From Vulcanimicrobiota bacterium (lineage in GTDB: Bacteria; Vulcanimicrobiota; Xenobia; Xenobiales; JADMJV01): a stretch of 64,000 nt of DNA. The DNA lies in the NCBI GenBank assembly GCA_019637395.1, contig JAHBVR010000020.1:1-64000 (forward strand), in the 5' to 3' direction. The notes beneath the pieces are model-generated. The model was not told the origin of the DNA. It was given only the letters and a program-made list of their open reading frames with translations, and did no database searches. The position numbers and the translations under genes are program-made. Below, piece by piece: positions 1 to 64,000 of the stretch; position 1 is the first letter of the stretch; each line of letters opens with the position of its first letter.

Positions 1-6
1 TGGTCT

Positions 7-32
7 GTTCGGAAAGGGACCCCTTTCCGAAC
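7..32. repeat. Perfect 12-bp inverted repeat at window edge
   Basis: The arms at 7-18 and 21-32 are exact reverse complements around a 2-nt centre, followed by AAAACCCC. It may be a terminator of a gene left of the window or a protein-binding dyad. It lies about 60 bases before the recombinase remnant. A second short odd palindrome, GTGATAATCAC, sits at 74-84 just ahead of the recombinase start and could be an operator. Confidence 0.5.
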
Positions 33-89
33 AAAACCCCAGGGCGAACCGGCAGGATTTTAGGTCTTGTAATGTGATAATCACTCTGT

Positions 90-789
90 ATGAGCACCTC
101 ATAGAAAGCCGCCGCTTACCTCCGGGTAAGCACCGCTGAGCAGGCCAGCGAAGGCTGCAGCCTGGACGCCCAGCTGGAGCGCATCAAGGCCTACTGCGTG
201 ATGTCGAACCTTGAGCTGGTGGCCATACCATCTACCGCGAGGAGGGCGTCAGCGGGGCCAAGGCGCTGGACACGCGCCCACAGGGCCGCCAGTTGGTGGA
301 GGCCCTGAAAAGTGGGCAGGCCACGCACATGGTGGCCATTAAGCTGGACCGCCTCTTTCGTGACGCCGTAGACTGCCTGACCGCCACCCGCGAGTGGGAC
401 CGTGCCGGCACCACCCTGCACCTGGTGGACATGGGCGGAACCTGTTTGAACACGGGCTCTGCGATGGGCCGGATGTTTTTGACGATGGCCGCGGGCTTTG
501 CGGAGCTGGAGCGCAACTTGATTTCCGAGCGCACCGCCGCGGCCATGAGCCACCTGAAAGCGGAAGGCCGCCACGTCGGCTCTCCCGGCCTGGGTTTTGA
601 GATGGTGGCTGGCCAGCTGGTGGCCAACGAAACCGAGCAGGTGGCCGTCCAAAGAGCCCTGGAGCTGCGCCAAAGTTCAAAACCCTGCGCGAGATCGCCG
701 CCCAACTGGAGGCCGAAGGGCACCCCACCAAGCGTGGCGGAAAATGGACTCCGTCGGTGGTGCGCGAAATCCTGACCCGTGCCCAGTGA
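90..789 (+). pseudogene. Serine recombinase (resolvase/invertase family), broken
   Basis: Read across frames, this encodes a resolvase-type serine recombinase, which would cut and rejoin DNA through a 5'-phosphoserine link. The catalytic-serine motif YLRVSTAEQ lies at about 117-143, followed by SLDAQLERIKAY, then EEGVSGAK, KLDRLFRD, a helix ending in ELERNLISERT, and a C-terminal helix-turn-helix-like part (LREIAAQLEAEG, TPSVVREIL) ending at TGA 787-789. Three lesions break it: an in-frame TAG at 102-104, a frameshift near 227-231 between VAI and YREEGVSG, and another near 672-680 between ELRQ and FKTLREIA. Three independent breaks argue for real decay rather than one sequencing error. The family is clear; the original site or element is unknown. 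Confidence 0.85.
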
Positions 790-988
790 CAAAGACCTAC
801 ATGCCTGGCGAGCCGACCTGGAAACCCGCCATTCTCCGTTGAAAGCCGAGGAAGCCCAGTTGAGGGCCAATCTGGAAACGATGGAGCCCCTGATCGCAGC
901 CAGAGCGTTTCGGGCCCTGGCGGACCGCATGGACGCCCTGGAAGCAAAGTGGCTGCAACTGGAAGAAGAAGCCGGAAACCGTGGCTAA
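779..988 (+). CDS. Small charged coiled-coil protein next to the recombinase
   Basis: A 69-residue ORF with a GTG start overlaps the last bases of the recombinase remnant. Nearly the whole chain is predicted helix rich in Glu, Leu, Ala and Arg (LKAEEAQLRANLE, LADRMDALEAKWLQLEEE), typical of a short coiled coil. Large serine recombinases often carry such a segment in the C-terminal region, so this may be a detached recombinase tail or a separate accessory gene of the element. No Shine-Dalgarno sequence is obvious. It overlaps the next ORF by 8 bases, which suggests translational coupling. Confidence 0.45.
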   Translation: MPSDKDLHAWRADLETRHSPLKAEEAQLRANLETMEPLIAARAFRALADRMDALEAKWLQLEEEAGNRG

Positions 989-1199
989 AGCAAACACCGG
1001 CAACCCCTTTATACTGGTGCGCCTCTCACCGGAGGCCTACGCCAAACTGCAGGAAGTGGCGGGGCCGTCGGAGCGGGGACGCGGCGGCGGGATGGCGCTG
1101 TGGGTGCGGCGCCTGATTCACAAAGAGCTGGGCTTACCGGACCCCGAGGTCTTCGCGGCGGAACTGAGCCCCCGCAAGCGGCGCAGAGAAAGGCCCTGA
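981..1199 (+). CDS. Small basic protein, possible ribbon-helix-helix DNA binder
   Basis: A 72-residue ORF with a GTG start overlaps the upstream coiled-coil ORF. The N-terminal part (FILVRLSPEAYAKLQEVA) has the short strand-then-helix pattern seen in ribbon-helix-helix proteins of plasmids and phages, followed by a second helix (ALWVRRLIHKELGL) and a very basic tail (RKRRRERP). I infer a DNA-binding accessory protein of the decayed mobile element. The family assignment is not certain. Confidence 0.45.
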   Translation: MAKANTGNPFILVRLSPEAYAKLQEVAGPSERGRGGGMALWVRRLIHKELGLPDPEVFAAELSPRKRRRERP

Positions 1200-1230
1200 A
1201 ACGAAAGACCGGCCCTTGCGGCCTCAGCTT

Positions 1231-1268
1231 CCACACCACCGTGCGTACGGCCTCCTACACGGCGGTTC
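1231..1268 (-). mobile_element. Fragment resembling a group II intron RNA element
   Basis: On the minus strand this reads GAACCGCCGTGTAGGAGG followed by CCGTACGCACGGTGGTGTGG. From memory, bacterial group II introns carry a very similar GAACCGCCGT...GTACGGTGGTGTG hairpin. No reverse transcriptase ORF is present here, so at most this is a relic. It lies at the edge of the recombinase remnant region, which fits a graveyard of mobile DNA. Confidence 0.4.
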
Positions 1269-1331
1269 AGACTGATTTTCTCTGAAGGTGCTTGCTTCAA
1301 AAATCTGCGCAAAGAAATTCAAGGTGTACTA

Positions 1332-1856
1332 ATGAAGAGATGTTTTGGATTGTTACTGTTCTACACCTCGATAAGTTGTGTCTCTGGAGTGGAGGCGCAA
1401 AGTTTGCCCGAGGGGTTCTCGGTTGGGAGGAATCGGCTGGGTGCTTCTCTGCCCGAAGCTATCCGAGAATTGGGTAATCCTCAGCACGTCCAGCATCTCC
1501 CTTGGTTGCTGGAATGGGTGGCAGAATGGCCAAGCGAAAAGATATATTTTCGCGGAGGCTATGAGGGTCTTAGAGCAGTCTCTGTAGAGAGCAGCTTGGA
1601 GAAACGTTCTGGAGACTTTGCGAAAGGGGACAACCCTTCCGTGGTTTTGGCCTTTCTGGAAACCATCAAGGCCAAAGAGATCTTCGAGTTCGAAGGAGTT
1701 GATTTCAAGAAGGTCATTCGCTCGTGGGTCTTAGCGCCTGACCACGATGGAAATGCGCAATGGACCTCGCTAGCCTTCCTTTATAATCCTTTCGGCCCGC
1801 TTCTTTGTTGGTCTGGCGTGAAGCCTCAGCCTCCAGCCGGCTCTGAGCTTCGATAG
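1332..1856 (+). CDS. Secreted protein of unknown function
   Basis: 174 residues. The start ATG follows an AAGG element. An N-terminal signal peptide is evident (MKRCFGLLLFYTSISC, then GVEAQS as a likely cleavage region). The mature part has no family I recognise: it contains an early LPEAIRELGNPQ segment, a basic and charged middle, and a hydrophobic WTSLAFLYNPFGPLLCW stretch near the end. The region is visibly richer in A and T than the genes that follow, which together with the adjacent mobile remnants suggests acquired DNA. 1857-2124 downstream contains no further gene. Confidence 0.6.
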   Translation: MKRCFGLLLFYTSISCVSGVEAQSLPEGFSVGRNRLGASLPEAIRELGNPQHVQHLPWLLEWVAEWPSEKIYFRGGYEGLRAVSVESSLEKRSGDFAKGDNPSVVLAFLETIKAKEIFEFEGVDFKKVIRSWVLAPDHDGNAQWTSLAFLYNPFGPLLCWSGVKPQPPAGSELR

Positions 1857-2011
1857 CCTCTTTTCTTTTGGCTGGTTGCAAGTCGAGTGCCAACCCGCCC
1901 CCTGGCTAACATCGGCCAGCTTCCGTCCCGACGACTGGAGTACCTGCCAGAGTGGCGGGGAGGGCAAAGTGGAGGCAGGTTACAGGTTGCTAACAACCGG
2001 ATAGCTAGATA

Positions 2012-2039
2012 TTTACATTGGTTGCAATCTGTCTAATTT
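2012..2039 (+). promoter_or_regulatory. Possible promoter upstream of the 2125 gene
   Basis: TTTACA at 2012-2017 and TAATTT at 2034-2039 are separated by 16 bases. This would give a leader of about 80 bases before the ATG at 2125. It is the most AT-rich spot in an otherwise gene-free stretch, but neither box is a perfect match. Confidence 0.3.
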
Positions 2040-2124
2040 TAGTCGGGTAAATTCCGGTGTTCGTCCCCCTTAGACTCAAGTCAAGAGCGGTTCACAAACC
2101 GCACACGCAAGGAGGAACTAACCG

Positions 2125-2361
2125 ATGCTATCATCCATTAACTTCGGCTCGTCACAACCCACCCGCCAGGTCGCCGACCGCGGCTCGTTCCAGGGCCCTC
2201 CCTCCCCCTCCCCTACCAATCCCAATGGCCCGAACCCCTGGGGTTCCGATTCGGTCAGCCTGAGCTCCGAGGCCAGCCAGGAAGCCGCGGTCGATCCGAA
2301 CCGTTGCGGCAACGACTGGCGTTGCCTGGACCAGTTGCAAAAGCGCGGTCTGCTGGCCTAA
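2125..2361 (+). CDS. Small Pro/Ser-rich orphan protein
   Basis: 78 residues with an excellent ribosome binding site (AAGGAGGAA at 2109-2117) eight bases before the ATG, which makes a real gene likely despite its size. The sequence is low complexity: PSPSPTNPNGPNPWG, then DSVSLSSEASQEA, then a C-terminal CGNDWRCLDQLQKRG segment with two cysteines. There is no signal peptide or membrane helix. The DSVSLSS stretch loosely recalls FlgM-type termini, but that is too short to assign a function. Confidence 0.65.
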   Translation: MLSSINFGSSQPTRQVADRGSFQGPPSPSPTNPNGPNPWGSDSVSLSSEASQEAAVDPNRCGNDWRCLDQLQKRGLLA

Positions 2362-2380
2362 ATGAGGTCGGTTTTGGCCG

Positions 2381-3157
2381 TCACTTCTTCTTCCCCGAGC
2401 CTGGCTCGGCCATGCCGCGGTGTTGTTCAGCCAGCACCGCGGCGGGAGTAATGTTGGCCACCGCCGCCGCCAGCTTGTTTTTAAAGCCGACCACCACGTC
2501 GCCCTGGCCGGCCAGCATGGCTTCAAAGCCGGCTTTGGCGACCTCGGCCGGATCGTCTTTCCTCTGTTGGCCAACCTTGGTGTCGAGCATGTCGGCCCGT
2601 TCGAAGAACTCTGTATCGGTCGCTCCGGGCATCAAGCAAGTAACGGAAACACCCGTATCCTTGAGTTCATTACGCAAGGCCCAGGAGAAGGAATCAATGA
2701 AGGCCTTGGTACCGTTGTAGACGGCCTGGAAGGTTCCCGGGATGAAACCCGCGATGGAACCGGTAATCAGGATCTTGCCGGAATGGGCGGCCCGCATTTG
2801 CCGGCCCACTTTCTGGATCAGGTAAATGGTGCCGGTAATGTTGGTGTCGATGACGTGGCGAGCCTCGGCAAAGTCCTGATCCAGGAAGCCTTTGCCCAGA
2901 CCGTGACCGGCGTTGGCCAGCAGGTAGTCGACCGGGCGGCCGCCGGCCAGTTCGAGCAGCTGATCGTTGCCCTCCAGCGTTGCCAGGTCGGCCACCAGAG
3001 CCTGGACCTGGACGCCGCTGGCGCTCAGCTCCTCAGCGACCTGGTGAACTTCCGGTTGGTCGGCAGCCAGGAGCAAATCAAAACCTTTGGCCGCGCACAG
3101 CCTGGCCAGTTGATAGCCGATACCGGCGGAAGCGCCGGTTACTATTGCAAGAGACAT
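2381..3157 (-). CDS. Short-chain dehydrogenase/reductase (SDR)
   Basis: 258 residues, a classical SDR that would oxidise or reduce an alcohol/carbonyl with NAD(P)H. The cofactor motif TGASAGIG is at residues 7-14, LLANAGHG forms the NNAG-type motif, the catalytic serine lies in ILITGS, and the Tyr-Lys pair lies in VYNGTKAF. A conserved CLMPGATDTEF follows, as in the DltE/YqjQ-like branch. A perfect Shine-Dalgarno (AGGAGG) sits before the ATG. It is the last gene of a three-gene operon with the Zn-alcohol dehydrogenase (8 bases upstream) and an SRPBCC protein. The substrate cannot be told from sequence. Confidence 0.9.
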   Translation of the reverse strand: MSLAIVTGASAGIGYQLARLCAAKGFDLLLAADQPEVHQVAEELSASGVQVQALVADLATLEGNDQLLELAGGRPVDYLLANAGHGLGKGFLDQDFAEARHVIDTNITGTIYLIQKVGRQMRAAHSGKILITGSIAGFIPGTFQAVYNGTKAFIDSFSWALRNELKDTGVSVTCLMPGATDTEFFERADMLDTKVGQQRKDDPAEVAKAGFEAMLAGQGDVVVGFKNKLAAAVANITPAAVLAEQHRGMAEPGSGKKK

Positions 3158-3165
3158 AAAACCTC

Positions 3166-4389
3166 CTATCGACTGGCCTGCGGAGCCAGTTCCTCACGGG
3201 CACGCTCGACTTTGGTCCGGGCGCCAAACGGATCGAGCACGGTCTTGACCACCTTGCCGCGCTTGGCGAATTCTGAATACATCTTGGGGGCGTCTTCCAG
3301 CGCAGCCCGGTGGGTGACAACGAAGGACGGGTCGATCTCGCCGGCCTCGATTTTTTCCAGCAACGGCTTCATGTAGCGCAGCATGTGGGTCTGGCCCATC
3401 TTGAAGTTGAGCCCCTTGTTGAAGGCCGCTCCCAGCGGAATCTTGTCGGCCACGCCTCCGTAGACGCCGATGATGGAGACCGTACCCCCTTTGCGGCAGG
3501 TGTAGATGCACTGGCGCAGCACGTTGGGGCGGTCGGTCATCAGGCCCACCTTGGTCTTGGCCAGGTCGTAGACGGCGCCGATGCCGTAGCCATGGGCTTC
3601 CATGCCGACCGCATCAATGCAGGAGTCCGGCCCCAGTCCACCGGTCATTTCCGGCAGCACGTCGACCACGTTGACCTCCTTGAAGTTAAGGGTGAGGGCG
3701 CCGCCTTGCTTGGCCATCTTGAGGCGCTCCTGGCTGTCGTCGATGGCGATGACTCGGCCCGCCCCCAACGACAAAGCGCTGCGGATGGCGAACTGGCCGA
3801 CCGGACCGCAACCCCAGATGGCCACCGTATCCCCCTGGCGGATGTTGGCATTCTCGGCGGCCATGTAGCCGGTAGGATAGATGTCCGAAAGGAAGAGCAC
3901 CTGCTCGTCGCTGAGGTGCGCAGGAACCTTGAGCGGGCCTACGTCGGCGAAAGGCACGCGCACGTACTGGGCCTGGCCTCCGGCGTAGCCGCCGCACAGG
4001 TGGGTGTAGCCGAAGAGTCCGGAGGTGGTGTAGCCGAACATTTTGGCGCCCAGAGCCGCGTTGGGATTGCTGTTGTCACAACACGCCCAGAGCTGCTCGT
4101 CGCAAAAGAAGCAATTACCGCAGGCGATGGTAAAAGGCACCACCACCCGGTCGCCCACTTTGAGTTTCTTCACTTCTTTGCCGACTTCCACCACCTCACC
4201 CATGAATTCATGGCCGAGAATATCGCCGTGTTTGAGGCCGGGCATGTAGCCTCCGTAAAGATGCAGGTCGGAGCCGCAAATGGCGGTGCTGGTGATTTTC
4301 AGAATGGCGTCTTTGGGGTTGATGATTTTCGGATCGGGCACGGTTTCAACGCGCACATCTTTGATGCCGTTCCAGCATAAGGCTCGCAT
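3166..4389 (-). CDS. Zinc-dependent alcohol dehydrogenase (MDR family)
   Basis: 407 residues. Catalytic zinc ligands fit Cys38, His60 and Glu61 ([14 protein letters not shown]). The structural zinc lobe has Cys90, Cys93, Cys96 and Cys104 ([16 protein letters not shown]). The Rossmann motif [10 protein letters not shown] lies in the middle. Length and the long insert resemble the FDH-like/threonine-dehydrogenase-like branch often annotated as glutathione-dependent formaldehyde dehydrogenase, but true class III features are better met by the separate gene at 22044-23153. AAGGAGA precedes the ATG. It sits between SRPBCC and SDR genes, an arrangement that I recall from stress-related clusters of soil bacteria. 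Confidence 0.9.
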
Positions 4390-4403
4390 AGTGATAAGTC
4401 TCC

Positions 4404-5183
4404 TTACTTGATCGAGAGGTCTAAAATGGCGTCGTTGGTCGACATCTGGCCAGTGGTGTCGCGCCCGGCCCCGGCCGGTTGGCCGTCGGTGCGGGCCACT
4501 TCGCCCGTTTCCAGGTACATCTTCAGGCGGCGCAGGTCGGCGTCCAGTTGTTGGCCGGGCTCATCCCCCAGCACCTTGGCCAGCGCCTGGCCCATCACTC
4601 CGGCGGGAATATCGTAGCGCAGCACCACTTTGATCTCGGTGCCGCGACCCGCCGGAGCTTCGCGGAAGCTGACCGAGCCGTTGTGTTGGATGGGGGAGTC
4701 TTCGGTGGTGGCCCAGGAGATGCGCTCGTTGGGAGTATCCTCATGGATGCGTGCCTCCCATTCCAAGTGCAAGTCGTTGGGGCCGCGGGCCACCCAGTGG
4801 GTCATGCCCGGTTGCTTTTCGGCTACCGAAATCAAGTTTTGGGTGAAACGCGGCAAATTCTCAAATTGGCGCCAGAAGCCATAGACTTCAGCGGGGGAGG
4901 CCTTGACGGTCACGGTTTTCTGGACTTTGACGGTGCGGTTGAACATACCGCCGGGCAGAGCCAGGTGGTGGCCGCCGTGGGCCGAGCTGACTCCCAGTTG
5001 CTTATACACGGCGCACTTACCGCTGAAGCCGCGCCCCAGCAAGGAAACCCCTATCAGAGCCAGGGGTTGAGCCAGCCAGGAACGCTGCCGAGTAGCCATC
5101 AGCACCAGCACGCCGCCCAATACTCCCGAGGCCAGACGTTCGCTGTTGCCTACGTTGACTCCATTCTTTGGTTGCAAATCCAT
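4404..5183 (-). CDS. Membrane-anchored SRPBCC (polyketide-cyclase-like) protein
   Basis: About 259 residues from the ATG at 5183, chosen because AGGAG lies eight bases upstream; an in-frame ATG five codons earlier lies inside that site. Residues 1-60 look like a DUF2892-type hydrophobic hairpin ([31 protein letters not shown]). The rest is a START/SRPBCC fold ([53 protein letters not shown]), a hydrophobic-ligand-binding domain. It is the first gene of the operon with the alcohol dehydrogenase and SDR, so it may present or protect a lipophilic substrate. That role is inference. Confidence 0.85.
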
Positions 5184-5282
5184 ATCGGTTCTCCTCATAG
5201 AAAGGTGTCTCCAGGCTAACTCCCGGGGCGCGCGGACTGACCCCTATTCCGTCCCCTTCCCAGGGTACCCGGATACCGCCCG

Positions 5283-6731
5283 TCAGAGGGCCTGGGGCAG
5301 CCAGGGCACGGGCCGGGTACCGCCGGGGAGCAGGCGGGAAAACACCACGGTGACCAGCAGGCCGCACAACATGGCCACCGTCTTGAAAGGGAAGTCGAAC
5401 CCGTAGGGTAGCCAGGCGGGAATTCCCAGAGCCGCTTCTCCCCCACCGAGACGCAGGAAGAGAGCCACCGCCATGCCGGCCAGCACTCCGCGGGCGCTGG
5501 CCTGGCGCAGATAGAGCACGACCAGCAACTGGGGGAAGAGCAACACATAGACCAGATCCGCCGAGAGGAACCAGAGCGTGTAAATACTGCGCACGTTCAA
5601 CGCGATGAGAGTTCCGGCGGTGCCCAGCACCATGATGGCGCGCCGGTTGGTGCGGGCCAGCAGGCTCGGGTCTTCGCTGGGGCGGAGGATACGGTGCATG
5701 ATATTCCAGCTGAACATGCTGGCGGCCGAATAGATGGAGGCGTCGACGCTCGACATGATGGCTCCGGCCACGGCGCACAGGCCGAGAATTCCCACCCACT
5801 GCGGCGCCAGATCGCGCAACACCTGAGGCAAGACCAGGAAATCACCGGCTGGAGCCTGTCCCTGCCAGCTATATACGGCCCCGGCCATGCCCAGCAGGGC
5901 GGGAGGAATAGCCATCAACAGGCACAGACCGGCGGCAATCAAAGACAAGTTACGCGCCACCGCTGGCGTGGGCGAGGAGAGCACCCGTTGGAAATAGCAA
6001 TGCCAGGGAATGCCGCCGAAGATCAGCAGGCAGGCGTTGTCGAACCAGAGGCCGTGCTGGTCGGTGGGAAAGAAACCACAGGTGCCGGGAAACCTGGCTT
6101 GATAGGCGGTCCAGACGTGGTCGACCGAAGGGAAGTGGGCGAAGACGAAAGGCACGCAAATCGCCATGCCCAGGCTGGCCATGGCCAGTTGGGCAACATC
6201 GGTATAGGCGATCGACCAGAGCCCCCCGCGCACCGTGTAGGTAATGGTCATAGCCGACGAGACGATGATGGCGATGCGAAAATCGATGCCCAGCAGAATG
6301 CCGAAAGTAGTGCCCAGAGCGGCCAGAATGCCCGAGGTCCAGAGCAATTCGCCGAGCATGGCCGGCCAGTACATGATCGAACCCAGTTTCTCTCCGTAAC
6401 GCCTTTGAAAGGGGTCGAGCATGGTATGAAACTCGTTCTCATGCATGACCCGGGCAAAAAAAATCCCGCCTAAAGCCAGGGAAAGTCCGAATCCCCACGG
6501 AGCTTGAGCCCAGGCCAGGCCACGCCCATAGACGGCTTCGGCGGTTCCATTGAGATAGCCGCCGTCCACCCAGGTGGCCGTCATAGTGAGAGCCCCGATC
6601 CACAACGGAATACGCCGTCCGGCCACCAACACTTCAGCCGCTGTTTCCGCGCCCTTCTTGCGCCCGGCCACCAGCCCCACGGTGAAGATGACTAGATAAA
6701 AGAAGCTGACCCCGAGCAACGGATAAAGCAT
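5283..6731 (-). CDS. Sodium:solute symporter (SLC5 family)
   Basis: 482 residues from the ATG at 6731 (MLYPLLGVSFFYL). An upstream in-frame extension is not supported because it lacks protein-like sequence. The chain has about 12-13 hydrophobic helices in the SSSF pattern, with GRRIPLWIGALTMTATWVDGG after helix 1 and an RRAIMVLGTAGTLIAL segment late. The arrangement resembles the choline-transporter (CHT1)-like subgroup, so a quaternary amine or related organic solute taken up with Na+ is plausible, but the substrate is not fixed. It is transcribed divergently from the gene at 6884. Confidence 0.88.
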   Translation of the reverse strand: MLYPLLGVSFFYLVIFTVGLVAGRKKGAETAAEVLVAGRRIPLWIGALTMTATWVDGGYLNGTAEAVYGRGLAWAQAPWGFGLSLALGGIFFARVMHENEFHTMLDPFQRRYGEKLGSIMYWPAMLGELLWTSGILAALGTTFGILLGIDFRIAIIVSSAMTITYTVRGGLWSIAYTDVAQLAMASLGMAICVPFVFAHFPSVDHVWTAYQARFPGTCGFFPTDQHGLWFDNACLLIFGGIPWHCYFQRVLSSPTPAVARNLSLIAAGLCLLMAIPPALLGMAGAVYSWQGQAPAGDFLVLPQVLRDLAPQWVGILGLCAVAGAIMSSVDASIYSAASMFSWNIMHRILRPSEDPSLLARTNRRAIMVLGTAGTLIALNVRSIYTLWFLSADLVYVLLFPQLLVVLYLRQASARGVLAGMAVALFLRLGGGEAALGIPAWLPYGFDFPFKTVAMLCGLLVTVVFSRLLPGGTRPVPWLPQAL

Positions 6732-6883
6732 GCGCGGGGGCCCTTTCGGCGCGGCAGGACCTCCTTCTTCTAACGGGCGAGCTTGGGCAATTTGCGGGCC
6801 GTTAACAACTCGGAGCTTTTTTTGCAAACCGGGGCGATTAGTGTCTGATTTACACACAAAGACTACATACACAGAATGGACAC

Positions 6884-8653
6884 ATGCCCATGTCAAACAG
6901 CATCGGACAGACACCCCTCAAAGGCATCCCTTTCGCTCACCCCGCCAAAAGCAAACCCGTTCATCTCAAGGAAGAACTCAGCGAGTCGGAGGAAGGCGGA
7001 CGCGTCTTCACTCAAGATGTCGGTATCGATCGTAGCAACGATCCCGACAAAGGCTTGATGGACTGGATCTTCGGACCCAAACAACAAGAAAAGCCGACGC
7101 TCGCCGAGCCGATGCAGTTCAAGTTAGGCAACGCCAGCCTGGCCGGGCATCTGGCCAGCGACCTCAAACACGCCCAGTATCCCAGTTCCCACTACGAAAT
7201 TCGCACTTTTATGCCGGCCGGCGATGGCCAGATCGCCTCGGTCAACTTTGAGCAACTGCTGGCGGCCACGCGCATTCCCTCGCCTCCTTCACAGCACTAC
7301 GTGGTGACCGACAAGCAGGTCCAGCAGGCGATCAGCGACACCGGCGCGGCCCGTGAGCAGCAACTCAAGAACGGCGCCGTGCCCGGCGACCGGGTGGTGC
7401 CCAAAGACGCCACCTTGAACCCCACCGATGTCACGATGTACCTGCGTTCCACCGGCGATGTCAGCACCCGTTACGCGCAGCAGCTTTCCAAGGTCGGCCA
7501 GATCGAGGGCTTTCACGTGGTGGCCGGCATCGGCGGCAGCGCGGGGTCTTTTCAAAGCACGCTGAAAGGCTATGAGAACATCTCCCTGATGGAGATTCCC
7601 CACGGCGAAGTGTGGACGGAGGACTACTCCGAGCCCTCTCTGGGCAAGGGCCAGATTACTCCGGCCATCTTCTCCGACAGCTACAGCGGCGGCCTGATTC
7701 ATGAGGCCATCACCGAAGGCCGCAAACAGCGCTACAAGGGCACCGGATTGGATGGCAAGTACGCCTACCACGGAGCTGTGAACCAGGGCAAGTATCAGCA
7801 AGCCGCCCTGGCCCGCGGCACGGTGACCCAGGGACCGCTGCGCCAGGCGCTCAGCTACATGGAAGGCGGCAACATCTACACCGGTACCCGCCAGAACGGG
7901 GAAGGCTACGTGCTGGTCGGCAAAGACAGCTTCCACGTGACCAAGAAACTGCTGGAGAAGCAGACCGGCAAAGAGTGGTCGGAGGCCGAGATCAAGAACG
8001 TGATCGCGGCCGACCTGGGCCTGGAGGCCAAGAACGTGGTGCCCATCGAGCAGCCCGGCGCTTTCCACCTGGATATGCGCCTGACGGCGGTGGCTCCCGG
8101 CGAAATCATGCTCAACGACTCCAAGGCCGCCTGTGAACAGCAACTGACCTGGGCCCGCGAAGCGGTGGCCGAAGCTCTAAAAAATGGCGAAATCAACCAG
8201 AAGCAGGCCGACAAGCAACTGGCCAAGATCGAAGACCGGGCCGCCGGCATGCGCGAGCAGGCCGCCAAAATGGCTCCCTACGAAGAGATGACCGCCAACG
8301 ATCTGAAAGCGGCCGGCTTCACCGTGCACCGCGTGGGCGGCTCCTTTGTGGATCCGACCAATCCGGGCCGCGATACGGCCAACTACTTCAACGCCCGCCA
8401 CTTCACCAACGAGCAGGGCGAACGCATCTCCGTCCTGATGGGCGGCCAGGCCCACGAAGAAGCCTTTATGGCGCAAAAAATCTTCGATATGGCTCACGGC
8501 ACCATCAGCCGCATCCACTTCCTGGACCCGTCGGTGACCCAGAAGACGCTGGATCTGTGGGGTGGCCTCAAGTGCCGCACCAAGCCGGAGGGCGACCTCA
8601 TCTCGGGCGAACTGCTGCAAAATCCCGCTCACGCTCAGTTGCAACAGGCCTGA
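6884..8653 (+). CDS. Guanidino-modifying-enzyme-like protein (deiminase fold), 589 aa
   Basis: The key residues of the pentein/guanidino-modifying superfamily (agmatine deiminase, peptidyl-arginine deiminase, amidinotransferase) occur in order: VWTEDYSEP with Asp247, MEGGN with Glu327, FHLDM with His395 and Asp397, and GGLKCRT with Cys564 as candidate nucleophile. In known members the Cys attacks the guanidinium carbon while His and the acids assist. An Ala/Lys/Glu-rich helical insert (about 415-465) separates the His and Cys motifs. The length exceeds agmatine deiminase (about 365 aa) and approaches peptidyl-arginine deiminases. There is no signal peptide. A strong terminator follows. The substrate, free or protein-bound arginine or other guanidine, is unknown. 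Confidence 0.7.
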   Translation: MPMSNSIGQTPLKGIPFAHPAKSKPVHLKEELSESEEGGRVFTQDVGIDRSNDPDKGLMDWIFGPKQQEKPTLAEPMQFKLGNASLAGHLASDLKHAQYPSSHYEIRTFMPAGDGQIASVNFEQLLAATRIPSPPSQHYVVTDKQVQQAISDTGAAREQQLKNGAVPGDRVVPKDATLNPTDVTMYLRSTGDVSTRYAQQLSKVGQIEGFHVVAGIGGSAGSFQSTLKGYENISLMEIPHGEVWTEDYSEPSLGKGQITPAIFSDSYSGGLIHEAITEGRKQRYKGTGLDGKYAYHGAVNQGKYQQAALARGTVTQGPLRQALSYMEGGNIYTGTRQNGEGYVLVGKDSFHVTKKLLEKQTGKEWSEAEIKNVIAADLGLEAKNVVPIEQPGAFHLDMRLTAVAPGEIMLNDSKAACEQQLTWAREAVAEALKNGEINQKQADKQLAKIEDRAAGMREQAAKMAPYEEMTANDLKAAGFTVHRVGGSFVDPTNPGRDTANYFNARHFTNEQGERISVLMGGQAHEEAFMAQKIFDMAHGTISRIHFLDPSVTQKTLDLWGGLKCRTKPEGDLISGELLQNPAHAQLQQA

Positions 8654-8663
8654 AACCAGACCC

Positions 8664-8700
8664 GGGGCGGCGCCTTACCAGCGCCGCCCCATTTTGTTTG
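8664..8700 (+). terminator. Rho-independent terminator
   Basis: A perfect 10-bp stem, GGGGCGGCGC at 8664-8673 with GCGCCGCCCC at 8681-8690 and a 7-nt loop, is followed by ATTTTGTTTG. It lies 11 bases after the stop of the deiminase-like gene and also faces the 3' end of the convergent lipoprotein gene. Confidence 0.85.
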
Positions 8701-8739
8701 TCAGGGTAAAGTCTTCGCGCCGCGAAAACCGACGTCGTT

Positions 8740-9387
8740 TCAGGTAAAGCCTTCGTCTTCGGTGGCGTAGCTGGAGCTACGGCAGTCCCGCTCCCGGTAA
8801 CCGTAGGCGCCACCGCGAATGACGGGTCGGCCTTCCTTCAGGTCGGACACCCACTCGAAGGCATTGCCGCACATGTCCAGGCAGCCATAAGGGCTGGCTC
8901 CCTGGGGAAAACTGCCGACCGGTTTCATGCGCCCGATGGAACAAAAATTGCCGGCCCGGCCTTTGGCGGTCAGATTGCCTTTACGATAGTCCCAGTCATT
9001 GCCCCAGGGATAGGTACGCCCATCGCTACCGCGTGCCGCCTTCTCCCATTCGGCGGCCGTGGGCAAGCGCTTGCCCACACTCCGCAAATAAGCTTCCGCC
9101 TCAGCCTTGGTGACATGGGTGACCGGTTTCGTCTCGTCTCCAGGAGCGACTGGATAATCGGACTTGAACTTCTGGTATTCCGCCTGGGTGACTTCGCATT
9201 TGTCGATGTAGAACCCGGGCAAACTTTCTTGATGGCGCGAGAAGAAACCCTCCCCGTCATCGGACCCCAAGAGGCAAGGACCGGCCGGGACCAGCACCAT
9301 CCCCGGGGGAGGCGGAGGTGGCGGAGGCGCCTGACATCCCATGAAGAAAGCGGCCCAAAGTGCCAGAACCGGCCAACGACAATTCAT
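8740..9387 (-). CDS. Formylglycine-generating-enzyme/SUMF1-like lipoprotein, 3' end cut by TGA
   Basis: About 215 residues from MNCRWPVLALW. The lipobox FFMGC and a poly-proline linker follow, so the protein is probably a lipid-anchored envelope protein. The rest is an FGE-sulfatase domain: MVLVPAGPCLLGS, FYIDKCEVTQAEYQKF, KRLPTAAEWEKAARG, YPWGN, VGSFPQGASPYGCLDMCGNAFEWVSD, VIRGGAY. The usual C-terminal GFR motif is missing because TGA at 8740-8742 ends the frame. In frame beyond it the DNA still encodes NDVGFRGAKTLP up to a second TGA at 8701-8703. Whether it is active is uncertain; many family members are not true formylglycine enzymes. Confidence 0.85.
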   Translation of the reverse strand: MNCRWPVLALWAAFFMGCQAPPPPPPPPGMVLVPAGPCLLGSDDGEGFFSRHQESLPGFYIDKCEVTQAEYQKFKSDYPVAPGDETKPVTHVTKAEAEAYLRSVGKRLPTAAEWEKAARGSDGRTYPWGNDWDYRKGNLTAKGRAGNFCSIGRMKPVGSFPQGASPYGCLDMCGNAFEWVSDLKEGRPVIRGGAYGYRERDCRSSSYATEDEGFT

Positions 9388-9483
9388 GACGCAAGATTTT
9401 AACAAATCTAGGAGATCCCCCCTGCCAAGTGGAAAGGCTGGGGGGATGGCTCATAGGGTAGATTGGGTTGGAGGCGGCATTTA

Positions 9484-12081
9484 GTGCAGGTTGAGGAGCA
9501 GGAAGCCCTTCAGGCTAAGATTACCAAGTTAGAGAAGCGTCTCAAGACGGCGGAAACCCAGTGCCAGGCGACCACCAAGGAAATTTGGCAAATGGAGGTC
9601 GAGCTGGAGCGGGCGCGGGAGCGTGCCGAAGAAGCCGAGCAACTGGCCGTCCGCCTCGAACAAGAACTGGCTGAAGCCCGGCAAGCACCCGATACCGAGG
9701 AAGCCGAAGCCAGGCTCGTCCAGTTGCAGACTCGACTGGACGAAGCCCGCCTCAACCTGCAACTCCTCGAGGAGGAGAAGGAAACTTCCGACGAGGCCCG
9801 GCGCATCGCCGAGGAAAGTCTGCTGGCCGCCGAGGAGTCCCTGACCCGGTTGCGGGCGGAGCTGGAAGAATCGGTCGAGCAGTTGCGCCAGGCCATGGAA
9901 GAGGCCGAACAGGCTCGCGAAGCCGGGCGCGAGGCGCAGGCCGGGCTCGAAGAATTGCGCCGGCAACTGGAGCAGGCCCAGTCGGCCCTGGAACAACTTC
10001 GGGCCGGTGAGGTCGAAGCCGAACAACTGCGCGCCGAGTTGGAAGCAGCTCGCCACATCGAACTGCAGTTACGCGAATCGCTGGGCGCCGGCGGGGACGA
10101 AACAGCCCGGCTGCGTGCCGAGCTCGATCGGGCTCGCCAGGATCAGTCGGAAATCGACCGGCTCCGGGAATCTCTCGAAGCTTTCCGCCAGGAGAGCCAT
10201 AACCAGGCCAGCGAGCAGAATCGGCTGCTCAACCAGATCCAGGAATTACAGGAGGAGCTGGAAGCTTCCCGCGTGCGGGCCAACACCACGGCCAGCGGAA
10301 GTTTGACCGAAATGGCCCGCCTGCAGGACAATCTACAGTTGCACCAGGAGAAAGCCGGCCTGCTCCAGCAACGTCTCGACCAGTTACAGCAGCGTTTTGA
10401 CCTGTCCGAGGAAAAGGCCACGCTTTATCAGGCCAAGGCCCAGGAGGCCGAAAGCCGGCTGCAGGAAATCCAGTCCAGGGGTGGCGCTGCCGAGGGTGAA
10501 GTGCGCGCTCTCAAAGACCGGCTGGAACGCATGGAAAGCCGCGTTCGGGATGCCGACCGCATCTTCGAAACCTCCGAGCAGACGATGCGCGAAGCCGAAG
10601 CCAAGCAGCAGGAATCCTGGCAACGCGTGCGCGATGCCGAAATGCGCGCCAATCAGGCGCTGGTCGAGAATAAAAAACTGGCCGATAAGTTGGCCGAGCA
10701 CGAAAAGCGCGCCCAAGAGTCGGACCGGGAAACCCAACGTCTGGCCTTCCAGGATCCCCTGACCGGGCTTCCCAACATCAACCTGATCAGCCAGTACCTG
10801 GAATTTACCGTTAAACAGTGCGTGCGTTACCGGCGCGTAGCCGCCTTGCTGGTGATCGACATCGACCGCTTCAAAGTTTTCAACGAAGCCATGGGCTTCA
10901 AGGCCGGCGACGAGTTACTGGCCAAGGTGGCCGAACGCCTGCAGCAGGCCATCCGGGAAACGGACTCCTTGGGGCGCAAGGGCGAAGACGAATTCATTAT
11001 CCTCCTCTCCGAGCTGAACGTAGGCGACCACAATCATCCCGAAGCCCGGCGCAAGGCCATCAATCAACATGTGGAAGTGGTGGCCAACCGCGTCATGCAG
11101 ATGATGGGACCGCCCTTCACGGTGCAAGGTCAGAAATTCTATCTGCACGTCTCCATCGGCATCGCCATCTGCCCCGACGATGGCGAAACGCCGCAGCAAC
11201 TGCTGGAGAACGGCGATACGGCCATGTACCACGTCAAGGAAACGGGCCGCAACCGCCACCAGTTTTACACCAGTGACCTGCGCCAGCGCCAGGAAAAGCG
11301 CCTGTCGCTGGACACGCAAATGCGCTCGGCCCTGGAGCGCGGCGAGTTCGAAGTACGCTATCATCCGATCGTTTCCTTGGCCAAGGGCAAAGGCACGCTG
11401 GTCGGAGTGGAGGCTTTGCTGCGCTGGAACCACCGCATCGACGGCACGGTCGGGCCCGACTACTTCCTATCGGCCGCTGAAGAATCCGGCATGATCATTC
11501 CCATCGGCCAATGGGTACTCAATCAGACCTGTACTCAGATGCGTGAATGGCTTAGCTACGGACTGCGCATCTTCGCCTCGATCAATCTGTCCAAGCGCCA
11601 GTTGCTGCAGGCTGACCTGGTCGAGTGCATCTCCCGAGAATTATCCCAGAACGGTATACCTCCTGAAGTCCTCTACGTGGAAATTGCTGAGGGATTCAAT
11701 ACGTATAACCCGGATATGATGGACCAGGTGATCAACCGGCTGGGCAACGCCGGTATCCGCGTGGCCATCGACGACTTCGGAGTGGGCTATTCAAACCTGA
11801 GCAAGATCAACCTCGCCTACACGCGTGTGCTGAAAATCGACCGCTCCATCATCGAAGGTTGCCCCACCGACCGGCAGAGTTCCACCGTCTGCATCGCGGC
11901 CATCAATCTGGCCAGCAGCCTGGGCCTGCTCTCGCTGGCCGAGGGCGTGGAGAACGCCAACCAGGTCAAGTTCCTGGCCAAATATGGCTGCGCCCTGGCT
12001 CAAGGCTACTACTTCTCGGAACCGATCCCGCCCAACGAAATCACCAACATTCACCGCAGCAAGAAGACTTGGAAGATCTAA
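9484..12081 (+). CDS. Coiled-coil GGDEF-EAL c-di-GMP protein
   Basis: 865 residues from GTG 9484, which has GGAGG about 10 bases upstream; an in-frame TTG at 9463 is the alternative. Residues 1 to about 415 are one very long coiled coil. The GGDEF domain starts at DPLTGLPN (about 424). Its signature is GEDEF instead of GGDEF, yet the RxxD inhibitory site (RETD, five residues before) is intact. The EAL domain follows with VEALLRW, NLSKRQ, the conserved Glu of YVEIAE, AIDDFGVGYSNL, LKIDRSI, AEGVE and AQGYYFSEP, so the phosphodiesterase residues look complete. I infer c-di-GMP hydrolysis, with a weak or regulatory GGDEF. No membrane helix, so cytosolic. A PilZ protein occurs at 27830-28408. Confidence 0.92.
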   Translation: MQVEEQEALQAKITKLEKRLKTAETQCQATTKEIWQMEVELERARERAEEAEQLAVRLEQELAEARQAPDTEEAEARLVQLQTRLDEARLNLQLLEEEKETSDEARRIAEESLLAAEESLTRLRAELEESVEQLRQAMEEAEQAREAGREAQAGLEELRRQLEQAQSALEQLRAGEVEAEQLRAELEAARHIELQLRESLGAGGDETARLRAELDRARQDQSEIDRLRESLEAFRQESHNQASEQNRLLNQIQELQEELEASRVRANTTASGSLTEMARLQDNLQLHQEKAGLLQQRLDQLQQRFDLSEEKATLYQAKAQEAESRLQEIQSRGGAAEGEVRALKDRLERMESRVRDADRIFETSEQTMREAEAKQQESWQRVRDAEMRANQALVENKKLADKLAEHEKRAQESDRETQRLAFQDPLTGLPNINLISQYLEFTVKQCVRYRRVAALLVIDIDRFKVFNEAMGFKAGDELLAKVAERLQQAIRETDSLGRKGEDEFIILLSELNVGDHNHPEARRKAINQHVEVVANRVMQMMGPPFTVQGQKFYLHVSIGIAICPDDGETPQQLLENGDTAMYHVKETGRNRHQFYTSDLRQRQEKRLSLDTQMRSALERGEFEVRYHPIVSLAKGKGTLVGVEALLRWNHRIDGTVGPDYFLSAAEESGMIIPIGQWVLNQTCTQMREWLSYGLRIFASINLSKRQLLQADLVECISRELSQNGIPPEVLYVEIAEGFNTYNPDMMDQVINRLGNAGIRVAIDDFGVGYSNLSKINLAYTRVLKIDRSIIEGCPTDRQSSTVCIAAINLASSLGLLSLAEGVENANQVKFLAKYGCALAQGYYFSEPIPPNEITNIHRSKKTWKI

Positions 12082-12084
12082 GTC

Positions 12085-12417
12085 TTGGGACTGAAGGGTT
12101 GGGCGCTCGGCACCTGCATGTTCGGCTGGATCTGCCTGGCGGCCAGCTTTGGTCTGACCAAAGCCTTCCACACCGACCAGTGGAGCGTGGTCATACCGCT
12201 CACCGTTCATCTTTTCAGCTTTCTAGTCTTTGGCTGGGCGGTGGTGGTGACCGTTCTCTGGATGGTCTGGTTGGGCAAGTGGCAGGAAGATATGGCCATC
12301 GCGGCCATCAACCTGTTCCTGGCCAGTGCTCCGGTGGTCTACATCGTGTGGGCCTTCATGAGCCAGGGCAAAACTTTATCCAAGTTCGTGCTCGGTTTGA
12401 TGTGGACCGGCCCGTAG
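12085..12417 (+). CDS. Small membrane protein, three or four helices
   Basis: 110 residues, probably TTG start three bases after the GGDEF-EAL stop, so it is likely co-transcribed. Hydrophobic segments are WALGTCMFGWICLAASFGL, VIPLTVHLFSFLVFGWAVVV, and INLFLASAPVVYIVWAFM. The C-terminus ends just before the endonuclease III start. I do not recognise the family. Its position suggests it could be a partner of the c-di-GMP protein, but there is no direct support. Confidence 0.6.
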   Translation: MGLKGWALGTCMFGWICLAASFGLTKAFHTDQWSVVIPLTVHLFSFLVFGWAVVVTVLWMVWLGKWQEDMAIAAINLFLASAPVVYIVWAFMSQGKTLSKFVLGLMWTGP

Positions 12418-12418
12418 C

Positions 12419-13072
12419 TTGACCAAGAAAGCCCGCGCTCAGCGCATCCAGGCGCAATTGGATGAGCTTTTTCCCACCGTCGAGCCGGCGCTCGACCATC
12501 GCGACCCGTTTACCTTGCTGGTGGCGGTCATGCTTTCCGCTCAGACCACCGACAAAAAAGTGAACGAGGTCACTCCGGCTCTCTTTGCGCTGGGCCCCTC
12601 GGCGGAAAGGATGGCTGAGCGCACCCCGGAACAGGTCTTGGAAATCATCCGGCCGCTGGGTCTGGCTCCGGGCAAGTCCAAAAACGTGGTGGCCATGAGC
12701 AAGCTCTTGATGGAGCGCCACCAGGGCGAGGTGCCGGCCAACCTGGCCGACCTGGAGGCGCTGCCCGGAGTGGGCCATAAGACAGCCTCGGTGGTCATGG
12801 CCCAGGCTTTCGACGTGCCCGCCTTCCCGGTCGACACCCACATCCACCGGCTGGCCTGGCGCTGGGGCCTGTCGGAAGGCAAGAACGTAGAGCAAACCGA
12901 GCGCGACCTCATGGCCCTCTTCCCCAAGGACTCGTGGAACAAGCTGCACCTGCAGATCATCTTCTTCGGCCGCCAATACTGCCCCGCCCGCAGCCATAAA
13001 CCCGACCAATGTCCCATCTGCTGCTGGGCCTTCGCGGACAAACGTCGTCGAGCTGAAGCCTCAAGAACCTAG
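12419..13072 (+). CDS. nth: Endonuclease III (DNA glycosylase/AP lyase), altered Fe-S loop
   Basis: 217 residues, TTG start one base after the upstream stop. It should remove oxidised pyrimidines in base excision repair. The helix-hairpin-helix LPGVGHKTASVV carries the catalytic Lys, and VDTHIHRLAWR carries the catalytic Asp. The Fe-S region reads YCPARSHKPDQCPICCWAFADK: spacing is C-x9-C-x2-C with an adjacent Cys and no fourth Cys at the standard C-x6-C-x2-C-x5-C position. The cluster may be altered or lost. Its 3' end overlaps the convergent gene at 13061 by 12 bases. Confidence 0.92.
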   Translation: MTKKARAQRIQAQLDELFPTVEPALDHRDPFTLLVAVMLSAQTTDKKVNEVTPALFALGPSAERMAERTPEQVLEIIRPLGLAPGKSKNVVAMSKLLMERHQGEVPANLADLEALPGVGHKTASVVMAQAFDVPAFPVDTHIHRLAWRWGLSEGKNVEQTERDLMALFPKDSWNKLHLQIIFFGRQYCPARSHKPDQCPICCWAFADKRRRAEASRT

Positions 13073-14113
13073 AACGCCCAGGGCTTGTAAAGTAGCAGTA
13101 TAGACATCCTCACCGGCCATGACGCGCAGGAGCTCGTGGTCGCTCTCTTTACACTGGCTGAGGACGTGTTGGCGGAGGGAGGCGGGGTGGCCGGGACCGG
13201 GTTTGCCGGTCAGGAAATGGGCGATGGAGGCGGCCAGGACCTCAAAGCAGCGCTCCACGGCCGAGCGCGGGTCGTGAAAAGTCTCCAGGCGGCGCAGGCT
13301 GTCCAGGTCCACCATGCCGCCGTCCAGGGTCAGGTTTTGGGCTTCCAGACACATCCCCTGCAGCGAGCTGCGGGGGTCGCAGGGAACCCAGCCGAGCAGC
13401 AGGCAGCGGGTCAGCAGCTCGATCCAGGATTCCACCACCTGGCGTGGGTCGAGCAACTGGCGCAGGAATTGCCAATGCTCGCCTTCGGGCAGACGCACGT
13501 GGGAAACCCGCTCGGGCAGCGTAGGATACCAGTAAACCAGGACTCCCAAGGGCAGCAGCGCTTGAACCCGGCCGTGATGGCGCGCGGGCAAGCGGCGGCA
13601 GAGCAACTCGAGCAGACTCCTTTCCAGTTCCTGCGGGATCTGGTGAACCACCAGCGGCAGCGGCGCCCGCGCCAGTTCTCCATAACGCCGCCAGTAGGCC
13701 AGCTGAAAGTCGGCGGCCACCCGGGCTTCGTCCAGGGCTTCCTGTAAGCGCACCGCTCCAGGAAACTTATTCTCCACAAAAAGAAACCGCTCCAACACGC
13801 TCAAACGGGCGTTCTGGGGCTGCTCGTCAAAGCCGTAACGAAAAGTCAGGCGCTGGCGCTCCATGATCTCCAGCATGGAGTCAAAATGAGGGCTGTGTGA
13901 CTCGCCTCCCTTCACCGCCAGGCAACCCCAGGAATCCCACTGGTAGAGACAGCGCCAGTGACCTTTCGGCCGATGGTAGGGAGGCCACTGCCCGGGAAGC
14001 ACCCTTTCCTGGACCGGGTAGGAACTCAAATCTGGTAAATTTCGTGGAATTTTCTCAGCCAGGGGTGGAGGTAGCTTCCAGACCGGATTGGCGGGCTTTG
14101 AGAGGGGTTTCAC
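13061..14113 (-). CDS. Unrecognised cytosolic protein, 350 aa
   Basis: GTG start. There is no signal peptide or membrane helix. The chain is rich in Leu, Arg and aromatic residues. Notable segments are WRCLYQWDSWGCLAVKGGE near residue 55, PLPLVVHQIPQELERSLLELL in the middle, and NLTLDGGMVDLDSLRRLETFHDP at about 260. The last recalls the metal-binding DGxxxDxD loop of some kinase-like or siderophore-synthetase C-terminal folds, but I cannot place it in a family. It is convergent with nth and divergent from the SulP-carbonic anhydrase gene. Confidence 0.7.
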   Translation of the reverse strand: MKPLSKPANPVWKLPPPLAEKIPRNLPDLSSYPVQERVLPGQWPPYHRPKGHWRCLYQWDSWGCLAVKGGESHSPHFDSMLEIMERQRLTFRYGFDEQPQNARLSVLERFLFVENKFPGAVRLQEALDEARVAADFQLAYWRRYGELARAPLPLVVHQIPQELERSLLELLCRRLPARHHGRVQALLPLGVLVYWYPTLPERVSHVRLPEGEHWQFLRQLLDPRQVVESWIELLTRCLLLGWVPCDPRSSLQGMCLEAQNLTLDGGMVDLDSLRRLETFHDPRSAVERCFEVLAASIAHFLTGKPGPGHPASLRQHVLSQCKESDHELLRVMAGEDVYTATLQALGVLGS

Positions 14114-14171
14114 CGGGTCTGTTTTGCTCTCTTTGACCCCTCTTCCTGGAACTCAAGTCGGCCTGACGGGA

Positions 14172-14201
14172 TTGCGAACCGCATTAAGTTTTCTGTATAC
14201 T
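14172..14201 (+). promoter_or_regulatory. Sigma-70-type promoter for the SulP-carbonic anhydrase gene
   Basis: TTGCGA at 14172-14177 and TATACT at 14196-14201 are spaced by 18 bases in a locally AT-rich stretch. The predicted start site leaves a leader of about 47 bases containing GAGGAGA ahead of the ATG at 14255. Confidence 0.65.
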
Positions 14202-14254
14202 GCCGTGACAAAAAAATAACAACTTGCGTACGCCGCACCCGAGGAGACCACTGG

Positions 14255-16459
14255 ATGGCCAACCTGAAAAAAGATATCGCCGCGAGTATCGCGGTCGGAC
14301 TCGTCGCAATCCCTTTATGCCTGGGCATCGCCCACGCCTCGGGAGCCCCCCTGATGTCCGGATTGGTGGCCGGTATTACCGGCGGCCTGGTCATCGGCAG
14401 CATGAGCAAATCGAATCTGGCCGTCAGCGGCCCGGCCGCCGGTTTGACCACCATCGTGCTGGCCGCCATTGCCACCTTGGGGAGTTACGAAGCTTTCCTG
14501 ACGGCGGTGGTCTTGGCCGGCATCCTTCAGGTTATCTTCGGCAAGTTGCGCGTGGGCGGGCTCTCCAGGCTCTTCCCCTCCCCCGTGATCAAGGGAATGC
14601 TTTCGGCCATCGGCCTGATCTTGATTATGAAGCAGTTCCCCCACCTGGTCGGCTTCGACAAAGAGTCCTTCGGCGTCGAGGAGTTCTTTGACACCGATAA
14701 GGATATCGAGAGCGGCAGCGCCCAGGGGCTCAATACCTTCCGTATGATCATCCTGGCCTTCTCGTCGCTGGAGCCGGGTGCGTTGCTCATCGGCTTGACC
14801 AGTCTGGCTCTGCTTTACTTCTGGGATTGGAAAATGGCCAAGCGTTTCCCGATCATCCCCGGCTCCCTGGTGGCCGTCGGAGTGGCCGTCCTCATCAACC
14901 AGATGTTGGGAGCGGGGATGCGGGTGGCCGGCAAGCACCTGGTCAGCGTGCCGGAACTGCACCCCAACAATTTTGTGCACCCCGATTGGGCGGCCTTGAG
15001 CAATCCTCACGTCTACCTGGTAGCTCTGACCATCGCGCTGGTGGCCAGCGTGGAGAGCCTGCTTTCGGTGGAAGCGCTGGACCGTCTCGACCCCCAGAAT
15101 CGGCGCACTCCCCCCAACTCGGAATTACTGGCCCAGGGCGTGGGCAACCTCATCAGCGGCCTTTTGGGCGGCCTACCCGTCACGGCCGTCATCGTGCGCG
15201 GTTCGGTGAACATGGCGGCGGGAGCCACCAGCAAGCGCTCTGCTATCATGCACGGGGCCTGGATTCTGATCGCCTCACTGGGCCTTCGTAACGGCATCAA
15301 TGCCATACCGCTGGCCGCCCTGGCGGCAGTGCTGGTCCACGTGGGCATTAAAATGGCTCATCCTCGCACTCTCCAACAGATGAGCAAGCGGGGCTGGAGC
15401 CAACTCATCCCCTTCGTGGTCACGGTGCTGGCCATTCTCTTTACCGACTTGCTGATTGGTATCTGTGTCGGCACGCTGGTGTCGGGCTGCTTCATTCTAC
15501 GCAACCTGCACGCAGCCAAAGGTTTTACCGTGCACAAGAGCGGTCTGATTACTCGGATAAAACTACACCAGGAGGTCACCTTCTTCCACAAAGTGCGCCT
15601 GTCCAGCGTGCTGGAAGCCGTTCCCGCCGACTCCATTCTGGAAGTCGACGGTAGCGAGGCCCGCACCATCGACCACGACGTGCTCGATTTGCTGGAACTC
15701 TTTAAAGGCCAGGCAGCCCACAAAAATATCGAGATCATCTTTGGAGGAATTTCACTTATGCAGAGCTTTTCGGATAAGCAGATGGCCGCTATGCAGGCGG
15801 AATACGACGCCTTATTGAGCAACAATCAGGCCTGGGTGGAGGGATGCCAGAAGGAAGACCCCCAATATTTCGAGCGCATGGCGATTGGCCAGAAGCCGAC
15901 TTTCCTTTTCATCGGCTGTAGCGATAGCCGCGTGCCCGCCGAGGTCATCACCCGCACCGAGGCGGGGCAGCTCTTTGTGCATCGGAACATCGCCAACGTG
16001 GTGTCGCTGCACGACATGAACCTGATGTCGGTGCTGCAATATAGCGTCGAACATCTGGTGGTGCCCCACATTATCGTGTGCGGTCACTACGGCTGCGGGG
16101 GGGTTCATGCCGCCCTCAGTTCGCAATCCTTCGGCTTGATCGACAATTGGATCCACCCGATTAAAAAGGTGGTGGATGATAACCAGGCAGAACTCGCTTC
16201 CATTCTGGATCCCGAGCAAAAAGAACGCCGGATCATCGAATTACATGTCCTGGCGCAGGTGCGCAACATCCTCAAAACCCCGGTCGTGCAGCGGTCGATC
16301 CAGAAGCTGGGCATCCCGCGCGTACACGGTTGGGTCTATGACATGACCACCGGCAAAATCAAGGATCTCAAGGCCGACGTCAACTTGCAGGACGATTTAC
16401 ATCCGGTTTTCCATTACGAGTACGATTTCCAGAAGAAAACCCCCGCAGCCAAACATTAA
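14255..16459 (+). CDS. SulP-family anion transporter fused to beta-carbonic anhydrase
   Basis: 734 residues. Residues 1 to about 420 form a SulP membrane domain with the N-terminal IAASIAVGLVAIPLCLGIAHASG segment and about 12 further helices. A short degenerate STAS-like region follows (about 430-495). A complete beta-carbonic anhydrase domain completes the protein, with zinc ligands in CSDSR (Cys and Asp near 553-555) and HYGCGG (His and Cys near 610-613). The fused enzyme would interconvert CO2 and bicarbonate next to the pore, so bicarbonate uptake or pH control is the likely job; SulP-carbonic anhydrase fusions are known in bacteria. It has its own promoter and ribosome binding site. Confidence 0.93.
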   Translation: MANLKKDIAASIAVGLVAIPLCLGIAHASGAPLMSGLVAGITGGLVIGSMSKSNLAVSGPAAGLTTIVLAAIATLGSYEAFLTAVVLAGILQVIFGKLRVGGLSRLFPSPVIKGMLSAIGLILIMKQFPHLVGFDKESFGVEEFFDTDKDIESGSAQGLNTFRMIILAFSSLEPGALLIGLTSLALLYFWDWKMAKRFPIIPGSLVAVGVAVLINQMLGAGMRVAGKHLVSVPELHPNNFVHPDWAALSNPHVYLVALTIALVASVESLLSVEALDRLDPQNRRTPPNSELLAQGVGNLISGLLGGLPVTAVIVRGSVNMAAGATSKRSAIMHGAWILIASLGLRNGINAIPLAALAAVLVHVGIKMAHPRTLQQMSKRGWSQLIPFVVTVLAILFTDLLIGICVGTLVSGCFILRNLHAAKGFTVHKSGLITRIKLHQEVTFFHKVRLSSVLEAVPADSILEVDGSEARTIDHDVLDLLELFKGQAAHKNIEIIFGGISLMQSFSDKQMAAMQAEYDALLSNNQAWVEGCQKEDPQYFERMAIGQKPTFLFIGCSDSRVPAEVITRTEAGQLFVHRNIANVVSLHDMNLMSVLQYSVEHLVVPHIIVCGHYGCGGVHAALSSQSFGLIDNWIHPIKKVVDDNQAELASILDPEQKERRIIELHVLAQVRNILKTPVVQRSIQKLGIPRVHGWVYDMTTGKIKDLKADVNLQDDLHPVFHYEYDFQKKTPAAKH

Positions 16460-16465
16460 CCCGCA

Positions 16466-16497
16466 GGGAAGATTCCCGGCCGGTGGGAATTGTTCCC
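16466..16497. promoter_or_regulatory. Two tandem GGGAA-TTCCC dyads between genes
   Basis: GGGAA-GA-TTCCC at 16466-16477 and GGGAA-TTG-TTCCC at 16485-16497 are two copies of the same 5-bp-arm dyad, 19 bases apart, in the 40-base gap between the transporter stop and the next ATG (16500). They could be an operator pair. As RNA, the outer arms could also pair in a weak terminator. No T-run follows. Confidence 0.45.
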
Positions 16498-16499
16498 AG

Positions 16500-17189
16500 A
16501 TGAGACTATCCGTCTGGCAATTGAGCACGGTGATTCTGTTGTCGGTTCTGCTCGGACAGAATCTCAAGACCAGGCCCCAGGTGGCCGAGGCAGCCTCACA
16601 AGATGTCTTCGGTTCCCCTCAGGTAGCCATCAGCAGCTACAAGAACCAGAAGGGCAGCTTCATTCTCTGGGCCGACGGGCACATCAGCAACGTCGACACG
16701 CCTAATACGGTGGTGTCCCAACTCAGCGAGTGCGTGGATGCGCCGGAGGTGCCGGCGGTGACTAGGGACACCAGCAAACCCCAAGGCTCGCCTAACGTGC
16801 CGGTGGGGGTTTATCAGAACGCCACCGCCACCTATGTTCTGTTCGCCGACGGTTCCTACAAGAAGCCCAAGGGGGACGCAGCCGCCGCCAGCGCCGCGCC
16901 CAGTGTCCGCTCGGGGCACGTGAACGGTTTCGCCTTTACGGTCGATGGAGACACCAGTTTGTCTGTGGCCCCTATGGGCACGGTCGGGAACTATCGGGTC
17001 ACTTTCAACCCTCCCTTCAAAGAACTCCCAACCGTGACCGTGAGCAGTGAGTCCTATCCCGGTCTGGCCGGTGTTCTTCCGGGCAGCCTGAGCAAGAATG
17101 GATGCTCGGTCTTCACCTGCGTGGTAGCCAATGGCGGTGGCGTCCATCAGGATAACTCCAATTTCGCGATTACGGCTGTCGGCGAATAA
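16500..17189 (+). CDS. Exported protein with repeated ADG motifs and a lectin-like C-terminus
   Basis: 229 residues with an N-terminal signal or anchor helix (WQLSTVILLSVLLGQNL). Two imperfect internal repeats are visible: SSYKNQKGSFILWADGHISN at about 45-64 and GVYQNATATYVLFADGSYKK at about 101-120. The C-terminal 75 residues (GNYRVTFNPPFKELPTVTVSS, then VVANGGGVHQDNSNFAITAVG) have the beta-rich rhythm of H-type-lectin or phage-tail receptor domains. I infer a surface or periplasmic protein; the function is unknown. Its last 20 bases overlap the convergent flavoprotein gene. Confidence 0.7.
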   Translation: MRLSVWQLSTVILLSVLLGQNLKTRPQVAEAASQDVFGSPQVAISSYKNQKGSFILWADGHISNVDTPNTVVSQLSECVDAPEVPAVTRDTSKPQGSPNVPVGVYQNATATYVLFADGSYKKPKGDAAAASAAPSVRSGHVNGFAFTVDGDTSLSVAPMGTVGNYRVTFNPPFKELPTVTVSSESYPGLAGVLPGSLSKNGCSVFTCVVANGGGVHQDNSNFAITAVGE

Positions 17190-18525
17190 GCTCCAGCGCT
17201 TTCCAGTGCCCGGAGCGTCCGGTATGGTTAGCGGGGTGCAGAGCGCTGCCGCACAGTTCCACGTTCTCCAGTGGCGCTTCGTAGTCGGGGATGGGGCGCA
17301 GGAAGAACGACTGCGAGAGATCTCGGTCAGCTCCGAAGAGGTGCCCCTGGGTAAACTGCCAGTCGCGTTCGTAGTCCACCGGCGTGAAGTATTTGCGATT
17401 CTGCACGTCCAGGTGGGCGCTTATCCAGCCGCTGCCGTAACCGAAGCTTTCCTGGATCAGATCAGCGGGACGGGAATCATCGAGCAGACCGGGCCAGCAC
17501 AACTGCAGCGGTCCCTCCTCCACATCCAGATTGCGTTTGACCCGATCCCAGGCCTTTTCCAGGCGCACCAGGCCGGGTTCCCAATGAATCAGATCGAGGC
17601 GGGCCTCGTCGGGCCAGTGAGCGGGATAGGGACAGGTGCCCAGGCCGCGTTGCCAGACCCCGCGCCCGCGAATGTTGCGGATGGCGCGGTTGAACTCGGT
17701 TTCCAGGTAGCGGGGATTGACCAGCTGAGTGTAGGTCCAGCGGGCGTCTTTGTCCGAGAAAAGGAAGTCGAATTCGAAGGTATGAGTGTCGACGGTGAGG
17801 CTGCGCTGGTCCGGCGCCAACACCGGCATTCCCGGATAGTGGAACAACTGGATGGGACGCCCTTCCAGCGAGGCCCTGAGAGCGGCGTAGAAGCTGGCGC
17901 AACCGCCTTTCATGGTCATGGGACTGAGCACCTGGCCGTTGGCCCAGCGGCCCAGCAGACTGTAGGCGGTGCCGGCCGCGAAGGGACCCTGAGCCACGCC
18001 TTCCAGAGCGACTTCGGCCAGGAGGCCTTTGAGCGTCTGATCCTCGAACCATTCGTCGAGCAGGTCGCGCAGGCTCATCCAGGGCAGGCGCAGCACTTCC
18101 ATGGACTGGCGCCGGCCCAGCTCGCGCCAGGCCTCGGCCAGAAAGGCCGGCGGCTGAGGGTTGGAATAGAGATGATAGAGCAATTCGGCGCCCTGGCCCA
18201 TCAACTCCATGAAGTGGGGCCAGGCTTTGCTGTCATGCTCGCTGGCTCCGATCAAGCCGGTCCGGCGCACATGCAGCCAGCTGCCGTCGGAGCGAATGGC
18301 GCTGCGGCCGGTATGGGCCAGATTGGCCACCGGCAGGCCCCACTTTTCGGCCAGCACCGGGCAAAAATGCGGGTAGGCCAGGCCCGCCTCTCCCCCCTCG
18401 ATGGTGACGTAAGGAGCGCCCGGCACGGTGGCCGTTTCCAGCATTTCCACGCTGTGGCCGGCGTCGGCCAGGGTCAGGGCGGCGGCGAAGGCGTTGGGCG
18501 AGGAGCCTAAAACGAGGACTTTCAT
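17170..18525 (-). CDS. FAD-dependent oxidoreductase paralogue with atypical nucleotide loop
   Basis: About 451 residues from MKVLVLGSSPNAF. The start overlaps the upstream stop as TGATG, implying translational coupling. It is a relative of the phytoene-desaturase/PYROXD2-like protein encoded just upstream: both share SLRDLLDEWFEDQTLKG or IADFLDEWFETQPLKA in the middle and an LCGSALHPANHTGRSG or MCGSSTHPGGCITGAPG segment at the end. The dinucleotide loop here is GSSPNAF instead of GGGHNGL, so FAD binding may be weakened. The two may form a heteromer. It is the last gene of the five-gene frmA operon. Confidence 0.8.
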   Translation of the reverse strand: MKVLVLGSSPNAFAAALTLADAGHSVEMLETATVPGAPYVTIEGGEAGLAYPHFCPVLAEKWGLPVANLAHTGRSAIRSDGSWLHVRRTGLIGASEHDSKAWPHFMELMGQGAELLYHLYSNPQPPAFLAEAWRELGRRQSMEVLRLPWMSLRDLLDEWFEDQTLKGLLAEVALEGVAQGPFAAGTAYSLLGRWANGQVLSPMTMKGGCASFYAALRASLEGRPIQLFHYPGMPVLAPDQRSLTVDTHTFEFDFLFSDKDARWTYTQLVNPRYLETEFNRAIRNIRGRGVWQRGLGTCPYPAHWPDEARLDLIHWEPGLVRLEKAWDRVKRNLDVEEGPLQLCWPGLLDDSRPADLIQESFGYGSGWISAHLDVQNRKYFTPVDYERDWQFTQGHLFGADRDLSQSFFLRPIPDYEAPLENVELCGSALHPANHTGRSGHWKALELIRRQP

Positions 18526-20102
18526 CAGGCGGACCAATCCTTAAGGAGTTCCATAGCGGCGTTACGTCCGGGGGCTCCGGTAATGCATCCGCCGGGATGG
18601 GTGGAAGAACCGCACATCCACAGATGGCGCACGGGAGTTTTGTATTGAGCCCACTGGGGCGAGGGTTTGAGGAAGAGCAACTGGTGCAGCGACAGCTCGC
18701 CATGGAAAATATGGCCACTGGTGATGCCGATGATGTCCTGGATGTCCCGGGGCGTCATGATATGCTTGTGGATAATCTTGGACTTCAGATCCGGCGAGTA
18801 TTCGGCCAGAGTGTCGATGACCACGTCCAGAAACTCGGCTTTTTTCTCGGCCGTCCAGTCCATCTCAGAACTGGCATATTCCACAAACAACGACATGACG
18901 TGCTGGCCGGGCGGGGCCATACCGGGGTCGAGCAACGAAGGAATGAGCGCGTCCATGAACGGCTTGCGCGCCCAGCCGCCGTATTTGGCGTCATCATAAG
19001 CCTGCTCCAGGTAGTCCACCGAAGGAGCGATTTCAATCGAGCCTCTGAGCAACTGCTCGGAACCTTGGGGAACAGCGCTGAAAGTAGGCAGCCCGTCCAG
19101 GGCCAGGTTGACTTTGCAGGCCGGACTGGCGGTGCGGAAGCGCTCGATGTCCCAGAGGAAATCGCCGGGCAACTGGTCGCGCGGGACCAACTGCAGAAAG
19201 GTACGCTTGGCGTCGGCATTGGAGACGATCCGGTCGGCGTAGAATTCGCGGCCGTCCTCCAGCACCACGCCGCAGGCGGCCCCGTGTTTGATCAACACCT
19301 GATGGACCGGGGCGTTCTCCATGATCTCGGCGCCATAGGCCCTGGCGGCGCTGGCGATGGCCTGGGCGAAAGCCCCGGTTCCGCCTTTGGGGAAAGCCCA
19401 GGAGCGGCGCACGCCGTCGATTTCGCCCAGATAGTGGTGCAGGGCCACGTAACCCGTGCCGGGCGAGCGCACGCCCATGAAGGTGCCGATAATACCCGAG
19501 GTGCACTTGATGGCCTTGAGCGGCTGGGTTTCGAACCATTCATCCAGGAAGTCGGCGATGCTCATGGTGCACAGGCGGCACAGAGTGTGGAAGTCCCGGC
19601 GCTGCATATTGCCGAGCACGCCCTTGATGCGGGCCATCTGCTCGATGTCTTTGGGCGCCAGCGAAGTGGGATCGGGCGGAAAGAGGTCGAGCAGCGGCTT
19701 CATGGCCAGACTCAGGCGCCGCATGGTGAGCGAAAACTCTTCGTAAGTTTCGGCATCGCGGCGACTGTGGCGCATCAATTCGCGGCGCGTCATGTCGTGA
19801 TCGGGCCAGTCGGCCAGATAGTCGCCGTTGGGCAGCGGCACCAGGGTGCTTTCCAGGGGCAGCAGCTCCAGCCCGTGTTTGGCCAGCTCCAGTTCCTGGA
19901 TGACCTGGGGGCGCAGCAGGCTGATCAGGTAAGAGCCGATGAGGAACTTGTAGCCGGGGTAGATCTCCTCGGTGATGGTGGCGCCGCCCACCACGGGGCG
20001 GCGTTCCAGCACCAGCACCTGGCGGCCGGCCCGGGCCAGGTAGGCGGCGTGCACCAGGCCGTTGTGGCCGCCGCCGATGACGATAGCATCATAGTGTTTC
20101 AT
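18525..20102 (-). CDS. FAD-dependent oxidoreductase, PYROXD2/phytoene-desaturase-like
   Basis: 525 residues, with DAIVIGGGHNGLVHAAYLARAG at residues 5-26 and LVLERRPVVGGATITEE as the FAD-binding second half. WAFPKGGTGAFAQAIASAA and RIVSNADAKRTFL in the middle are typical of this amine-oxidase superfamily branch. The C-terminal motif HLWMCGSSTHPGGCITGAPG binds FAD. Members oxidise C-N or C-C bonds; the substrate is unknown. It starts four bases after the GcvT-like gene and is coupled to the second flavoprotein downstream, so an oxidative demethylation linked to folate is a reasonable inference. Confidence 0.88.
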   Translation of the reverse strand: MKHYDAIVIGGGHNGLVHAAYLARAGRQVLVLERRPVVGGATITEEIYPGYKFLIGSYLISLLRPQVIQELELAKHGLELLPLESTLVPLPNGDYLADWPDHDMTRRELMRHSRRDAETYEEFSLTMRRLSLAMKPLLDLFPPDPTSLAPKDIEQMARIKGVLGNMQRRDFHTLCRLCTMSIADFLDEWFETQPLKAIKCTSGIIGTFMGVRSPGTGYVALHHYLGEIDGVRRSWAFPKGGTGAFAQAIASAARAYGAEIMENAPVHQVLIKHGAACGVVLEDGREFYADRIVSNADAKRTFLQLVPRDQLPGDFLWDIERFRTASPACKVNLALDGLPTFSAVPQGSEQLLRGSIEIAPSVDYLEQAYDDAKYGGWARKPFMDALIPSLLDPGMAPPGQHVMSLFVEYASSEMDWTAEKKAEFLDVVIDTLAEYSPDLKSKIIHKHIMTPRDIQDIIGITSGHIFHGELSLHQLLFLKPSPQWAQYKTPVRHLWMCGSSTHPGGCITGAPGRNAAMELLKDWSA

Positions 20103-20106
20103 TGTC

Positions 20107-21285
20107 TTACCCTCGCTTTCTGGGGGGATTGAAGAAGGGAAGCTTGCGCACCTTGGCGCCGAAGCTCTTGCGGAAGCGGTCGACCATGATGTCGATCTTC
20201 AGGTCTTCGCCACTGCCCGGCTTGACCTGGGCCAGGGCCAGGTATTTTTTGAGGGTGGGCGACCAGCTGCCGCAGGTGGCGTAGCCGACCTGGCCTTCGT
20301 CGTTGAAGATGGGCACGATTTCGCGCCAGGGCACGAAAGGAAAGGGCACAGGAAGACCGATTTTCTCATGCTCTGAGGCCAGAGCCTGGTGATCAATTTC
20401 CAGGCCCACCAGCGTCAGCGCCGACCCCTCGGCCTTTTCTTTGGCCAGCGCTTTCTTGCCCACGAAATGGGGTTTCTTGAGATGAACGGACCAACCCAGT
20501 CCGAGTTCATAGGGGGTCGAGGCCTGGGCCGGGGTGGTCGCTTTGTTGGCCGGGGTGTAGTCGACGTCCAGCATGATCAGGCCGGCTTCGATGCGGGCCA
20601 CGTCCAGAGCCCAGATGCCGGCCGGTTGCAGGGCGTAGCGTTTGCCCGCTTCGGTAAGGCGGTCCCAGATCTCCACCGCTCTTCCGGAGGGCACCCAGAC
20701 TTCGTAACCCAGATCGCCGCTATAGCCGGTGCGCGAGATCTGTAGATCGTTCTCAACGTGAATAATGCCGTAGAAGGGAAGCTCGCGCACGGCCTCGCCA
20801 AACACTTCGGCCAGCACGTCGCGCGAGCAGGGACCTTGCAGGGCCAGCGTGCCCAGATCTTCGCTGACGTCGAGGATGTGAATATCAAAGCCGGCGGTGT
20901 TTTCTTCCAGCCAGTGGTAGTTCGGGTCGGCGGCGGTGAGGCGAAAGGTGCCTTCGTCCAGGCGGCAGATGGTGCCGTCATCGACCACTTTTCCCTGGCT
21001 GTCACACCAGGGCGTGTAGGCCATGCCGCCGGGCTGCATCTGCGAAATGTCGCGCGTGACCAGACGGTTGAGAAAGGCGTGGGCGTCGGGCCCGCTGATT
21101 TCGTATTTATACAGAGCCGAGACGTCCAGCAGCGCGCAGGCGTTGCGCATGGCCAGATACTCGCGGTCGTGGGTCATCTCATAAGCGCTGGCCACCGAAT
21201 AGCCGCCCCAGCGGCGCCACTGGTTGGCCTGCATGATGGCCTCGGTGCGCGGATGAAAGGGAGTGGTTTTGAGGCGCAGCATCAT
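20107..21285 (-). CDS. GcvT-family folate-dependent aminomethyltransferase-like protein
   Basis: 392 residues. The fold is that of the glycine cleavage T protein and dimethylglycine/sarcosine/DMSP demethylases, which move a one-carbon unit to tetrahydrofolate. Landmarks are YEMTHDREYLAMRNACALLDVSAL near the start (the family LFDxS element), GPDAHAFLNRLVTRD, LALQGPCSRDVL, ISRTGYSGDLGYEVWVP (the conserved YTGExGxE region), and ARIEAGLIMLDVDY. Neighbouring genes for formaldehyde oxidation and two flavoproteins suggest a methyl-group donor such as an N-methylated amine. The ATG overlaps the upstream stop by four bases. Confidence 0.87.
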   Translation of the reverse strand: MMLRLKTTPFHPRTEAIMQANQWRRWGGYSVASAYEMTHDREYLAMRNACALLDVSALYKYEISGPDAHAFLNRLVTRDISQMQPGGMAYTPWCDSQGKVVDDGTICRLDEGTFRLTAADPNYHWLEENTAGFDIHILDVSEDLGTLALQGPCSRDVLAEVFGEAVRELPFYGIIHVENDLQISRTGYSGDLGYEVWVPSGRAVEIWDRLTEAGKRYALQPAGIWALDVARIEAGLIMLDVDYTPANKATTPAQASTPYELGLGWSVHLKKPHFVGKKALAKEKAEGSALTLVGLEIDHQALASEHEKIGLPVPFPFVPWREIVPIFNDEGQVGYATCGSWSPTLKKYLALAQVKPGSGEDLKIDIMVDRFRKSFGAKVRKLPFFNPPRKRG

Positions 21286-22025
21286 TTGAAGTTGTTCTTA
21301 TGGGTGCGCAGAGCGCCGAAAACCTCCGCCGGCTCCGTTTTTCCGGTGAAGGCCTGCACTTTGGGGTCGTCACAGCGCAGGAAGTGGTTGGTGCGTTTCT
21401 CCAGACCCAACTGCAGAGGCACGGTGGGCGGAGCCGTCTCCAGAGCCACTCGCTGCTGGATGTCGGGGTTATCGGGATCGACGTGCTGGGCCCATTTGAC
21501 GTTGTTCAAGGTGTATTCGTGGCCGATGTAAACGAGCGTGTCATCAGGATACTTGAGCAACTTCGACACGGAGTGGTACATCTGCTCCATGGTGCCTTCG
21601 AAGACGGCACCGCAACTGTAGCCGAAAATCAGGTCGCCGGCGAAGATATGGCCGGGAAAGACGAAGGCGATGTGCCCCAGGGTATGGCCGGGAACCTCGA
21701 GGATCTCGGCCGTCTCCCCGCCGAACTCAACCTTGTCGCCCTCGCGCAGGTATTGAGTAAGCTGAGGAATGCGCTCGCGGTCGCCGGCCGAGCCGATCAC
21801 CGGCAGAGCCCCGTATTCCTTGAGCAGGGCCTCGTTGCCGTCGATATGATCGGCGTGATGGTGGGTATTGTAGATGGCCACCGGTTTTAAGTTCCGCTCT
21901 TTGATGGCCGAGATCACGCCGGCGGATTCGCCCGGGTCGACGATCACGCAGGTGCGGTCCTTGGGGTCTTCGATGAGGAAACAGTAGTTGTCCTGGAGGA
22001 TGGGAATGCTGTGAACCTGGATCAT
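21282..22025 (-). CDS. gloB: Glyoxalase II-like metallo-hydrolase (hydroxyacylglutathione hydrolase)
   Basis: 247 residues, metallo-beta-lactamase fold. The metal motif THHHADHIDG, then VPGHTLGHIAF, FAGDLIF and YIGHEYTLNN match glyoxalase II. The C-terminal basic patch LGLEKRTNHFLRCDDP is the glutathione-binding region of that family. The canonical role is hydrolysis of S-lactoylglutathione. Here, next to a class III alcohol dehydrogenase and with no other esterase in the operon, it could hydrolyse S-formylglutathione, completing formaldehyde oxidation to formate; that is inference. GGAGA precedes the ATG. Confidence 0.9.
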   Translation of the reverse strand: MIQVHSIPILQDNYCFLIEDPKDRTCVIVDPGESAGVISAIKERNLKPVAIYNTHHHADHIDGNEALLKEYGALPVIGSAGDRERIPQLTQYLREGDKVEFGGETAEILEVPGHTLGHIAFVFPGHIFAGDLIFGYSCGAVFEGTMEQMYHSVSKLLKYPDDTLVYIGHEYTLNNVKWAQHVDPDNPDIQQRVALETAPPTVPLQLGLEKRTNHFLRCDDPKVQAFTGKTEPAEVFGALRTHKNNFK

Positions 22026-22043
22026 AGTTCTCCTTAGCGGGGA

Positions 22044-23153
22044 TCAGAAGTTGATGACCGATCGAATGGATTCACCTGAGTGCATCAGGTGGAAGGCGTC
22101 ATTGATTTTATCCAGACCCATGGTGTGGGTAATCATCGGGTCGATCTGAATCTTACCGTCCATATACCAGTCGACGATCTTGGGCACGTCGCGGCGGCCC
22201 CGGGCTCCACCGAAGGCGGTGCCTTTCCAGACCCGGCCGGTGACCAACTGGAAGGGGCGGGTAGCGATTTCCTCGCCGGCCCCGGCTACCCCGATGATCA
22301 CGCTCACGCCCCAGCCCCGGTGGGTGCACTCCAGGGCCTGACGCATCAGCTTGACATTGCCGACGCATTCGAAGGAAAAGTCCGGGCCGCCGTCGGTCAA
22401 ATTCTGCAGGTAGGCCACCAGGTCGGCTCCGGCTTCGCTGGGGTTGACAAAATCGGTCATGCCGAACTTTTCGGCTATTTCCTTCTTGTTGGGATTGAGA
22501 TCAATGCCGATAATGCGCCCGGCCCCGGCCAGGCGGGCGCCCTGCACCACGTTGAGGCCGATGCCCCCCAGCCCGAAGACGGCCACCGTGTCGCCCGGCT
22601 TGACCTGGGCGGTGTTGAGGACGGCCCCGATGCCGGTGGTGACGCCGCAGCCGATGTAGCAAATCTTGTCGAAGGGCGCGTCCTGGCGAACCCTGGCCAG
22701 AGCCACTTCGGGCACCACGATGTGGTTGGAGAACGTGGAGCAGCCCATGTAGTGGAAAACCGGTTCGCCACTGACCGACATGCGGCTTTTGCCGTCGGGC
22801 ATCAGTCCCTGGCCCTGAGTGGCGCGGATGGCCGTGCACAGATTGGACTTGCCGCTCAGGCAGGTCTTGCACTCACGGCATTCCGGGATGTAGAGGGGAA
22901 TGACGTGGTCGCCGACCTTCAGGCTTTTCACGTCCTTGCCGACCTCGAGCACTACTCCGGCTCCTTCGTGGCCCAGCACGCTGGGGAAGAGCCCTTCGGG
23001 GTCCTTGCCCGAGAGAGTGAAGGCGTCGGTGTGGCACACGCCGGTGGCTTTGACCTCCACCAGCACCTCGTTGGCGCGCGGAGCGTCCAGGTCCAGTTCC
23101 ACGATTTCCAGGGGTGCGCCGGCTTTCACGGCAAGAGCTGCGCGAGTTTTCAT
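22044..23153 (-). CDS. frmA: S-(hydroxymethyl)glutathione dehydrogenase / class III alcohol dehydrogenase
   Basis: 369 residues, full family length. It oxidises S-(hydroxymethyl)glutathione (formaldehyde plus glutathione) to S-formylglutathione with NAD+. Catalytic zinc ligands lie in GVCHTD (Cys40), LGHEGAG (His62) and [13 protein letters not shown]. The structural zinc lobe is [35 protein letters not shown] binds NAD, and [21 protein letters not shown] is typical of class III. It is the first gene of the five-gene operon running to 17170. A glutathione-based formaldehyde pathway is thus predicted. Confidence 0.95.
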
Positions 23154-23214
23154 GGGTCGCCATTCTCAGGGGATTGGAGCGATTCCTGGGGAACTTAGAG
23201 GGGTGTTGTGGGCG

Positions 23215-23574
23215 ATGTTACTCATGGGGCTGAAGTTCCCCTACACCTGGGAGGAGCAGGGCGTGCGCTGCACGTTTATCAACCCGGAATACACTCGGGA
23301 TAAGCGCTACGTGATCGCCCATCTGAGTTTGCGCCCCCTGGTGGAGGTTTCCGCCTTTCAATGGCAAGGGCTGGTGACGGTGAAAAACAAGTTGGGGGAA
23401 AGCGTGCCGCAGGCCGGCGACTGCAAATTCGATCAGTCGCTCACCACCGGCAGTCCCCCCCTGCCCAAAGGCAAAACGATTCCGCTGCTGATGTACTGGC
23501 TGGCCCAACCCGCCGACTTCCCCGTGCAGATCTACGTAGGCGACCAGGCCGTGGGCGCTCCGGTGGGCCAGTAA
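23215..23574 (+). CDS. Uncharacterised small protein, about 119 aa
   Basis: The start may be ATG 23215 or 23224. The sequence is compact and beta-like (YTWEEQGVRCTFINPEYTRD, VIAHLSLRPLVEVSAFQWQG, LMYWLAQPADFPVQIYVGDQ), with no clear signal peptide or membrane helix. I do not recognise the family. It lies divergent to frmA and directly upstream of a perfect inverted repeat and the AAA+ gene. Confidence 0.6.
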   Translation: MLLMGLKFPYTWEEQGVRCTFINPEYTRDKRYVIAHLSLRPLVEVSAFQWQGLVTVKNKLGESVPQAGDCKFDQSLTTGSPPLPKGKTIPLLMYWLAQPADFPVQIYVGDQAVGAPVGQ

Positions 23575-23575
23575 G

Positions 23576-23610
23576 CCTGTAAATCCAAAGGGGAACTTTG
23601 GATTTACAGG
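23576..23610. repeat. Perfect 15-bp inverted repeat before the AAA+ gene
   Basis: Arms at 23576-23590 and 23596-23610 are exact complements (CCTGTAAATCCAAAG) with a GGGAA loop. It starts two bases after the preceding stop codon and ends 13 bases before the ATPase ATG. There is no T-run after it on the plus strand, so it is an imperfect candidate for a terminator and a good one for an operator or translational-control hairpin. It is much more AT-rich than its flanks. Confidence 0.75.
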
Positions 23611-23623
23611 AAATACCAAAGTC

Positions 23624-24784
23624 ATGCTTTCGAGAAAGGTGCCGCTACCGGGAACTCCCGACCACTCCTTTTTCTTGTGGGGACCTCGTCAGATCGGCAA
23701 GAGTTCGCTCTTGCGCAGTCACTACCCCGGCGCTCCCTACCGGGACTTGCTGATCACCGAAGTCTATCTTCGCTACCTGCAGAACCCCGGGCTCTTGCGG
23801 GAAGAAATGGCCTCCGCTGCGGCCGGCCAGTTTATCATTCTGGATGAGATCCAAAAAGTTCCCGCCCTTCTCGATGAAGTCCACTGGTTGATCGAAAATA
23901 AGGGACTCCATTTTGGCCTGTGCGGCTCCAGCGCCCGCAAGGTGCGCCGGGGGCACGCCAATCTGCTGGGCGGCAGAGCCGTGCGCTACGAAATGTTCGG
24001 CCTGGTTTCGGCCGAGATTGGCGCGGACTTTGACCTGACTCGCGCCCTCAACCAGGGCAACCTGCCCAAACATTATCTGAGCCAGGAGCTTCATGCCAAA
24101 CGCTTGCTGCGCGCCTATGTCCAGGACTATCTGACGCAGGAAGTGGCGGCGGAGGGGTTGGTGCGCAACTTGCCCGCCTTCTCGGACTTTCTCAGAGCAG
24201 CCGCTCTTTCCGACTCCGAGGTGGTCAACTACACCAATATCGCCCGTGACTGTGGCGTCTCGGCGCCCTCCGTGAAGGAATACTTTCAGATTCTCGTGGA
24301 TACGCTCCTGGGCCGGTTCTTGAACGCCTACACGCGCAAAGCCAAACGCCGCAGCGTGCAGGCTCCCAAATTCTATTTTTCCAGTGTGGGCGTGGTTAAC
24401 GCGCTGGCACGCCGAGGCCGGCTCGAGCCGGGTGGGGAATTGTTCGGCAAGGCCCTGGAAAACTGGGTGTGCCACGAACTGACCGCCTGGTTGCACTACA
24501 GCGAGAGCTTCCTCGAACTCAGCTACTGGCGCTTAAGTTCCGGTCAGGAAGTCGACTTTGTGATCGGCGATGCCGAAATGGCGCTGGAAGTGAAGGCGGC
24601 GGCCCGCGTGGACCACCACGATCTCAAGGGCCTGCGCCAGTTCAAGCTCGAGTATCCTCAGGTGAAACGGCGCATTCTGATTTCCCTCGACCCGATGGCG
24701 AGACGGACCGACGACGGCGTGGAATTGATGCCCCTGAGCGACTTTCTCGGGCGCCTGTGGCAGGGCGAGGTGGTCGGCCCTTAA
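23624..24784 (+). CDS. AAA+ ATPase with DUF4143 (nuclease-like) C-terminus
   Basis: 386 residues. The Walker A motif is GPRQIGKSS (20-28), Walker B is FIILDEIQKVP, and sensor residues lie in LCGSSARKVR. The C-terminal DUF4143 domain ends with a restriction-endonuclease-like core (SGQEVDFVIGDAEMALEVKAA), though catalytic activity is not established for this family. These ATPases are widespread, patchily distributed and of unclear function. Here the gene stands alone between an inverted repeat and a convergent gene that it overlaps by four bases, consistent with a mobile single-gene unit. A second, different AAA+ protein lies at 33427. Confidence 0.9.
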   Translation: MLSRKVPLPGTPDHSFFLWGPRQIGKSSLLRSHYPGAPYRDLLITEVYLRYLQNPGLLREEMASAAAGQFIILDEIQKVPALLDEVHWLIENKGLHFGLCGSSARKVRRGHANLLGGRAVRYEMFGLVSAEIGADFDLTRALNQGNLPKHYLSQELHAKRLLRAYVQDYLTQEVAAEGLVRNLPAFSDFLRAAALSDSEVVNYTNIARDCGVSAPSVKEYFQILVDTLLGRFLNAYTRKAKRRSVQAPKFYFSSVGVVNALARRGRLEPGGELFGKALENWVCHELTAWLHYSESFLELSYWRLSSGQEVDFVIGDAEMALEVKAAARVDHHDLKGLRQFKLEYPQVKRRILISLDPMARRTDDGVELMPLSDFLGRLWQGEVVGP

Positions 24785-26094
24785 AGCAGTTGTTGGGCTT
24801 GCTCCAGACTGAGATCCAGGGTGGGAATCCAATGAAGCTGGCGGCACAGACGCAACAACAGGGCTTCGGTCTGGGCGTCACCCTGGCCGGTGCGGCACTG
24901 CTGGATGGCCTGGGCGATGGGTAGCATTTCCGGGGCCCTCCTGGTGTGGCGGGCGTAGAAGTGGTAGTAAATGTCACTCTGGCCCGAGGAGGCGCCGCAG
25001 GCTTCGCCCAGCTTTTGCAGGGGCGTGTCGTAGAGATCCTGGGGAGAGCCACCGCGGGCAAATTTGACGTCGTCCACGTCCAACTGGAGAAGCTCGTGGT
25101 TTTCCTGACGGTCCGCCTGCTGTTCGCCGCTCAGGCCATGTTTAAGTACGGCGATAGGGCGGGGACTCTGGATGAGGCGCACCAGCGGGCCTTTTTCAGG
25201 ATCGACCGTGTAGGTAACGATTTTAGCCCGGTCATAGTCCGACTGCATGAGCTGATTGGTGAAGGCCGGCCCTTGCGGCACTCCGTGGGCGGTATGCCGG
25301 GTTTTGCCGTCCAGCATCTGACTGTGCTCGTCCAGCCTGACTTTTTCGCACTCGGTCCAGGCGGCGCCGTCGATGGCGGCGGCCGGGCCATTGGGCACGA
25401 AGTTGGCGGGAATGGCCGCCGACTGACCGTTGCTGCGCGGGTCATAAGGATTGCCCAGGCCCAGGGTGGAGTAGCGAGACTGCAAGCGGGGATGATCGTA
25501 GACCCAGCGATCCAGTTCGGGCACATAGCCCATCCAGTCGGCACACCTGCGGTAAAGCGTCATGGCCCGGCCGGCGTCGCCCACCAGGCCTTCTTCCATG
25601 GCCGCGAAGCCGTCCTGAAATTTAAGGAAGAGCGGACCGATCAGACCTTCCACTTCCATGCCTCCCCCATCGCCTTTGGGGGCGTCGCCCAGTTGGATCA
25701 GGCTGAAGAAGTTAGCGTCGCACTCACTGGACTCGTAGGGTTGGGTGGGAGTCAGCCAGTTGCCCACCGCTCGGAAGCTGTCGGCCACCACATGGCCGCC
25801 CACTTCCTCGGTGATTTCGGCCAGGGCAATTTTGGAAGCGTTGGCGCCGGCTTTGTCCATGCGTCCCGAGATGCAGCCCCACTTGAGATAAGTGTCGTGG
25901 CGCAAGACCCGGGTCATGCGGGCATCCCCCGTCTTCAGCACCATGTAGGGGCGAGACTGGGGGTCAAGCACCACCGCGGCCACGGCCGCGCAGTCGTGGC
26001 CCGGCCCGTTCAGCATGCCGACCGGCTGGCCTTCGAAGTCGAAGACGCGGTAGTGAAGAAATTTAGAGAAGATGGCGGGAGGCTGGGGCGGCAT
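24781..26094 (-). CDS. Nudix-like protein with long uncharacterised C-terminal region
   Basis: About 437 residues from ATG 26094; a TTG 13 codons upstream is possible. Residues 1 to about 180 resemble a Nudix hydrolase: AAVAAVVLDPQSRPYMVLKT, then GRMDKAGANASKIALAEITEEVGG, where the EITEEVGG half of the Nudix box is present but the leading Glu and Arg are not, so hydrolysis is uncertain. The remaining 250 residues (LYRRCADWMGYVPELDRWVYDHPRLQ split across two helices, then a polar region) match nothing I know. It overlaps the upstream NAT gene by 32 bases. Confidence 0.7.
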   Translation of the reverse strand: MPPQPPAIFSKFLHYRVFDFEGQPVGMLNGPGHDCAAVAAVVLDPQSRPYMVLKTGDARMTRVLRHDTYLKWGCISGRMDKAGANASKIALAEITEEVGGHVVADSFRAVGNWLTPTQPYESSECDANFFSLIQLGDAPKGDGGGMEVEGLIGPLFLKFQDGFAAMEEGLVGDAGRAMTLYRRCADWMGYVPELDRWVYDHPRLQSRYSTLGLGNPYDPRSNGQSAAIPANFVPNGPAAAIDGAAWTECEKVRLDEHSQMLDGKTRHTAHGVPQGPAFTNQLMQSDYDRAKIVTYTVDPEKGPLVRLIQSPRPIAVLKHGLSGEQQADRQENHELLQLDVDDVKFARGGSPQDLYDTPLQKLGEACGASSGQSDIYYHFYARHTRRAPEMLPIAQAIQQCRTGQGDAQTEALLLRLCRQLHWIPTLDLSLEQAQQLL

Positions 26095-26869
26095 TGAGGG
26101 GCACTCGCATTCCTGGGGGGATGGTGAGGTCAAACTCGTCCTCCAGAATGCGGCGAATCTCGCTTTCTTCCTGGAGCCGTGTCTGATGGGTTACTCCGTT
26201 GCGCCGGCGGCGCAGCAAGCCATCGAAAAGCATCATATAACCGGTCTCGTGGTGGAGACTCACCAGCATGGAGTTGACGAAGAGCGAGCCAGGATGAGTG
26301 GAGGTGAACCAGTTGGCCATTTCGTAGTCGACCTGCTCGGCCCGGCGGTTATCGGTGGCGTAAAGGTCAACCCAGTCTTCGCCATCGTGTTGGTTTTGCA
26401 GCACCCACAGGCCATCTTCCTGAACCATTCGATGCTTTACCCCCGGCTGGAACTCTTGGGTGGTGCCCCAGGGCAGAGGCCGGGAGGGGCCTTCGCCACC
26501 AAAGCCCACGTCGACCAGATAGTCCTGATCATGGTAGCGGACCCTCAAGAGTTTGTGAGTGTTGGGGCGGACCTCGTGCACGCCGCGGCGCACACGGGCT
26601 TGCAGCGGCGTGAGTTCATAGCCCAACTTCTCGAGAACACGCTGAAAGAGCGTGTTCTGCTCGAAACAATAGCCACCCCGCTTTTGCCGGATCAGCTTGG
26701 CCAACAGGGAATCATCGTCCAGCCAGACCGGTTGCCCGGCCAGCACGCTCAGGTTTTCAAAAGGAATGTGACTGAGATGGGCACGCACCAGTTGGGAAAG
26801 ATCAGGGACTTTCGTCTGACCGATGCGCCGGAGGTAGTCTTCGATCAAGCGGTGGGCACGGCGCAACAC
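26063..26869 (-). CDS. Arylamine N-acetyltransferase (NAT)
   Basis: 268 residues, normal family length; GTG start. It transfers acetyl (or other acyl) groups from CoA to arylamines, hydrazines or similar amines through a Cys-His-Asp triad. The triad fits Cys68 in RGGYCFEQN, His105 in PNTHKLL and Asp120 in LVDVGFGG. The PFENLSVLAG motif near residue 36 is also typical. It overlaps the membrane-protein gene upstream by 25 bases and the Nudix-like gene downstream, so all are probably one transcript. A link to the anthranilate operon at 40.7 kb is possible but unsupported. Confidence 0.92.
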   Translation of the reverse strand: MLRRAHRLIEDYLRRIGQTKVPDLSQLVRAHLSHIPFENLSVLAGQPVWLDDDSLLAKLIRQKRGGYCFEQNTLFQRVLEKLGYELTPLQARVRRGVHEVRPNTHKLLRVRYHDQDYLVDVGFGGEGPSRPLPWGTTQEFQPGVKHRMVQEDGLWVLQNQHDGEDWVDLYATDNRRAEQVDYEMANWFTSTHPGSLFVNSMLVSLHHETGYMMLFDGLLRRRRNGVTHQTRLQEESEIRRILEDEFDLTIPPGMRVPLNAAPASRHLL

Positions 26870-27285
26870 CGGTTACGGGCGCTGACTCCCCAGGCCAGGG
26901 CCAGGACCAATACCAGCGGGATGTAGCCGTAGGCCCACTGGCCGGCCAGCGCGCCCAGAGCGGCCAGCACCAGCAGGCGAAACCCGGTGTAGGGACCAAA
27001 GACCGCGCCCAGTGCGCCGCCGGAAGCCACGCAGAAAATCAGCAGAGAACCGGCATAGACGTCGTAGCGGGGATTGGTGGGCACCAGCAGACCGCTGGAG
27101 ACCAGACCCAGCAGCACACCATCGCGCAGGGCGGCTCCCAGAGCCGCGCCGATGATGCGCAGAAAGCTGCCCTGGCAAACAAGGGCCCCAAGGGCGGCAA
27201 GAAGGCAGGGTATGGCCAGAAAGACCCAGACCTGCCAGGGTTCGGTGAAGGCGATCGGACATCCGAATTTGATGACGTATTCCAT
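26845..27285 (-). CDS. Integral membrane protein, about 146 aa
   Basis: Four or five hydrophobic helices: WVFLAIPCLLAALGALVC, IIGAALGAALRDGVLLGLVSS, LLIFCVASGGALGAVFG, and LVLAALGALAGQWAYGYIPL running into a last helix. Gly/Ala-rich packing suggests a compact bundle. I do not recognise the family. It is 18 bases downstream of the DUF2721 gene and overlaps the NAT gene. Confidence 0.65.
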   Translation of the reverse strand: MEYVIKFGCPIAFTEPWQVWVFLAIPCLLAALGALVCQGSFLRIIGAALGAALRDGVLLGLVSSGLLVPTNPRYDVYAGSLLIFCVASGGALGAVFGPYTGFRLLVLAALGALAGQWAYGYIPLVLVLALAWGVSARNRCCAVPTA

Positions 27286-27302
27286 GGCCGGCGGTTCGGC
27301 TT

Positions 27303-27785
27303 TCAGCCGGGCAGCTCCTCGCCCATGTGGGTTTCCATCTCCAGGAATTTGAAGGCCACCCAGGTTTCGCGGACCAGCAGAGCGGTGCCGCTGACCAGCC
27401 CGAGCACCCCCACGCAGCCCATGGAAACGGCCAGAACGGTGAGGATGCGGGCCGCCAGGCCCTGCCCATACATTTCGGCGCCGGCGCCAATCAGGGAGGT
27501 CAGTGCCGTGGCCGAGAAAGCCCCGACCGAGGTGTAAAAAGCCGTCATGGCCCGCACCAACAGCAGCCCGCGATGGCGCACGATGGGCAGTTGCTTGGTG
27601 AAAATGGCTTTCTCGCTCTGGCTAAGGCCCTCGGGGTCTTTGAGCTTGTCATAGAGCGCGCGCGAGCGGTCGACGGCGCGGGCGAAGCGATTGCTGGTGC
27701 TGAGCGAGAGCACCGAGGAAGAATTGGTGAGCACGGCCGGAGCCACGATCAGCGTGAGAATTTGAAAAGGACTGGCGAGTTCCAT
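27303..27785 (-). CDS. DUF2721 family membrane protein
   Basis: 160 residues. The N-terminal helix followed by PAVLTNSSSVLSLSTSNRFAR and VDRSRALYDKL matches the DUF2721 signature, a short family with three membrane helices and an N-terminal arginine-rich cytosolic loop. The later helices are AMTAFYTSVGAFSATALTSL and ILTVLAVSMGCVGVLGLVSG. The family's function is not known. It is the first gene of the DUF2721 / membrane protein / NAT / Nudix-like run. Confidence 0.85.
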   Translation of the reverse strand: MELASPFQILTLIVAPAVLTNSSSVLSLSTSNRFARAVDRSRALYDKLKDPEGLSQSEKAIFTKQLPIVRHRGLLLVRAMTAFYTSVGAFSATALTSLIGAGAEMYGQGLAARILTVLAVSMGCVGVLGLVSGTALLVRETWVAFKFLEMETHMGEELPG

Positions 27786-27829
27786 AGGCAGTAATGCTGA
27801 CCCGGATTGGGCCCGCGTAAACTAAAGGA

Positions 27830-28408
27830 TCAGCTTCCCCGGGTCAGCAGGTCATGCAGGTGCCGCAGTTCCTTCTGCAGATAAGGTGGCGGGTCGCGGA
27901 ACTCCAGGCCGGCTCGGCAGCCTTCCTCTGGATGGCTGCGGCACCAGGCCACCCGGGCGTTGATCGGCAGCAAGGTGGAGCCGGGAGTGTAGAGGTGCAG
28001 GTGCAAGATGGCTCCCGGCTGGAGCCGCCGGGGAGTCTGAATCTGCAGCCCGGACAGGGAGAAATCCACGGCCCAGGCTTCTTCCGCACCCAATTCCGGG
28101 GCCAGCACGCGCAAATGGCAGGGATGTCGGGGATCGCGGCGGGTCCGGCCGGGGGCGTTGGCGGAACTGAGAAGCGGCTGTACGGTCTCATCCTGGGGTA
28201 GGCAGCCGATGTAAGCCGTTTGGCCCGCCTGCAGGCTCCGGCCCTGCTCCAGAACCACCGGTACCGATTGAATGTGAAGCCAACCTTCAGGATCGCGGAC
28301 GGCCATGCGGACCCAGCAGGTTTTTCCCAGCGGCAGGCTGCGGCGGGCCAGAAAGACCACCTGGCGGCCCGCCAACTCGACCACTTCTACGGTATCATCG
28401 CCCGACAT
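27830..28408 (-). CDS. PilZ domain protein, probable c-di-GMP receptor
   Basis: 192 residues. An N-terminal YcgR-N-like half (about 1-85) is followed by a PilZ domain carrying the c-di-GMP motifs: an Arg-rich RTRRDPRHPCHLRV and DFSLSGLQI (the D/NxSxxG element). GAILHLHLYTPG and RAGLEFRD complete the barrel. It should bind c-di-GMP made or degraded by other proteins such as the GGDEF-EAL protein at 9484. Its effector target is unknown. Confidence 0.87.
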   Translation of the reverse strand: MSGDDTVEVVELAGRQVVFLARRSLPLGKTCWVRMAVRDPEGWLHIQSVPVVLEQGRSLQAGQTAYIGCLPQDETVQPLLSSANAPGRTRRDPRHPCHLRVLAPELGAEEAWAVDFSLSGLQIQTPRRLQPGAILHLHLYTPGSTLLPINARVAWCRSHPEEGCRAGLEFRDPPPYLQKELRHLHDLLTRGS

Positions 28409-28482
28409 GCTTGCAAATCCTCGCTTTCTCTTCTTAGTAGAAGGTTTCCGCGGGCTGAGAGTTCCCTGAATCCGCGCCAGGG

Positions 28483-29724
28483 CTAAACCGAGGTGGCTCT
28501 CCGAGGCTCCTTCATTCCCTCCCAGAGGCCGCGCAGACGCGGCAGCTCCGTCGCCAGCTCATCCTGCAGGGCCTGGAAAACCTCGTCCTGGAGCATGTTG
28601 AGCTGGTCCAGGTCCAGGTTCATTTCGCGCACCGGCACAATCACCCGGCAACCGCCCACACAGCGGCTGAGCGGCACCTTGTTGAGCAGCAATCCGTCCT
28701 GGACGGGCCACAACTCACTTTGCTGGGACTCGTTGGGAAAAAGAGAAATCCAGCGGCGCGCGCACAGGGTTTGCAGGTAGCTTTCACGAGTGGTGTCCAA
28801 ACTCAGGTAGGCATCGGCGTTGTTCCATTCCCATTGTGAGGAAACGTGGTTCAGGGATTCCGTGCGCCCGTTGGTGGTGTTGCTCAGCACCAACGTGGCG
28901 GGTCCGTGACTGGCCGCCAGAGTCGGGCGGGAATCGACGTATTCATAAGCGGTAAAGTTGCGCTCGGTTAGTTGAGGTGCATCCGCTCCTTCCAGGATGT
29001 AGGCTTTGGGCCGGAAACGCGGGTCGGGAGTCTCGCCGAAGGCCTTGCCCCCCCGCACCACCTGCTCGTTCAGCCAGACCACTTGAGAGCGGCACTGGCG
29101 CGGACAGGGAGCAATCACGCGGTGGCGCGGCAATCCTCCACGTAAAGCCAGTTGCACCACTTCGCAGCCGGGCAGGATTTTGGCGGCCTCGGGCGCGTTA
29201 ACGCGCACAGCATCGAGAAAGACGGGAATCGGGCAGAGATAGGCTCGCTCGTGCAAAAGGCAGGCGGCATCGCGGCGAGCCACTACCCATGAGCGGATCT
29301 CCTCGAAGAGCGAAGGGTAGCGGCCTTCGAAACGAAAAATCGCCAGACCTTCGGTTTTCAGCGCCCCTTCACCGCTGACTCGTCCGGTAAAGTGGCGAGT
29401 CAGGCCGCCGCATTGCCAGCTCAGCTTACGTGGCCTGAGACCCTGAGCCAGAGCGAAAGCGGTGGCCATGTACTCCTGCACCTCCTGGTCGGTGCGGGCC
29501 GTTTCAGGAAAGTTGATTTTGGCCTGAATATCGTAGGCGCTGACGGCAAAGCGCACCTGAGTGGCCCGCGCCACCACCGCCGCCTGCAAGATCTTGCCCA
29601 GCATGAGTCCAGGCTCCAACTGGGACACTTTGGCCAGCTTGCGCTGGGCCGCCAGCAGGTCCATGGTGAAACTGCCGGAGGACACCTTTTGCCCTTCAGA
29701 GGCGAGTTGTGCAATCGGATCCAA
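28483..29724 (-). CDS. Uncharacterised protein, possibly degenerate GHKL-type fold (paralogue 1)
   Basis: 413 residues. It shares an architecture with the protein at 50822-52159: a helix then KILQAAVVARATQVRFAV at residues 44-61, and a two-Cys motif ACLLHERAYLCPIP (CPIP at 164-167) followed by an aspartate and arginine. The first segment aligns by eye with the MutL-type GHKL helix (ELVENxxDAGATxIxV) but with the catalytic Glu, Asn and Asp replaced, so an ATPase is unlikely. It starts three bases after the RNase stop in the same operon. No membrane helix is evident here, unlike the paralogue. The function is unknown. Confidence 0.65.
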   Translation of the reverse strand: MDPIAQLASEGQKVSSGSFTMDLLAAQRKLAKVSQLEPGLMLGKILQAAVVARATQVRFAVSAYDIQAKINFPETARTDQEVQEYMATAFALAQGLRPRKLSWQCGGLTRHFTGRVSGEGALKTEGLAIFRFEGRYPSLFEEIRSWVVARRDAACLLHERAYLCPIPVFLDAVRVNAPEAAKILPGCEVVQLALRGGLPRHRVIAPCPRQCRSQVVWLNEQVVRGGKAFGETPDPRFRPKAYILEGADAPQLTERNFTAYEYVDSRPTLAASHGPATLVLSNTTNGRTESLNHVSSQWEWNNADAYLSLDTTRESYLQTLCARRWISLFPNESQQSELWPVQDGLLLNKVPLSRCVGGCRVIVPVREMNLDLDQLNMLQDEVFQALQDELATELPRLRGLWEGMKEPRRATSV

Positions 29725-29727
29725 GGT

Positions 29728-31482
29728 TTATTGGATACCCACGAAGTCGATGAAGCCTTTGTTGGGGTCGACTCGGCGCAGTTGCACCTTGACTTTGTCG
29801 CCCACGTCCAGACCGTCGAGGCCTTCCACCAGTTTGCCTTCGATGGGCGGATCCGAGACCTTGACGAAGACGCCTTTCTTGGGATTGCGCCCGGTCACGG
29901 TGGCTTCGTACTCCTCGCCGATTTGCGCGCTCAGGAACTGGGCCACGGCCGCCTTGGAAACCTGTCTCTCGGCTCCCCTGGCGGCGCTTTCTTGCTTATT
30001 GCACTGCTCGGCGATGGCGTTGAGCTCTTCCATGGTGTAGGGGCAAGGCTGGTTGCTGCTGGCCGCTTTGACCAGACGCTGGATGATGATGTCAGGCAAG
30101 CGCCGGTTGGGAGCGGTGGAATGGACATAGCCCAGGTCGCCGCCCAGGACGCCCTGACCAAAGTGACCTTTGAGCGGGGCTCCGGGAGGCGTGGCCACGT
30201 AGTCGCCTCCGCCCATAAGCTTGAGCATACTGGTGCTCACCTCGGAATAGTGCTCCGGGTCGCGTTGCTTGAACTCGCGCAAGAAGTTGCTGAGGGCGGC
30301 CGGGTTAGACTGCTGAGGCAGAATGGCCAATTCGCTCGGCATCTCCTTTCCAGCCGGCAGGTGGGAGGCGGCCTCCACGGCCACCTGGCGCATTTTGTCC
30401 CAACGCTCGGGCGATTCCACCACCCGCTGAAAGACCGGAAAGCCTTTCTTCTGCAGGAAGCCGGCGGTGGCGGTGTTGGCGGCGATCATCATATGGGCCA
30501 CCGCCTCGCTGGCCAGGTTCTTCTTCTCGGCTTCCAGGCCGACCAGATGGCCTTCTTCGACCACCGGCATGACGCGGTCGGCTTCGAATTCCAGCGCTCC
30601 GCGCTGCCTGGCCGCCTGGCCCAGGCGCTCGCCCACTTCCATTTGAAGTTTGATCTGCTCGTCCATGCCGGGAGTTTGGCTCAGGTTTTTGGGGGCCTCA
30701 GCCCCTTCCATCCAGGCCGAAACGCCTTTATACGCCAGCTTGGCTTTGTTGTTGACGGCCGCCTGATAGAGCTGTGAGGATTCGATATTGCCATCCTTGT
30801 CCACGATCATTTCCGTAACCAGGGCGCGCCGATCCACGCCCGGTCCCAGCGAAGTCCAGTCGGTGGAGAGTTCTTCGGGCAGCATGGGAAAAATTTTGCC
30901 GGTGGTATAGACGGTGACCGTATTCTGCTGAGCCTGCTGGTCCAGGGCCGAGCCCTTGGGAATGGCCGCGGCCACGTCGGCCACGGCCACCATCAGCCGG
31001 GTGCGGCCCTCGCCCAGGTCTTCGGCGTAGGCCAGCTGGTCGATGTCTTTGGTATCGTCGTTGTCGATGGAGGCCCAGGCCAGTTTGCGCAAGTCCTTGA
31101 CGCCGGGCTCCCCAATCGGGGGGGGACCGCCCATCTTCCTGACCTCGTCCACAGCCGCCGGCGAGAAATCCACGCTCAGCCCGCGCGTAGTCATGGCTTC
31201 CCTGGCCAGTTCGCCCAGCTTGCCCAGCGGCACTCCCTCGGGCTCCTGGACCGGGGGCGCATAATGCGTGGCCGTCTCGGTCTGTTCCGGCGTCTCCGTC
31301 TGGGCTTTCAGGCCGGCCTGTGGTTTGTAGGCCACCTCCTCCTGGGCGCCGGACGGTTCCAGCGTTTCCTGCGGTCCCCTGGCCACCGGCTCAGGAGGCG
31401 CCTCGCTTTTGGCCACTTTAGCCGTCTGCGTCTGGCGCACGGCGTTGAGAATGGTTTGCTGAGCGATGGGGTCCAGGTTCAT
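29728..31482 (-). CDS. RNase II/R-family exoribonuclease (RNB domain)
   Basis: 584 residues from ATG 31482; the upstream extension of the frame overlaps the esterase gene and is not protein-like. The first 100 residues are a Glu/Pro-rich disordered segment. The RNB domain follows, with the metal-binding aspartates in IDNDDTKDIDQLAYAE, then VADVAAAIPKGSALDQQA, TTGKIFPMLPEELSTD, and the AHMMIAANTATAGFL helix. GYVHSTAPNRRLPDIIIQRL matches the family YxHxTSPIRRYxDL element. A C-terminal S1-like domain ends the protein. It would degrade RNA 3' to 5'. It resembles the shorter cyanobacterial/Deinococcus-type enzymes rather than E. coli RNase R (about 810 aa). Confidence 0.9.
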   Translation of the reverse strand: MNLDPIAQQTILNAVRQTQTAKVAKSEAPPEPVARGPQETLEPSGAQEEVAYKPQAGLKAQTETPEQTETATHYAPPVQEPEGVPLGKLGELAREAMTTRGLSVDFSPAAVDEVRKMGGPPPIGEPGVKDLRKLAWASIDNDDTKDIDQLAYAEDLGEGRTRLMVAVADVAAAIPKGSALDQQAQQNTVTVYTTGKIFPMLPEELSTDWTSLGPGVDRRALVTEMIVDKDGNIESSQLYQAAVNNKAKLAYKGVSAWMEGAEAPKNLSQTPGMDEQIKLQMEVGERLGQAARQRGALEFEADRVMPVVEEGHLVGLEAEKKNLASEAVAHMMIAANTATAGFLQKKGFPVFQRVVESPERWDKMRQVAVEAASHLPAGKEMPSELAILPQQSNPAALSNFLREFKQRDPEHYSEVSTSMLKLMGGGDYVATPPGAPLKGHFGQGVLGGDLGYVHSTAPNRRLPDIIIQRLVKAASSNQPCPYTMEELNAIAEQCNKQESAARGAERQVSKAAVAQFLSAQIGEEYEATVTGRNPKKGVFVKVSDPPIEGKLVEGLDGLDVGDKVKVQLRRVDPNKGFIDFVGIQ

Positions 31483-31519
31483 TCCCGGGAGTTCGGGAGT
31501 GACTGCGGCAATCCTATCT

Positions 31520-32212
31520 TCACACCGCCCGGCGGGCGTAGTGGCCCCAGTAATCCCAGGAGTGATCGCCATGAGGATTGATATCCAGGGAAACGGTGGC
31601 GCCGCGCGCATCCAACATTTGGGCCAGTTGCAAATGCTGGTGGGCAAAGGGCTCCCGAGTGCCCACGCCCAGATGGACGCGCATTTTTTGCAGGGCGGGA
31701 TGGCGCAGCCCCGGTAAATAGTGCAGCGGGGAATGGAAATAGGAGGCGGTGTTTTTATAGCGGCCGAGGCGGAAGGCCAGGTCGTAGACGCCGCTCATGG
31801 CCACCGTCTTATGGATCAGGTCGGGATAGCGCAGAGCGAAGTTGACGGCGTGGTAGGCTCCGAAACTACAGCCGGCGGTGGCCAGAAAAGGGCTGCCCAG
31901 TTGCTGCCGCGCGAAGGGAATGACCTCGTGGCGCACATACTGGTCGTAGTGAGTGTGCTTCCAGATACGAAACCATGGCTTGGTTCGGGCATAGAAGGCG
32001 GAACGGTCGAAAGAGTCGACACAGGTCAAGCGCAGCCAGCCGCGTTCCAGGGGCTGGCGCAAGGCTTCGATCATACCGAAGTTTTCCCAGTCGAAAAAGC
32101 GTCCCTTGGCCGTGGGGAAGACCAGCCAGTTCTGGCCGGAGTGCCCGAAAACAAGTATTTCGGCTTTTTTCTTGAGATGCGGGCTGTGCCAGGCGAAATA
32201 TTCACGATGCAT
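31520..32212 (-). CDS. Putative esterase (PF00756-like alpha/beta hydrolase)
   Basis: 230 residues from ATG 32212 (MHREYFAWHSPHL), preceded by a GGAA-rich ribosome binding region. LVFGHSGQNWLVFPT forms the oxyanion side, the nucleophile serine lies in TAGCSFGAYHAVN, and the histidine lies in INPHGDHSWDYW. This matches the esterase D/enterochelin-esterase superfamily of carboxyl-ester hydrolases. The substrate is unknown. There is no signal peptide. It is 37 bases upstream of the RNase gene on the same strand. Confidence 0.85.
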   Translation of the reverse strand: MHREYFAWHSPHLKKKAEILVFGHSGQNWLVFPTAKGRFFDWENFGMIEALRQPLERGWLRLTCVDSFDRSAFYARTKPWFRIWKHTHYDQYVRHEVIPFARQQLGSPFLATAGCSFGAYHAVNFALRYPDLIHKTVAMSGVYDLAFRLGRYKNTASYFHSPLHYLPGLRHPALQKMRVHLGVGTREPFAHQHLQLAQMLDARGATVSLDINPHGDHSWDYWGHYARRAV

Positions 32213-32293
32213 GCCGCTGGCTTCCGTTCCTTTCCTGAGCCCCCTCCTGGCCATTTGGCCAGGAGCGTCTGAAATTTGAGCGTAGCTTGAGAG

Positions 32294-33385
32294 ATGAAGA
32301 AGACGCTGCTGTTTTTGAGTTTGACCCTGTCCGGCTGGGCCCGGCCCTACATTCCCCAACTTGTGGACGTGCCACTGACGCAACTGCAGGCCAAATATGC
32401 CAAACTCATCGCCAAAGAGCCGAAGAACGCCCGGCATCACTACGTGCTGGGACGCCTCAACGCGATCGCCTACTCCACCGGCAAGGCGGAGTTTCAGGTC
32501 AATCAGGACAACAAGTTGCCCTGGTTTGGCCCGTTGGATTCAGGTTTTCCACCCAACCCGCCGCTTGACCCCAAAGCCGGGGCGCGCTACCTCTCGAGCG
32601 CGCTGGCCGAATACGCGAAAGCCGTGGAGCTGGATCCCAAGAATCTGCCGGCGCGGCTGGGCTACGCCTGGTGTCTGGAGCAAGCGGGACGCAAGCCGGA
32701 GGCGCTCAAGCAATACCGCCTGGTGTTTGAAGCGGCGGCCGCGCGCGACCTGGATCCCAAAGGTCCCCATTTCGGGGTGAGTTTGACCGAAGAAACGGGA
32801 CGTTACCTGCTGGAGCTTCTGGACAAAGACAAAGACGCTGGAGAAATTGCCGAGATCCAGGCGTCCATGCAGGCGGCCCGCAAGATTCCCCGAGCGGTCA
32901 CGCCGGTTTTAATCCCCCTGGAGCGCGGCCTGGGATTCGAAGGCCTGGTCAACCGATCAGCACGTGTAGCTTTTGATCTGGATGGGACCGGGCTTTTGCG
33001 AAAATGGCAGTGGATTTCGCCGAGGGCGGGTTGGCTGGTGTATCTGGACCGGCGGCCGAGTGTAACTTCGGGACTGCAAATGCTGGGCGGTTCGACCTTC
33101 TGGATCTTTTGGAAAGACGGCTACGAGGCTATGGCCGCGCTGGATGCGGATGGCGACGGCTGGCTGCGCGGTTCCGAGTTGCGCGCCCTGAAAGTGTGGT
33201 GCGATGACGGCGACGGAGTTTCGCAGCCTTCTGAACTGCGCTCCCTGGATTCGCTGGGGATTGAAGCGCTGTCGGTGCGCGGCCGGGCTTTTCGCGAGGG
33301 GAGTTGGAGCGAGCGCGGCGTGCGCTATCGCGACGGCTTCGTGGGTCCGTCCTACGACTGGATGCCCAGGGCGGCCCCAGAATAA
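32294..33385 (+). CDS. Exported TPR protein with EF-hand-like repeats
   Basis: 363 residues. A signal peptide (MKKTLLFLSLTLSGWA) precedes TPR-like helices (AKYAKLIAKEPKNARHHYVL, LAEYAKAVELDPKNLPARLG, QAGRKPEALKQYRLVFE). The C-terminal third has Ca-binding loops of EF-hand or dockerin type: LDADGDGWLRGSELRAL and CDDGDGVSQPSELRSLD, as well as a VAFDLDGTG segment. I infer a periplasmic or surface scaffold stabilised by calcium. The stretch TAGCTT at 32283-32288 lies just before the start. It is divergent from the esterase gene. Confidence 0.78.
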   Translation: MKKTLLFLSLTLSGWARPYIPQLVDVPLTQLQAKYAKLIAKEPKNARHHYVLGRLNAIAYSTGKAEFQVNQDNKLPWFGPLDSGFPPNPPLDPKAGARYLSSALAEYAKAVELDPKNLPARLGYAWCLEQAGRKPEALKQYRLVFEAAAARDLDPKGPHFGVSLTEETGRYLLELLDKDKDAGEIAEIQASMQAARKIPRAVTPVLIPLERGLGFEGLVNRSARVAFDLDGTGLLRKWQWISPRAGWLVYLDRRPSVTSGLQMLGGSTFWIFWKDGYEAMAALDADGDGWLRGSELRALKVWCDDGDGVSQPSELRSLDSLGIEALSVRGRAFREGSWSERGVRYRDGFVGPSYDWMPRAAPE

Positions 33386-33386
33386 T

Positions 33387-33417
33387 ATGCCAATGAAACA
33401 TAATGTTTTCATGGTAT
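33387..33417. promoter_or_regulatory. Imperfect dyad overlapping a -10 box, probable operator
   Basis: ATGCCAATGAAACAT at 33387-33401 and the reverse complement of ATACCATGAAAACAT at 33403-33417 form a near-perfect 15-bp inverted repeat. Its right arm overlaps TATACT (33415-33420), which lies exactly six bases before the chosen ATG of the ATPase. A dimeric repressor bound here would cover the promoter. Confidence 0.6.
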
Positions 33418-33426
33418 ACTACCGTA

Positions 33427-34803
33427 ATGGACCTTCCTTTCTTGAATCGCCAGGAAGAATCGGCTCGTTTGAAGCGCTTCTGCCGGCAAACCCGAGGCTC
33501 GCTGGCGGTACTCTACGGTCGCCGCAGGTGCGGTAAATCGCGGCTACTGACCGAGAGCCTGGCCGAAACCGAGCGGGTCTATTACCTGGCCGATGAACGC
33601 GAGGCAAGCCTGCAGCGGCAGGCCCTGGCCCAGGAAATTTCCCAGCATCTGCCGGGTTTTCAATCGGTCATCTATCCCGACTGGGATGCTCTCCTGTCGA
33701 GATGGTGGTCAGAGGCTCGTTCCCAAACGGTGCTTGTCCTGGATGAATTTCCGGCCATGGTAAGTCAAGCCCGGGAGCTGCCGAGTGTCATCCAACGCCA
33801 CCTGGACCGGCGGCCTCCTCGCGGTTGCCACCTGGCCCTGTGCGGTTCTTCGCAGCGTATGATGCAAGGGTTGGTACTGGACCAAACCGCACCGCTGTTT
33901 GGACGAGCGCTGGAAATTTTAAAGATTCAGCCTCTAAAAGCGGGCTGGATTGTCCCTGCCCTTCAGCTCGAGGCGATTCAGGCAGTGGAGGCTTACTCCG
34001 TCTGGGGCGGCGTTCCCCGCTACTGGGAGTTGGCCGCTGACTACGCGACCACTTCCGAAGCGGTTTGCGAATTGGTCTTGAATCCTCTCGGCGTGCTCCA
34101 AGAGGAACCGACCACCCTGCTCCTGGACGAGCTGCAAGAAACGGCTCAATCCTCCTCCATCCTTCAATTGATTGGCTTTGGCTGCCATAGACTCTCAGAG
34201 ATTGCAGCGCGCCTGGGCAAGCCCTCTACTTCTCTGGTCCGCCCCCTGCAGCGCCTGGTTGAGCTGGACCTGGTTTCCCGCGAACGCCCCTTTGGCGCTC
34301 ACGCAAAGGACTCCAAGAAGAGCCTCTACCGATTAGCCGACCCCTTCCTTAAATTCTGGTTTCGCTACATCGGTCCCAGACGCTCGCAGCTACAATCCCG
34401 GCAGCCCCAGCGAGCCTGGCGGCAAATCGAGCCCGATTTCCCTCAACACGTCGGGGAGATCTGGGAGGAATTGGCCCGCCTCAGCGTACCCCATGCGGAC
34501 CTCCATCAAATCGAGTGGAAACAGGCCTTTCGCTGGTGGGGCCAGGGCAGCGACGGGAGGCCGTTGGAAATTGACCTGGTGGCCGAGAGTGTGGATGGCC
34601 ACTCCATCTTGTTCGGCTCGGTCAAATGGGAGGAGCGCACTCAGGTCAGCAGGCTGGTGGCCGAACTGAAAGACCAGAGCCAACGCTTTCCTTTGCTGGC
34701 GAACCGCCGGGTCTATCTCGCCCTCTGGCTGAAAAGGCCGTGCCGGGAGCCCATCGACATCCCCATTCTGGATCCCGAGAAAATCCTCACGTTATTGAGG
34801 TAG
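33427..34803 (+). CDS. AAA+ ATPase, archaeal-ATPase/DUF234 type
   Basis: 458 residues from ATG 33427. An in-frame ATG at 33403 lies inside the operator-like dyad and is less likely. Walker A is YGRRRCGKSRLL (30-41), Walker B is TVLVLDEFPAMV, and the sensor is ALCGSSQRMMQ. A winged helix (SEIAARLGKPSTSLVRPLQRLVELDLV) is followed by a DUF234 domain (LADPFLKFWFRYIGPRRSQL) with a nuclease-like end (GRPLEIDLVAESVDG). This class is common in archaea and scattered in bacteria. Its role is unclear. It neighbours the VapBC pair, consistent with a small island of accessory genes, and overlaps vapC at its 3' end. Confidence 0.9.
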   Translation: MDLPFLNRQEESARLKRFCRQTRGSLAVLYGRRRCGKSRLLTESLAETERVYYLADEREASLQRQALAQEISQHLPGFQSVIYPDWDALLSRWWSEARSQTVLVLDEFPAMVSQARELPSVIQRHLDRRPPRGCHLALCGSSQRMMQGLVLDQTAPLFGRALEILKIQPLKAGWIVPALQLEAIQAVEAYSVWGGVPRYWELAADYATTSEAVCELVLNPLGVLQEEPTTLLLDELQETAQSSSILQLIGFGCHRLSEIAARLGKPSTSLVRPLQRLVELDLVSRERPFGAHAKDSKKSLYRLADPFLKFWFRYIGPRRSQLQSRQPQRAWRQIEPDFPQHVGEIWEELARLSVPHADLHQIEWKQAFRWWGQGSDGRPLEIDLVAESVDGHSILFGSVKWEERTQVSRLVAELKDQSQRFPLLANRRVYLALWLKRPCREPIDIPILDPEKILTLLR

Positions 34804-35193
34804 TCCATCCCACAAGAGCTTGACCCCGTAAGGCAGAAAATACGGGTCCGGAGTCAGAACTCTCGCGTCGTATTCCAGCGCCGTGGCAATGATGAAACGG
34901 TCGGCCGGATCTCGATGATGCATCGGGAGTTGGGACGCCCTCATGGCGATGGCGTCGGAAATAGGGAGGGTCCGAATGCCTCTGGCGGCGCAACTGTCCT
35001 GAAACCAGACCGCTGGAGCACTCGGCAAATCTAACTTGCCCTGCGCATTCTTATAGCCGATCTCGAAGGCGGAGATGGCGCTCACATAGCGCTCTCCGCT
35101 CGCGCGGAGCGCATCCTTAACTGCCGGTGGCAAGCTTTTCTTTGAGTCGGCAAGCCATAAGAATGTGCAGGTGTCTAATAAAATCAGCTCCAT
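34792..35193 (-). CDS. vapC: VapC-type PIN domain ribonuclease toxin
   Basis: 133 residues. PIN acidic residues are visible in LILLDTCTFLWLAD (Asp7), in the Glu of AISAFEIGYKNAQG, and in HHRDPADRFIIATAL near residue 95. Such toxins cut tRNA or rRNA when not bound by antitoxin. Its ATG lies inside the last codons of the antitoxin gene (10-base overlap), the usual coupling of such pairs. Its 3' end overlaps the convergent ATPase gene by 12 bases. Confidence 0.92.
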   Translation of the reverse strand: MELILLDTCTFLWLADSKKSLPPAVKDALRASGERYVSAISAFEIGYKNAQGKLDLPSAPAVWFQDSCAARGIRTLPISDAIAMRASQLPMHHRDPADRFIIATALEYDARVLTPDPYFLPYGVKLLWDGLPQ

Positions 35194-35417
35194 TCACCCC
35201 AGGCTCGCTGATCCAGGGGCTCCATCGCATCGTCTCCGGTGGAGATCGCCAGGGAGGGGATGTGACGGCAGGGATCTTCGCCCAGCAGCGGACGAACCGG
35301 AACCAGCCTTACCACCGGAATTCCATCCTTGCAAATAGCGACATCCTCTCCCTCCAGAGCGGCGTTGACCATTGCGCTCAAAACGGCTTTAGCCCGACTA
35401 AGATTCTCGTAAATCAT
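35184..35417 (-). CDS. vapB: Phd/YefM-like antitoxin of the VapBC pair
   Basis: 77 residues. The N-terminal MIYENLSRAKAVLSAMVNAALEGEDVAIC and GIPVVRLVPV match the Phd/YefM fold, in which the N-terminus binds the operator and the variable C-terminus (here ending DQRAWGEWS) wraps the toxin. The ATG is preceded six bases upstream by a -10 box and by no Shine-Dalgarno, so the transcript appears leaderless. Antitoxin-toxin order and overlap are typical, with autoregulation through the dyad in the promoter. Confidence 0.9.
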   Translation of the reverse strand: MIYENLSRAKAVLSAMVNAALEGEDVAICKDGIPVVRLVPVRPLLGEDPCRHIPSLAISTGDDAMEPLDQRAWGEWS

Positions 35418-35423
35418 AGTTCC

Positions 35424-35452
35424 AGACTAGGACCACCCCTGGTCTATGTCAA
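35424..35452 (-). promoter_or_regulatory. vapBC promoter with operator dyad in the spacer
   Basis: On the minus strand: TTGACA (35447-35452), 17-base spacer, TAGTCT (35424-35429), then six bases to the ATG. The spacer contains the dyad GACCA-N4-TGGTC (35431-35444), exactly where an antitoxin repressor would block polymerase. The -35 box overlaps the stop region of the upstream ABC-F gene. Confidence 0.75.
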
Positions 35453-37053
35453 GGTCTATGGCTGGCCCGAGTTTCGAGGTAGTCGGTGTAGGAGCCGGTG
35501 AAGCGGCGAGGGGTGGTGCTGCCTTCTTCGAAGCAGAGCAGTCCTTCGGTGGTGCGGTCAAGGAAATAGCGGTCGTGGCTGGAGACCACCAGGCAGCCGC
35601 CGAAGCTGTCCAGGTAGTCTTCCAGGCAGGACAGGGTGGGGATGTCCAGGTCGTTGGTGGGCTCGTCCAGGAACAGGACGTTGGGGTTGGCGATGAGGAT
35701 TTGCAGCAGGTAGAGCCGGCGCTTTTCGCCGCCCGACAGCTTACCCACCAGGGTGTGCTGCAGGCGTCCTGAGAAAAGAAAGCGCTCAAGCATCTGGGCG
35801 GCGGTGATCACCTTGCCGTTGTTGAGCGGGATGCTCTCGGCCACTTCGCGCAGCGATTCGAGCACCTTGAGGTTGGGATTGAGCTCGCGGGTTTCCTGAT
35901 CGAGGTAGCCCAGGCGCACGGTGGTGCCGGTCTCGATTTTCCCCGTGTCGGGCTGGAGGCGGCCGGCCATGATGTCCATGAGAGTAGTTTTGCCACAACC
36001 ATTGCGACCCACCAGGCCGATACGCGCGCCGGGATCGAGATTGAAGGTAAAATTCGACAGGACCTGGTGATCACCGTAGTGTTTGCCGATGTTCTCCAGT
36101 TCAAAGATCTTGGTGCCCATGCGCATGGTGGCGAACTGGAATTCCAGCTTTTGCTCGACCACCCTGGCTTCCGGACGCAGCGCCTCGGCGCGTTCGATAC
36201 GCGCTTTGGACTTGGTGGCGCGGGCCTTGGGACCGCGGCGCAGCCATTCCAGTTCGCGGCGCCACAGGTTGGCCCGCTTGACCGCGGCGGCCTCGGCCTG
36301 GGCCAGCATTTCCGCCTTCTTCTCCAGGTAGGCGGCATAGTTGCCTTGATAGCTCTGCACCTTGCCCCCGTCGATTTCCAGAGTTCGATTGGTGATACGG
36401 TCAAGAAAATAGCGGTCGTGAGTGATCATCAGCACGGCACCGCGATATTGCCCGAGAAAGCCCTCGAGCCAGTCCACCGATTCGGGATCGAGGTGGTTGG
36501 TGGGTTCGTCCAGCAGCAGCAGGTCGGGCTGGCTGGTGAGCACCTGGGCCAGGTCGACCCGACGGCGTTGTCCGCCCGAGAGGTTGGAAACCAGGCCGCT
36601 CAGATGAGCCAGGCCCAGATGCTGGATGGCCGTGTCGGCCCGCACCTGCAGATCATAAAATCCGGTCTGTTCGAGAATCTCGCCGAGCTGGTCGAGCTTC
36701 CTATAGTCGGCCTCGGAGGCGTGCTCATCCAGGCGGGAACAGAGTTCCTGGTAGTCCTCATAAGCTTGCAGGGCTTCGCGCTGGGATTGATAGACGGCCT
36801 GGGCGATGGTCAGGCTGCCGTCGGCCACCGGTTGCTGGGACAGGTAAGCGACCCGGCAGCCGCCGGCCACCGTGATCTTGCCCCAATCGGCCTCCGTCTC
36901 GCCGGCGATGACTTTGAGCAGGGTGGTCTTGCCGCTGCCGTTGACGCCGATCACACCGAGTCTTTCCCCCTGGTCGATGGTCAAATCCACGTTGTCAAAA
37001 AGGGTCTGGCCCTGGATTTGCTTGCCAACGCCTTCCATTCTAAGGATATTCAT
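35449..37053 (-). CDS. ABC-F family ATPase (Uup/EttA-like), ribosome-associated
   Basis: 534 residues from MNILRMEGVGKQ (37053), with AAGGGG upstream; the upstream frame extension is not protein-like. Two ABC domains: Walker A GVNGSGKTT and GRNGCGKTT, signatures LSGGQRRRVDLAQVL and LSGGEKRRLYLLQIL, Walker B LLLLDEPTNHLD and VLFLDEPTNDLD. The interdomain linker is about 80 residues and highly charged (LEWLRRGPKARATKSKARIE), as in ABC-F proteins acting at the ribosomal E site. No membrane domain. A Uup-type C-terminal coiled coil is absent. The role could be translation rescue or antibiotic protection; housekeeping is more likely. Confidence 0.92.
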   Translation of the reverse strand: MNILRMEGVGKQIQGQTLFDNVDLTIDQGERLGVIGVNGSGKTTLLKVIAGETEADWGKITVAGGCRVAYLSQQPVADGSLTIAQAVYQSQREALQAYEDYQELCSRLDEHASEADYRKLDQLGEILEQTGFYDLQVRADTAIQHLGLAHLSGLVSNLSGGQRRRVDLAQVLTSQPDLLLLDEPTNHLDPESVDWLEGFLGQYRGAVLMITHDRYFLDRITNRTLEIDGGKVQSYQGNYAAYLEKKAEMLAQAEAAAVKRANLWRRELEWLRRGPKARATKSKARIERAEALRPEARVVEQKLEFQFATMRMGTKIFELENIGKHYGDHQVLSNFTFNLDPGARIGLVGRNGCGKTTLMDIMAGRLQPDTGKIETGTTVRLGYLDQETRELNPNLKVLESLREVAESIPLNNGKVITAAQMLERFLFSGRLQHTLVGKLSGGEKRRLYLLQILIANPNVLFLDEPTNDLDIPTLSCLEDYLDSFGGCLVVSSHDRYFLDRTTEGLLCFEEGSTTPRRFTGSYTDYLETRASHRP

Positions 37054-37127
37054 AGGCGCGGCCCCTTCTGAGTCCGGAAGGCAGGGCCCTTTTTGCCGCC
37101 GCAAGGGGGGCCTTCCAGCCAAAACGC

Positions 37128-37156
37128 TTTTCATTTGCGGACCGTTACCCTATCTT
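37128..37156 (+). promoter_or_regulatory. Possible promoter of the HEAT-repeat gene
   Basis: TTTTCA (37128-37133), 17 bases, TATCTT (37151-37156), then seven bases to ATG 37164. There is no ribosome binding site between them, so a leaderless transcript is suggested. Confidence 0.4.
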
Positions 37157-37163
37157 GAAATGC

Positions 37164-38645
37164 ATGATAAGCGACGAAGCGCGGCAATTGTTGCTGGAAC
37201 TCCACCACCTATCTCCCGCCGGCGGTGACCTCTCCGGCGCTCGTCGGCGCCTGCGAAGATTGGGCCAGTTACAGGAATTGACGGTGCTTCCCGCGGTGCT
37301 GCCGCTGGCTCTCGACCCGGCCCTGAGCACCGACGTGATGGCCACCCTGGAAAGCCTGCTCGAAGGGCGCGGGGCCGCGGAGGTGTGCCGGCTGGATGGT
37401 GTGGTGCGTGCCTCCCTGGATGTGGGCGGCCAGATTCTGGCCGACTGGGAAAACCTGAGTCTGGGCCGGTTGCAAGAACTGGCCGCTATACCCGGCGGGG
37501 AGTGGTTGGTGGCGGCGGTCTGCTCTCATCGCAACGGACGCCTGCGTGAGTGGGCGGTGCGGCGCCTGGCCGAGAGTATGCATACGGGCCCGGAAATTGC
37601 TTATCTGGTGACTCGCCTGAATGATTGGGTGGGGCCTGTGCGCCAGGCGGCGGCCACCGCCTTGGAAACCAGGCTAACGGACTCGTTCGGAGCTTATTTT
37701 GTGGAGTGCCTGCCCTTTCTAGACCGCATTCCGGGCCGGCCCGACCAGCTGACCTGGCTGAGGCGGATTCGCTCTTTTGTCAGCCGACCCGCCCTGCTGG
37801 AACCGGCTCTGGGCAGCTCCGATCGGGAGTTGCGCCTGAGCGCCTGGCGCGCTTCAGAACCAGGCGAAAGTCTGCTGCGACGGGCACTGAAAGATTCGGA
37901 CCAGGTTATTCAGGCCTGGGCCACCCGCCAACTGGCCCAAATCGAGCTGAGTCCAGCCTTCCTGGAAGAACTCCTGGGGCATCCGAGAGCGGCGGTTCGG
38001 CGGGCGGGCATCCTGTGCAGCCCGGGCCTCGCTCCCGAGCGGTTGCCTCTGTTGTTGGATAAGTCGCCTCGGGTTCGGGCGGCCGCCCAGGCCTGTTTCG
38101 CTCAACTGGACCTGGCCGAGTTTTACCGCCAACACTTGCCTCAGAAGGCGGCTCTGGCCGGGCTGGGAGAAACCGGCAAGGCGGAAGACGCGTCTCTGCT
38201 GCTGCCCTTCTGCCGGTGCAGCCGGGACGCGGTGCGCGCCCTGGCGCGCCTGGACCGAGACGCGCACTTGGAGGAGCTGATGGATTTGCTGGCCAGCCCT
38301 CAACCTGGCCTGGCCAAAGAGGTTTACCGAGCGCTCCTTCCGGCCGCCGGACGCCTGTCCCAACCTTTGCGCCAACTGGCTGGGGATGGGCTGGCTCCCG
38401 CCCACAGCCGTTTACTCGCCCTCGACTTGCTGGAGCGGGGCGACAAATGGGAATCGTTGCCACTCCTTCTGGAGCTGCGCCGGTTACCCGGCGCCTCCGC
38501 CTTGTTAGCACGCTGGTGGCAACACTACAATCGCCGCCAAATCCCGCCCAAGCCGCAGCAACTGCAGCGCGCGCAACAGGCTCTCGAGGGCCTGGAGACT
38601 CAGGAACTTCCCGAGCTGAGAAAACTGCTGAGAAGCTTTGGTTAA
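37164..38645 (+). CDS. HEAT-repeat protein, about 493 aa
   Basis: ATG 37164 is preferred over an in-frame TTG at 37155. The chain is a series of short helix pairs with the HEAT pattern: REWAVRRLAESM, GPVRQAAATALETRL, DSDQVIQAWATRQLAQIEL, HPRAAVRRAGILCSPGL, SPRVRAAAQACFAQLDL, SRDAVRALARLDRD, and more to the end. Such solenoids bind proteins or nucleic acids. There is no signal peptide or catalytic motif. It is divergent from the ABC-F gene. Confidence 0.85.
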   Translation: MISDEARQLLLELHHLSPAGGDLSGARRRLRRLGQLQELTVLPAVLPLALDPALSTDVMATLESLLEGRGAAEVCRLDGVVRASLDVGGQILADWENLSLGRLQELAAIPGGEWLVAAVCSHRNGRLREWAVRRLAESMHTGPEIAYLVTRLNDWVGPVRQAAATALETRLTDSFGAYFVECLPFLDRIPGRPDQLTWLRRIRSFVSRPALLEPALGSSDRELRLSAWRASEPGESLLRRALKDSDQVIQAWATRQLAQIELSPAFLEELLGHPRAAVRRAGILCSPGLAPERLPLLLDKSPRVRAAAQACFAQLDLAEFYRQHLPQKAALAGLGETGKAEDASLLLPFCRCSRDAVRALARLDRDAHLEELMDLLASPQPGLAKEVYRALLPAAGRLSQPLRQLAGDGLAPAHSRLLALDLLERGDKWESLPLLLELRRLPGASALLARWWQHYNRRQIPPKPQQLQRAQQALEGLETQELPELRKLLRSFG

Positions 38646-38828
38646 CCAGTGCGCACGCGCTCATACAAGCGCCGATCAGGGGTCTTTCCTTTCGCCGTGG
38701 AGCTTGATGGTATCGGTGAAGAACTTGCCTCGCTCGCTGGCGGTCGGGTTGTTAACGTTGCGGAGCCTCTGCAGGGCAGCGGCGTTCAGTTTGTTCCAAT
38801 TGGCGGGTCGTTGTTGCTTCCATAAACC

Positions 38829-39122
38829 TCAGGTAGTGGTGCGGCGGTGACTCTGGGCACGAGCCTTTTTCTTAGGCCTGGAAGTAGCGCCGGCCACCAT
38901 GGCCATCACAAAGCGCCAGGCCAGGGTGCCGACGCTGGCCAGCATGGTGGAGAGAGCGATGATGACCGCCCCCACCACGATGGAGCGGGAGTTCCAGGCG
39001 GAAGTATCGGTCCAGGCCGAGACATCCCAGTGCAGGAAATGGTGGGTGGCGGCCACGCCAGCGGCGGTCAGGCCACCCAGGACCGCCAGAAAGAAGAGAA
39101 AGAGCCCGAGAAACAGTCGCAT
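38829..39122 (-). CDS. Small two-helix membrane protein with basic tail
   Basis: 97 residues from MRLFLGLFLFFLAVLGGL (39122). This start is favoured over the ATG at 39140 because a promoter places its start site at this ATG. Two hydrophobic helices are present: the first at residues 1-22 and SRSIVVGAVIIALSTMLASV later. The C-terminus is strongly basic (RPKKKARAQSHRRTTT). I do not recognise it. After its TGA the same frame stays open for about 50 codons to 38676, without an internal start. 38646-38828 otherwise shows no gene. Confidence 0.55.
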   Translation of the reverse strand: MRLFLGLFLFFLAVLGGLTAAGVAATHHFLHWDVSAWTDTSAWNSRSIVVGAVIIALSTMLASVGTLAWRFVMAMVAGATSRPKKKARAQSHRRTTT

Positions 39123-39128
39123 GATCTT

Positions 39129-39157
39129 AGGATAAACCATGAATGTTACCGTTTCAA
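39129..39157 (-). promoter_or_regulatory. Promoter six bases before a start codon (leaderless type)
   Basis: On the minus strand: TTGAAA (39152-39157), 17-base spacer, TATCCT (39129-39134), six bases, ATG 39122. The geometry matches the vapB promoter exactly. Confidence 0.6.
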
Positions 39158-39215
39158 CACAGGCTGGCGGGCAAGGGCATTCGGCGCCCGAACCGAGCAT
39201 ATTCGGCACGGAGCT

Positions 39216-40619
39216 TCAGGGGCGGGTGAGGTTGTCCAGCATGAGTTGGTGCTGGCGCTGGTAGAGAGCGCTCTGACTGGGCATCCAGCTTTCGAAGTCG
39301 GGCTGGTCGCAGCCTGAGAACTGGGCGTAGCAACTGAGCAGGGCGAAGCGGTGGGCCAGGCGATGGGCTTTCTGTTGGCGGATTTGGATCTGGCCGGCTT
39401 GCAGCCAGGCGGGCAGATTGGAGGCGGCTGGGCGCTGGTAGGCCTGGCGTAACTCGCCCCATTCGGGCAGGTGCTCGAGGTCGGGGGCAGAGCTGGCCTG
39501 CAGACGTTGCAGGGCCAGGGCAGTGAGGGCCAGCGAGCTACGGGCTTTGCCCTGGTGGCAGGTGATGAGCACGGGACCGCTGAGGCGCAGACGGTGAAGT
39601 TGCTGGAGCTGGGCCGGCCCGACCTGGCCCTCGTCGCTCCAGCATAGACGGTGGTAGGTCAGTGAGCCGGCCACTTGCTGACAGGTCTTAGGCGCGTCTT
39701 TTGAAGGAACGCGGCTGAGCTTGCCGTCGGGCTGTTCCTGGAGCAGCGGCACCTCGGGAAGTTCACGCGCCAGAGCGGCCTCGTCACCGCCATAATCGCT
39801 ATTGCAACTCGAATTCAGACGTCGCAAGTTATAGGAACAAGCGCCGAAGTAGAGGACCGCTTCCCCTCGCAGGTTCAGCCAGGTGCCGGAGAAGGCTTGC
39901 AGGCCGGCCAGGTCGGGCTGGCCCATGGCGGTGAGTTGCAGGGAAGCCAGGGCGCGGCGGTTGGGTTGGGACTGGGAGCTGTGGCCAGTGCGGGCGGGGA
40001 AGGCGTCGGCGCGGAATTCGCAGCGGGCCGGATGATAGCCGGGGGCCAGCTGGTCGGGCTGGCCAAAGGGCAAGGCATTGGCCGAGAGTCGGAGCGCGTC
40101 CTGAAGAAAGAATTCCCAGGCCGGACGGGCGGTGCCGGGAGCGACCGGAGCCGGCGGCGGCGTCTGCTGGTCGAAAGCGAACTGGCGTGCGTCCACCTGC
40201 AGGTCGGGGTCTTCCAGAAGCTGATTGGCCATGGCGGCGATAATCTTGGGAAAATCCTTACCCTCGCGAAAGAGCGCCAGCGTGGCCAGCGGCCCGTGCT
40301 GGTCGAAGCTTGCCAACAGCGCCCGGGCAGTAGCGCGCAGGCCGCTGGCGGAAATGACTCCGGGGTGAAGACCGAAGGGCAGAAGGCGAGTGGACTCGGG
40401 CCGGTGGCGATAGGCTCGCCACAGAGCCAGAGCCAGGAAGATGACCTTCTCCTCCAGGCTGGCATCCAACGAATCCATGGCCTGAAGCACGGCCCGCTTG
40501 AGCTCGGAGATCTCCGGACCCGCCTCGGCCGTATCCCAACCATCGCCCTCATCCAGCCCGTGCAGAAAAGACTCGGCGTCGTGAACGCCGGTCAGGTCGC
40601 TGTAGTCGTGGTCCCGCAA
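39216..40619 (-). CDS. Protein with tyrosine/dual-specificity-phosphatase-like CX5R loop
   Basis: About 467 residues from TTG 40619, which has GGAG eight bases upstream; the frame continues open to 41132 but that part is antisense to ridA. The C-terminal third contains VLITCHQGKARSS, a C-x5-R-S loop (Cys354, Arg360) like the phosphate-binding loop of protein tyrosine and inositol phosphatases. About 20 residues earlier, YHRLCWSDEGQVGPAQL resembles the general-acid Asp loop. The N-terminal 250 residues are helical and unrecognised (KVIFLALALWRAYRH, ARALLASFDQHGPLATL). No signal peptide. It is divergent from the ridA operon. I infer a phosphatase with an unknown substrate. Confidence 0.6.
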   Translation of the reverse strand: MRDHDYSDLTGVHDAESFLHGLDEGDGWDTAEAGPEISELKRAVLQAMDSLDASLEEKVIFLALALWRAYRHRPESTRLLPFGLHPGVISASGLRATARALLASFDQHGPLATLALFREGKDFPKIIAAMANQLLEDPDLQVDARQFAFDQQTPPPAPVAPGTARPAWEFFLQDALRLSANALPFGQPDQLAPGYHPARCEFRADAFPARTGHSSQSQPNRRALASLQLTAMGQPDLAGLQAFSGTWLNLRGEAVLYFGACSYNLRRLNSSCNSDYGGDEAALARELPEVPLLQEQPDGKLSRVPSKDAPKTCQQVAGSLTYHRLCWSDEGQVGPAQLQQLHRLRLSGPVLITCHQGKARSSLALTALALQRLQASSAPDLEHLPEWGELRQAYQRPAASNLPAWLQAGQIQIRQQKAHRLAHRFALLSCYAQFSGCDQPDFESWMPSQSALYQRQHQLMLDNLTRP

Positions 40620-40727
40620 GTCACTCCTATTCTCCGCGTGTTCTATTCCCAATCGAACAAAGTAATATTCGCTTTCTTCGTGCGCCCAAGGGAAGGGTCT
40701 CGGTGTGTACCGGGGAAACTCGCGGCT

Positions 40728-41123
40728 ATGTTCACCACCATTAATCCTAAGGTCCTCGGTAAGCCCAAAGGCTATAGCAACGGGATGTTGGCTCCCAGCG
40801 GGGGGCGCATTTTGTTTGTGGCCGGTCAGATCGGCTGGGATGGCCAGGGCAAATTTGTCGGGTCCGGCTTTGTCGAGCAGTTCCGTAAGGCGTTGGAGAA
40901 TGCACTGCAGGTGGTCCGTGAAGCCGGCGGCGGCCCGGAGCACGTGGGGCGGATGACGCTGTATGTGGTGGATAAGCAGGAATATTCGGCTTGCCAGCGC
41001 GAGGTCGGCCAGTGCTACCGCGAGTTGATGGGCAAGCATTTCCCGGCCATGGCGCTGGTGGAAGTGAAGAGTTTGCTGGAAGCTCAGGCTCGGGTCGAAA
41101 TCGAAATTACGGCCGTTATTTAA
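40728..41123 (+). CDS. RidA-family enamine/imine deaminase
   Basis: 131 residues, full RidA length. The family hydrolyses reactive enamine/imine intermediates, releasing ammonia. Recognisable elements are NGMLAPSGGRILFVAGQIGWD near the start, FRKALENALQVVREAGGGPEHV in the middle and PAMALVEVKSLLEAQARVEIEITAV at the end, where the Arg and Glu of ARVEIE are the usual ligands. It is the first gene of a five-gene operon (next start one base after its stop). In clusters for 2-aminobenzoyl-CoA breakdown, from memory, a RidA gene accompanies the pathway, which suits deamination of an enamine formed after dearomatisation. Confidence 0.88.
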   Translation: MFTTINPKVLGKPKGYSNGMLAPSGGRILFVAGQIGWDGQGKFVGSGFVEQFRKALENALQVVREAGGGPEHVGRMTLYVVDKQEYSACQREVGQCYRELMGKHFPAMALVEVKSLLEAQARVEIEITAVI

Positions 41124-41124
41124 G

Positions 41125-41916
41125 ATGATCAAGCCCCAGCACTTTCAATACGAACTTCGCGACGGCGTCGGCCTGATCACTCTGGACCGCCCGGATCGGC
41201 TGAACGCCCTGACTTTCGAGGTCTATCGCGAACTCAAGGAAGTTTTTTTGCAACTGGACCGCGAGGCGGATGTTCGTTCCATCGTCATCACCGGAGCCGG
41301 GCGAGCCTTCTGTTCGGGCGGAGACGTGGAAGACATCATCGGGGCGCTGTTTGCCCGGGGCTTTCAGGACCTGCTGGAGTTTACCCGGGCCACCGGCGAC
41401 TTGATCCTGGCCATGCTGGAATGCCGTAAACCCATCGTGGGTGCGCTCAACGGTACGGTGGCGGGAGCGGGAGCAGTGATCGCCACCGCCTGTGATTTCC
41501 GCGTGGCCGGCCCCAAGGCCAAGATCGCCTTCCTTTTCACCAAGGTCGGTTTGTCGGGAGCGGACATGGGCGCTTCCTGGCTGCTGCCGCGCATCGTCGG
41601 GATGGGCCGGGCCACCGAGATCTTGATGCTGGGCGATTTCGTGCCGGCTGAAGAAGCGCAGCGCATCGGACTCTACCACCGGGTAGTGGAGCAGGAACAG
41701 GTGCTGGACCAGGCTCTGAAACTGGCCGCGCGGCTGGCCAAAGGGCCGGCTTTCGGACTGGAAATCACCAAAAAATTGCTGTTGCGCGAAGCTCATATGG
41801 ACGTGCGCTCGGCCATGGCCAACGAGGTGGAAATTCAGGCCGCCTGCATGCTCCACCCGGATTTTCGCTCCGCCTATGAGGCGTTTAAGGCCAAAAAAGA
41901 ACCCGCCTTCCAATGA
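41125..41916 (+). CDS. Enoyl-CoA hydratase/isomerase family protein
   Basis: 263 residues, crotonase fold. Oxyanion-hole segments are GRAFCSGGDVEDI (about 60-72) and LNGTVAGAGAVIATACDFRVAG (about 108-129), followed by FLFTKVGLSGADMGASWLLPRIVG, where the Asp is a plausible catalytic acid. LDRPDRLNALTFEVY is typical of the N-terminus. It would hydrate or open an alpha,beta-unsaturated CoA thioester; in this operon a ring-derived aminobenzoyl-CoA product is a likely substrate. The next start overlaps its stop (ATGA). Confidence 0.92.
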   Translation: MIKPQHFQYELRDGVGLITLDRPDRLNALTFEVYRELKEVFLQLDREADVRSIVITGAGRAFCSGGDVEDIIGALFARGFQDLLEFTRATGDLILAMLECRKPIVGALNGTVAGAGAVIATACDFRVAGPKAKIAFLFTKVGLSGADMGASWLLPRIVGMGRATEILMLGDFVPAEEAQRIGLYHRVVEQEQVLDQALKLAARLAKGPAFGLEITKKLLLREAHMDVRSAMANEVEIQAACMLHPDFRSAYEAFKAKKEPAFQ

Positions 41917-43004
41917 TCGACGGGCTGGAAGCCTTTTTTGACAGCCGCCACCGCGAGGTGGCGGAGCAACTGACCCACTTTGCTACGGGTCCGATGAGCG
42001 CTTACGCCACCGCCCACGACGATGCCGAGGCGCGCTCGCAAACCCCCGAGGCGGTGCGCTTGATGGGGCGTGCCGGCTGGCTGCAGCCGCAGGATAGCCG
42101 CACCCTCTGTCTCTTTCGGGAAGCGGTGGCGGCCGTCTCTCCTCTGGCCGACGCGGTGTTTGCCATTCAGGGACTGGCCACCGTGCCCTTACGCTTGAGC
42201 GGCTACGATGGGCCCTGGCTGGAACGGGCCTGCCTGGGCCTGGCGGTGGGGGGCTTCGCCATGACCGAACCCGAGGCCGGTTCGGACGTGGCCAACCTTC
42301 AAACGGTGGCCCGGCCGGACGGCGACAGTTGGCGCTTGAACGGACACAAATGGCTGATTTCCAACGCCGGCATCGCGGATTATTACGTGGTCTTTGCTCG
42401 CTTTGAGGGGGCTGAAGGCAGCCGGGGCATCGGAGCTTTCCTGGTGGAGCGCGAGGAGGTGCACTTTGCCGGCGCCCAACTGCTGAGCGCTCCCCATCCC
42501 CTGGGCCAACTGGAATTCCATGATGCGCAGGCGCTGCTGCTGGACCGCGAAGGCTTCAAGCTGGGCATGCGCACCCTCGATACCATGCGGGTGTCGGTGG
42601 CGGCGGCGGCTTGCGGCATGGCCGGGCGGGCTCTGCAAGAAGCGCTGGAACATGCCAGAACGCGCCGCCAGTTTGGCCAGGCGTTGAGCGAATTCCAGTT
42701 GATTCAGGCCAAACTGGCCCAGATGGCCCTGGCTCTGGAAAGCTCGCGTTTGTTGACTTATCGGGCGGCCTGGCAACGCGACCAGGGACGCGAGCGCAAC
42801 ACCCGCGAAGTGGCTATGGCCAAAGCCCAGGCCACCGAGCAGGCCCAGTTCGTGATCGACTCGGCCATGCAGATCCTGGGCGGGCGCGGCATGCTGGCCG
42901 ACCATCCGGTGGAGCACCTTTACCGGGCGGTGCGGGCCCTGCGCATCTACGAGGGGACGACGGAAGTGCAGTATCTGATTATCGCGAAAGACTTGTTGCG
43001 CTGA
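41913..43004 (+). CDS. Acyl-CoA dehydrogenase
   Basis: 363 residues, a little shorter than usual (about 380). GGFAMTEPEAGSDVANLQTVA and LNGHKWLISNAGIADYYVVFAR are the FAD- and substrate-binding segments, RRQFGQALSEFQLIQAKLAQM is the signature helix, and RALRIYEGTTEVQYLII carries the glutamate expected to be the catalytic base. It introduces a double bond next to the thioester and passes electrons to ETF. Start and stop overlap both neighbours (ATGA and TGATG). Confidence 0.92.
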   Translation: MIDGLEAFFDSRHREVAEQLTHFATGPMSAYATAHDDAEARSQTPEAVRLMGRAGWLQPQDSRTLCLFREAVAAVSPLADAVFAIQGLATVPLRLSGYDGPWLERACLGLAVGGFAMTEPEAGSDVANLQTVARPDGDSWRLNGHKWLISNAGIADYYVVFARFEGAEGSRGIGAFLVEREEVHFAGAQLLSAPHPLGQLEFHDAQALLLDREGFKLGMRTLDTMRVSVAAAACGMAGRALQEALEHARTRRQFGQALSEFQLIQAKLAQMALALESSRLLTYRAAWQRDQGRERNTREVAMAKAQATEQAQFVIDSAMQILGGRGMLADHPVEHLYRAVRALRIYEGTTEVQYLIIAKDLLR

Positions 43005-44446
43005 TGTGGGTTCCGCCCCAACGAATCAAGCACACTTTACCGGAGGGCAACTGGCCCAGCCGGGAGGAAGCCCGGGATTCACTGTGGTTCTCGCCTTTGC
43101 GGGTGGGCAATCTGGCTCTGGAGCAGCGCACCTGGATTCCGGCCATGGTGCCCTGGCGTTCCAACGAAGAGGGTGAAGTCACCCGGGACGTGCTCGACTA
43201 TTACGAGCGTTACGCCCAGGGGTTCCCCGGCGCCCTGGTGGTGGAAGCCACGGGAGTGCGCGATATTCCCAGCGGACCGCTGCTGCGCATCGGGCACGAC
43301 CGCTATCTTCCGGGTTTGCGCAAGCTGGTCGAAGTGGTGCGCCAGGCTTCCCAGGGGCGCACTCGCCTGTTCATTCAGATCATCGACTTTCTGGGGATTC
43401 GCCGGCGCCCGGAGCCGGCCAAGTTTTTCGCTCGCTTTCTGGATGTCAAAGATCGTCACCGCCAGCATTTCCCGGACCTGAAAGATGACGAAATCCGTCA
43501 GCGGCTGGCGGCCGAGCCGGCCCTCTGGGAACAGGTTCTGGATGAGCGCGAATACGAGACGCTGCAGTATGGCTGGCGCGAGCGCGTGACCGATCTTGAC
43601 ACTCCGGCCATCCGCGAATTGCCTCAGAGCCTGCCCCCGGTGTTCGCGGCCGCCGCCGTGCGCGCCCGCGAAGCCGGGTTTGACGGCGTGGAACTGCACT
43701 ATGCTCACGCCTATACCATGGCTTCGTTTCTTTCCGGCCGCAACGATCGCAAGGACGGCTACGGGTCCACCCGCGAGGGTCGCCTGCGCCTGCCGCTGGA
43801 AGTCTTTCGCGAGGTGCGCCGCCGGGTGGGCGACGATTATACGGTAGGCTGCCGCTATCTGGCTCACGAAGGCATCCAGGGTGGCTATTCCCAGGAGGAC
43901 GCCTGTTTTTACGGGGTCGAGTTGGCTCGGGCGGGCATGGATTTTCTCTCCTTGTCGCGCGGCGGCAAATTCGAAGACGCCAAGCAGCCGGCGGTGGGAT
44001 GGGCGGTTTATCCTTATACCGGACCTTCCGGCTATGAATGCATGCCCAGCTTTATCAGCGACGAGCGCGGTCCCTGGGGGCGCAACGTGCCTTCGGCGGG
44101 GCCGATTCGGGCGGCGGTTCGAGAGGCCGGTTTGGAAACGCCGGTGGTGGTGACCGGGGGCATCTGCAGCTTTACCCAGGCGGAAGAATTGCTGCGCTCG
44201 GGCCAGGCCGACATCATCGGCTCGGCCCGCCAAAGTCTGGCCGATCCCGACTGGTTTCACAAAGTGGCCCTGGGACGCGGGGAAGAAGTGCGGCGCTGTA
44301 AGTTCTCCAACTACTGCGAAGGGCTGGATCAGAAGCACAAACAGGTGACCTGCCAGTGCTGGGATCGTCTGGAGCTGGATGAACCGGGCGTGGCCCTGGC
44401 CGAAGACGGCAGGCGGCGCCTGCTGGCTCCGAGCTGGAAGCCATGA
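43004..44446 (+). CDS. Old-yellow-enzyme-type NADH:flavin oxidoreductase
   Basis: 480 residues from ATG 43004, which shares a base with the upstream stop (TGATG). The frame is open upstream, but that part is antisense-like and unlikely. The FMN TIM barrel is shown by PLRVGNLALEQRTWIPAMVPW, AREAGFDGVELHYAHAYTMA, FLSGRNDRKDGYGSTREGR, and VVVTGGICSFTQAEELLRSG with GSARQSLADPDW. A Cys-containing tail (RRCKFSNYCEG, VTCQCWD) follows and may bind iron. In fused 2-aminobenzoyl-CoA monooxygenase/reductase this would be the reductase half; here it is a separate gene just before the monooxygenase. Confidence 0.87.
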   Translation: MWVPPQRIKHTLPEGNWPSREEARDSLWFSPLRVGNLALEQRTWIPAMVPWRSNEEGEVTRDVLDYYERYAQGFPGALVVEATGVRDIPSGPLLRIGHDRYLPGLRKLVEVVRQASQGRTRLFIQIIDFLGIRRRPEPAKFFARFLDVKDRHRQHFPDLKDDEIRQRLAAEPALWEQVLDEREYETLQYGWRERVTDLDTPAIRELPQSLPPVFAAAAVRAREAGFDGVELHYAHAYTMASFLSGRNDRKDGYGSTREGRLRLPLEVFREVRRRVGDDYTVGCRYLAHEGIQGGYSQEDACFYGVELARAGMDFLSLSRGGKFEDAKQPAVGWAVYPYTGPSGYECMPSFISDERGPWGRNVPSAGPIRAAVREAGLETPVVVTGGICSFTQAEELLRSGQADIIGSARQSLADPDWFHKVALGRGEEVRRCKFSNYCEGLDQKHKQVTCQCWDRLELDEPGVALAEDGRRRLLAPSWKP

Positions 44447-45561
44447 AGAAGGCTCACATCCTGGGCGGAGGCCCGGCCGGACTGTATCTGGCTCTCTTGC
44501 TGCGCCAGTTGGATTACCGGGTGGAAGTCTGGGAGCGCAATCCGCGCGACAATACTTTCGGCTGGGGCGTGGTCTTCTCGGATGCCACGGTGGCTGCCTT
44601 TGAGGAACCCGACCCGGCGTTTTACGCGGCCCTGAAGCGCTCGCTGCGCACCTGGGAGAATGTGGATATCATCTACCGGGGAACCTTGACCTCGGTGGCC
44701 GGCAACCGCTTTTCGGGGATTGCGCGCATTGAACTGCTGCGCGTCTTGCAGGAACGCTGCAGCCAGCTGGGTGTGGTACTGCATTTCGGGGCGGACATCA
44801 CCGATCCGTCCAGCCTGCGGGACTGCGACCTGCTGGTGGGGGCGGATGGAGTGCACAGCTTGCTGCGCCAGCATTATGCAGCGCTCTTTCAGCCGCAGTT
44901 GAGTTTGGGCAGCAACCGCTATATCTGGTATGGGACGCGTGCTCCCTTCGGCGGGCTGACGCTGACCTTCCGGCAACGCGGCCGCGATCTGTTCATGGCC
45001 CATTCCTATAAGTACAGCGAGGAACTCTCCACCTTTATCGTGGAGGTCGATCAGGATACCTGGTCGCGCCTGCGCACCCTGACCGAAGAGCAGGGACGCG
45101 AGTTGCTGGAGCAGGTCTTCGCCACCGAGCTACGGGGGGAACCGCTGCTTTCCAATAATTCCAGGTGGATTCAGTTTACCCAGGTGCACAACGAACACTG
45201 GTGGGCCGAGAACATGGTCTTGCTTGGGGACGCGTTGCATACCGCGCACTTCTCCATCGGCTCGGGCACCAAGCTGGCCATGGAAGATGCGCTGGCCCTG
45301 TGGCGCACGCTGCGCGACGGTGGCGACCTGGCCGCCTTCGAAGCCGCCCGCCGGCCCAAGCTGGAGCGCTTTCTGGAGGCGGCCCGCACCAGTCAGAAAT
45401 GGTTCGAAACCGTGCGGGAACGCCTGGAGTTGGAAGTTCTGCCCTTCTGCTATCAGACCATGATCCGTAGCTCGCGGCTGGACGACGACTCCCTGCGCCG
45501 TCGCGACCCGGATTTTGTGGCCCGCTACGAAGCTTACCAGGCAAGGACAATGCCTCCGTAA
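44443..45561 (+). CDS. FAD monooxygenase, 2-aminobenzoyl-CoA/salicylyl-CoA hydroxylase-like
   Basis: 372 residues. GGGPAGLYLALLLRQLDYRVEVWER (split by its GxGxxG loop) binds FAD. DNTFGWGVVFSDATVAAFEE is a strong signature, as I recall, of the N-terminal half of salicylyl-CoA 5-hydroxylase and 2-aminobenzoyl-CoA monooxygenase/reductase. LLVGADGVHS (DG motif) and VLLGDALHTAHFSIGSGTKLAMEDALAL (GD motif) complete the class A monooxygenase. It would hydroxylate an aromatic CoA thioester with O2 and NADH. The start overlaps the OYE stop (ATGA), so partners are made together. 45562-45706 downstream shows no secure gene. Confidence 0.88.
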   Translation: MKKAHILGGGPAGLYLALLLRQLDYRVEVWERNPRDNTFGWGVVFSDATVAAFEEPDPAFYAALKRSLRTWENVDIIYRGTLTSVAGNRFSGIARIELLRVLQERCSQLGVVLHFGADITDPSSLRDCDLLVGADGVHSLLRQHYAALFQPQLSLGSNRYIWYGTRAPFGGLTLTFRQRGRDLFMAHSYKYSEELSTFIVEVDQDTWSRLRTLTEEQGRELLEQVFATELRGEPLLSNNSRWIQFTQVHNEHWWAENMVLLGDALHTAHFSIGSGTKLAMEDALALWRTLRDGGDLAAFEAARRPKLERFLEAARTSQKWFETVRERLELEVLPFCYQTMIRSSRLDDDSLRRRDPDFVARYEAYQARTMPP

Positions 45562-45706
45562 CAGAACTGTCACCGGGCTGTCATGGGAATGCCATCTTAT
45601 CGAGGAATACACCCAATCGGGGCTCTACCGGGCTTTGTATCAAGTGTTGCTGCTGCCGGCCAGCGCGGTGATTGCGGCGGGAGCTCGATGGCTGAGGCCG
45701 TGAGAC

Positions 45707-46429
45707 TCAAGCCTTTTCGAAGAGCTGGTCGTGGCTGCCGTATTGGATGACCTTCAATCCCGGCATTCCCTCACGGACGGCCGGGGGGACACCGTTAAGG
45801 TCGGGAGTGAGCAGGGTGCATTCTTTGCCCCAGGCCAGGGCGGCGCCGAGTTCGACCCACATTCCCGAGGGGCGCGAACTGTTGTCGTACTGATAAAAGA
45901 CACAGCGGTCGGAGCCTTTGACGGCTTCCAGGTCGACCACCAGGCTTTCTTTGGGGGTTCCGAAGGAATCGCTGGATTTGACGGCCAGGCCTTCGCAATA
46001 GTTGTCGCCTCCCAGCGATTCGTTGATCTGCTGGAGATGGGTGTGGCCTTCGGCGTATTGTTCTTTGCTGAGGCCGGACATCAGGCAACCGATGAAGGTA
46101 TCGAATTTCTTGTCGGTCTGAATGGGCTCGGGTCTGGCTTGAACCTGGAGAGGCTGCTTCCCCTGGGTGATGGTCACCTGAGAAGGATACGAGGCATCGG
46201 CTTCGCGCAAAAACCAGGGCAGATGGCTGCGCTCGGGAGCGCTGAGCACGGTGGGCTTGCCCTGAGCCAGAGCCATCCCGGCCGCCAGCAGCGCGTCTTC
46301 GGCTCCGGGGCTTTCCAGCGACAGCGAAACGTAGTCGCTCTGGGCCAGGTTCTGCGGGGTCAGTTCGCGGGTGGGGGCGCCGGGGGCCAGCCACTGATTG
46401 CGTTGCGGGATTTGTGCGCTGATGTTCAT
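45707..46429 (-). CDS. Nucleoside 2-deoxyribosyltransferase-like protein
   Basis: 240 residues from ATG 46429 (MNISAQIPQRN). The second half has the NDT/toprim-like Rossmann pattern of the family: FDTFIGCLMSGLSKEQYAEG, VVDLEAVKGSDRCVFYQYDN, then RPSGMWVELGAALAWGKECTLLTPD, where the Glu of VELG is the expected nucleophile. The first 90 residues (YVSLSLESPGAEDALLAAGMALAQGK) look like a second, degenerate copy of the same half-fold. Known relatives exchange bases on deoxynucleosides or cleave nucleotide N-glycosidic bonds. The specific substrate is unknown. Confidence 0.7.
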   Translation of the reverse strand: MNISAQIPQRNQWLAPGAPTRELTPQNLAQSDYVSLSLESPGAEDALLAAGMALAQGKPTVLSAPERSHLPWFLREADASYPSQVTITQGKQPLQVQARPEPIQTDKKFDTFIGCLMSGLSKEQYAEGHTHLQQINESLGGDNYCEGLAVKSSDSFGTPKESLVVDLEAVKGSDRCVFYQYDNSSRPSGMWVELGAALAWGKECTLLTPDLNGVPPAVREGMPGLKVIQYGSHDQLFEKA

Positions 46430-46569
46430 AAGCTCAGGGTAATGTAGGGCCGTGAAAGATGGCTGAAAGCTCAATCCGCCCTCGGCCGGGGGTTGCCGCC
46501 AGGAGCGGCAGCAGCCGGAGTTACTGCCGGGGGCAAACGGTGGGGGAGAAAATGCGGCGCGGATTATCC

Positions 46570-46598
46570 TGGCGAGAACGTCCGGGAGACGCTAGAAT
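46570..46598 (+). promoter_or_regulatory. Possible promoter for the Gly/Tyr-rich protein gene
   Basis: TGGCGA (46570-46575), 17 bases, TAGAAT (46593-46598), then AGGGGG and ATG 46605. If the start site falls at the usual distance, the mRNA would begin at or next to the ATG; the AGGGGG between could instead serve as a ribosome site of a longer transcript. Confidence 0.4.
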
Positions 46599-46604
46599 AG
46601 GGGG

Positions 46605-46976
46605 ATGAAGTGGGTGCTTTGGTTGACTTTAACCTCTCTGGTCTGGGCGGTCCCAGGGGGGCGCGGGGGACACTGCCGTTATTCAGGCTATCACTCCAAC
46701 GGCTACCGTAGAAGCGGTTATTACTACGGCTCAGGCTATGGCTATGGCTATGGCTACAGCCGGCGGGCCAAGGGTCCGGAGCTTCCCAAAGTAGGCGGTA
46801 CCTTACCGGGCTATGACAACGAGGAGGCTCACCATTTTCCGGATCTGAACCGGCGGCAGCCGGCCGGCAGCCTGGCGCCTTTCACGCCGGCCCCCTTTGA
46901 TCCGTCCCGGATAGGCAAGCCTGGCGGCACCTTTCAAATCGACCATCCGGTCGAAAAAGCGCCGCCGGGGTATTGA
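46605..46976 (+). CDS. Secreted Gly/Tyr-rich small protein
   Basis: 123 residues. A signal peptide (MKWVLWLTLTSLVWAVPGG) is followed by a region dominated by Gly, Tyr, Ser and Arg (SGYYYGSGYGYGYGYSRR), then a proline-rich end (AGSLAPFTPAPFDPSR). The repeat-like Gly-Tyr section recalls structural surface or matrix proteins. No family is recognised. Confidence 0.7.
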   Translation: MKWVLWLTLTSLVWAVPGGRGGHCRYSGYHSNGYRRSGYYYGSGYGYGYGYSRRAKGPELPKVGGTLPGYDNEEAHHFPDLNRRQPAGSLAPFTPAPFDPSRIGKPGGTFQIDHPVEKAPPGY

Positions 46977-46978
46977 GA

Positions 46979-47053
46979 TTACTTCTTGAGAGGCGGGGTC
47001 ACCTGGACCCAGCCGCCGGTTTGATAGTCGAGGATAATGTTCGCGGTATTCAT
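46979..47053 (-). CDS. Possible 24-residue microprotein
   Basis: ATG 47053 to TAA 46979 encodes MNTANIILDYQTGGWVQVTPP plus LKK. Composition is protein-like, but there is only a weak ribosome site (TAGG). It lies between two plus-strand orphan genes, and could equally be chance. Confidence 0.25.
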   Translation of the reverse strand: MNTANIILDYQTGGWVQVTPPLKK

Positions 47054-47138
47054 GAGCCTAGCTTAGCCGGACGCCCTGAAAGATTTCTGGAAGTTTGCCG
47101 TGATTGTAAACAGTTCGACATTCTGGCATGGTAGAAGA

Positions 47139-47780
47139 ATGAGAATCGCCGCCGGTCTCCTGACACTGACTCTGCTGGGCTGTCAGTCTTCCTCCCCCGC
47201 TCCCACCGCCGTCAGCGCACCGGAGCCGGCGCGAGCGGTGACCAGCGCTACCCCCGAAGTGGCCCCGCCCACGCCGCGCCGGCCGCTGGCGCGCCTTAAT
47301 CCGCGCCGCCAGAGGCTCGAAGTCGGTGAGGCCCCGCCCCGGCCCCGTCCCGAAGCCCGGAAAGTGGGAGTGCAGGTCCCCGCCGGGCCCGCGCCACGGG
47401 TCCATCCTCCTGTTTACTATGCGCCGCCGCTCCAGGCCCGTGTGCCGGTCCAGAGTTGGCCGCCCCCGGCGCCGGCTCAGGCGCGAAGATCCCCGGCTCA
47501 AGTAGACGCCTTCATGGTTCAAGAGCAGGAGCGTATTCGTCTGAACAACGAGATGTTGCTGAACCGCCCACGGCCCGGAGTCGGCCTGACGCCCGAAATG
47601 CAGCGTATTGCTTACCCACAGGCTCAGCTCGGTCCGAGCGCGGCCGAGCGGCGTTATTTCGAAGCGCGCGCGGATTTGGAACGCCCCCGCTACACGCCCG
47701 ACAATGTGCGCGGCCCGGTTGGGTCGGGGATGCCGGCGGAATTTAATCCGGGGCTGCAGGAGAGGCAGCGAACACCTTAG
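47139..47780 (+). CDS. Proline/arginine-rich lipoprotein
   Basis: 213 residues from MRIAAGLLTLTLLGCQSS, whose LTLLGC lipobox decides the start over an earlier in-frame codon at 47100. The mature chain is very rich in Pro, Ala and Arg (PPTPRRPLARLNPRRQRL, VGEAPPRPRPEARK), suggesting an extended, possibly periplasm-spanning linker. A short helix (DAFMVQEQERIRLNNEML) follows. No family is recognised. Confidence 0.7.
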   Translation: MRIAAGLLTLTLLGCQSSSPAPTAVSAPEPARAVTSATPEVAPPTPRRPLARLNPRRQRLEVGEAPPRPRPEARKVGVQVPAGPAPRVHPPVYYAPPLQARVPVQSWPPPAPAQARRSPAQVDAFMVQEQERIRLNNEMLLNRPRPGVGLTPEMQRIAYPQAQLGPSAAERRYFEARADLERPRYTPDNVRGPVGSGMPAEFNPGLQERQRTP

Positions 47781-47971
47781 CTTGTCATATTCGCCGGGCT
47801 CTTGCTGATGGGCTCATCACGGCGTAGCCAAGTCCGGCTGGTCACATGTCCGGCGCAGTTGGCGCCCTCTCCCTTGGGCAGAAAGGCGAAGAGACATGGT
47901 CTCGGACGGACCTGCCAGACCCAGGCTCCTTCGTTTGACGTCTTCGCCGGATTCCCGACAGTCCGTTCACA

Positions 47972-49264
47972 TCAGGGAGTGGTCGGAGGTGGAGTGGTCT
48001 GCACTTTGACCTGGGCCGGTCGATCGGCGGGGGCTTTGTCGGCCTGGGGCTGGAATCGGTTCAACAGCGGGAGAATCTGCCCGAGCAGGTCGTCGGTGAC
48101 TTCCAGGGCGCGTTTCTGGGCTGAACCTTGCTCGTCAAAAGAAAGAAAAGGCATGTCGCGGGTGGAGTTGACCGTTTCGCGCACCTGGCCGCCACCGTCG
48201 GCCAGGGTGGCTACTCCCTGGATATGATCCTTGTCGGACTGAATCTGCACCGAAATGACGCAGTCAGGCTGGTTATCGATCAGGTCATACTGAGCCAGTG
48301 CGCCGCGCAGTTTGTCTTTGATAGGACTGGCGTCAAGCACCACCTGATAGGGCTCTTCCCAGGTTTGAGAGTAGCGTCCGCTGCCGCTGCTTCTGGTCGT
48401 ATATCCGGTGTAGCCGTCGGCCTGAAAATTGCCCAGGGCCACCCGCAGGCGAACGGGCGTCAGGGTAATTTGCAGCGAGGTCAGTTGCTCCGGAGGCACG
48501 GTCACATCGCCCTCGGTGGCATAGAAACCGGGGGCCCAGGCCCGATAGTGGTGGCTGCCGGCCTTGACGTCAAGTAAGGCGGGCGCCGGGGCGGGCGGGC
48601 TATCGTCCAGAGAAAAGTCTATCGGTGCTCCGCCCGACTCGATGCGCAGAAAGGCTTGCAGGGGCAACAACTCGGCCTGCCTGGCCACAAATTGGCCCAG
48701 TTCCAGAGTGGCCTCGCTCTGATAAGTCTGATAATTTTCCTGGACGATGGCCCAACGGTGGTGGCCGGGTGGGAGGTCGAGTTGGCAGGGCGTGGCGCCC
48801 GCTTCAGCTCCGTCCACCAGCACCTTGGCCCCGGTAGGATCTGAGGTGAAAGACAGGCCGGTGCGCAGCCGCGCCTGCTTGATCAAATTGGGGGACTGCA
48901 ATTGGAGACACCGGAAAGCTCCCTCCACAGCCTGAGGTGGCGAACTGTAACGACGCAAAAGGTTATCGAGCGTAATCTTGTTGCCCTGACGGCGCACCAC
49001 CGCCAGGGCCGGCAGTTCCTTGCCGGTCAGGGCGAAGTCGCGCTGCCAGCGCGAGGCCGTGCCGGGCTGGGCCCAATCGGCGGTGCTGATGGAGAGTTCT
49101 ACCTCGCCCAACTGGTTGGCGGCGCGCAGGCGCTGGAGCAGTTGCCTGGCTTGAGCCGAGAGCCGGGCCTGACTCGGGTTGCGGCTGTCGAGCAGCAGAG
49201 TCACGCCCGGCTCGGCCGCGAGCGGAGCGGTTAAGAACAGGGCCAGGGCAATCCAGCGGATCAC
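47972..49264 (-). CDS. Exported PEGA-domain protein
   Basis: 430 residues from GTG 49264 (VIRWIALALFLTAPLAAEPG), a good signal peptide. The PEGA domain is LSFTSDPTGAKVLVDGAEAG followed by ATPCQLDLPPGHHRWAI, at about 155-205. A second PEGA-like beta repeat with SHHYRAWAPGFYATEGDVTVPPEQL lies near 250. The N-terminus contains a SLLDSRN-like region of unknown function, and the C-terminus is Pro/Ala-rich. PEGA domains are surface or envelope-binding modules. After its TGA the frame stays open to 47777 without a start codon. Confidence 0.8.
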   Translation of the reverse strand: MIRWIALALFLTAPLAAEPGVTLLLDSRNPSQARLSAQARQLLQRLRAANQLGEVELSISTADWAQPGTASRWQRDFALTGKELPALAVVRRQGNKITLDNLLRRYSSPPQAVEGAFRCLQLQSPNLIKQARLRTGLSFTSDPTGAKVLVDGAEAGATPCQLDLPPGHHRWAIVQENYQTYQSEATLELGQFVARQAELLPLQAFLRIESGGAPIDFSLDDSPPAPAPALLDVKAGSHHYRAWAPGFYATEGDVTVPPEQLTSLQITLTPVRLRVALGNFQADGYTGYTTRSSGSGRYSQTWEEPYQVVLDASPIKDKLRGALAQYDLIDNQPDCVISVQIQSDKDHIQGVATLADGGGQVRETVNSTRDMPFLSFDEQGSAQKRALEVTDDLLGQILPLLNRFQPQADKAPADRPAQVKVQTTPPPTTP

Positions 49265-49280
49265 CCTGACCGTTTCCGCA

Positions 49281-50486
49281 CTAGGCGGCGACAACCTCCC
49301 GAGGCGCCTCGACCGGCAGGCTGGCCAACACACTGGCGAGAGCTTCCGAGAGATCGGCCAGCAAGTCCTGAGGTCCTTCGAGCCCGATCGAGAGACGAAT
49401 CAGTTGGTCTGAAATACCTGCCTTGGCGCGCGCGGCTTCGTCCATGGAGGCGTGGGTCATGGTGGCGGGGTGAGCCACCAGGCTCTCGACGCCACCCAGA
49501 GACTCGGCCAGGCTGAAGTATTCCAGAGCTTCCACGAAGGCGCGCACTTGCTCCTCACCACCGGCCACTTCGAAGCTGATCATGGCTCCAAAGCCGTGTT
49601 GTTGGCGGCAGGCCAGCAGATGGCCGGGGTGACTGGTCAGGCCGGGGTAGTAGACTTTGGCGACAGCTTCGTGCTGCTCCAGGAAGCGGGCCACCTGGAG
49701 AGCGGTCTTTTCTTGCTGGCGGATGCGCACCTCCAGGGTGCGCAGGCCGCGCAGCGTTTGGTAAGCATCGAAGGGGGAACCGGTGTTGCCGATGCAGTTC
49801 GCCCAGAAGGAAAAATCCTGGTGCAATTCGGCGGTTTTGGAAATCAAGGCGCCGCCCACCACGTCGCTGTGGCCATTGAGATACTTGGTGGTCGAGTGAA
49901 TGACAATGTCGGCGCCGAGCTCGAAGGGGCGCTGCAATACGGGGGAAAGGAAGGTATTGTCGGCGGCGCACAGGCTACCGTAGCGCCTGGCCAGGCCGCA
50001 CACGGCGCGCACGTCGGTGAGGCGCAGCAGCGGATTGCTGGGGGTTTCGATGAGAATCAGGCGGGGGGCTTCTTCGGCAAAGGCCTGCTCAAGCTTTTGC
50101 AGATCGGTCTGATCCACCCAGCGCACCCGGAAAGACCCGCGCTCGGCCTTGCAGCGCAGAAGGCGATGGGTTCCACCGTAGCAGTCGTGGGGAGCGAAGA
50201 TCAGCTCGCCGGGCTTGACGGCGTAGGTGAGCAGGTCCAGGGCGGCCATTCCGCTGGCCACCAGCACGGCGCCGTGGCCGCCTTCGAGTTTGGCGATGGC
50301 CTGTCCGGCGGTGTCGCGGGTGGGATTGCCGCTGCGGCTGTAGTCATACTCGCGCTTATTCTTGAAGCCGTCGAAAGTGTAATTGCTGCTCAAGTAGAGG
50401 GGCGGCATTACGGCTCCGTGGGCGGTGTCGGTTTCGACGCCGGCGCGGGCGGCCAGGGTGGCGGGACTACAGGCGGGCTTGGACAT
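49281..50486 (-). CDS. metB: Cystathionine gamma-synthase-type PLP enzyme
   Basis: 401 residues. It condenses an activated homoserine with cysteine (or sulfide) in methionine synthesis. YDYSRSGNPTRDTAGQAIAKLEGG and VLVASGMAAL bind PLP phosphate, and the Schiff-base lysine lies in STTKYLNGHSDVVGGAL. FSFWANCIGNTGSPFDAYQTLRGLRTL and SLGGVESLVAHPATMTHASM favour MetB/MetC-family gamma-synthases over lyases. It is controlled by a SAM-I riboswitch, which strongly supports a methionine role. Absolute substrate choice (O-acyl or O-phosphohomoserine) is open. Confidence 0.93.
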   Translation of the reverse strand: MSKPACSPATLAARAGVETDTAHGAVMPPLYLSSNYTFDGFKNKREYDYSRSGNPTRDTAGQAIAKLEGGHGAVLVASGMAALDLLTYAVKPGELIFAPHDCYGGTHRLLRCKAERGSFRVRWVDQTDLQKLEQAFAEEAPRLILIETPSNPLLRLTDVRAVCGLARRYGSLCAADNTFLSPVLQRPFELGADIVIHSTTKYLNGHSDVVGGALISKTAELHQDFSFWANCIGNTGSPFDAYQTLRGLRTLEVRIRQQEKTALQVARFLEQHEAVAKVYYPGLTSHPGHLLACRQQHGFGAMISFEVAGGEEQVRAFVEALEYFSLAESLGGVESLVAHPATMTHASMDEAARAKAGISDQLIRLSIGLEGPQDLLADLSEALASVLASLPVEAPREVVAA

Positions 50487-50520
50487 GGTTTTCTTCCTCT
50501 CTTTTGTGGCAGAAAACCAT

Positions 50521-50541
50521 CGAGCCGCTCACGGCGGCTCG
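50521..50541 (-). terminator. Riboswitch-controlled intrinsic terminator
   Basis: An 8-bp perfect stem (CGAGCCGC at 50521-50528 pairing with GCGGCTCG at 50534-50541) with a 5-nt loop, followed on the minus strand by ATGGTTTTC. It lies between the SAM-I aptamer and the metB start and is the natural off-switch when SAM is abundant. Confidence 0.75.
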
Positions 50542-50603
50542 TTGTCGAAAGATGCGTGGGCCTAAGCAGCCCTCATTTTGCGATGTGCCGGCAGCACCTC
50601 GCC

Positions 50604-50705
50604 TCATCTCTCGGCATTGCTGCCGCAGGAGTTGGCACCTTCGCCGTTCGCACGGACAGGTTGCCCCAGCTTCACAGGGCCTGAACCCTCTGCTGGTCTC
50701 GATGA
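50604..50705 (-). ncRNA. SAM-I (S-box) riboswitch
   Basis: Read on the minus strand, the conserved S-box parts occur in order: TCATCGAGACCAGCAGAGGG, TTCAGGCCCTGTGAAGCTGG, GGCAACC, AAGGTGCCAACTCC and the closing GAGAGATGA. Helix P1 pairs TCATCGAG/TCATCTC-type ends. It sits between a promoter and the metB start, 118 bases ahead of the ATG, with a terminator hairpin in between. SAM binding should stop transcription; low SAM should allow metB expression. Confidence 0.95.
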
Positions 50706-50717
50706 TTTGATAGGCCT

Positions 50718-50747
50718 ACGTTAGGCCATGACTCCGGGGGCTGTCAA
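50718..50747 (-). promoter_or_regulatory. Promoter of the riboswitch-metB transcript
   Basis: On the minus strand: TTGACA at 50742-50747, 18-base spacer, TAACGT at 50718-50723. Transcription would start close to the first helix of the riboswitch, as expected. Confidence 0.75.
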
Positions 50748-50821
50748 GCACGACATGTTCACATTCCGCGGAAGACCCGTTAGCTAAAGGTAAAAATCGC
50801 TCTCTTAGCAACTCTCCCGGT

Positions 50822-52159
50822 ATGAGTGACACATCGGAACTGGAGAAGTTTCTGCTCGAGCAGGTGGGCGAAGGGCAGCACGACTCGGCCGGCAAGTTCA
50901 CGCTGGCACGGGGCAAGGCCTTGGAGAAACTGGCTAATTTTCAATTGCCGCGCCAGACGGCCTGGGTGAGTAAGCTGGTGCAGGCGGCGGTGGCGGGAGG
51001 TTCGAGCGGAATCGCCGTGCGCCAGACCTCCACGGACATTTTCTTCGTCTTTGAGCCGCCGGCCAACTGGACCCTGAACTCGATCGAGGAAGCCTTCTAC
51101 GATCCCGAGGTGAGTCCGGACCGGGCTCTGGACCACTTCAAGCGCGGCCTCTGGCCCGTTTCCATCCGGGACATGCGGCCGTTCCGGCTGGTGCTGCCCG
51201 GCTCCCAGCAGGCGCTTTTCTGGACGGGCGAGGAATTCCAGCGGCGCCCGACCGAACCGGTCAAGTATTTAGAGCTGACCGTTTCCCATCGCAATCGATT
51301 GCAGGGCAGCGGCTTTCCTTACCTGCGGGAAATCGAATCGGCCCGAGGCAACGCCGGCACGCTGCGGGAGCTATGTGAAAACTGCTTCACCTGCCCCATT
51401 CCGCTGAAGGTGGACGGGCGCCGGTTGGACGCTCTGCAAGGTTGCCCCATGCACGGGTTCAGCCCGTCCAGTTATCCGATTCGGGTGGCTCTGGCCAAGG
51501 CCGACCTGCCCGATTTTCAGCCGCCACGCCTGACCTACGGAGGCTATACGCCGATCAACGCCGGCCAGTCTCAGCTCAATACCATCTTTCAAACCAAACT
51601 CACCATTCCGTCGCGCATCAGCGTGGGGCTGCTGCTCTGCGCCTCTATTGAAAAGGTGGCCCTGGGCGACGCCAGCCGGCCCGTGCCGCAGCCGCGTTCG
51701 AGCACCCTGAATTGGGTGCGCGACGGCGTCATCGTGGGGCGCGAAGCGCTGACGGTGAACCAGTTGAGCTGCGCGGCCGGACTGTTCCTGAGCGCCGATG
51801 GATTGGAGTCGGACCTGACCGGCTTTGGCTTGCTTCGCACCCCCGAAGTGCAGCGGCGCCAGCTCGAGGCCTGCCGGGCGGTGCTGCCGCTTATCGCCGA
51901 AACCAGCGTTTCTCTAGACGTTTATGTGCGTTCCGTGCTCAATCGCGCTTATCTACTGGGCGGCTTGATGTTCGTGGGCGGTCTGGCCTTGTGCGCCGTC
52001 AATCCCATCAGCGGCATGTTCATCGCGGGGGGCGGCGCCACCGGCGGCGCGGCCGTGACCGCGGCCGTCAATATGAGCGCCGAGCGCGCCCTGGAAATCA
52101 CGCTGCAGCGCGATTTGCGCTCGCTGCAACAGGCGTGGGCGCGGCAGTGGGGAGGTTGA
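50822..52159 (+). CDS. Uncharacterised protein, possibly degenerate GHKL-type fold (paralogue 2)
   Basis: 445 residues. It mirrors the protein at 28483-29724: KLVQAAVAGGSSGIAVR at 51-67 (GHKL-helix-like, catalytic residues replaced), CENCFTCPIPLKVDGRRLD with CPIP at 191-194 and a matching upstream Cys, and a late region aligned by eye with the same layout. Unlike the paralogue it ends with two hydrophobic segments (AYLLGGLMFVGGLALCAVN, ISGMFIAGGGATGGAAVTAAV), so it is probably membrane-attached. It is the only gene between metB and the HprK-like gene on the plus strand. The function is unknown. Confidence 0.65.
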   Translation: MSDTSELEKFLLEQVGEGQHDSAGKFTLARGKALEKLANFQLPRQTAWVSKLVQAAVAGGSSGIAVRQTSTDIFFVFEPPANWTLNSIEEAFYDPEVSPDRALDHFKRGLWPVSIRDMRPFRLVLPGSQQALFWTGEEFQRRPTEPVKYLELTVSHRNRLQGSGFPYLREIESARGNAGTLRELCENCFTCPIPLKVDGRRLDALQGCPMHGFSPSSYPIRVALAKADLPDFQPPRLTYGGYTPINAGQSQLNTIFQTKLTIPSRISVGLLLCASIEKVALGDASRPVPQPRSSTLNWVRDGVIVGREALTVNQLSCAAGLFLSADGLESDLTGFGLLRTPEVQRRQLEACRAVLPLIAETSVSLDVYVRSVLNRAYLLGGLMFVGGLALCAVNPISGMFIAGGGATGGAAVTAAVNMSAERALEITLQRDLRSLQQAWARQWGG

Positions 52160-52279
52160 GCTACCCATGTAGGTCCTCCGGGTTAGGGGAGCAGTCGAAC
52201 CGTCCAAGTTCGGAGCACCTGCTCAGTTTATACGATATTCTTCGGGTAGCCGACCGTGAATTTTTCCCAGAGCCGCGAT

Positions 52280-52308
52280 TTGACACGAAACGGCTTATCC
52301 TCTAGAAT
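52280..52308 (+). promoter_or_regulatory. Strong sigma-70-type promoter
   Basis: TTGACA at 52280-52285, 17-base spacer, TAGAAT at 52303-52308, about 27 bases before the first start codon of the HprK-like gene. Confidence 0.8.
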
Positions 52309-52337
52309 CCGTCGACCTGAAACGAGGGCGGCAAGTG

Positions 52338-53078
52338 ATGGGGCGAATGGTCGTGTGCGCTTTCGGCTATCGGCTGGGCTTTGAATGGCAGTCTTCAGAG
52401 GGTCGGGAAGTGGTCGAAGGAGTTCTGCTTCCCGACTGGGAGAGGCTGGAAAACGGCGAGGTGGATCATTGGTTCCGCCTGGATGACAAAGATTGTCTCT
52501 ATGACGGAGAGCAGCTTTATGCTCAGGGGGGCGACCTGCGTCTGAAATTGCAGCAACTGGTGCAGATGCGCCTGACCGCCGAGGCGCGCGAGTTTCTCTT
52601 TGTTCATGCCGGAGTGGTGGGCTGGCGTGGCCAGGCGCTGGTGGTGCCGGGGCCGTCACGGGCCGGCAAGTCCACTCTGGTCCTCGAGCTGGTGGGCGCG
52701 GGCGCACAATTTTTTTCCGATGAATTCGCCGTTTTCGATCGGGCGGGCCGGGTCCACGCCTACCCCCGGCCGCTCTGGCAGCGCCTTTCCAAGACCAGGA
52801 AGCAAAGTTATACGCCCGAGCAACTGGGCTGGCGGCCCGGCCCTCCCCTGCCGGCGGGAATGCTGTTGATAACGCAATATGTGGCGGGCGCCCATTGGCA
52901 GCCGCGCGAACTGAACGTGGAAAGCTCGCTGGACGAGATCTGGAAGGAGGTGCGCTACCCGAGCTGCCGGCCCGGGGCTCGCGACTGGCTGAGGGCGGCT
53001 CTTTCGGGCGCGCGCTGCCTCAAAGGGGCTCGTGGCGAAGTGAGCGGGATGCTGCCAGGGTTGCTGACCCAGGTCTAG
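52338..53078 (+). CDS. HPr-kinase-C-terminal-like P-loop protein
   Basis: 246 residues; ATG 52338 directly follows an in-frame GTG (52335). A P-loop GPSRAGKSTLVLELVGAG and the following FFSDEFAVFDRAGRVHAYPRPL match the fold of HPr kinase/phosphorylase C-terminal domains and the HprK-related PqqD-associated kinases. An FLFVHAGVVGWRGQALVVPG strand precedes. No HPr-binding N-domain is present, so the substrate is not HPr as in Bacillus. It is driven by a clear promoter and followed after 12 bases by a secreted protein gene. Confidence 0.75.
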   Translation: MGRMVVCAFGYRLGFEWQSSEGREVVEGVLLPDWERLENGEVDHWFRLDDKDCLYDGEQLYAQGGDLRLKLQQLVQMRLTAEAREFLFVHAGVVGWRGQALVVPGPSRAGKSTLVLELVGAGAQFFSDEFAVFDRAGRVHAYPRPLWQRLSKTRKQSYTPEQLGWRPGPPLPAGMLLITQYVAGAHWQPRELNVESSLDEIWKEVRYPSCRPGARDWLRAALSGARCLKGARGEVSGMLPGLLTQV

Positions 53079-53090
53079 AACGACATTTAT

Positions 53091-53486
53091 GTGCACAAGG
53101 CAGCAGTCCTGATGATCTTTTTCACGGCGGTTCAGGCCTGGTGCATTCCGGTCAATCCCAGCCCCTCACCTTCTCCCAGCGCCAGCCCCAAGCTTCTTCC
53201 ACACCAACGCCCGATTCCCATGGAAATGCAATTGCCTAACGCCAACTGGCAGCGCATCCGCGGGGTGGTGGTGCGGCCGGTCGACGGCAAGCTCTGGTAT
53301 GCGCGCACCAACGGCTTGATGCCGCTGAATTCGATCGTGAGCATTCAGCGCCAGGGAGCCAAGGTCAACGGTGGTAAGGTGATCGAGGCGGCTCGGGACG
53401 GTATCTTCTTGGAGCCCTGGGCCAGCGATTCGATCCAGGCTGGGGACGACGTAATCATCGAGGCGGTGGCTCCTCCCCCGCCTTAA
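53091..53486 (+). CDS. Exported small protein with proline-rich linker
   Basis: 131 residues, GTG start 12 bases after the HprK-like stop. A signal peptide (VLMIFFTAVQAWC) leads to PSPSPSPSASPK. A compact beta-like domain follows (IRGVVVRPVDGKLWYARTN, SIVSIQRQGAKVNGGKVIEA) ending with a proline run. No family is recognised. The last four bases overlap the convergent gene at 53483. Confidence 0.65.
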   Translation: MHKAAVLMIFFTAVQAWCIPVNPSPSPSPSASPKLLPHQRPIPMEMQLPNANWQRIRGVVVRPVDGKLWYARTNGLMPLNSIVSIQRQGAKVNGGKVIEAARDGIFLEPWASDSIQAGDDVIIEAVAPPPP

Positions 53487-53911
53487 GTCTCCAGGAGATG
53501 GACCCTTTCGCCAGCGCAAATCTGGTCGATCCACTTACGCACCCAATCGTCCCAGACGGCGGGCTCGGCATAGGTCTCGGCATCGCCTTCGAAGCAAAGG
53601 TGGACTTCTTCCCAGCCGTAGGAGAAGGTGCACAGCACGCCGTCCCCAATAACTGAACCCTCGGGAATCCCCAGTTCGAGTTCAAGACGACTGTGACTCT
53701 GGGAAAGCCGGCCGTTGCAGTAGATGGCCAGGCGGCGAAGCTGGCCGTCCTGATGAAATTCCGCACTGGGACCGTGGATGACTTCGTTGACGCGGGCCAG
53801 CCAGGTGCCATTACGGAGCCATTCCCGATCGACTTTACACCAGCGTTCATCGCGGGCACGCTGACGCAAATCCGCCGACTTCTTTTTCCGGCGGGAAAAG
53901 AAACGGAACAT
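53483..53911 (-). CDS. Uncharacterised protein, 142 aa
   Basis: GGGGGAGCGAA precedes the ATG, a strong ribosome site. A basic N-terminus (MFRFFSRRKKKSADLRQR) is followed by an acidic and aromatic domain (SHSRLELELGIPEGSVIGDG, DAETYAEPAVWDDWVRKW). No signal peptide, membrane helix or known motif. 53912-54110 upstream contains no gene that I can see. Confidence 0.65.
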   Translation of the reverse strand: MFRFFSRRKKKSADLRQRARDERWCKVDREWLRNGTWLARVNEVIHGPSAEFHQDGQLRRLAIYCNGRLSQSHSRLELELGIPEGSVIGDGVLCTFSYGWEEVHLCFEGDAETYAEPAVWDDWVRKWIDQICAGERVHLLET

Positions 53912-54110
53912 TTCGCTCCCCCAAGTATTACTTTAATCTGACGGCAGCAGCCTATTTTCCCAGGGATAAATAAGGCATAAATTACGGCTTGCCATGTAAC
54001 CTCAGGGGTGCCACATGTTGCCAGTTATTCTTTCCAGGGAGTTGGCGGCCTTTGGGTCCGACCAGGGCCACCATCTGTGGTCGGCAAGACACACCACCGT
54101 TCCGGCAGGG

Positions 54111-55940
54111 TTATTGCGCGCGGGCTTTGAGGACTTCCGAGAGGCGGTCGGGGGTGTTGGGGATGCGTTCCAAATGGGGATAGTGGGAGCCGCCGCTGTA
54201 GTTGACGGTGAGTTCCCGGAAGTAGTCGCCGTTCTCCACCAGCAGCTTGATGGGGCTGGACTTGGCGGCAATAGCTTCGTCCAGGATTTTCTTGGTGTAT
54301 TTGCGGCCGTTGACAGCCACCAGCGTCATCCCCGGGGCCAGTCCGGCCCGGGCCGAGGGGCCGGCTTCGTCCACGTCGCGCACTTTGCCGCCGGAATTCA
54401 GGGAGAATCCGATGCTGAACATGCGGGACAGGCCGCCCTTGGAGCGCTCGTCGTTGGCCGTCATTTCCGGGTTCTTCTTATCGTTGTAGATCAGCCGGTA
54501 GCCGGATTTCTCCAGGGCGGAGCGGAAATACTGGCCGTCTTTGGCATCCAGGCGGGCGCGGATCTCCCGGCGCCAGTCGTTCTTCACCAGAGTGCCGAGG
54601 GTGCTGTAGATCTCCTCCTCCTGATACGGCTTGAGGCCGGGGGCGCCGCTGGGACCGCCAAAAAAGCGGGCGCAAAAGTCGTCCAAACAGACCTGGCCGT
54701 GGCTGAGTTCGCGCAGGCGGGCGTCCACTTCCAGCCAGAGCATGATCGATTCGGCGTAGAAATCCGTGGTGCGGCGCAGGGCCTTCCAACTGGCAGGCGC
54801 TTCGTAGAGGCGCTGGGCGGCGGTGGCCGTATCGGCCAGCGGGCGCCAGCGTTTGCCGGCCTCATGTTCATAGGAGGCGGCCACGTAAGCCAGCGTATCG
54901 TGCCAGCGTTCCGGCTTCATGACCCCGGCCCGCACGGGTAAAATCTCCCCCCAGAAAGTGGTCAGGCCTTCATAGACCCAGAGCAAACTGCCGTCCATGG
55001 GTTTCATATAGTCGGGACTGAGCAACCCGGCGGGCCGCCGAAACTTACCGCACCAGGAGTGCACGAACTCGTGGGCCAGCAGTTCGGCCAGGGCCTGGCG
55101 GCCGGTTTCTTCCAGCAGAGTATCTTCTTCCATGACGTTATCGGAGGACTGGTGATGCTCCAGGCCGCCGAAGCCGCGCGAGACCTCCGTCAGAGAAATC
55201 AGCCAGTCGTAGTGGGCATAGTGACGGCTTTGGAAGACCAGGCCGGTTTCTTCCACCAGGCGATTGAGGACTTTGTTGTAGTCGGCCGGTATTTTCACGG
55301 CTTCCGGCCTCTCCCCGGCCACGTGCAGTCCGTGTGGCAGAGCGGGCACGTTGGGAAAGGCGCGCGGCTTGAAGGGCACGTGGGACATGTACTGGCCCAT
55401 GAGCAGAGGAGAGTCGACCATGGTGGTAAGATCGGCTTCGGGCAGGCGAATCTCGCCGCTGGCCGGAGTGGTGGCCAGAGCCCCCACCCCTTGCCAACCC
55501 GCAGGCAGTTGCACGGTCCCCTGCACACGGATATCGTCGCCACTTTTTCCCTCAGGGTAGAGCAATAGCTCGTTCCAGCAGATGACTCCCAGTTTTTCGC
55601 TGGCAAAACCGCCCACGAAAGAAAAGCGCACGTCCAGGTGGTCGACCCCGGAGGGCACCTCTACTTTCAGGCGATACATCTCCAGGGGGTCACGCTGCCA
55701 GTCGAGTTCATCGGCTCCGGCCAGGATGTGCAGGTCGACCACACCATCGATCGGTCCGGTGGGGCCGTGTTCGCCCGGCAACCACTTGGCGTAAAGCAGG
55801 TGGCAGGGTCCGGGAGCCACCGGCACCCTGAGCTGCACCGCGAACAGCCGGCGCGGGGCCTGGGTGGCGTCGACTTTGGCCAGAATCGGCTGGGCTTGAA
55901 CGGCGCCGGCCAGCAGCGCCCCGAGAAGCAAAATTTTCAT
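54111..55940 (-). CDS. M61 (glycyl) aminopeptidase with PDZ domain
   Basis: 609 residues from MKILLLGALLAGAVQAQP, a signal peptide; an alternative ATG three codons upstream shares the ribosome site GAGGAAA. The zinc site is HEFVHSW with His290, Glu291 and His294, and YEGLTTFWGE supplies the third ligand region. The N-terminal beta domain and GFGGLEHHQSSDN are family-typical. A PDZ domain closes the chain (GKVRDVDEAGPSARAGLAPG). It is predicted to be an exported aminopeptidase. It is divergent from the ECF sigma gene. Confidence 0.92.
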   Translation of the reverse strand: MKILLLGALLAGAVQAQPILAKVDATQAPRRLFAVQLRVPVAPGPCHLLYAKWLPGEHGPTGPIDGVVDLHILAGADELDWQRDPLEMYRLKVEVPSGVDHLDVRFSFVGGFASEKLGVICWNELLLYPEGKSGDDIRVQGTVQLPAGWQGVGALATTPASGEIRLPEADLTTMVDSPLLMGQYMSHVPFKPRAFPNVPALPHGLHVAGERPEAVKIPADYNKVLNRLVEETGLVFQSRHYAHYDWLISLTEVSRGFGGLEHHQSSDNVMEEDTLLEETGRQALAELLAHEFVHSWCGKFRRPAGLLSPDYMKPMDGSLLWVYEGLTTFWGEILPVRAGVMKPERWHDTLAYVAASYEHEAGKRWRPLADTATAAQRLYEAPASWKALRRTTDFYAESIMLWLEVDARLRELSHGQVCLDDFCARFFGGPSGAPGLKPYQEEEIYSTLGTLVKNDWRREIRARLDAKDGQYFRSALEKSGYRLIYNDKKNPEMTANDERSKGGLSRMFSIGFSLNSGGKVRDVDEAGPSARAGLAPGMTLVAVNGRKYTKKILDEAIAAKSSPIKLLVENGDYFRELTVNYSGGSHYPHLERIPNTPDRLSEVLKARAQ

Positions 55941-55993
55941 AGCGCCCATGTTTCCTCGAATGGGTCCAGACAAAACGGGGTAGCTGGAACGTT

Positions 55994-56467
55994 ATGCATG
56001 GGATGGAAAGTCTTTCGGATCTCTTTTTGCGATTGTCCGATCCGCTGTATCGCTACGCCTTCTCCCGCTTAGGCAATAAGGTTGAAGCGGAAGAAGCGGT
56101 GCAGGATGTATTCTTGGCACTGCTCAAGCGGCGCCCGCCCAGGCTGGAAGACAGCTATTTGTTCCAGGCGGTGCGCAACCGTTGCACCGACGTGACGCGC
56201 CGCCGCCAGCGCGAGCTGCAATTCGATTGGATCGACGTGCACAGCCTGGACGAAATAGACCGGGAGCAATGGCTGTCGGCCCAGCAGGCTATCCGCGAAC
56301 TCCCGGAAGAGCAACGGGAGGTCTTGATTCTGCGCAGTCTCTGTGGCCTGACCCTGGCCGAGGTGGCGGCCATTCAAGAGGCTCCTCTGAATACCGTGGC
56401 CAGTCGTCACCGCTACGCTCTCGATCATCTGCGCCGCAAGTTAAATCCCTTGGAGGTTGCCCACTGA
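55994..56467 (+). CDS. ECF RNA polymerase sigma factor
   Basis: 157 residues. Region 2 is visible in DPLYRYAFSRLGNKVEAEEAVQDVFLAL (in two helices) and SYLFQAVRNRCTDVTRRRQ. Region 4 is QQAIRELPEEQREVLILRSLCGLTLAEVA with the DNA-reading helix PLNTVASRHRYALDHLR. It would direct RNA polymerase to a small regulon, presumably including this envelope cluster. The start could also be the ATG three codons later. The next gene starts two bases after its stop. Confidence 0.92.
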   Translation: MHGMESLSDLFLRLSDPLYRYAFSRLGNKVEAEEAVQDVFLALLKRRPPRLEDSYLFQAVRNRCTDVTRRRQRELQFDWIDVHSLDEIDREQWLSAQQAIRELPEEQREVLILRSLCGLTLAEVAAIQEAPLNTVASRHRYALDHLRRKLNPLEVAH

Positions 56468-56468
56468 C

Positions 56469-57446
56469 ATGGAAGATTTAGAAATTTGGCTGCAATCTCT
56501 CCCCACTCAGCCGATTGACGAAGGCTGGAAACGCGGCTTTGCCCAACGCCTGCGCGTCCAGCAGCAGACCCGCCAGGCTCTCTGGGGCGGGCTGATCATG
56601 GGCCTGGCCGTGCTCCTGGGTCTGAAGGTCCAGCCCTATCTGCACAGGCTACGGCCGCGCGAAGGAGCACTGCCGCGCAGCGTCCACCATCTCAAAGTCC
56701 ACCCGCTGATGGAGTTGGACGGCAAATCCCAGGAAGAAATCCTGAAGCTGCGCCGCCAGGCGGTGGCTAACTTACCGGAACTGGGTCCGCTCTGGCGCCC
56801 TTCTAAGGACCTGGAGATCCGACCCACCTGGAAGGAAATCGCCTCGGGCAAGCGCTGGCTCGGATTGCAAGGACAGTTGCAGGCCAGCAGCGAGACTTTC
56901 GGCACGCGCTTTCACGAAGGCGAGTCGATGGAGAGCTTTTTCATTCTCAACCCGATGGCGCTGATCGGCTTGCAGACGGGCTTCGTGTGCCAGCACAACG
57001 ACCTGCCCGGCAAACTGGAGGGAGCGCGCCGGGAATTGGTGCCCGCCTCGATTGTGGTGGACGGAACCAACCAGGAAGTGGAACTGACTTATCAGATCGG
57101 CACCGACTCGCCGGTTCGCGATCGCATGCCGGAGGACCAGAGCACCCACTCCCTCAATCTGCTGAATGCCTACGAGATGGGCTTTCTTTACTACACCGTG
57201 GAGTCGAGCCAGGGCTTCACGAAGATGCCGCCGCCCCAGGTGTGGGAATGCGCGCAGTTTTACAGACCGCTGCCGGTGAAACATGGAAAAGAAGTGGCCA
57301 ACCAACTTTTCATACGCACGGCGGGCTTCATACTCTTCCGTCTCGATACGGTGCCGGCCCGGCTCAAACTGAAATTATGGCGTAAGCAACCGGAGCGTCC
57401 TACCGATGAGGCCGACATTACCGAGGTCATCCACGTGATCGAATAG
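56469..57446 (+). CDS. Membrane protein cotranscribed with the sigma factor, candidate anti-sigma
   Basis: 325 residues from ATG 56469. A cytosolic N-terminal part (about 1-38, DLEIWLQSLPTQPIDEGWKR split) precedes one membrane helix (LWGGLIMGLAVLLGLKV). A large extracytoplasmic part of about 265 residues follows, with no known motif (LLNAYEMGFLYYTVESSQG, WECAQFYRPLPVK). Its place directly after an ECF sigma gene and its topology fit an anti-sigma factor, but the usual zinc-binding HxxxCxxC is absent. It is coupled to PAP2 (TAGTG overlap). Confidence 0.6.
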   Translation: MEDLEIWLQSLPTQPIDEGWKRGFAQRLRVQQQTRQALWGGLIMGLAVLLGLKVQPYLHRLRPREGALPRSVHHLKVHPLMELDGKSQEEILKLRRQAVANLPELGPLWRPSKDLEIRPTWKEIASGKRWLGLQGQLQASSETFGTRFHEGESMESFFILNPMALIGLQTGFVCQHNDLPGKLEGARRELVPASIVVDGTNQEVELTYQIGTDSPVRDRMPEDQSTHSLNLLNAYEMGFLYYTVESSQGFTKMPPPQVWECAQFYRPLPVKHGKEVANQLFIRTAGFILFRLDTVPARLKLKLWRKQPERPTDEADITEVIHVIE

Positions 57447-58153
57447 TGAGCCGGCTGGTCTTTTACTTAGGATTCGTCCTGAGCCTCGTCTCCTTGCTTT
57501 GCTTTGGCGACATAGGCGAAGACATGACGGATGACGGCTGGGCCGATTTGGAGCGCACCTTCTCCGACCCGATTCGAGCCTGGCGCGGGCCCTGGCTCAA
57601 TCAGCTGATGCGCGGCCTCACCTGGCTGGGTAGTTTCTGGTGCCTGGCGGCAGTGGTGGCGGCGGTGCTGCTCTGGCCCGGCTCCCGCTTCGGCGTGCGC
57701 GATAAATCGGTGTTTCTGGGCCTGGGCCTGAGCGAGGGCACGCTCAATAGCTTCCTCAAATTCTGGTATGGACGCCCGCGCCCGGGTGCAGACTATGCGC
57801 CCATGGTGGAGGAAAAATACTTCAGTTTCCCCTCCGGCCATTCCATGGGCAGTCTGTGCGTTTACGGTTTTCTGGCTTACCTGTTGTGCCGCCATTACCC
57901 GCGTTGGCGCTGGCCGGTGCGCCTGGGCACGCTGGCCCTGGTGGTAACGGTGGGAGTGAGCCGCATCTATCTGGCCGCCCACTATCCAGGGGACGTGGTG
58001 GGCGGTTTCGCGGCCGGAATTCCTTGTTTGTTTTTAGCCCTGGTGATCCACCAGGGATTACTGCTTGCAGGAAAGGGCCAATCCTATATTGAGGCCGACG
58101 TAGGCACCGGTGAGAGCGCCGGCCAGCATGAAGGGAACCGGCGAGATGCTTAG
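57446..58153 (+). CDS. PAP2-family membrane phosphatase
   Basis: 235 residues, GTG start overlapping the upstream stop. The three phosphatase motifs are KFWYGRPRP, SFPSGHSMGS and SRIYLAAHYPGDVVGG, separated by membrane helices. Relatives remove phosphate from undecaprenyl pyrophosphate or phosphatidic acid at the outer face of the membrane. With PBP1A and lysozyme nearby, lipid-carrier recycling for peptidoglycan is a good guess. Its 3' end overlaps a convergent gene by 96 bases. Confidence 0.9.
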   Translation: MSRLVFYLGFVLSLVSLLCFGDIGEDMTDDGWADLERTFSDPIRAWRGPWLNQLMRGLTWLGSFWCLAAVVAAVLLWPGSRFGVRDKSVFLGLGLSEGTLNSFLKFWYGRPRPGADYAPMVEEKYFSFPSGHSMGSLCVYGFLAYLLCRHYPRWRWPVRLGTLALVVTVGVSRIYLAAHYPGDVVGGFAAGIPCLFLALVIHQGLLLAGKGQSYIEADVGTGESAGQHEGNRRDA

Positions 58154-58366
58154 GGCGTTACCGGCCAGCATTCCCAGTGCCGCGCCGCCGGCCACTCCGC
58201 CAGCCACGCCGCTGCCAACCAGCGCCCAGTTGGGGCGGTAGTTGTCAGGATTGGGATTCATGCCCCAGTCCTGGTCGTTATTGTTGTTTTCTTCGTTATT
58301 GAAGTGGAAGGGCAGTTGCGTTTTGATTTGGGGTTGGTTGATTCGGGGAAAGCTATGGATCTGCAT
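58058..58366 (-). CDS. Glycine-zipper membrane protein (paralogue 1)
   Basis: 102 residues. A polar, Asn-rich N-terminal half (MQIHSFPRINQPQ, FNNEENNNNDQDWG) is followed by a glycine-zipper hairpin (GSGVAGGVAGGAALGMLAG, LAGALTGAYVGLNIGLAL). It shares the MQI start and the zipper with the protein at 60521-60841. GGGGAG precedes the ATG. It overlaps the PAP2 gene by 96 bases on the opposite strand and lies divergent from PBP1A with only 24 bases between starts. Confidence 0.68.
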   Translation of the reverse strand: MQIHSFPRINQPQIKTQLPFHFNNEENNNNDQDWGMNPNPDNYRPNWALVGSGVAGGVAGGAALGMLAGNALSISPVPFMLAGALTGAYVGLNIGLALSCKQ

Positions 58367-58377
58367 GGTCTCCCCAC

Positions 58378-58386
58378 TTTATAGGT
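58378..58386. promoter_or_regulatory. Symmetric TATA segment between divergent genes
   Basis: The segment TTTATAGGT reads TATAGG toward PBP1A (ATG 58391, about five bases on) and TATAAA toward the glycine-zipper gene (ATG 58366). A single AT-rich core in a 24-base gap may supply both -10 boxes. Confidence 0.4.
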
Positions 58387-58390
58387 CGCG

Positions 58391-60424
58391 ATGCCGGCTT
58401 TTGTAAGAAGGCTGTTAACTGCCCGTTGGCTGTGGAACTTGGTGCTGGTGGTGGTGCCACTGGGCGGGTTGGCCGTGTTCTTTTTGCTTATGCAGTTGTC
58501 GCTGAGCCTGCCCGATGTGGAAGGCCTGAAGACTTTCAGCAATTCGCAAACCACTCGGGTGCTGGCCCGCGACGGCCAGGTGGTGGCCACCCTGTTCGTG
58601 GAAAAGCGCTCGCCGGTGCCGCTGGCCAAAATTTCCCCGCGCCTGGTCAAGGCTTTGCTGGCGGTAGAGGACAGCCGTTTTTACCAGCACGGGGGTGTGG
58701 ACTGGTGGGGAGTGGGGCGGGCCTTTTGGGCCAATACGCTGCTGGGCCGCGTGGACCAGGGCGCCAGCACGCTGACCATGCAGTTGGCGCGCAATCGTTT
58801 TCTCACTCAAGATTTGAGTTATCGCCGCAAAATTCGCGAAATGATGCTGGCCCACCGCATTGAGGGGCAGTTTTCCAAAGCTCAAATCCTGGAGCTGTAT
58901 CTCAACAACGTCTATTTCGGCAGCGGCGCCTACGGAGTGGCTTCTGCCGCCAAGCTTTATTTTGGGCGCGGACCCGGCGACTTGAGCCTGGCTCAGGCGG
59001 CCTTACTGGCCGGCCTGGTGCAGGCGCCTTCCCGTCTCTCCCCGCTGGTCGACGCCCAGGCGGCCTTGCAGCGCATGGAAACCGTTCTGCAGCGTATGCG
59101 CGAGACGGGCGTGATCGACGCCGACGGTTACGCCAGGGCCTTGGAAGAATCCCGGCGCTTTCGTTTCAAGGCCCACGCGCCGGCGGCGGAGCCGCTGCTC
59201 AAGCATCCTTACTTCACGACTTACGTGATCGCCCAGTTGGCCAAAGAGTATTCGGAAGAAGAGCTGTATCGCGGCGGCCTGGTGGTGAGCACCACCCTGG
59301 ACGTGAAGCTGCAGCGCCTGGCCGAGCGGGAACTGAGCGACATGATGGCGGCCTACGGGCCGGGAGTGAATGCCGATAGCGCCGCCCTGGTGCTGATGGA
59401 GAATTCCTCAGGAGCGGTGCGGGCCATGGTGGGCGGCCGCGGCTGGACCAAAAAGAATCAATTCAATCGAGCCTGGCAGGCCTTGCGCCAGCCGGGCAGC
59501 AGCTTCAAGCCCTTTGTCTATACAGCCGCCCTGCAGGCGGGCATGACGCCCGACAGCCTGGTGGATGACTCGCCGGTGACCTATGGTAACTGGAGTCCGC
59601 GCAACGCCGACGGCTCTTTCCGCGGGCGCATATCTCTGCGCCAGGCCTTGCGCGAGTCGCGCAACGTGGTCTCGGCCCGATTGTGCCATCAAGTGGGCGC
59701 GGCCCGAGTGGTGGAGCTGGCTCAGCAACTGGGAGTGCGGGAGAAACTGGAAGCCCACCTGGCCATTTCGCTGGGGGCTTGCGAAGTTTCGGTGCTTTCC
59801 ATGGCCACGGGTTATTCCACGATTGCCAGCGGTGGTTACTTTCACCAGCCGATGGCCATCACAAAGGTCTCCAGCCAGGACTACCGCGAAAGACTGCTGC
59901 CTTTGCCGGTGATCACTCCCGAAGTCTCGGCGCAGATGCTGGAGATGATGCTGGGGGTGGTGCGCGGCGGCACCGGCACCGCCGCTCAAATTGAAGGCCT
60001 GGACGTAGCCGGCAAGACAGGCACAACCGACGGTTCGCGCGACGCCTGGTTCGTGGGCTGCACCCCTGAGTACACGCTGGCGGTCTGGGTGGGCAACGAC
60101 AATCACGCACCGATGTATGATGTTTATGGAGGCGGTTTGCCGGCCCGCTTGTGGCAGCGGGTGATGAGCCAGGTGCCACAGACCCGTAAGCGCTTCGCGT
60201 CACCGCTTCGGGTCGGAGGGCGGCGCTCGGAGGAACCGGCTGCATATGAGCCGCCGCCGGCTTTTGAGGTGACTCCCGCCCCGGAACCGGAGGTGGTTGA
60301 GGAAGAACCCCTGCCACCCGTGATACCTTGGGAGTCTCCCGAGCCGGCGCCGACGGCGGAGGAGCCGGAAGCGCCCACGCCTTCGCCGCTGGTGGAGGGA
60401 ACTCCAGATCAAGAAAACCTTTAG
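58391..60424 (+). CDS. Penicillin-binding protein 1A, bifunctional
   Basis: 677 residues. An N-terminal membrane anchor (LVLVVVPLGGLAVFFLLM) is followed by a GT51 glycosyltransferase domain (LLAVEDSRFYQHGGVDWWG, GASTLTMQLARN, LELYLNNVYFGSGAYG) and a transpeptidase domain with the acyl-enzyme serine in GSSFKPFVYTA, the second motif SRN, and KTGTT. A long Pro/Glu tail (PAPEPEVVEEEPLPPV) ends the protein. It polymerises and cross-links peptidoglycan. It is flanked by two glycine-zipper genes. Confidence 0.95.
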   Translation: MPAFVRRLLTARWLWNLVLVVVPLGGLAVFFLLMQLSLSLPDVEGLKTFSNSQTTRVLARDGQVVATLFVEKRSPVPLAKISPRLVKALLAVEDSRFYQHGGVDWWGVGRAFWANTLLGRVDQGASTLTMQLARNRFLTQDLSYRRKIREMMLAHRIEGQFSKAQILELYLNNVYFGSGAYGVASAAKLYFGRGPGDLSLAQAALLAGLVQAPSRLSPLVDAQAALQRMETVLQRMRETGVIDADGYARALEESRRFRFKAHAPAAEPLLKHPYFTTYVIAQLAKEYSEEELYRGGLVVSTTLDVKLQRLAERELSDMMAAYGPGVNADSAALVLMENSSGAVRAMVGGRGWTKKNQFNRAWQALRQPGSSFKPFVYTAALQAGMTPDSLVDDSPVTYGNWSPRNADGSFRGRISLRQALRESRNVVSARLCHQVGAARVVELAQQLGVREKLEAHLAISLGACEVSVLSMATGYSTIASGGYFHQPMAITKVSSQDYRERLLPLPVITPEVSAQMLEMMLGVVRGGTGTAAQIEGLDVAGKTGTTDGSRDAWFVGCTPEYTLAVWVGNDNHAPMYDVYGGGLPARLWQRVMSQVPQTRKRFASPLRVGGRRSEEPAAYEPPPAFEVTPAPEPEVVEEEPLPPVIPWESPEPAPTAEEPEAPTPSPLVEGTPDQENL

Positions 60425-60520
60425 GTGGTCAGGGGCTGACCGGCCGTTCACGGACCGGTAAAATTCGGGGCGGGATCGTCCTTTAAGGTGGATGCATCAC
60501 ACGAATTGGACACACAGAAA

Positions 60521-60841
60521 ATGCAAATCTCTCGACTTCCTCAGGGTCATCTTCCCCCATTGCGCACTCTCACCCCCAAACCACCCACGCCTCCTCAACA
60601 GGACGGTTTCCATCCCGGCCCCGACGCCGATCCTCTCACCCGTTCGGTGATGAAGGGCTTTGAAGTGGGCGGCTGGGTCGGCCTGGCCGGCGGCGTGGCC
60701 GCGGGCGTGGCCATCGGCGTACGTCAGGCCAATCCCATCGTAGGCGCGCTGGTGGGTGGCGTGCTGGGCGCCATGTGCGGCCCGACCATCGGCGCCAGTC
60801 TGGGCGCGCTGGGCGGTGCGGCCGTCGGGGCTTTCCAGTAG
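60521..60841 (+). CDS. Glycine-zipper membrane protein (paralogue 2)
   Basis: 106 residues from ATG 60521. MQISRLPQGHLPPL and a proline-rich stretch are followed by a Gly/Ala hairpin (GGWVGLAGGVAAGVAIGV, GALVGGVLGAMCGPTIGASL) like the protein at 58058. It lies downstream of PBP1A. Such zippers pack tightly in membranes. Function unknown. The pair differs mostly in the polar N-terminal half. Confidence 0.68.
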   Translation: MQISRLPQGHLPPLRTLTPKPPTPPQQDGFHPGPDADPLTRSVMKGFEVGGWVGLAGGVAAGVAIGVRQANPIVGALVGGVLGAMCGPTIGASLGALGGAAVGAFQ

Positions 60842-60842
60842 C

Positions 60843-61263
60843 TTATTTGGAGTCAGGGCGGCGTCGATGTAACTGAGGTGGGCTTTTCCCTCCCAGATCG
60901 GTTGCTGTCGGGCAGCCACCTCGAATTCCTGGTCGCCGTCGGCGAAGCCCGCGGCGCTGAGGTGAACTTGCAAGATCTTGAAGCGCCCACCGGGGCAGGG
61001 ACGAGATTTCTTGTGGACTCCGTCTTTTTCGAAGCTGACCTTGGCGCCGCCCAGAGAGCGGTTCGCGCAATTCCATGAGCGCCACCACGTCGTCGCTGCC
61101 GTCAGGCATTTTGCCGGCGAGGCGGATGGCGTCTTTAACCAGGGCCGGATGTTGGTCCACCTTCGTCGACACCAGCGGCAGGCGCGGCTTTCTACTTTAT
61201 CGCCGGTATAGCTTTGGGACCCAGCGAGCAACCGCTCAGCAAAAGTATAAGTAGAACCAGCAT
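60843..61263 (-). pseudogene. Lipoprotein gene broken by frameshifts
   Basis: ATG 61263 starts MLVLLILLLSGCSLGPKAIP, a good signal peptide and lipobox. The frame then ends at TAG. Coding-like sequence continues in another frame (VSTKVDQHPALVKDAIRLAG, MPDGSDDVVALMELRE) and then in a third (LGGAKVSFEKDG, HLSAAGFADGDQEFEVAA, GKAHLSYIDAALTPNK). Joined, these make one lipoprotein of about 135 residues. Two indels, near 61190-61200 and 61075-61080, are needed. Either the gene is decayed or the assembly has errors. The gene is followed upstream by the terminator at 61289. Confidence 0.65.
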
Positions 61264-61288
61264 TTTTGCATTTGGCGCCTGTACGCGC

Positions 61289-61330
61289 AAAAGGAGCCCC
61301 GGTTTCCTTGCGAAATCCGGGGCTCCTTTT
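61289..61330. terminator. Strong terminator hairpin, bidirectional type
   Basis: Arms AAAAGGAGCCCCGG (61289-61302) and CCGGGGCTCCTTTT (61317-61330) are perfect 14-bp complements with a 14-nt loop. The minus-strand arm begins inside the lysozyme stop codon. T-runs on both ends suit either direction. It separates the lysozyme gene from the broken lipoprotein gene. Confidence 0.85.
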
Positions 61331-62148
61331 CAGGCCTGGCCGGCAGGTGGAGCCGGTTGGCTGGGCGGAGTCGGTTGGCCGGCGGGCGGGGCCGGCTGGC
61401 CGGGTTGCTGGTCGGGGGGGGTGCCCTCTCCGGGCCAGGCGCCATACATGTAGTTGCCGTCCACTTTGCCATTGATGCCGTCGACGCTGGCTTTGTCCGT
61501 GTACTGCCAGGCGATCATGCTGTTCCAAGGAGCGGCGCTGGGGGGCTTTGCTTTGTCGCTGCCACTGGAGTAGTTGGCCAGCCAGAGTGGATACTTGGTG
61601 ATTTCGCTGCAGTCCACTTTCTTGACCATGGCGCTGTAGCTGTAGAACCAGGGAGTCTTACCGGATCGCTCCTCCACGATGGACATGAACTTGGCCGCCC
61701 ACTGACCCAGTTGCTGGGGTGTGAGTTTGTTGCTTACTTCAAAATCCAGTACGGGAAACTCGTTGGCGCTCATGGTGCCGACCTGGGACAGGAAGTTGTT
61801 GGCTTCGACGGTGGCGTCGGCCGCCATATCCGTGCCGTTGGGGCGAGCAAAGTGATAGAATCCACATTTCAAACCGCGGTCGGCCAGAGCCTGGCGGTGC
61901 TCGGCAAAGCGGTCGTCCACCCAGTCGCCGCCTTCGGTGACCTTGATGATGGCGGCGGTGCGACCGGAACGCTTGTAGGCATCCCAGTCGATGTTGTTCT
62001 GATGGTGGGAGACGTCCACGAAGTCGGGACGGGTGGCCGCGATTTCTTCGTCGGTCGAGACATCACCGTCGGTATAGGTGATGCCGGGATGGTCGATGGG
62101 GCTGTGGATGCGTGGTTTCGGAAGGTTGCTCGCTGCTTGTGTAATCAT
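61330..62148 (-). CDS. GH25-family lysozyme/muramidase
   Basis: 272 residues. A GH25 barrel is shown by FVDVSHHQNNIDWDAY (first catalytic Asp), IIKVTEGGDW, GFYHFARPNG and FPVLDFEVSNKL (catalytic Asp/Glu), WFYSYSAMVKKV and IAWQYTDKASVDGI. It would cut muramic acid-glucosamine bonds of peptidoglycan. The tail is a repeated PAPPAGQP/PTPPSQP linker. No classical signal peptide is visible: the start MITQAASNLPKPR is polar, so export might be non-canonical. Cell wall remodelling or bacterial competition are both possible. Confidence 0.92.
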   Translation of the reverse strand: MITQAASNLPKPRIHSPIDHPGITYTDGDVSTDEEIAATRPDFVDVSHHQNNIDWDAYKRSGRTAAIIKVTEGGDWVDDRFAEHRQALADRGLKCGFYHFARPNGTDMAADATVEANNFLSQVGTMSANEFPVLDFEVSNKLTPQQLGQWAAKFMSIVEERSGKTPWFYSYSAMVKKVDCSEITKYPLWLANYSSGSDKAKPPSAAPWNSMIAWQYTDKASVDGINGKVDGNYMYGAWPGEGTPPDQQPGQPAPPAGQPTPPSQPAPPAGQA

Positions 62149-62267
62149 GTCTTGCTCAGTTTGCCAAATCTGCCGGGCTCATGAGTTTTCATCATGTTAC
62201 AAGCCTCCCAACTTTTTCAGGATCCTTTCATCAGGAACTTTCCCGGCGAAAGCGAACTAACCCGAAT

Positions 62268-64000
62268 ATGGCAACTCAGCGCTTTTGGGAAGATAGTCCG
62301 CTGGCCGCTCTCACCAGAGTCAGGGCGCGCCGACAACTACAAGACTTGCCCGGGTGGCGATTATGGCCTCCCCTGGCGGCAACTCTCTCCTACGCAGCCT
62401 GGAACTGGCTGGAACCAACTCACTACACAGCCCTGCTGACCCTGACCTTCCTGGCTCTTTTTATGGGCTTGCCCGCCTATCTGAACGGGCGCGATCTGGC
62501 CCATTTACGCTCGCTGCGCCAGGGCCGCTGCCTGGAGGAAATGCTGGCCGTCGGCCTCACTCCCAAATCGGTGGCCGACACGCTGGCCTGGTCCAGTTGG
62601 AGCCTGCTGGCCCGGCTGACCTCGCTGTGCTGGCTGGCCGCCGTGCTGCCACCGGCCGCCCACCTCACCACCTCGCTGTGGCTGGCCCTGCCGTTGGGCC
62701 TGGGACTGATGGCACTGACCGTCTACCTGAGGCAGGTTCTCTTGCTTCTGGCCGACGATCCGGGCCGGTTGCTGCGCCAGGGCCTGCGCGTTTACGGCCA
62801 GGCCTGCCTGTGCCTGGCTCCACCGGTTTGGGTGGCGGCCGTGATCGACTTCCCGGTGGGCGGATTTCTTCTATTGCTGGGCACAGGCCTTTTGCTGATC
62901 TGGGTGCGCCGCCGAGCGGTGGACCTGTGGCGCGCAGACCTGGACCCCCATAAGTCGGCTCGAGCCGTCAACTCCTCTTGGGGCGCCTGGCTGATTCCCT
63001 GGGTCAGCAATCCGATTCTCATCCGCGAGTTGCGCAGCTCCCGCGGTCACAGCTTGTTCCTGTGGCTGCTGTTGCCGGTGCTGGTGCTGGGCTCGGTAGG
63101 CCTGGCCCTGCCGCCGATGGTCAGGCTGCTCGGCCCCGGCCTGGGCTTCTTCTCCCTCTGGCTGGGCTGGCGTATGCTCAATCACTCGGTACTGGCTCAA
63201 CGCTCGCGCGAACTGGTGCAGAACGAGCGCCAGGGCGGCAGTTGGGAGTTGCTGGTCCAGGTGGGCCTGGGCGGTCCTCAGTTCGTGCAGGGCTGGGCTC
63301 AGGCCACCGCCTTCCGCCACTTCGGCTGGATGCTGGCCGACTTGCTGGGCCTGCTGGCGCTGGCCTTTGGGGCACCGCAGTGGATGCTGCCGGCCGAAAT
63401 GGCCAGTTGGGCTCCCCTGTGGGCCTTGAGCCTGTGGGGTCTGGGCCTGCTGATGGACTGGGCCGCTTTTATGGCCGGTCTGGCCGGTCAAACCCGTTCG
63501 TTGCTACCCGCCTGGGCGGTGGCCACCGGCCTGGGCGAACTGGCCCTGGTGCTGGCCGGAGCTTCCGGCTGGCTGGCAGAAGGTCCTTTGCACACCTTTC
63601 TCTGGTCTCAGGGCCTGCCGGCGCTGGGCCTGCTGACGGTGCTGGCTCTTTCGTTGGGCCAGGCCTACCGGGCCCTGGGTCCGGCGCTGGATCCGGTACG
63701 CGGCGCCGGCTCCACCGCCGTCGGCCTGGATCTGCTGCCCCGCCGGGTGGCCCAGGCCAGCTGGTGCGTGTGGCTGCTCACCACTCCCTCGTTGGAGGTG
63801 TGGAGATTCCACTCCGGTTGGTTGACGGTGGCCCTGACTCTGGCCGGAGGCGCTCTGGTCTGGGGTTGGTTGATGCAGCCCCTGGCCTGGGCGGTGGGCA
63901 ACAATTTGCATTTGCGCCGGGGCCACTGGTTGAGTCCCCTCTGCTTCGGACAATTGATTGCCTGGCTGAGCGCCATTCCGGTGGCGCTGGCCGTGGAAGC
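62268..64000 (+). CDS. ABC-2-type membrane protein, cut by the window edge
   Basis: At least 577 residues from ATG 62268, with no stop before 64000. Numerous hydrophobic helices alternate with short loops. NPILIRELRSSRG (near nucleotide 63010) is the motif of ABC-2 transporter permeases, and GSWELLVQVGLGGPQFVQGW resembles the permease coupling region. About 10 to 14 helices are visible. No ATP-binding domain appears in the visible part, so the ATPase must be encoded elsewhere, perhaps beyond the edge. The substrate is unknown. Confidence 0.72.
   Translation, partial: MATQRFWEDSPLAALTRVRARRQLQDLPGWRLWPPLAATLSYAAWNWLEPTHYTALLTLTFLALFMGLPAYLNGRDLAHLRSLRQGRCLEEMLAVGLTPKSVADTLAWSSWSLLARLTSLCWLAAVLPPAAHLTTSLWLALPLGLGLMALTVYLRQVLLLLADDPGRLLRQGLRVYGQACLCLAPPVWVAAVIDFPVGGFLLLLGTGLLLIWVRRRAVDLWRADLDPHKSARAVNSSWGAWLIPWVSNPILIRELRSSRGHSLFLWLLLPVLVLGSVGLALPPMVRLLGPGLGFFSLWLGWRMLNHSVLAQRSRELVQNERQGGSWELLVQVGLGGPQFVQGWAQATAFRHFGWMLADLLGLLALAFGAPQWMLPAEMASWAPLWALSLWGLGLLMDWAAFMAGLAGQTRSLLPAWAVATGLGELALVLAGASGWLAEGPLHTFLWSQGLPALGLLTVLALSLGQAYRALGPALDPVRGAGSTAVGLDLLPRRVAQASWCVWLLTTPSLEVWRFHSGWLTVALTLAGGALVWGWLMQPLAWAVGNNLHLRRGHWLSPLCFGQLIAWLSAIPVALAVE

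Follow-up and report, generated by a model that had tools for sequence, protein, structure and literature searches.

The gene at positions 6884-8653 (+ strand) of the window, the 64,000-nucleotide stretch of bacterial DNA analysed here, encodes a divergent protein that is homologous to the penteins and has conserved their catalytic residues. The reading we prefer, to which we give a probability of about 0.72, is that the window protein is a guanidine-hydrolysing enzyme of the pentein superfamily, cytoplasmic or non-classically exported, and a member of an expansion made up of two families, A and B. Most likely it acts as a cysteine-dependent, deiminase-like hydrolase, and its chemistry would be that of a hydrolase and not of a transferase. 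On present evidence, it represents a new divergent branch of a known superfamily rather than a new kind of enzyme.

The gene and its neighbourhood

The open reading frame comprises 589 codons and is a real gene, with the position and the length of 589 aa that had been assigned to it in an earlier sequence-only reading. Four orthologues with 77-92% identity are found in other Eremiobacterota-related genomes, and the dN/dS of the window gene against these relatives (0.07-0.15) places it under purifying selection, while its GC3 is 0.80 against a GC2 of 0.42. The second ATG, at 6890 (MSNSIG...), is the likelier start codon because the same start is common to the four orthologues. The N-terminal segment (residues 1-22; 6884-6949, +), in which no signal peptide is evident, has 77-86% identity among orthologues and is followed by a variable linker (residues 23-75; 6950-7108, +), where identity to the most distant orthologue is no higher than 47%. 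The location of the protein would be cytoplasmic, or outside the cell by a non-classical route.

A terminator-like hairpin of 10 G-C pairs with a T-rich tail lies directly 3' of the stop codon (8664-8690, +), and the gene is apparently transcribed alone. In the orthologous loci, one of which carries an insertion of several kb, it keeps a conserved place beside genes of the FGE-sulfatase-like and GGDEF-EAL types; co-transcription with these downstream neighbours was considered and set aside, since the hairpin suggests that they are transcribed separately. A divergent sodium:solute symporter gene is present upstream in only four of the five orthologous loci, for which reason no functional pairing with it is claimed. 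None of the genes neighbouring the window gene points to a guanidine substrate. Elsewhere in the window, a SulP-type sulfate/bicarbonate permease fused to a beta-carbonic anhydrase (PF00916 and PF00484) is encoded at 14255-16456, and a serine recombinase fragment (resolvase N-terminal domain) at 293-772, near the left end.

Homology to the pentein superfamily

The window protein itself has no match in searches of Pfam, NCBIfam, PADLOC or PDB, and its one match in PHROGs is at chance level (E 0.25). The earlier impression that it resembles no standard deiminase is borne out to the extent that no Pfam or NCBIfam model recognizes it. The PF04371 (PAD_porph) model is matched by 5 of the 21 family A members with a best E of 1.1e-5; the window protein gives no match, and the best family A relative individually listed scores 22.3 bits against a gathering cut-off of 25. 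Profile-profile comparison of family A with its sister family B yielded E-values of 4.3e-13 (local) and 1.2e-15 (end to end), against 0.32 for a reversed family B decoy, and the family B profile found the window gene in the whole 7.66-Mb genome at E 7.2e-5; as pairwise hhalign E-values are not database-calibrated, it is the reversed decoy and the genome search that carry the weight. The end-to-end alignment pairs D247 with D124, E327 with D175, H395 with H290, D397 with D292 and C564 with C453. Compared directly with three agmatine deiminases, the family A profile gives a weak signal (E 0.0025); for family B, the match of its profile to the phylum's true agmatine deiminases has an E of 6.9e-8.

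A PDB profile search with family A returned no pentein, only chance matches in the N-terminal region, mostly to histones, and the arginine deiminase models PF02274 (Pfam) and TIGR01078 (NCBIfam) were unmatched by family A. No relatives were detected in the viral contigs, plasmids and phages searched. The sequence-only reading had proposed a pentein, guanidine-modifying enzyme, and this proposal is well supported at the level of sequence by the profile-profile homology, by the PF04371 matches of the relatives and by the invariant catalytic residues.

Two AlphaFold2 models built from five orthologues, one of the whole protein and one from residue 173, are of low confidence (pLDDT 40.6 and 43.8), the sequences being too few and too similar, and both are unreliable because alignment depth is lacking. 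Among the Foldseek matches of the first there is no pentein; for the second low-confidence model, the pentein AstB (1yni) ranks second (E 5.9e-3, probability 0.97, TM 0.24).

Catalytic residues and a possible mechanism

The residues picked out earlier as a pentein active site (Asp247, Glu327, His395/Asp397 and Cys564) are present at those positions and are invariant in all 21 aligned homologues, even where identity is lowest (32-36%). In this alignment of 21 sequences, A2, the invariant positions are W244, E246, D247, E327, G329, N330, H395, D397 and M398, together with N500, N503, R505, G560, G561, K563, C564, R565 and K567, as well as R280 and R283. An ordered pentein-like pattern built from families A and B is matched by 4 of the 1002 predicted proteins of the genome, each one a pentein homologue, and by none of approximately 20,000 shuffled proteins.

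The putative guanidine-binding Asp lies in the motif W244-x-E246-D247 (W-T-E-D; 7613-7624, +), which reads W-x-R-D in family B and in PPAD. Family B always has Arg immediately before the catalytic Asp, as does PPAD (W-T-R-D); in 21 of 21 family A sequences this residue is Glu. The E327-G-G-N330 motif (7862-7873, +), the counterpart of D-G-G-[D/N] in family B, is followed by F-H395-L-D397-M (8063-8077, +), with the putative general acid/base His and a second putative guanidine-binding Asp. Further on are the invariant N500 and N503 (8381-8392, +), N503 aligning near the YNN motif of family B, and the G-G-L-K-C564-R-T-K motif (8561-8584, +) with the putative nucleophile. Between the His/Asp and Cys motifs lies a helical insert of approximately residues 413-476 (8120-8311, +), assigned from secondary structure in the best-scoring part of the low-confidence models. 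This insert had been singled out earlier; it is real in sequence terms, but it is not peculiar to the window protein, as a similar stretch occupies the equivalent position in family B. In plant agmatine deiminases, a gate-keeping loop is located between repeats IV and V (PMC6447857).

In PPAD, the catalytic triad consists of C351, H236 and N297, and the guanidinium is held by D130 and D238 (PMC4487231). Alignment and inspection by eye suggest C564, H395, D247 and D397 as the equivalents of C351, H236, D130 and D238, while N503 may, with some uncertainty, be the counterpart of N297 on inspection by eye. If the enzyme works as PPAD and agmatine deiminase do, the guanidinium would be held by Asp247 and Asp397 while Cys564 attacks its central carbon, giving a covalent thiouronium intermediate; His395 would protonate the leaving ammonia, after which water would free a citrulline-like ureido product. 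PPAD also uses R152 and R154 to bind the substrate carboxylate, with R154 contacting the preceding peptide carbonyl as well, and the equivalents in human PAD4 are R372 and R374 (PMC4487231). Judged by eye, no such Arg is evident at the corresponding place in the window protein; R280 and R283 (7721-7732, +) lie further on and are candidate substrate-binding residues.

Distribution of family A and the pentein set of the genome

The genome from which the window derives carries four family A genes, the three paralogues having 48, 41 and 38% identity to the window protein, and six family B genes. Each of the five genomes sampled from the genus, this one included, has 3-6 family A matches, and a single genome of another family of the same order has one; single-sequence and profile searches found none in the remaining 143 genomes from the phylum. 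Family A is present in 2 of the phylum's 70 genera and, among the genomes searched, is confined to one order of Eremiobacterota. In an unrooted tree of families A, B and the agmatine deiminases, in which several rows are long, family A forms one clade (support 100/99) on a long stem of 3.8 changes per column, family B lies to one side of a less well supported branch (75/95), and the agmatine deiminases stand separately.

Family B, reached through genome searches with the A2 profile and the Pfam models PF04371 and PF02274, consists of proteins of approximately 450-680 aa. Of the 149 genomes from the phylum, 14 carry it, and the highest number of matches in a single genome is 13. Its motifs are W-x-R-D, D-G-G-[D/N], [F/D]-H-x-D, Y-N-N and G-A-[I/L]-R-C. 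Its members, found in large-genome Eremiobacterota (for example L048:5946-7361, L049:6266-7699 and L139:13814-15400), score mostly below the Pfam cut-offs and have weak C-terminal matches to PF02274; one of them, L031, reaches 31.8 bits over most of the PF04371 profile, above the cut-off of 25. Families A and B together constitute a lineage-specific expansion that accounts for about ten pentein genes in the genome of the window.

No canonical arginine or agmatine deiminase is recognizable in this genome, although L031 does pass the PF04371 cut-off; nothing in it exceeds the cut-off of PF02274, and PF03068 (PAD_C) has no match at E up to 10. A canonical agmatine deiminase is likewise not recognizable in the genus, and genomes that have one carry family B too. 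Genes of arginine or agmatine pathways were not seen beside the family B members of this genome with one exception, an argininosuccinate synthase-like ORF approximately 4 kb from the family B member in L049.

Some penteins of the genome share with unrelated proteins (a cytochrome P450, a lipase-like protein, an adenylate kinase with an 80-aa extension and glycine-rich membrane-like proteins) a Pro-rich leader at the N-terminus that ends in D[S/T/Q][V/F/A]x[I/L/V], at L087:5370-6878, L080:610-1887, L136:17716-18465, L159:15116-15946, L125:12064, L126:1265-2698 and L045:7436-8797. The first pattern tried showed no enrichment, and a post hoc pattern was approximately 3.5-fold enriched at N-termini. 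A genome-wide targeting motif was dropped from the explanation because the window protein does not have it.

Candidate substrates and alternative functions

Peptidyl-arginine and small guanidine compounds are about equally likely as substrates, because there are several divergent copies and no canonical deiminase partner genes. That the protein is a peptidyl-arginine deiminase like PPAD or PAD4, perhaps acting on the proteins of its own or of neighbouring cells, is a tentative possibility. PAD_porph is the nearest named Pfam family of its relatives, the W-T-x-D-Y motif resembles W127-T-R-D130-Y of PPAD, the paralogues are several and differ in their N-terminal leaders, and R280 and R283 could bind the substrate backbone. 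Yet PF04371 covers the deiminases of free agmatine too, the position of PPAD R152/R154 shows no evident Arg pair, and the protein has neither an evident signal peptide nor a PAD_N or PAD_M domain, in a genome that lacks any PF03068 match.

A deiminase or dihydrolase of free arginine, agmatine, methylarginine or N-succinylarginine, replacing the canonical enzyme that the genus lacks, is equally doubtful. It would account for a genus devoid of recognizable agmatine deiminase and a genome with no arginine deiminase above the cut-off, which nevertheless has two carbamate kinase genes (L158:7332-8276 and L159:7889-8836), one of them above the NCBIfam cut-off and one below. The E-G-G motif, which is like that of arginine deiminase, also counts in its favour, as does AstB as one of the top Foldseek matches, albeit with a poor model. 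On the other hand, neither carbamate kinase gene adjoins a pentein or carbamoyltransferase gene, no aguB scores above the cut-off in the genome, ten paralogues exceed what one pathway needs, and family B also occurs in genomes with canonical agmatine deiminase.

An amidinotransferase, which would have the same fold and residues and pass the amidino group to an amine, is improbable. Penteins do include amidinotransferases that share the catalytic core (PMC8826395), but the nearest families, PF04371 and PF02274, are hydrolases, and no biosynthetic gene cluster is seen at the window locus. There is a similarly slight chance that the pentein fold has been kept in a binding or regulatory protein that is no longer an enzyme; the Glu that stands where an Arg usually precedes the catalytic Asp and the very long stem branch would fit such a loss, but none of the five catalytic positions varies among the paralogues, and a dead enzyme would have no need of such constancy.

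A bolder and rather unlikely extension is that the roughly ten penteins of large-genome Eremiobacterota form a lineage-specific set, not closely related to PPAD or the animal-type PADs, that citrullinates proteins or peptides of their own or of other cells. If any of them act on proteins, they would amount to a new bacterial citrullination system. In the literature searched, no paper joined Eremiobacterota with arginine deiminase, and the wider expansion of families A and B was not reported; nor do the libraries searched contain the family of the window protein. Such genes would stay annotated as hypothetical proteins because the window protein is invisible to Pfam and NCBIfam and its relatives fall below the cut-offs tested. 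Families A and B offer a tractable set for testing bacterial guanidine substrates beyond free arginine and agmatine.

Comparison with known systems

The animal and cyanobacterial PADs (PF03068) differ from the system described here, in which neither a match to that family nor PAD_N and PAD_M domains were found. Succinylarginine dihydrolase AstB is, like the window protein, a large pentein, but no sequence-family match joins the two, and the model behind the structural match is too poor to be weighed. With arginine deiminase (ArcA, PF02274) the window protein has in common an E-G-G-[N/D] motif and a Cys near the C-terminus, while family A does not match the models of that enzyme. PPAD is secreted, whereas in the window protein no signal peptide is evident. 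Within PF04371, which includes PPAD and AgDI, the window protein is set apart by its size (589 aa against approximately 345-385 aa for the agmatine deiminases of the phylum), by Glu for Arg in W-x-R-D and by a longer helical stretch between the His/Asp and Cys motifs. It nevertheless shares with PF04371 the order and type of the catalytic motifs (W-x-x-D, GGN, H-x-D and Cys), and its homology to that family shows at the profile level, by way of family B and of some members of family A.
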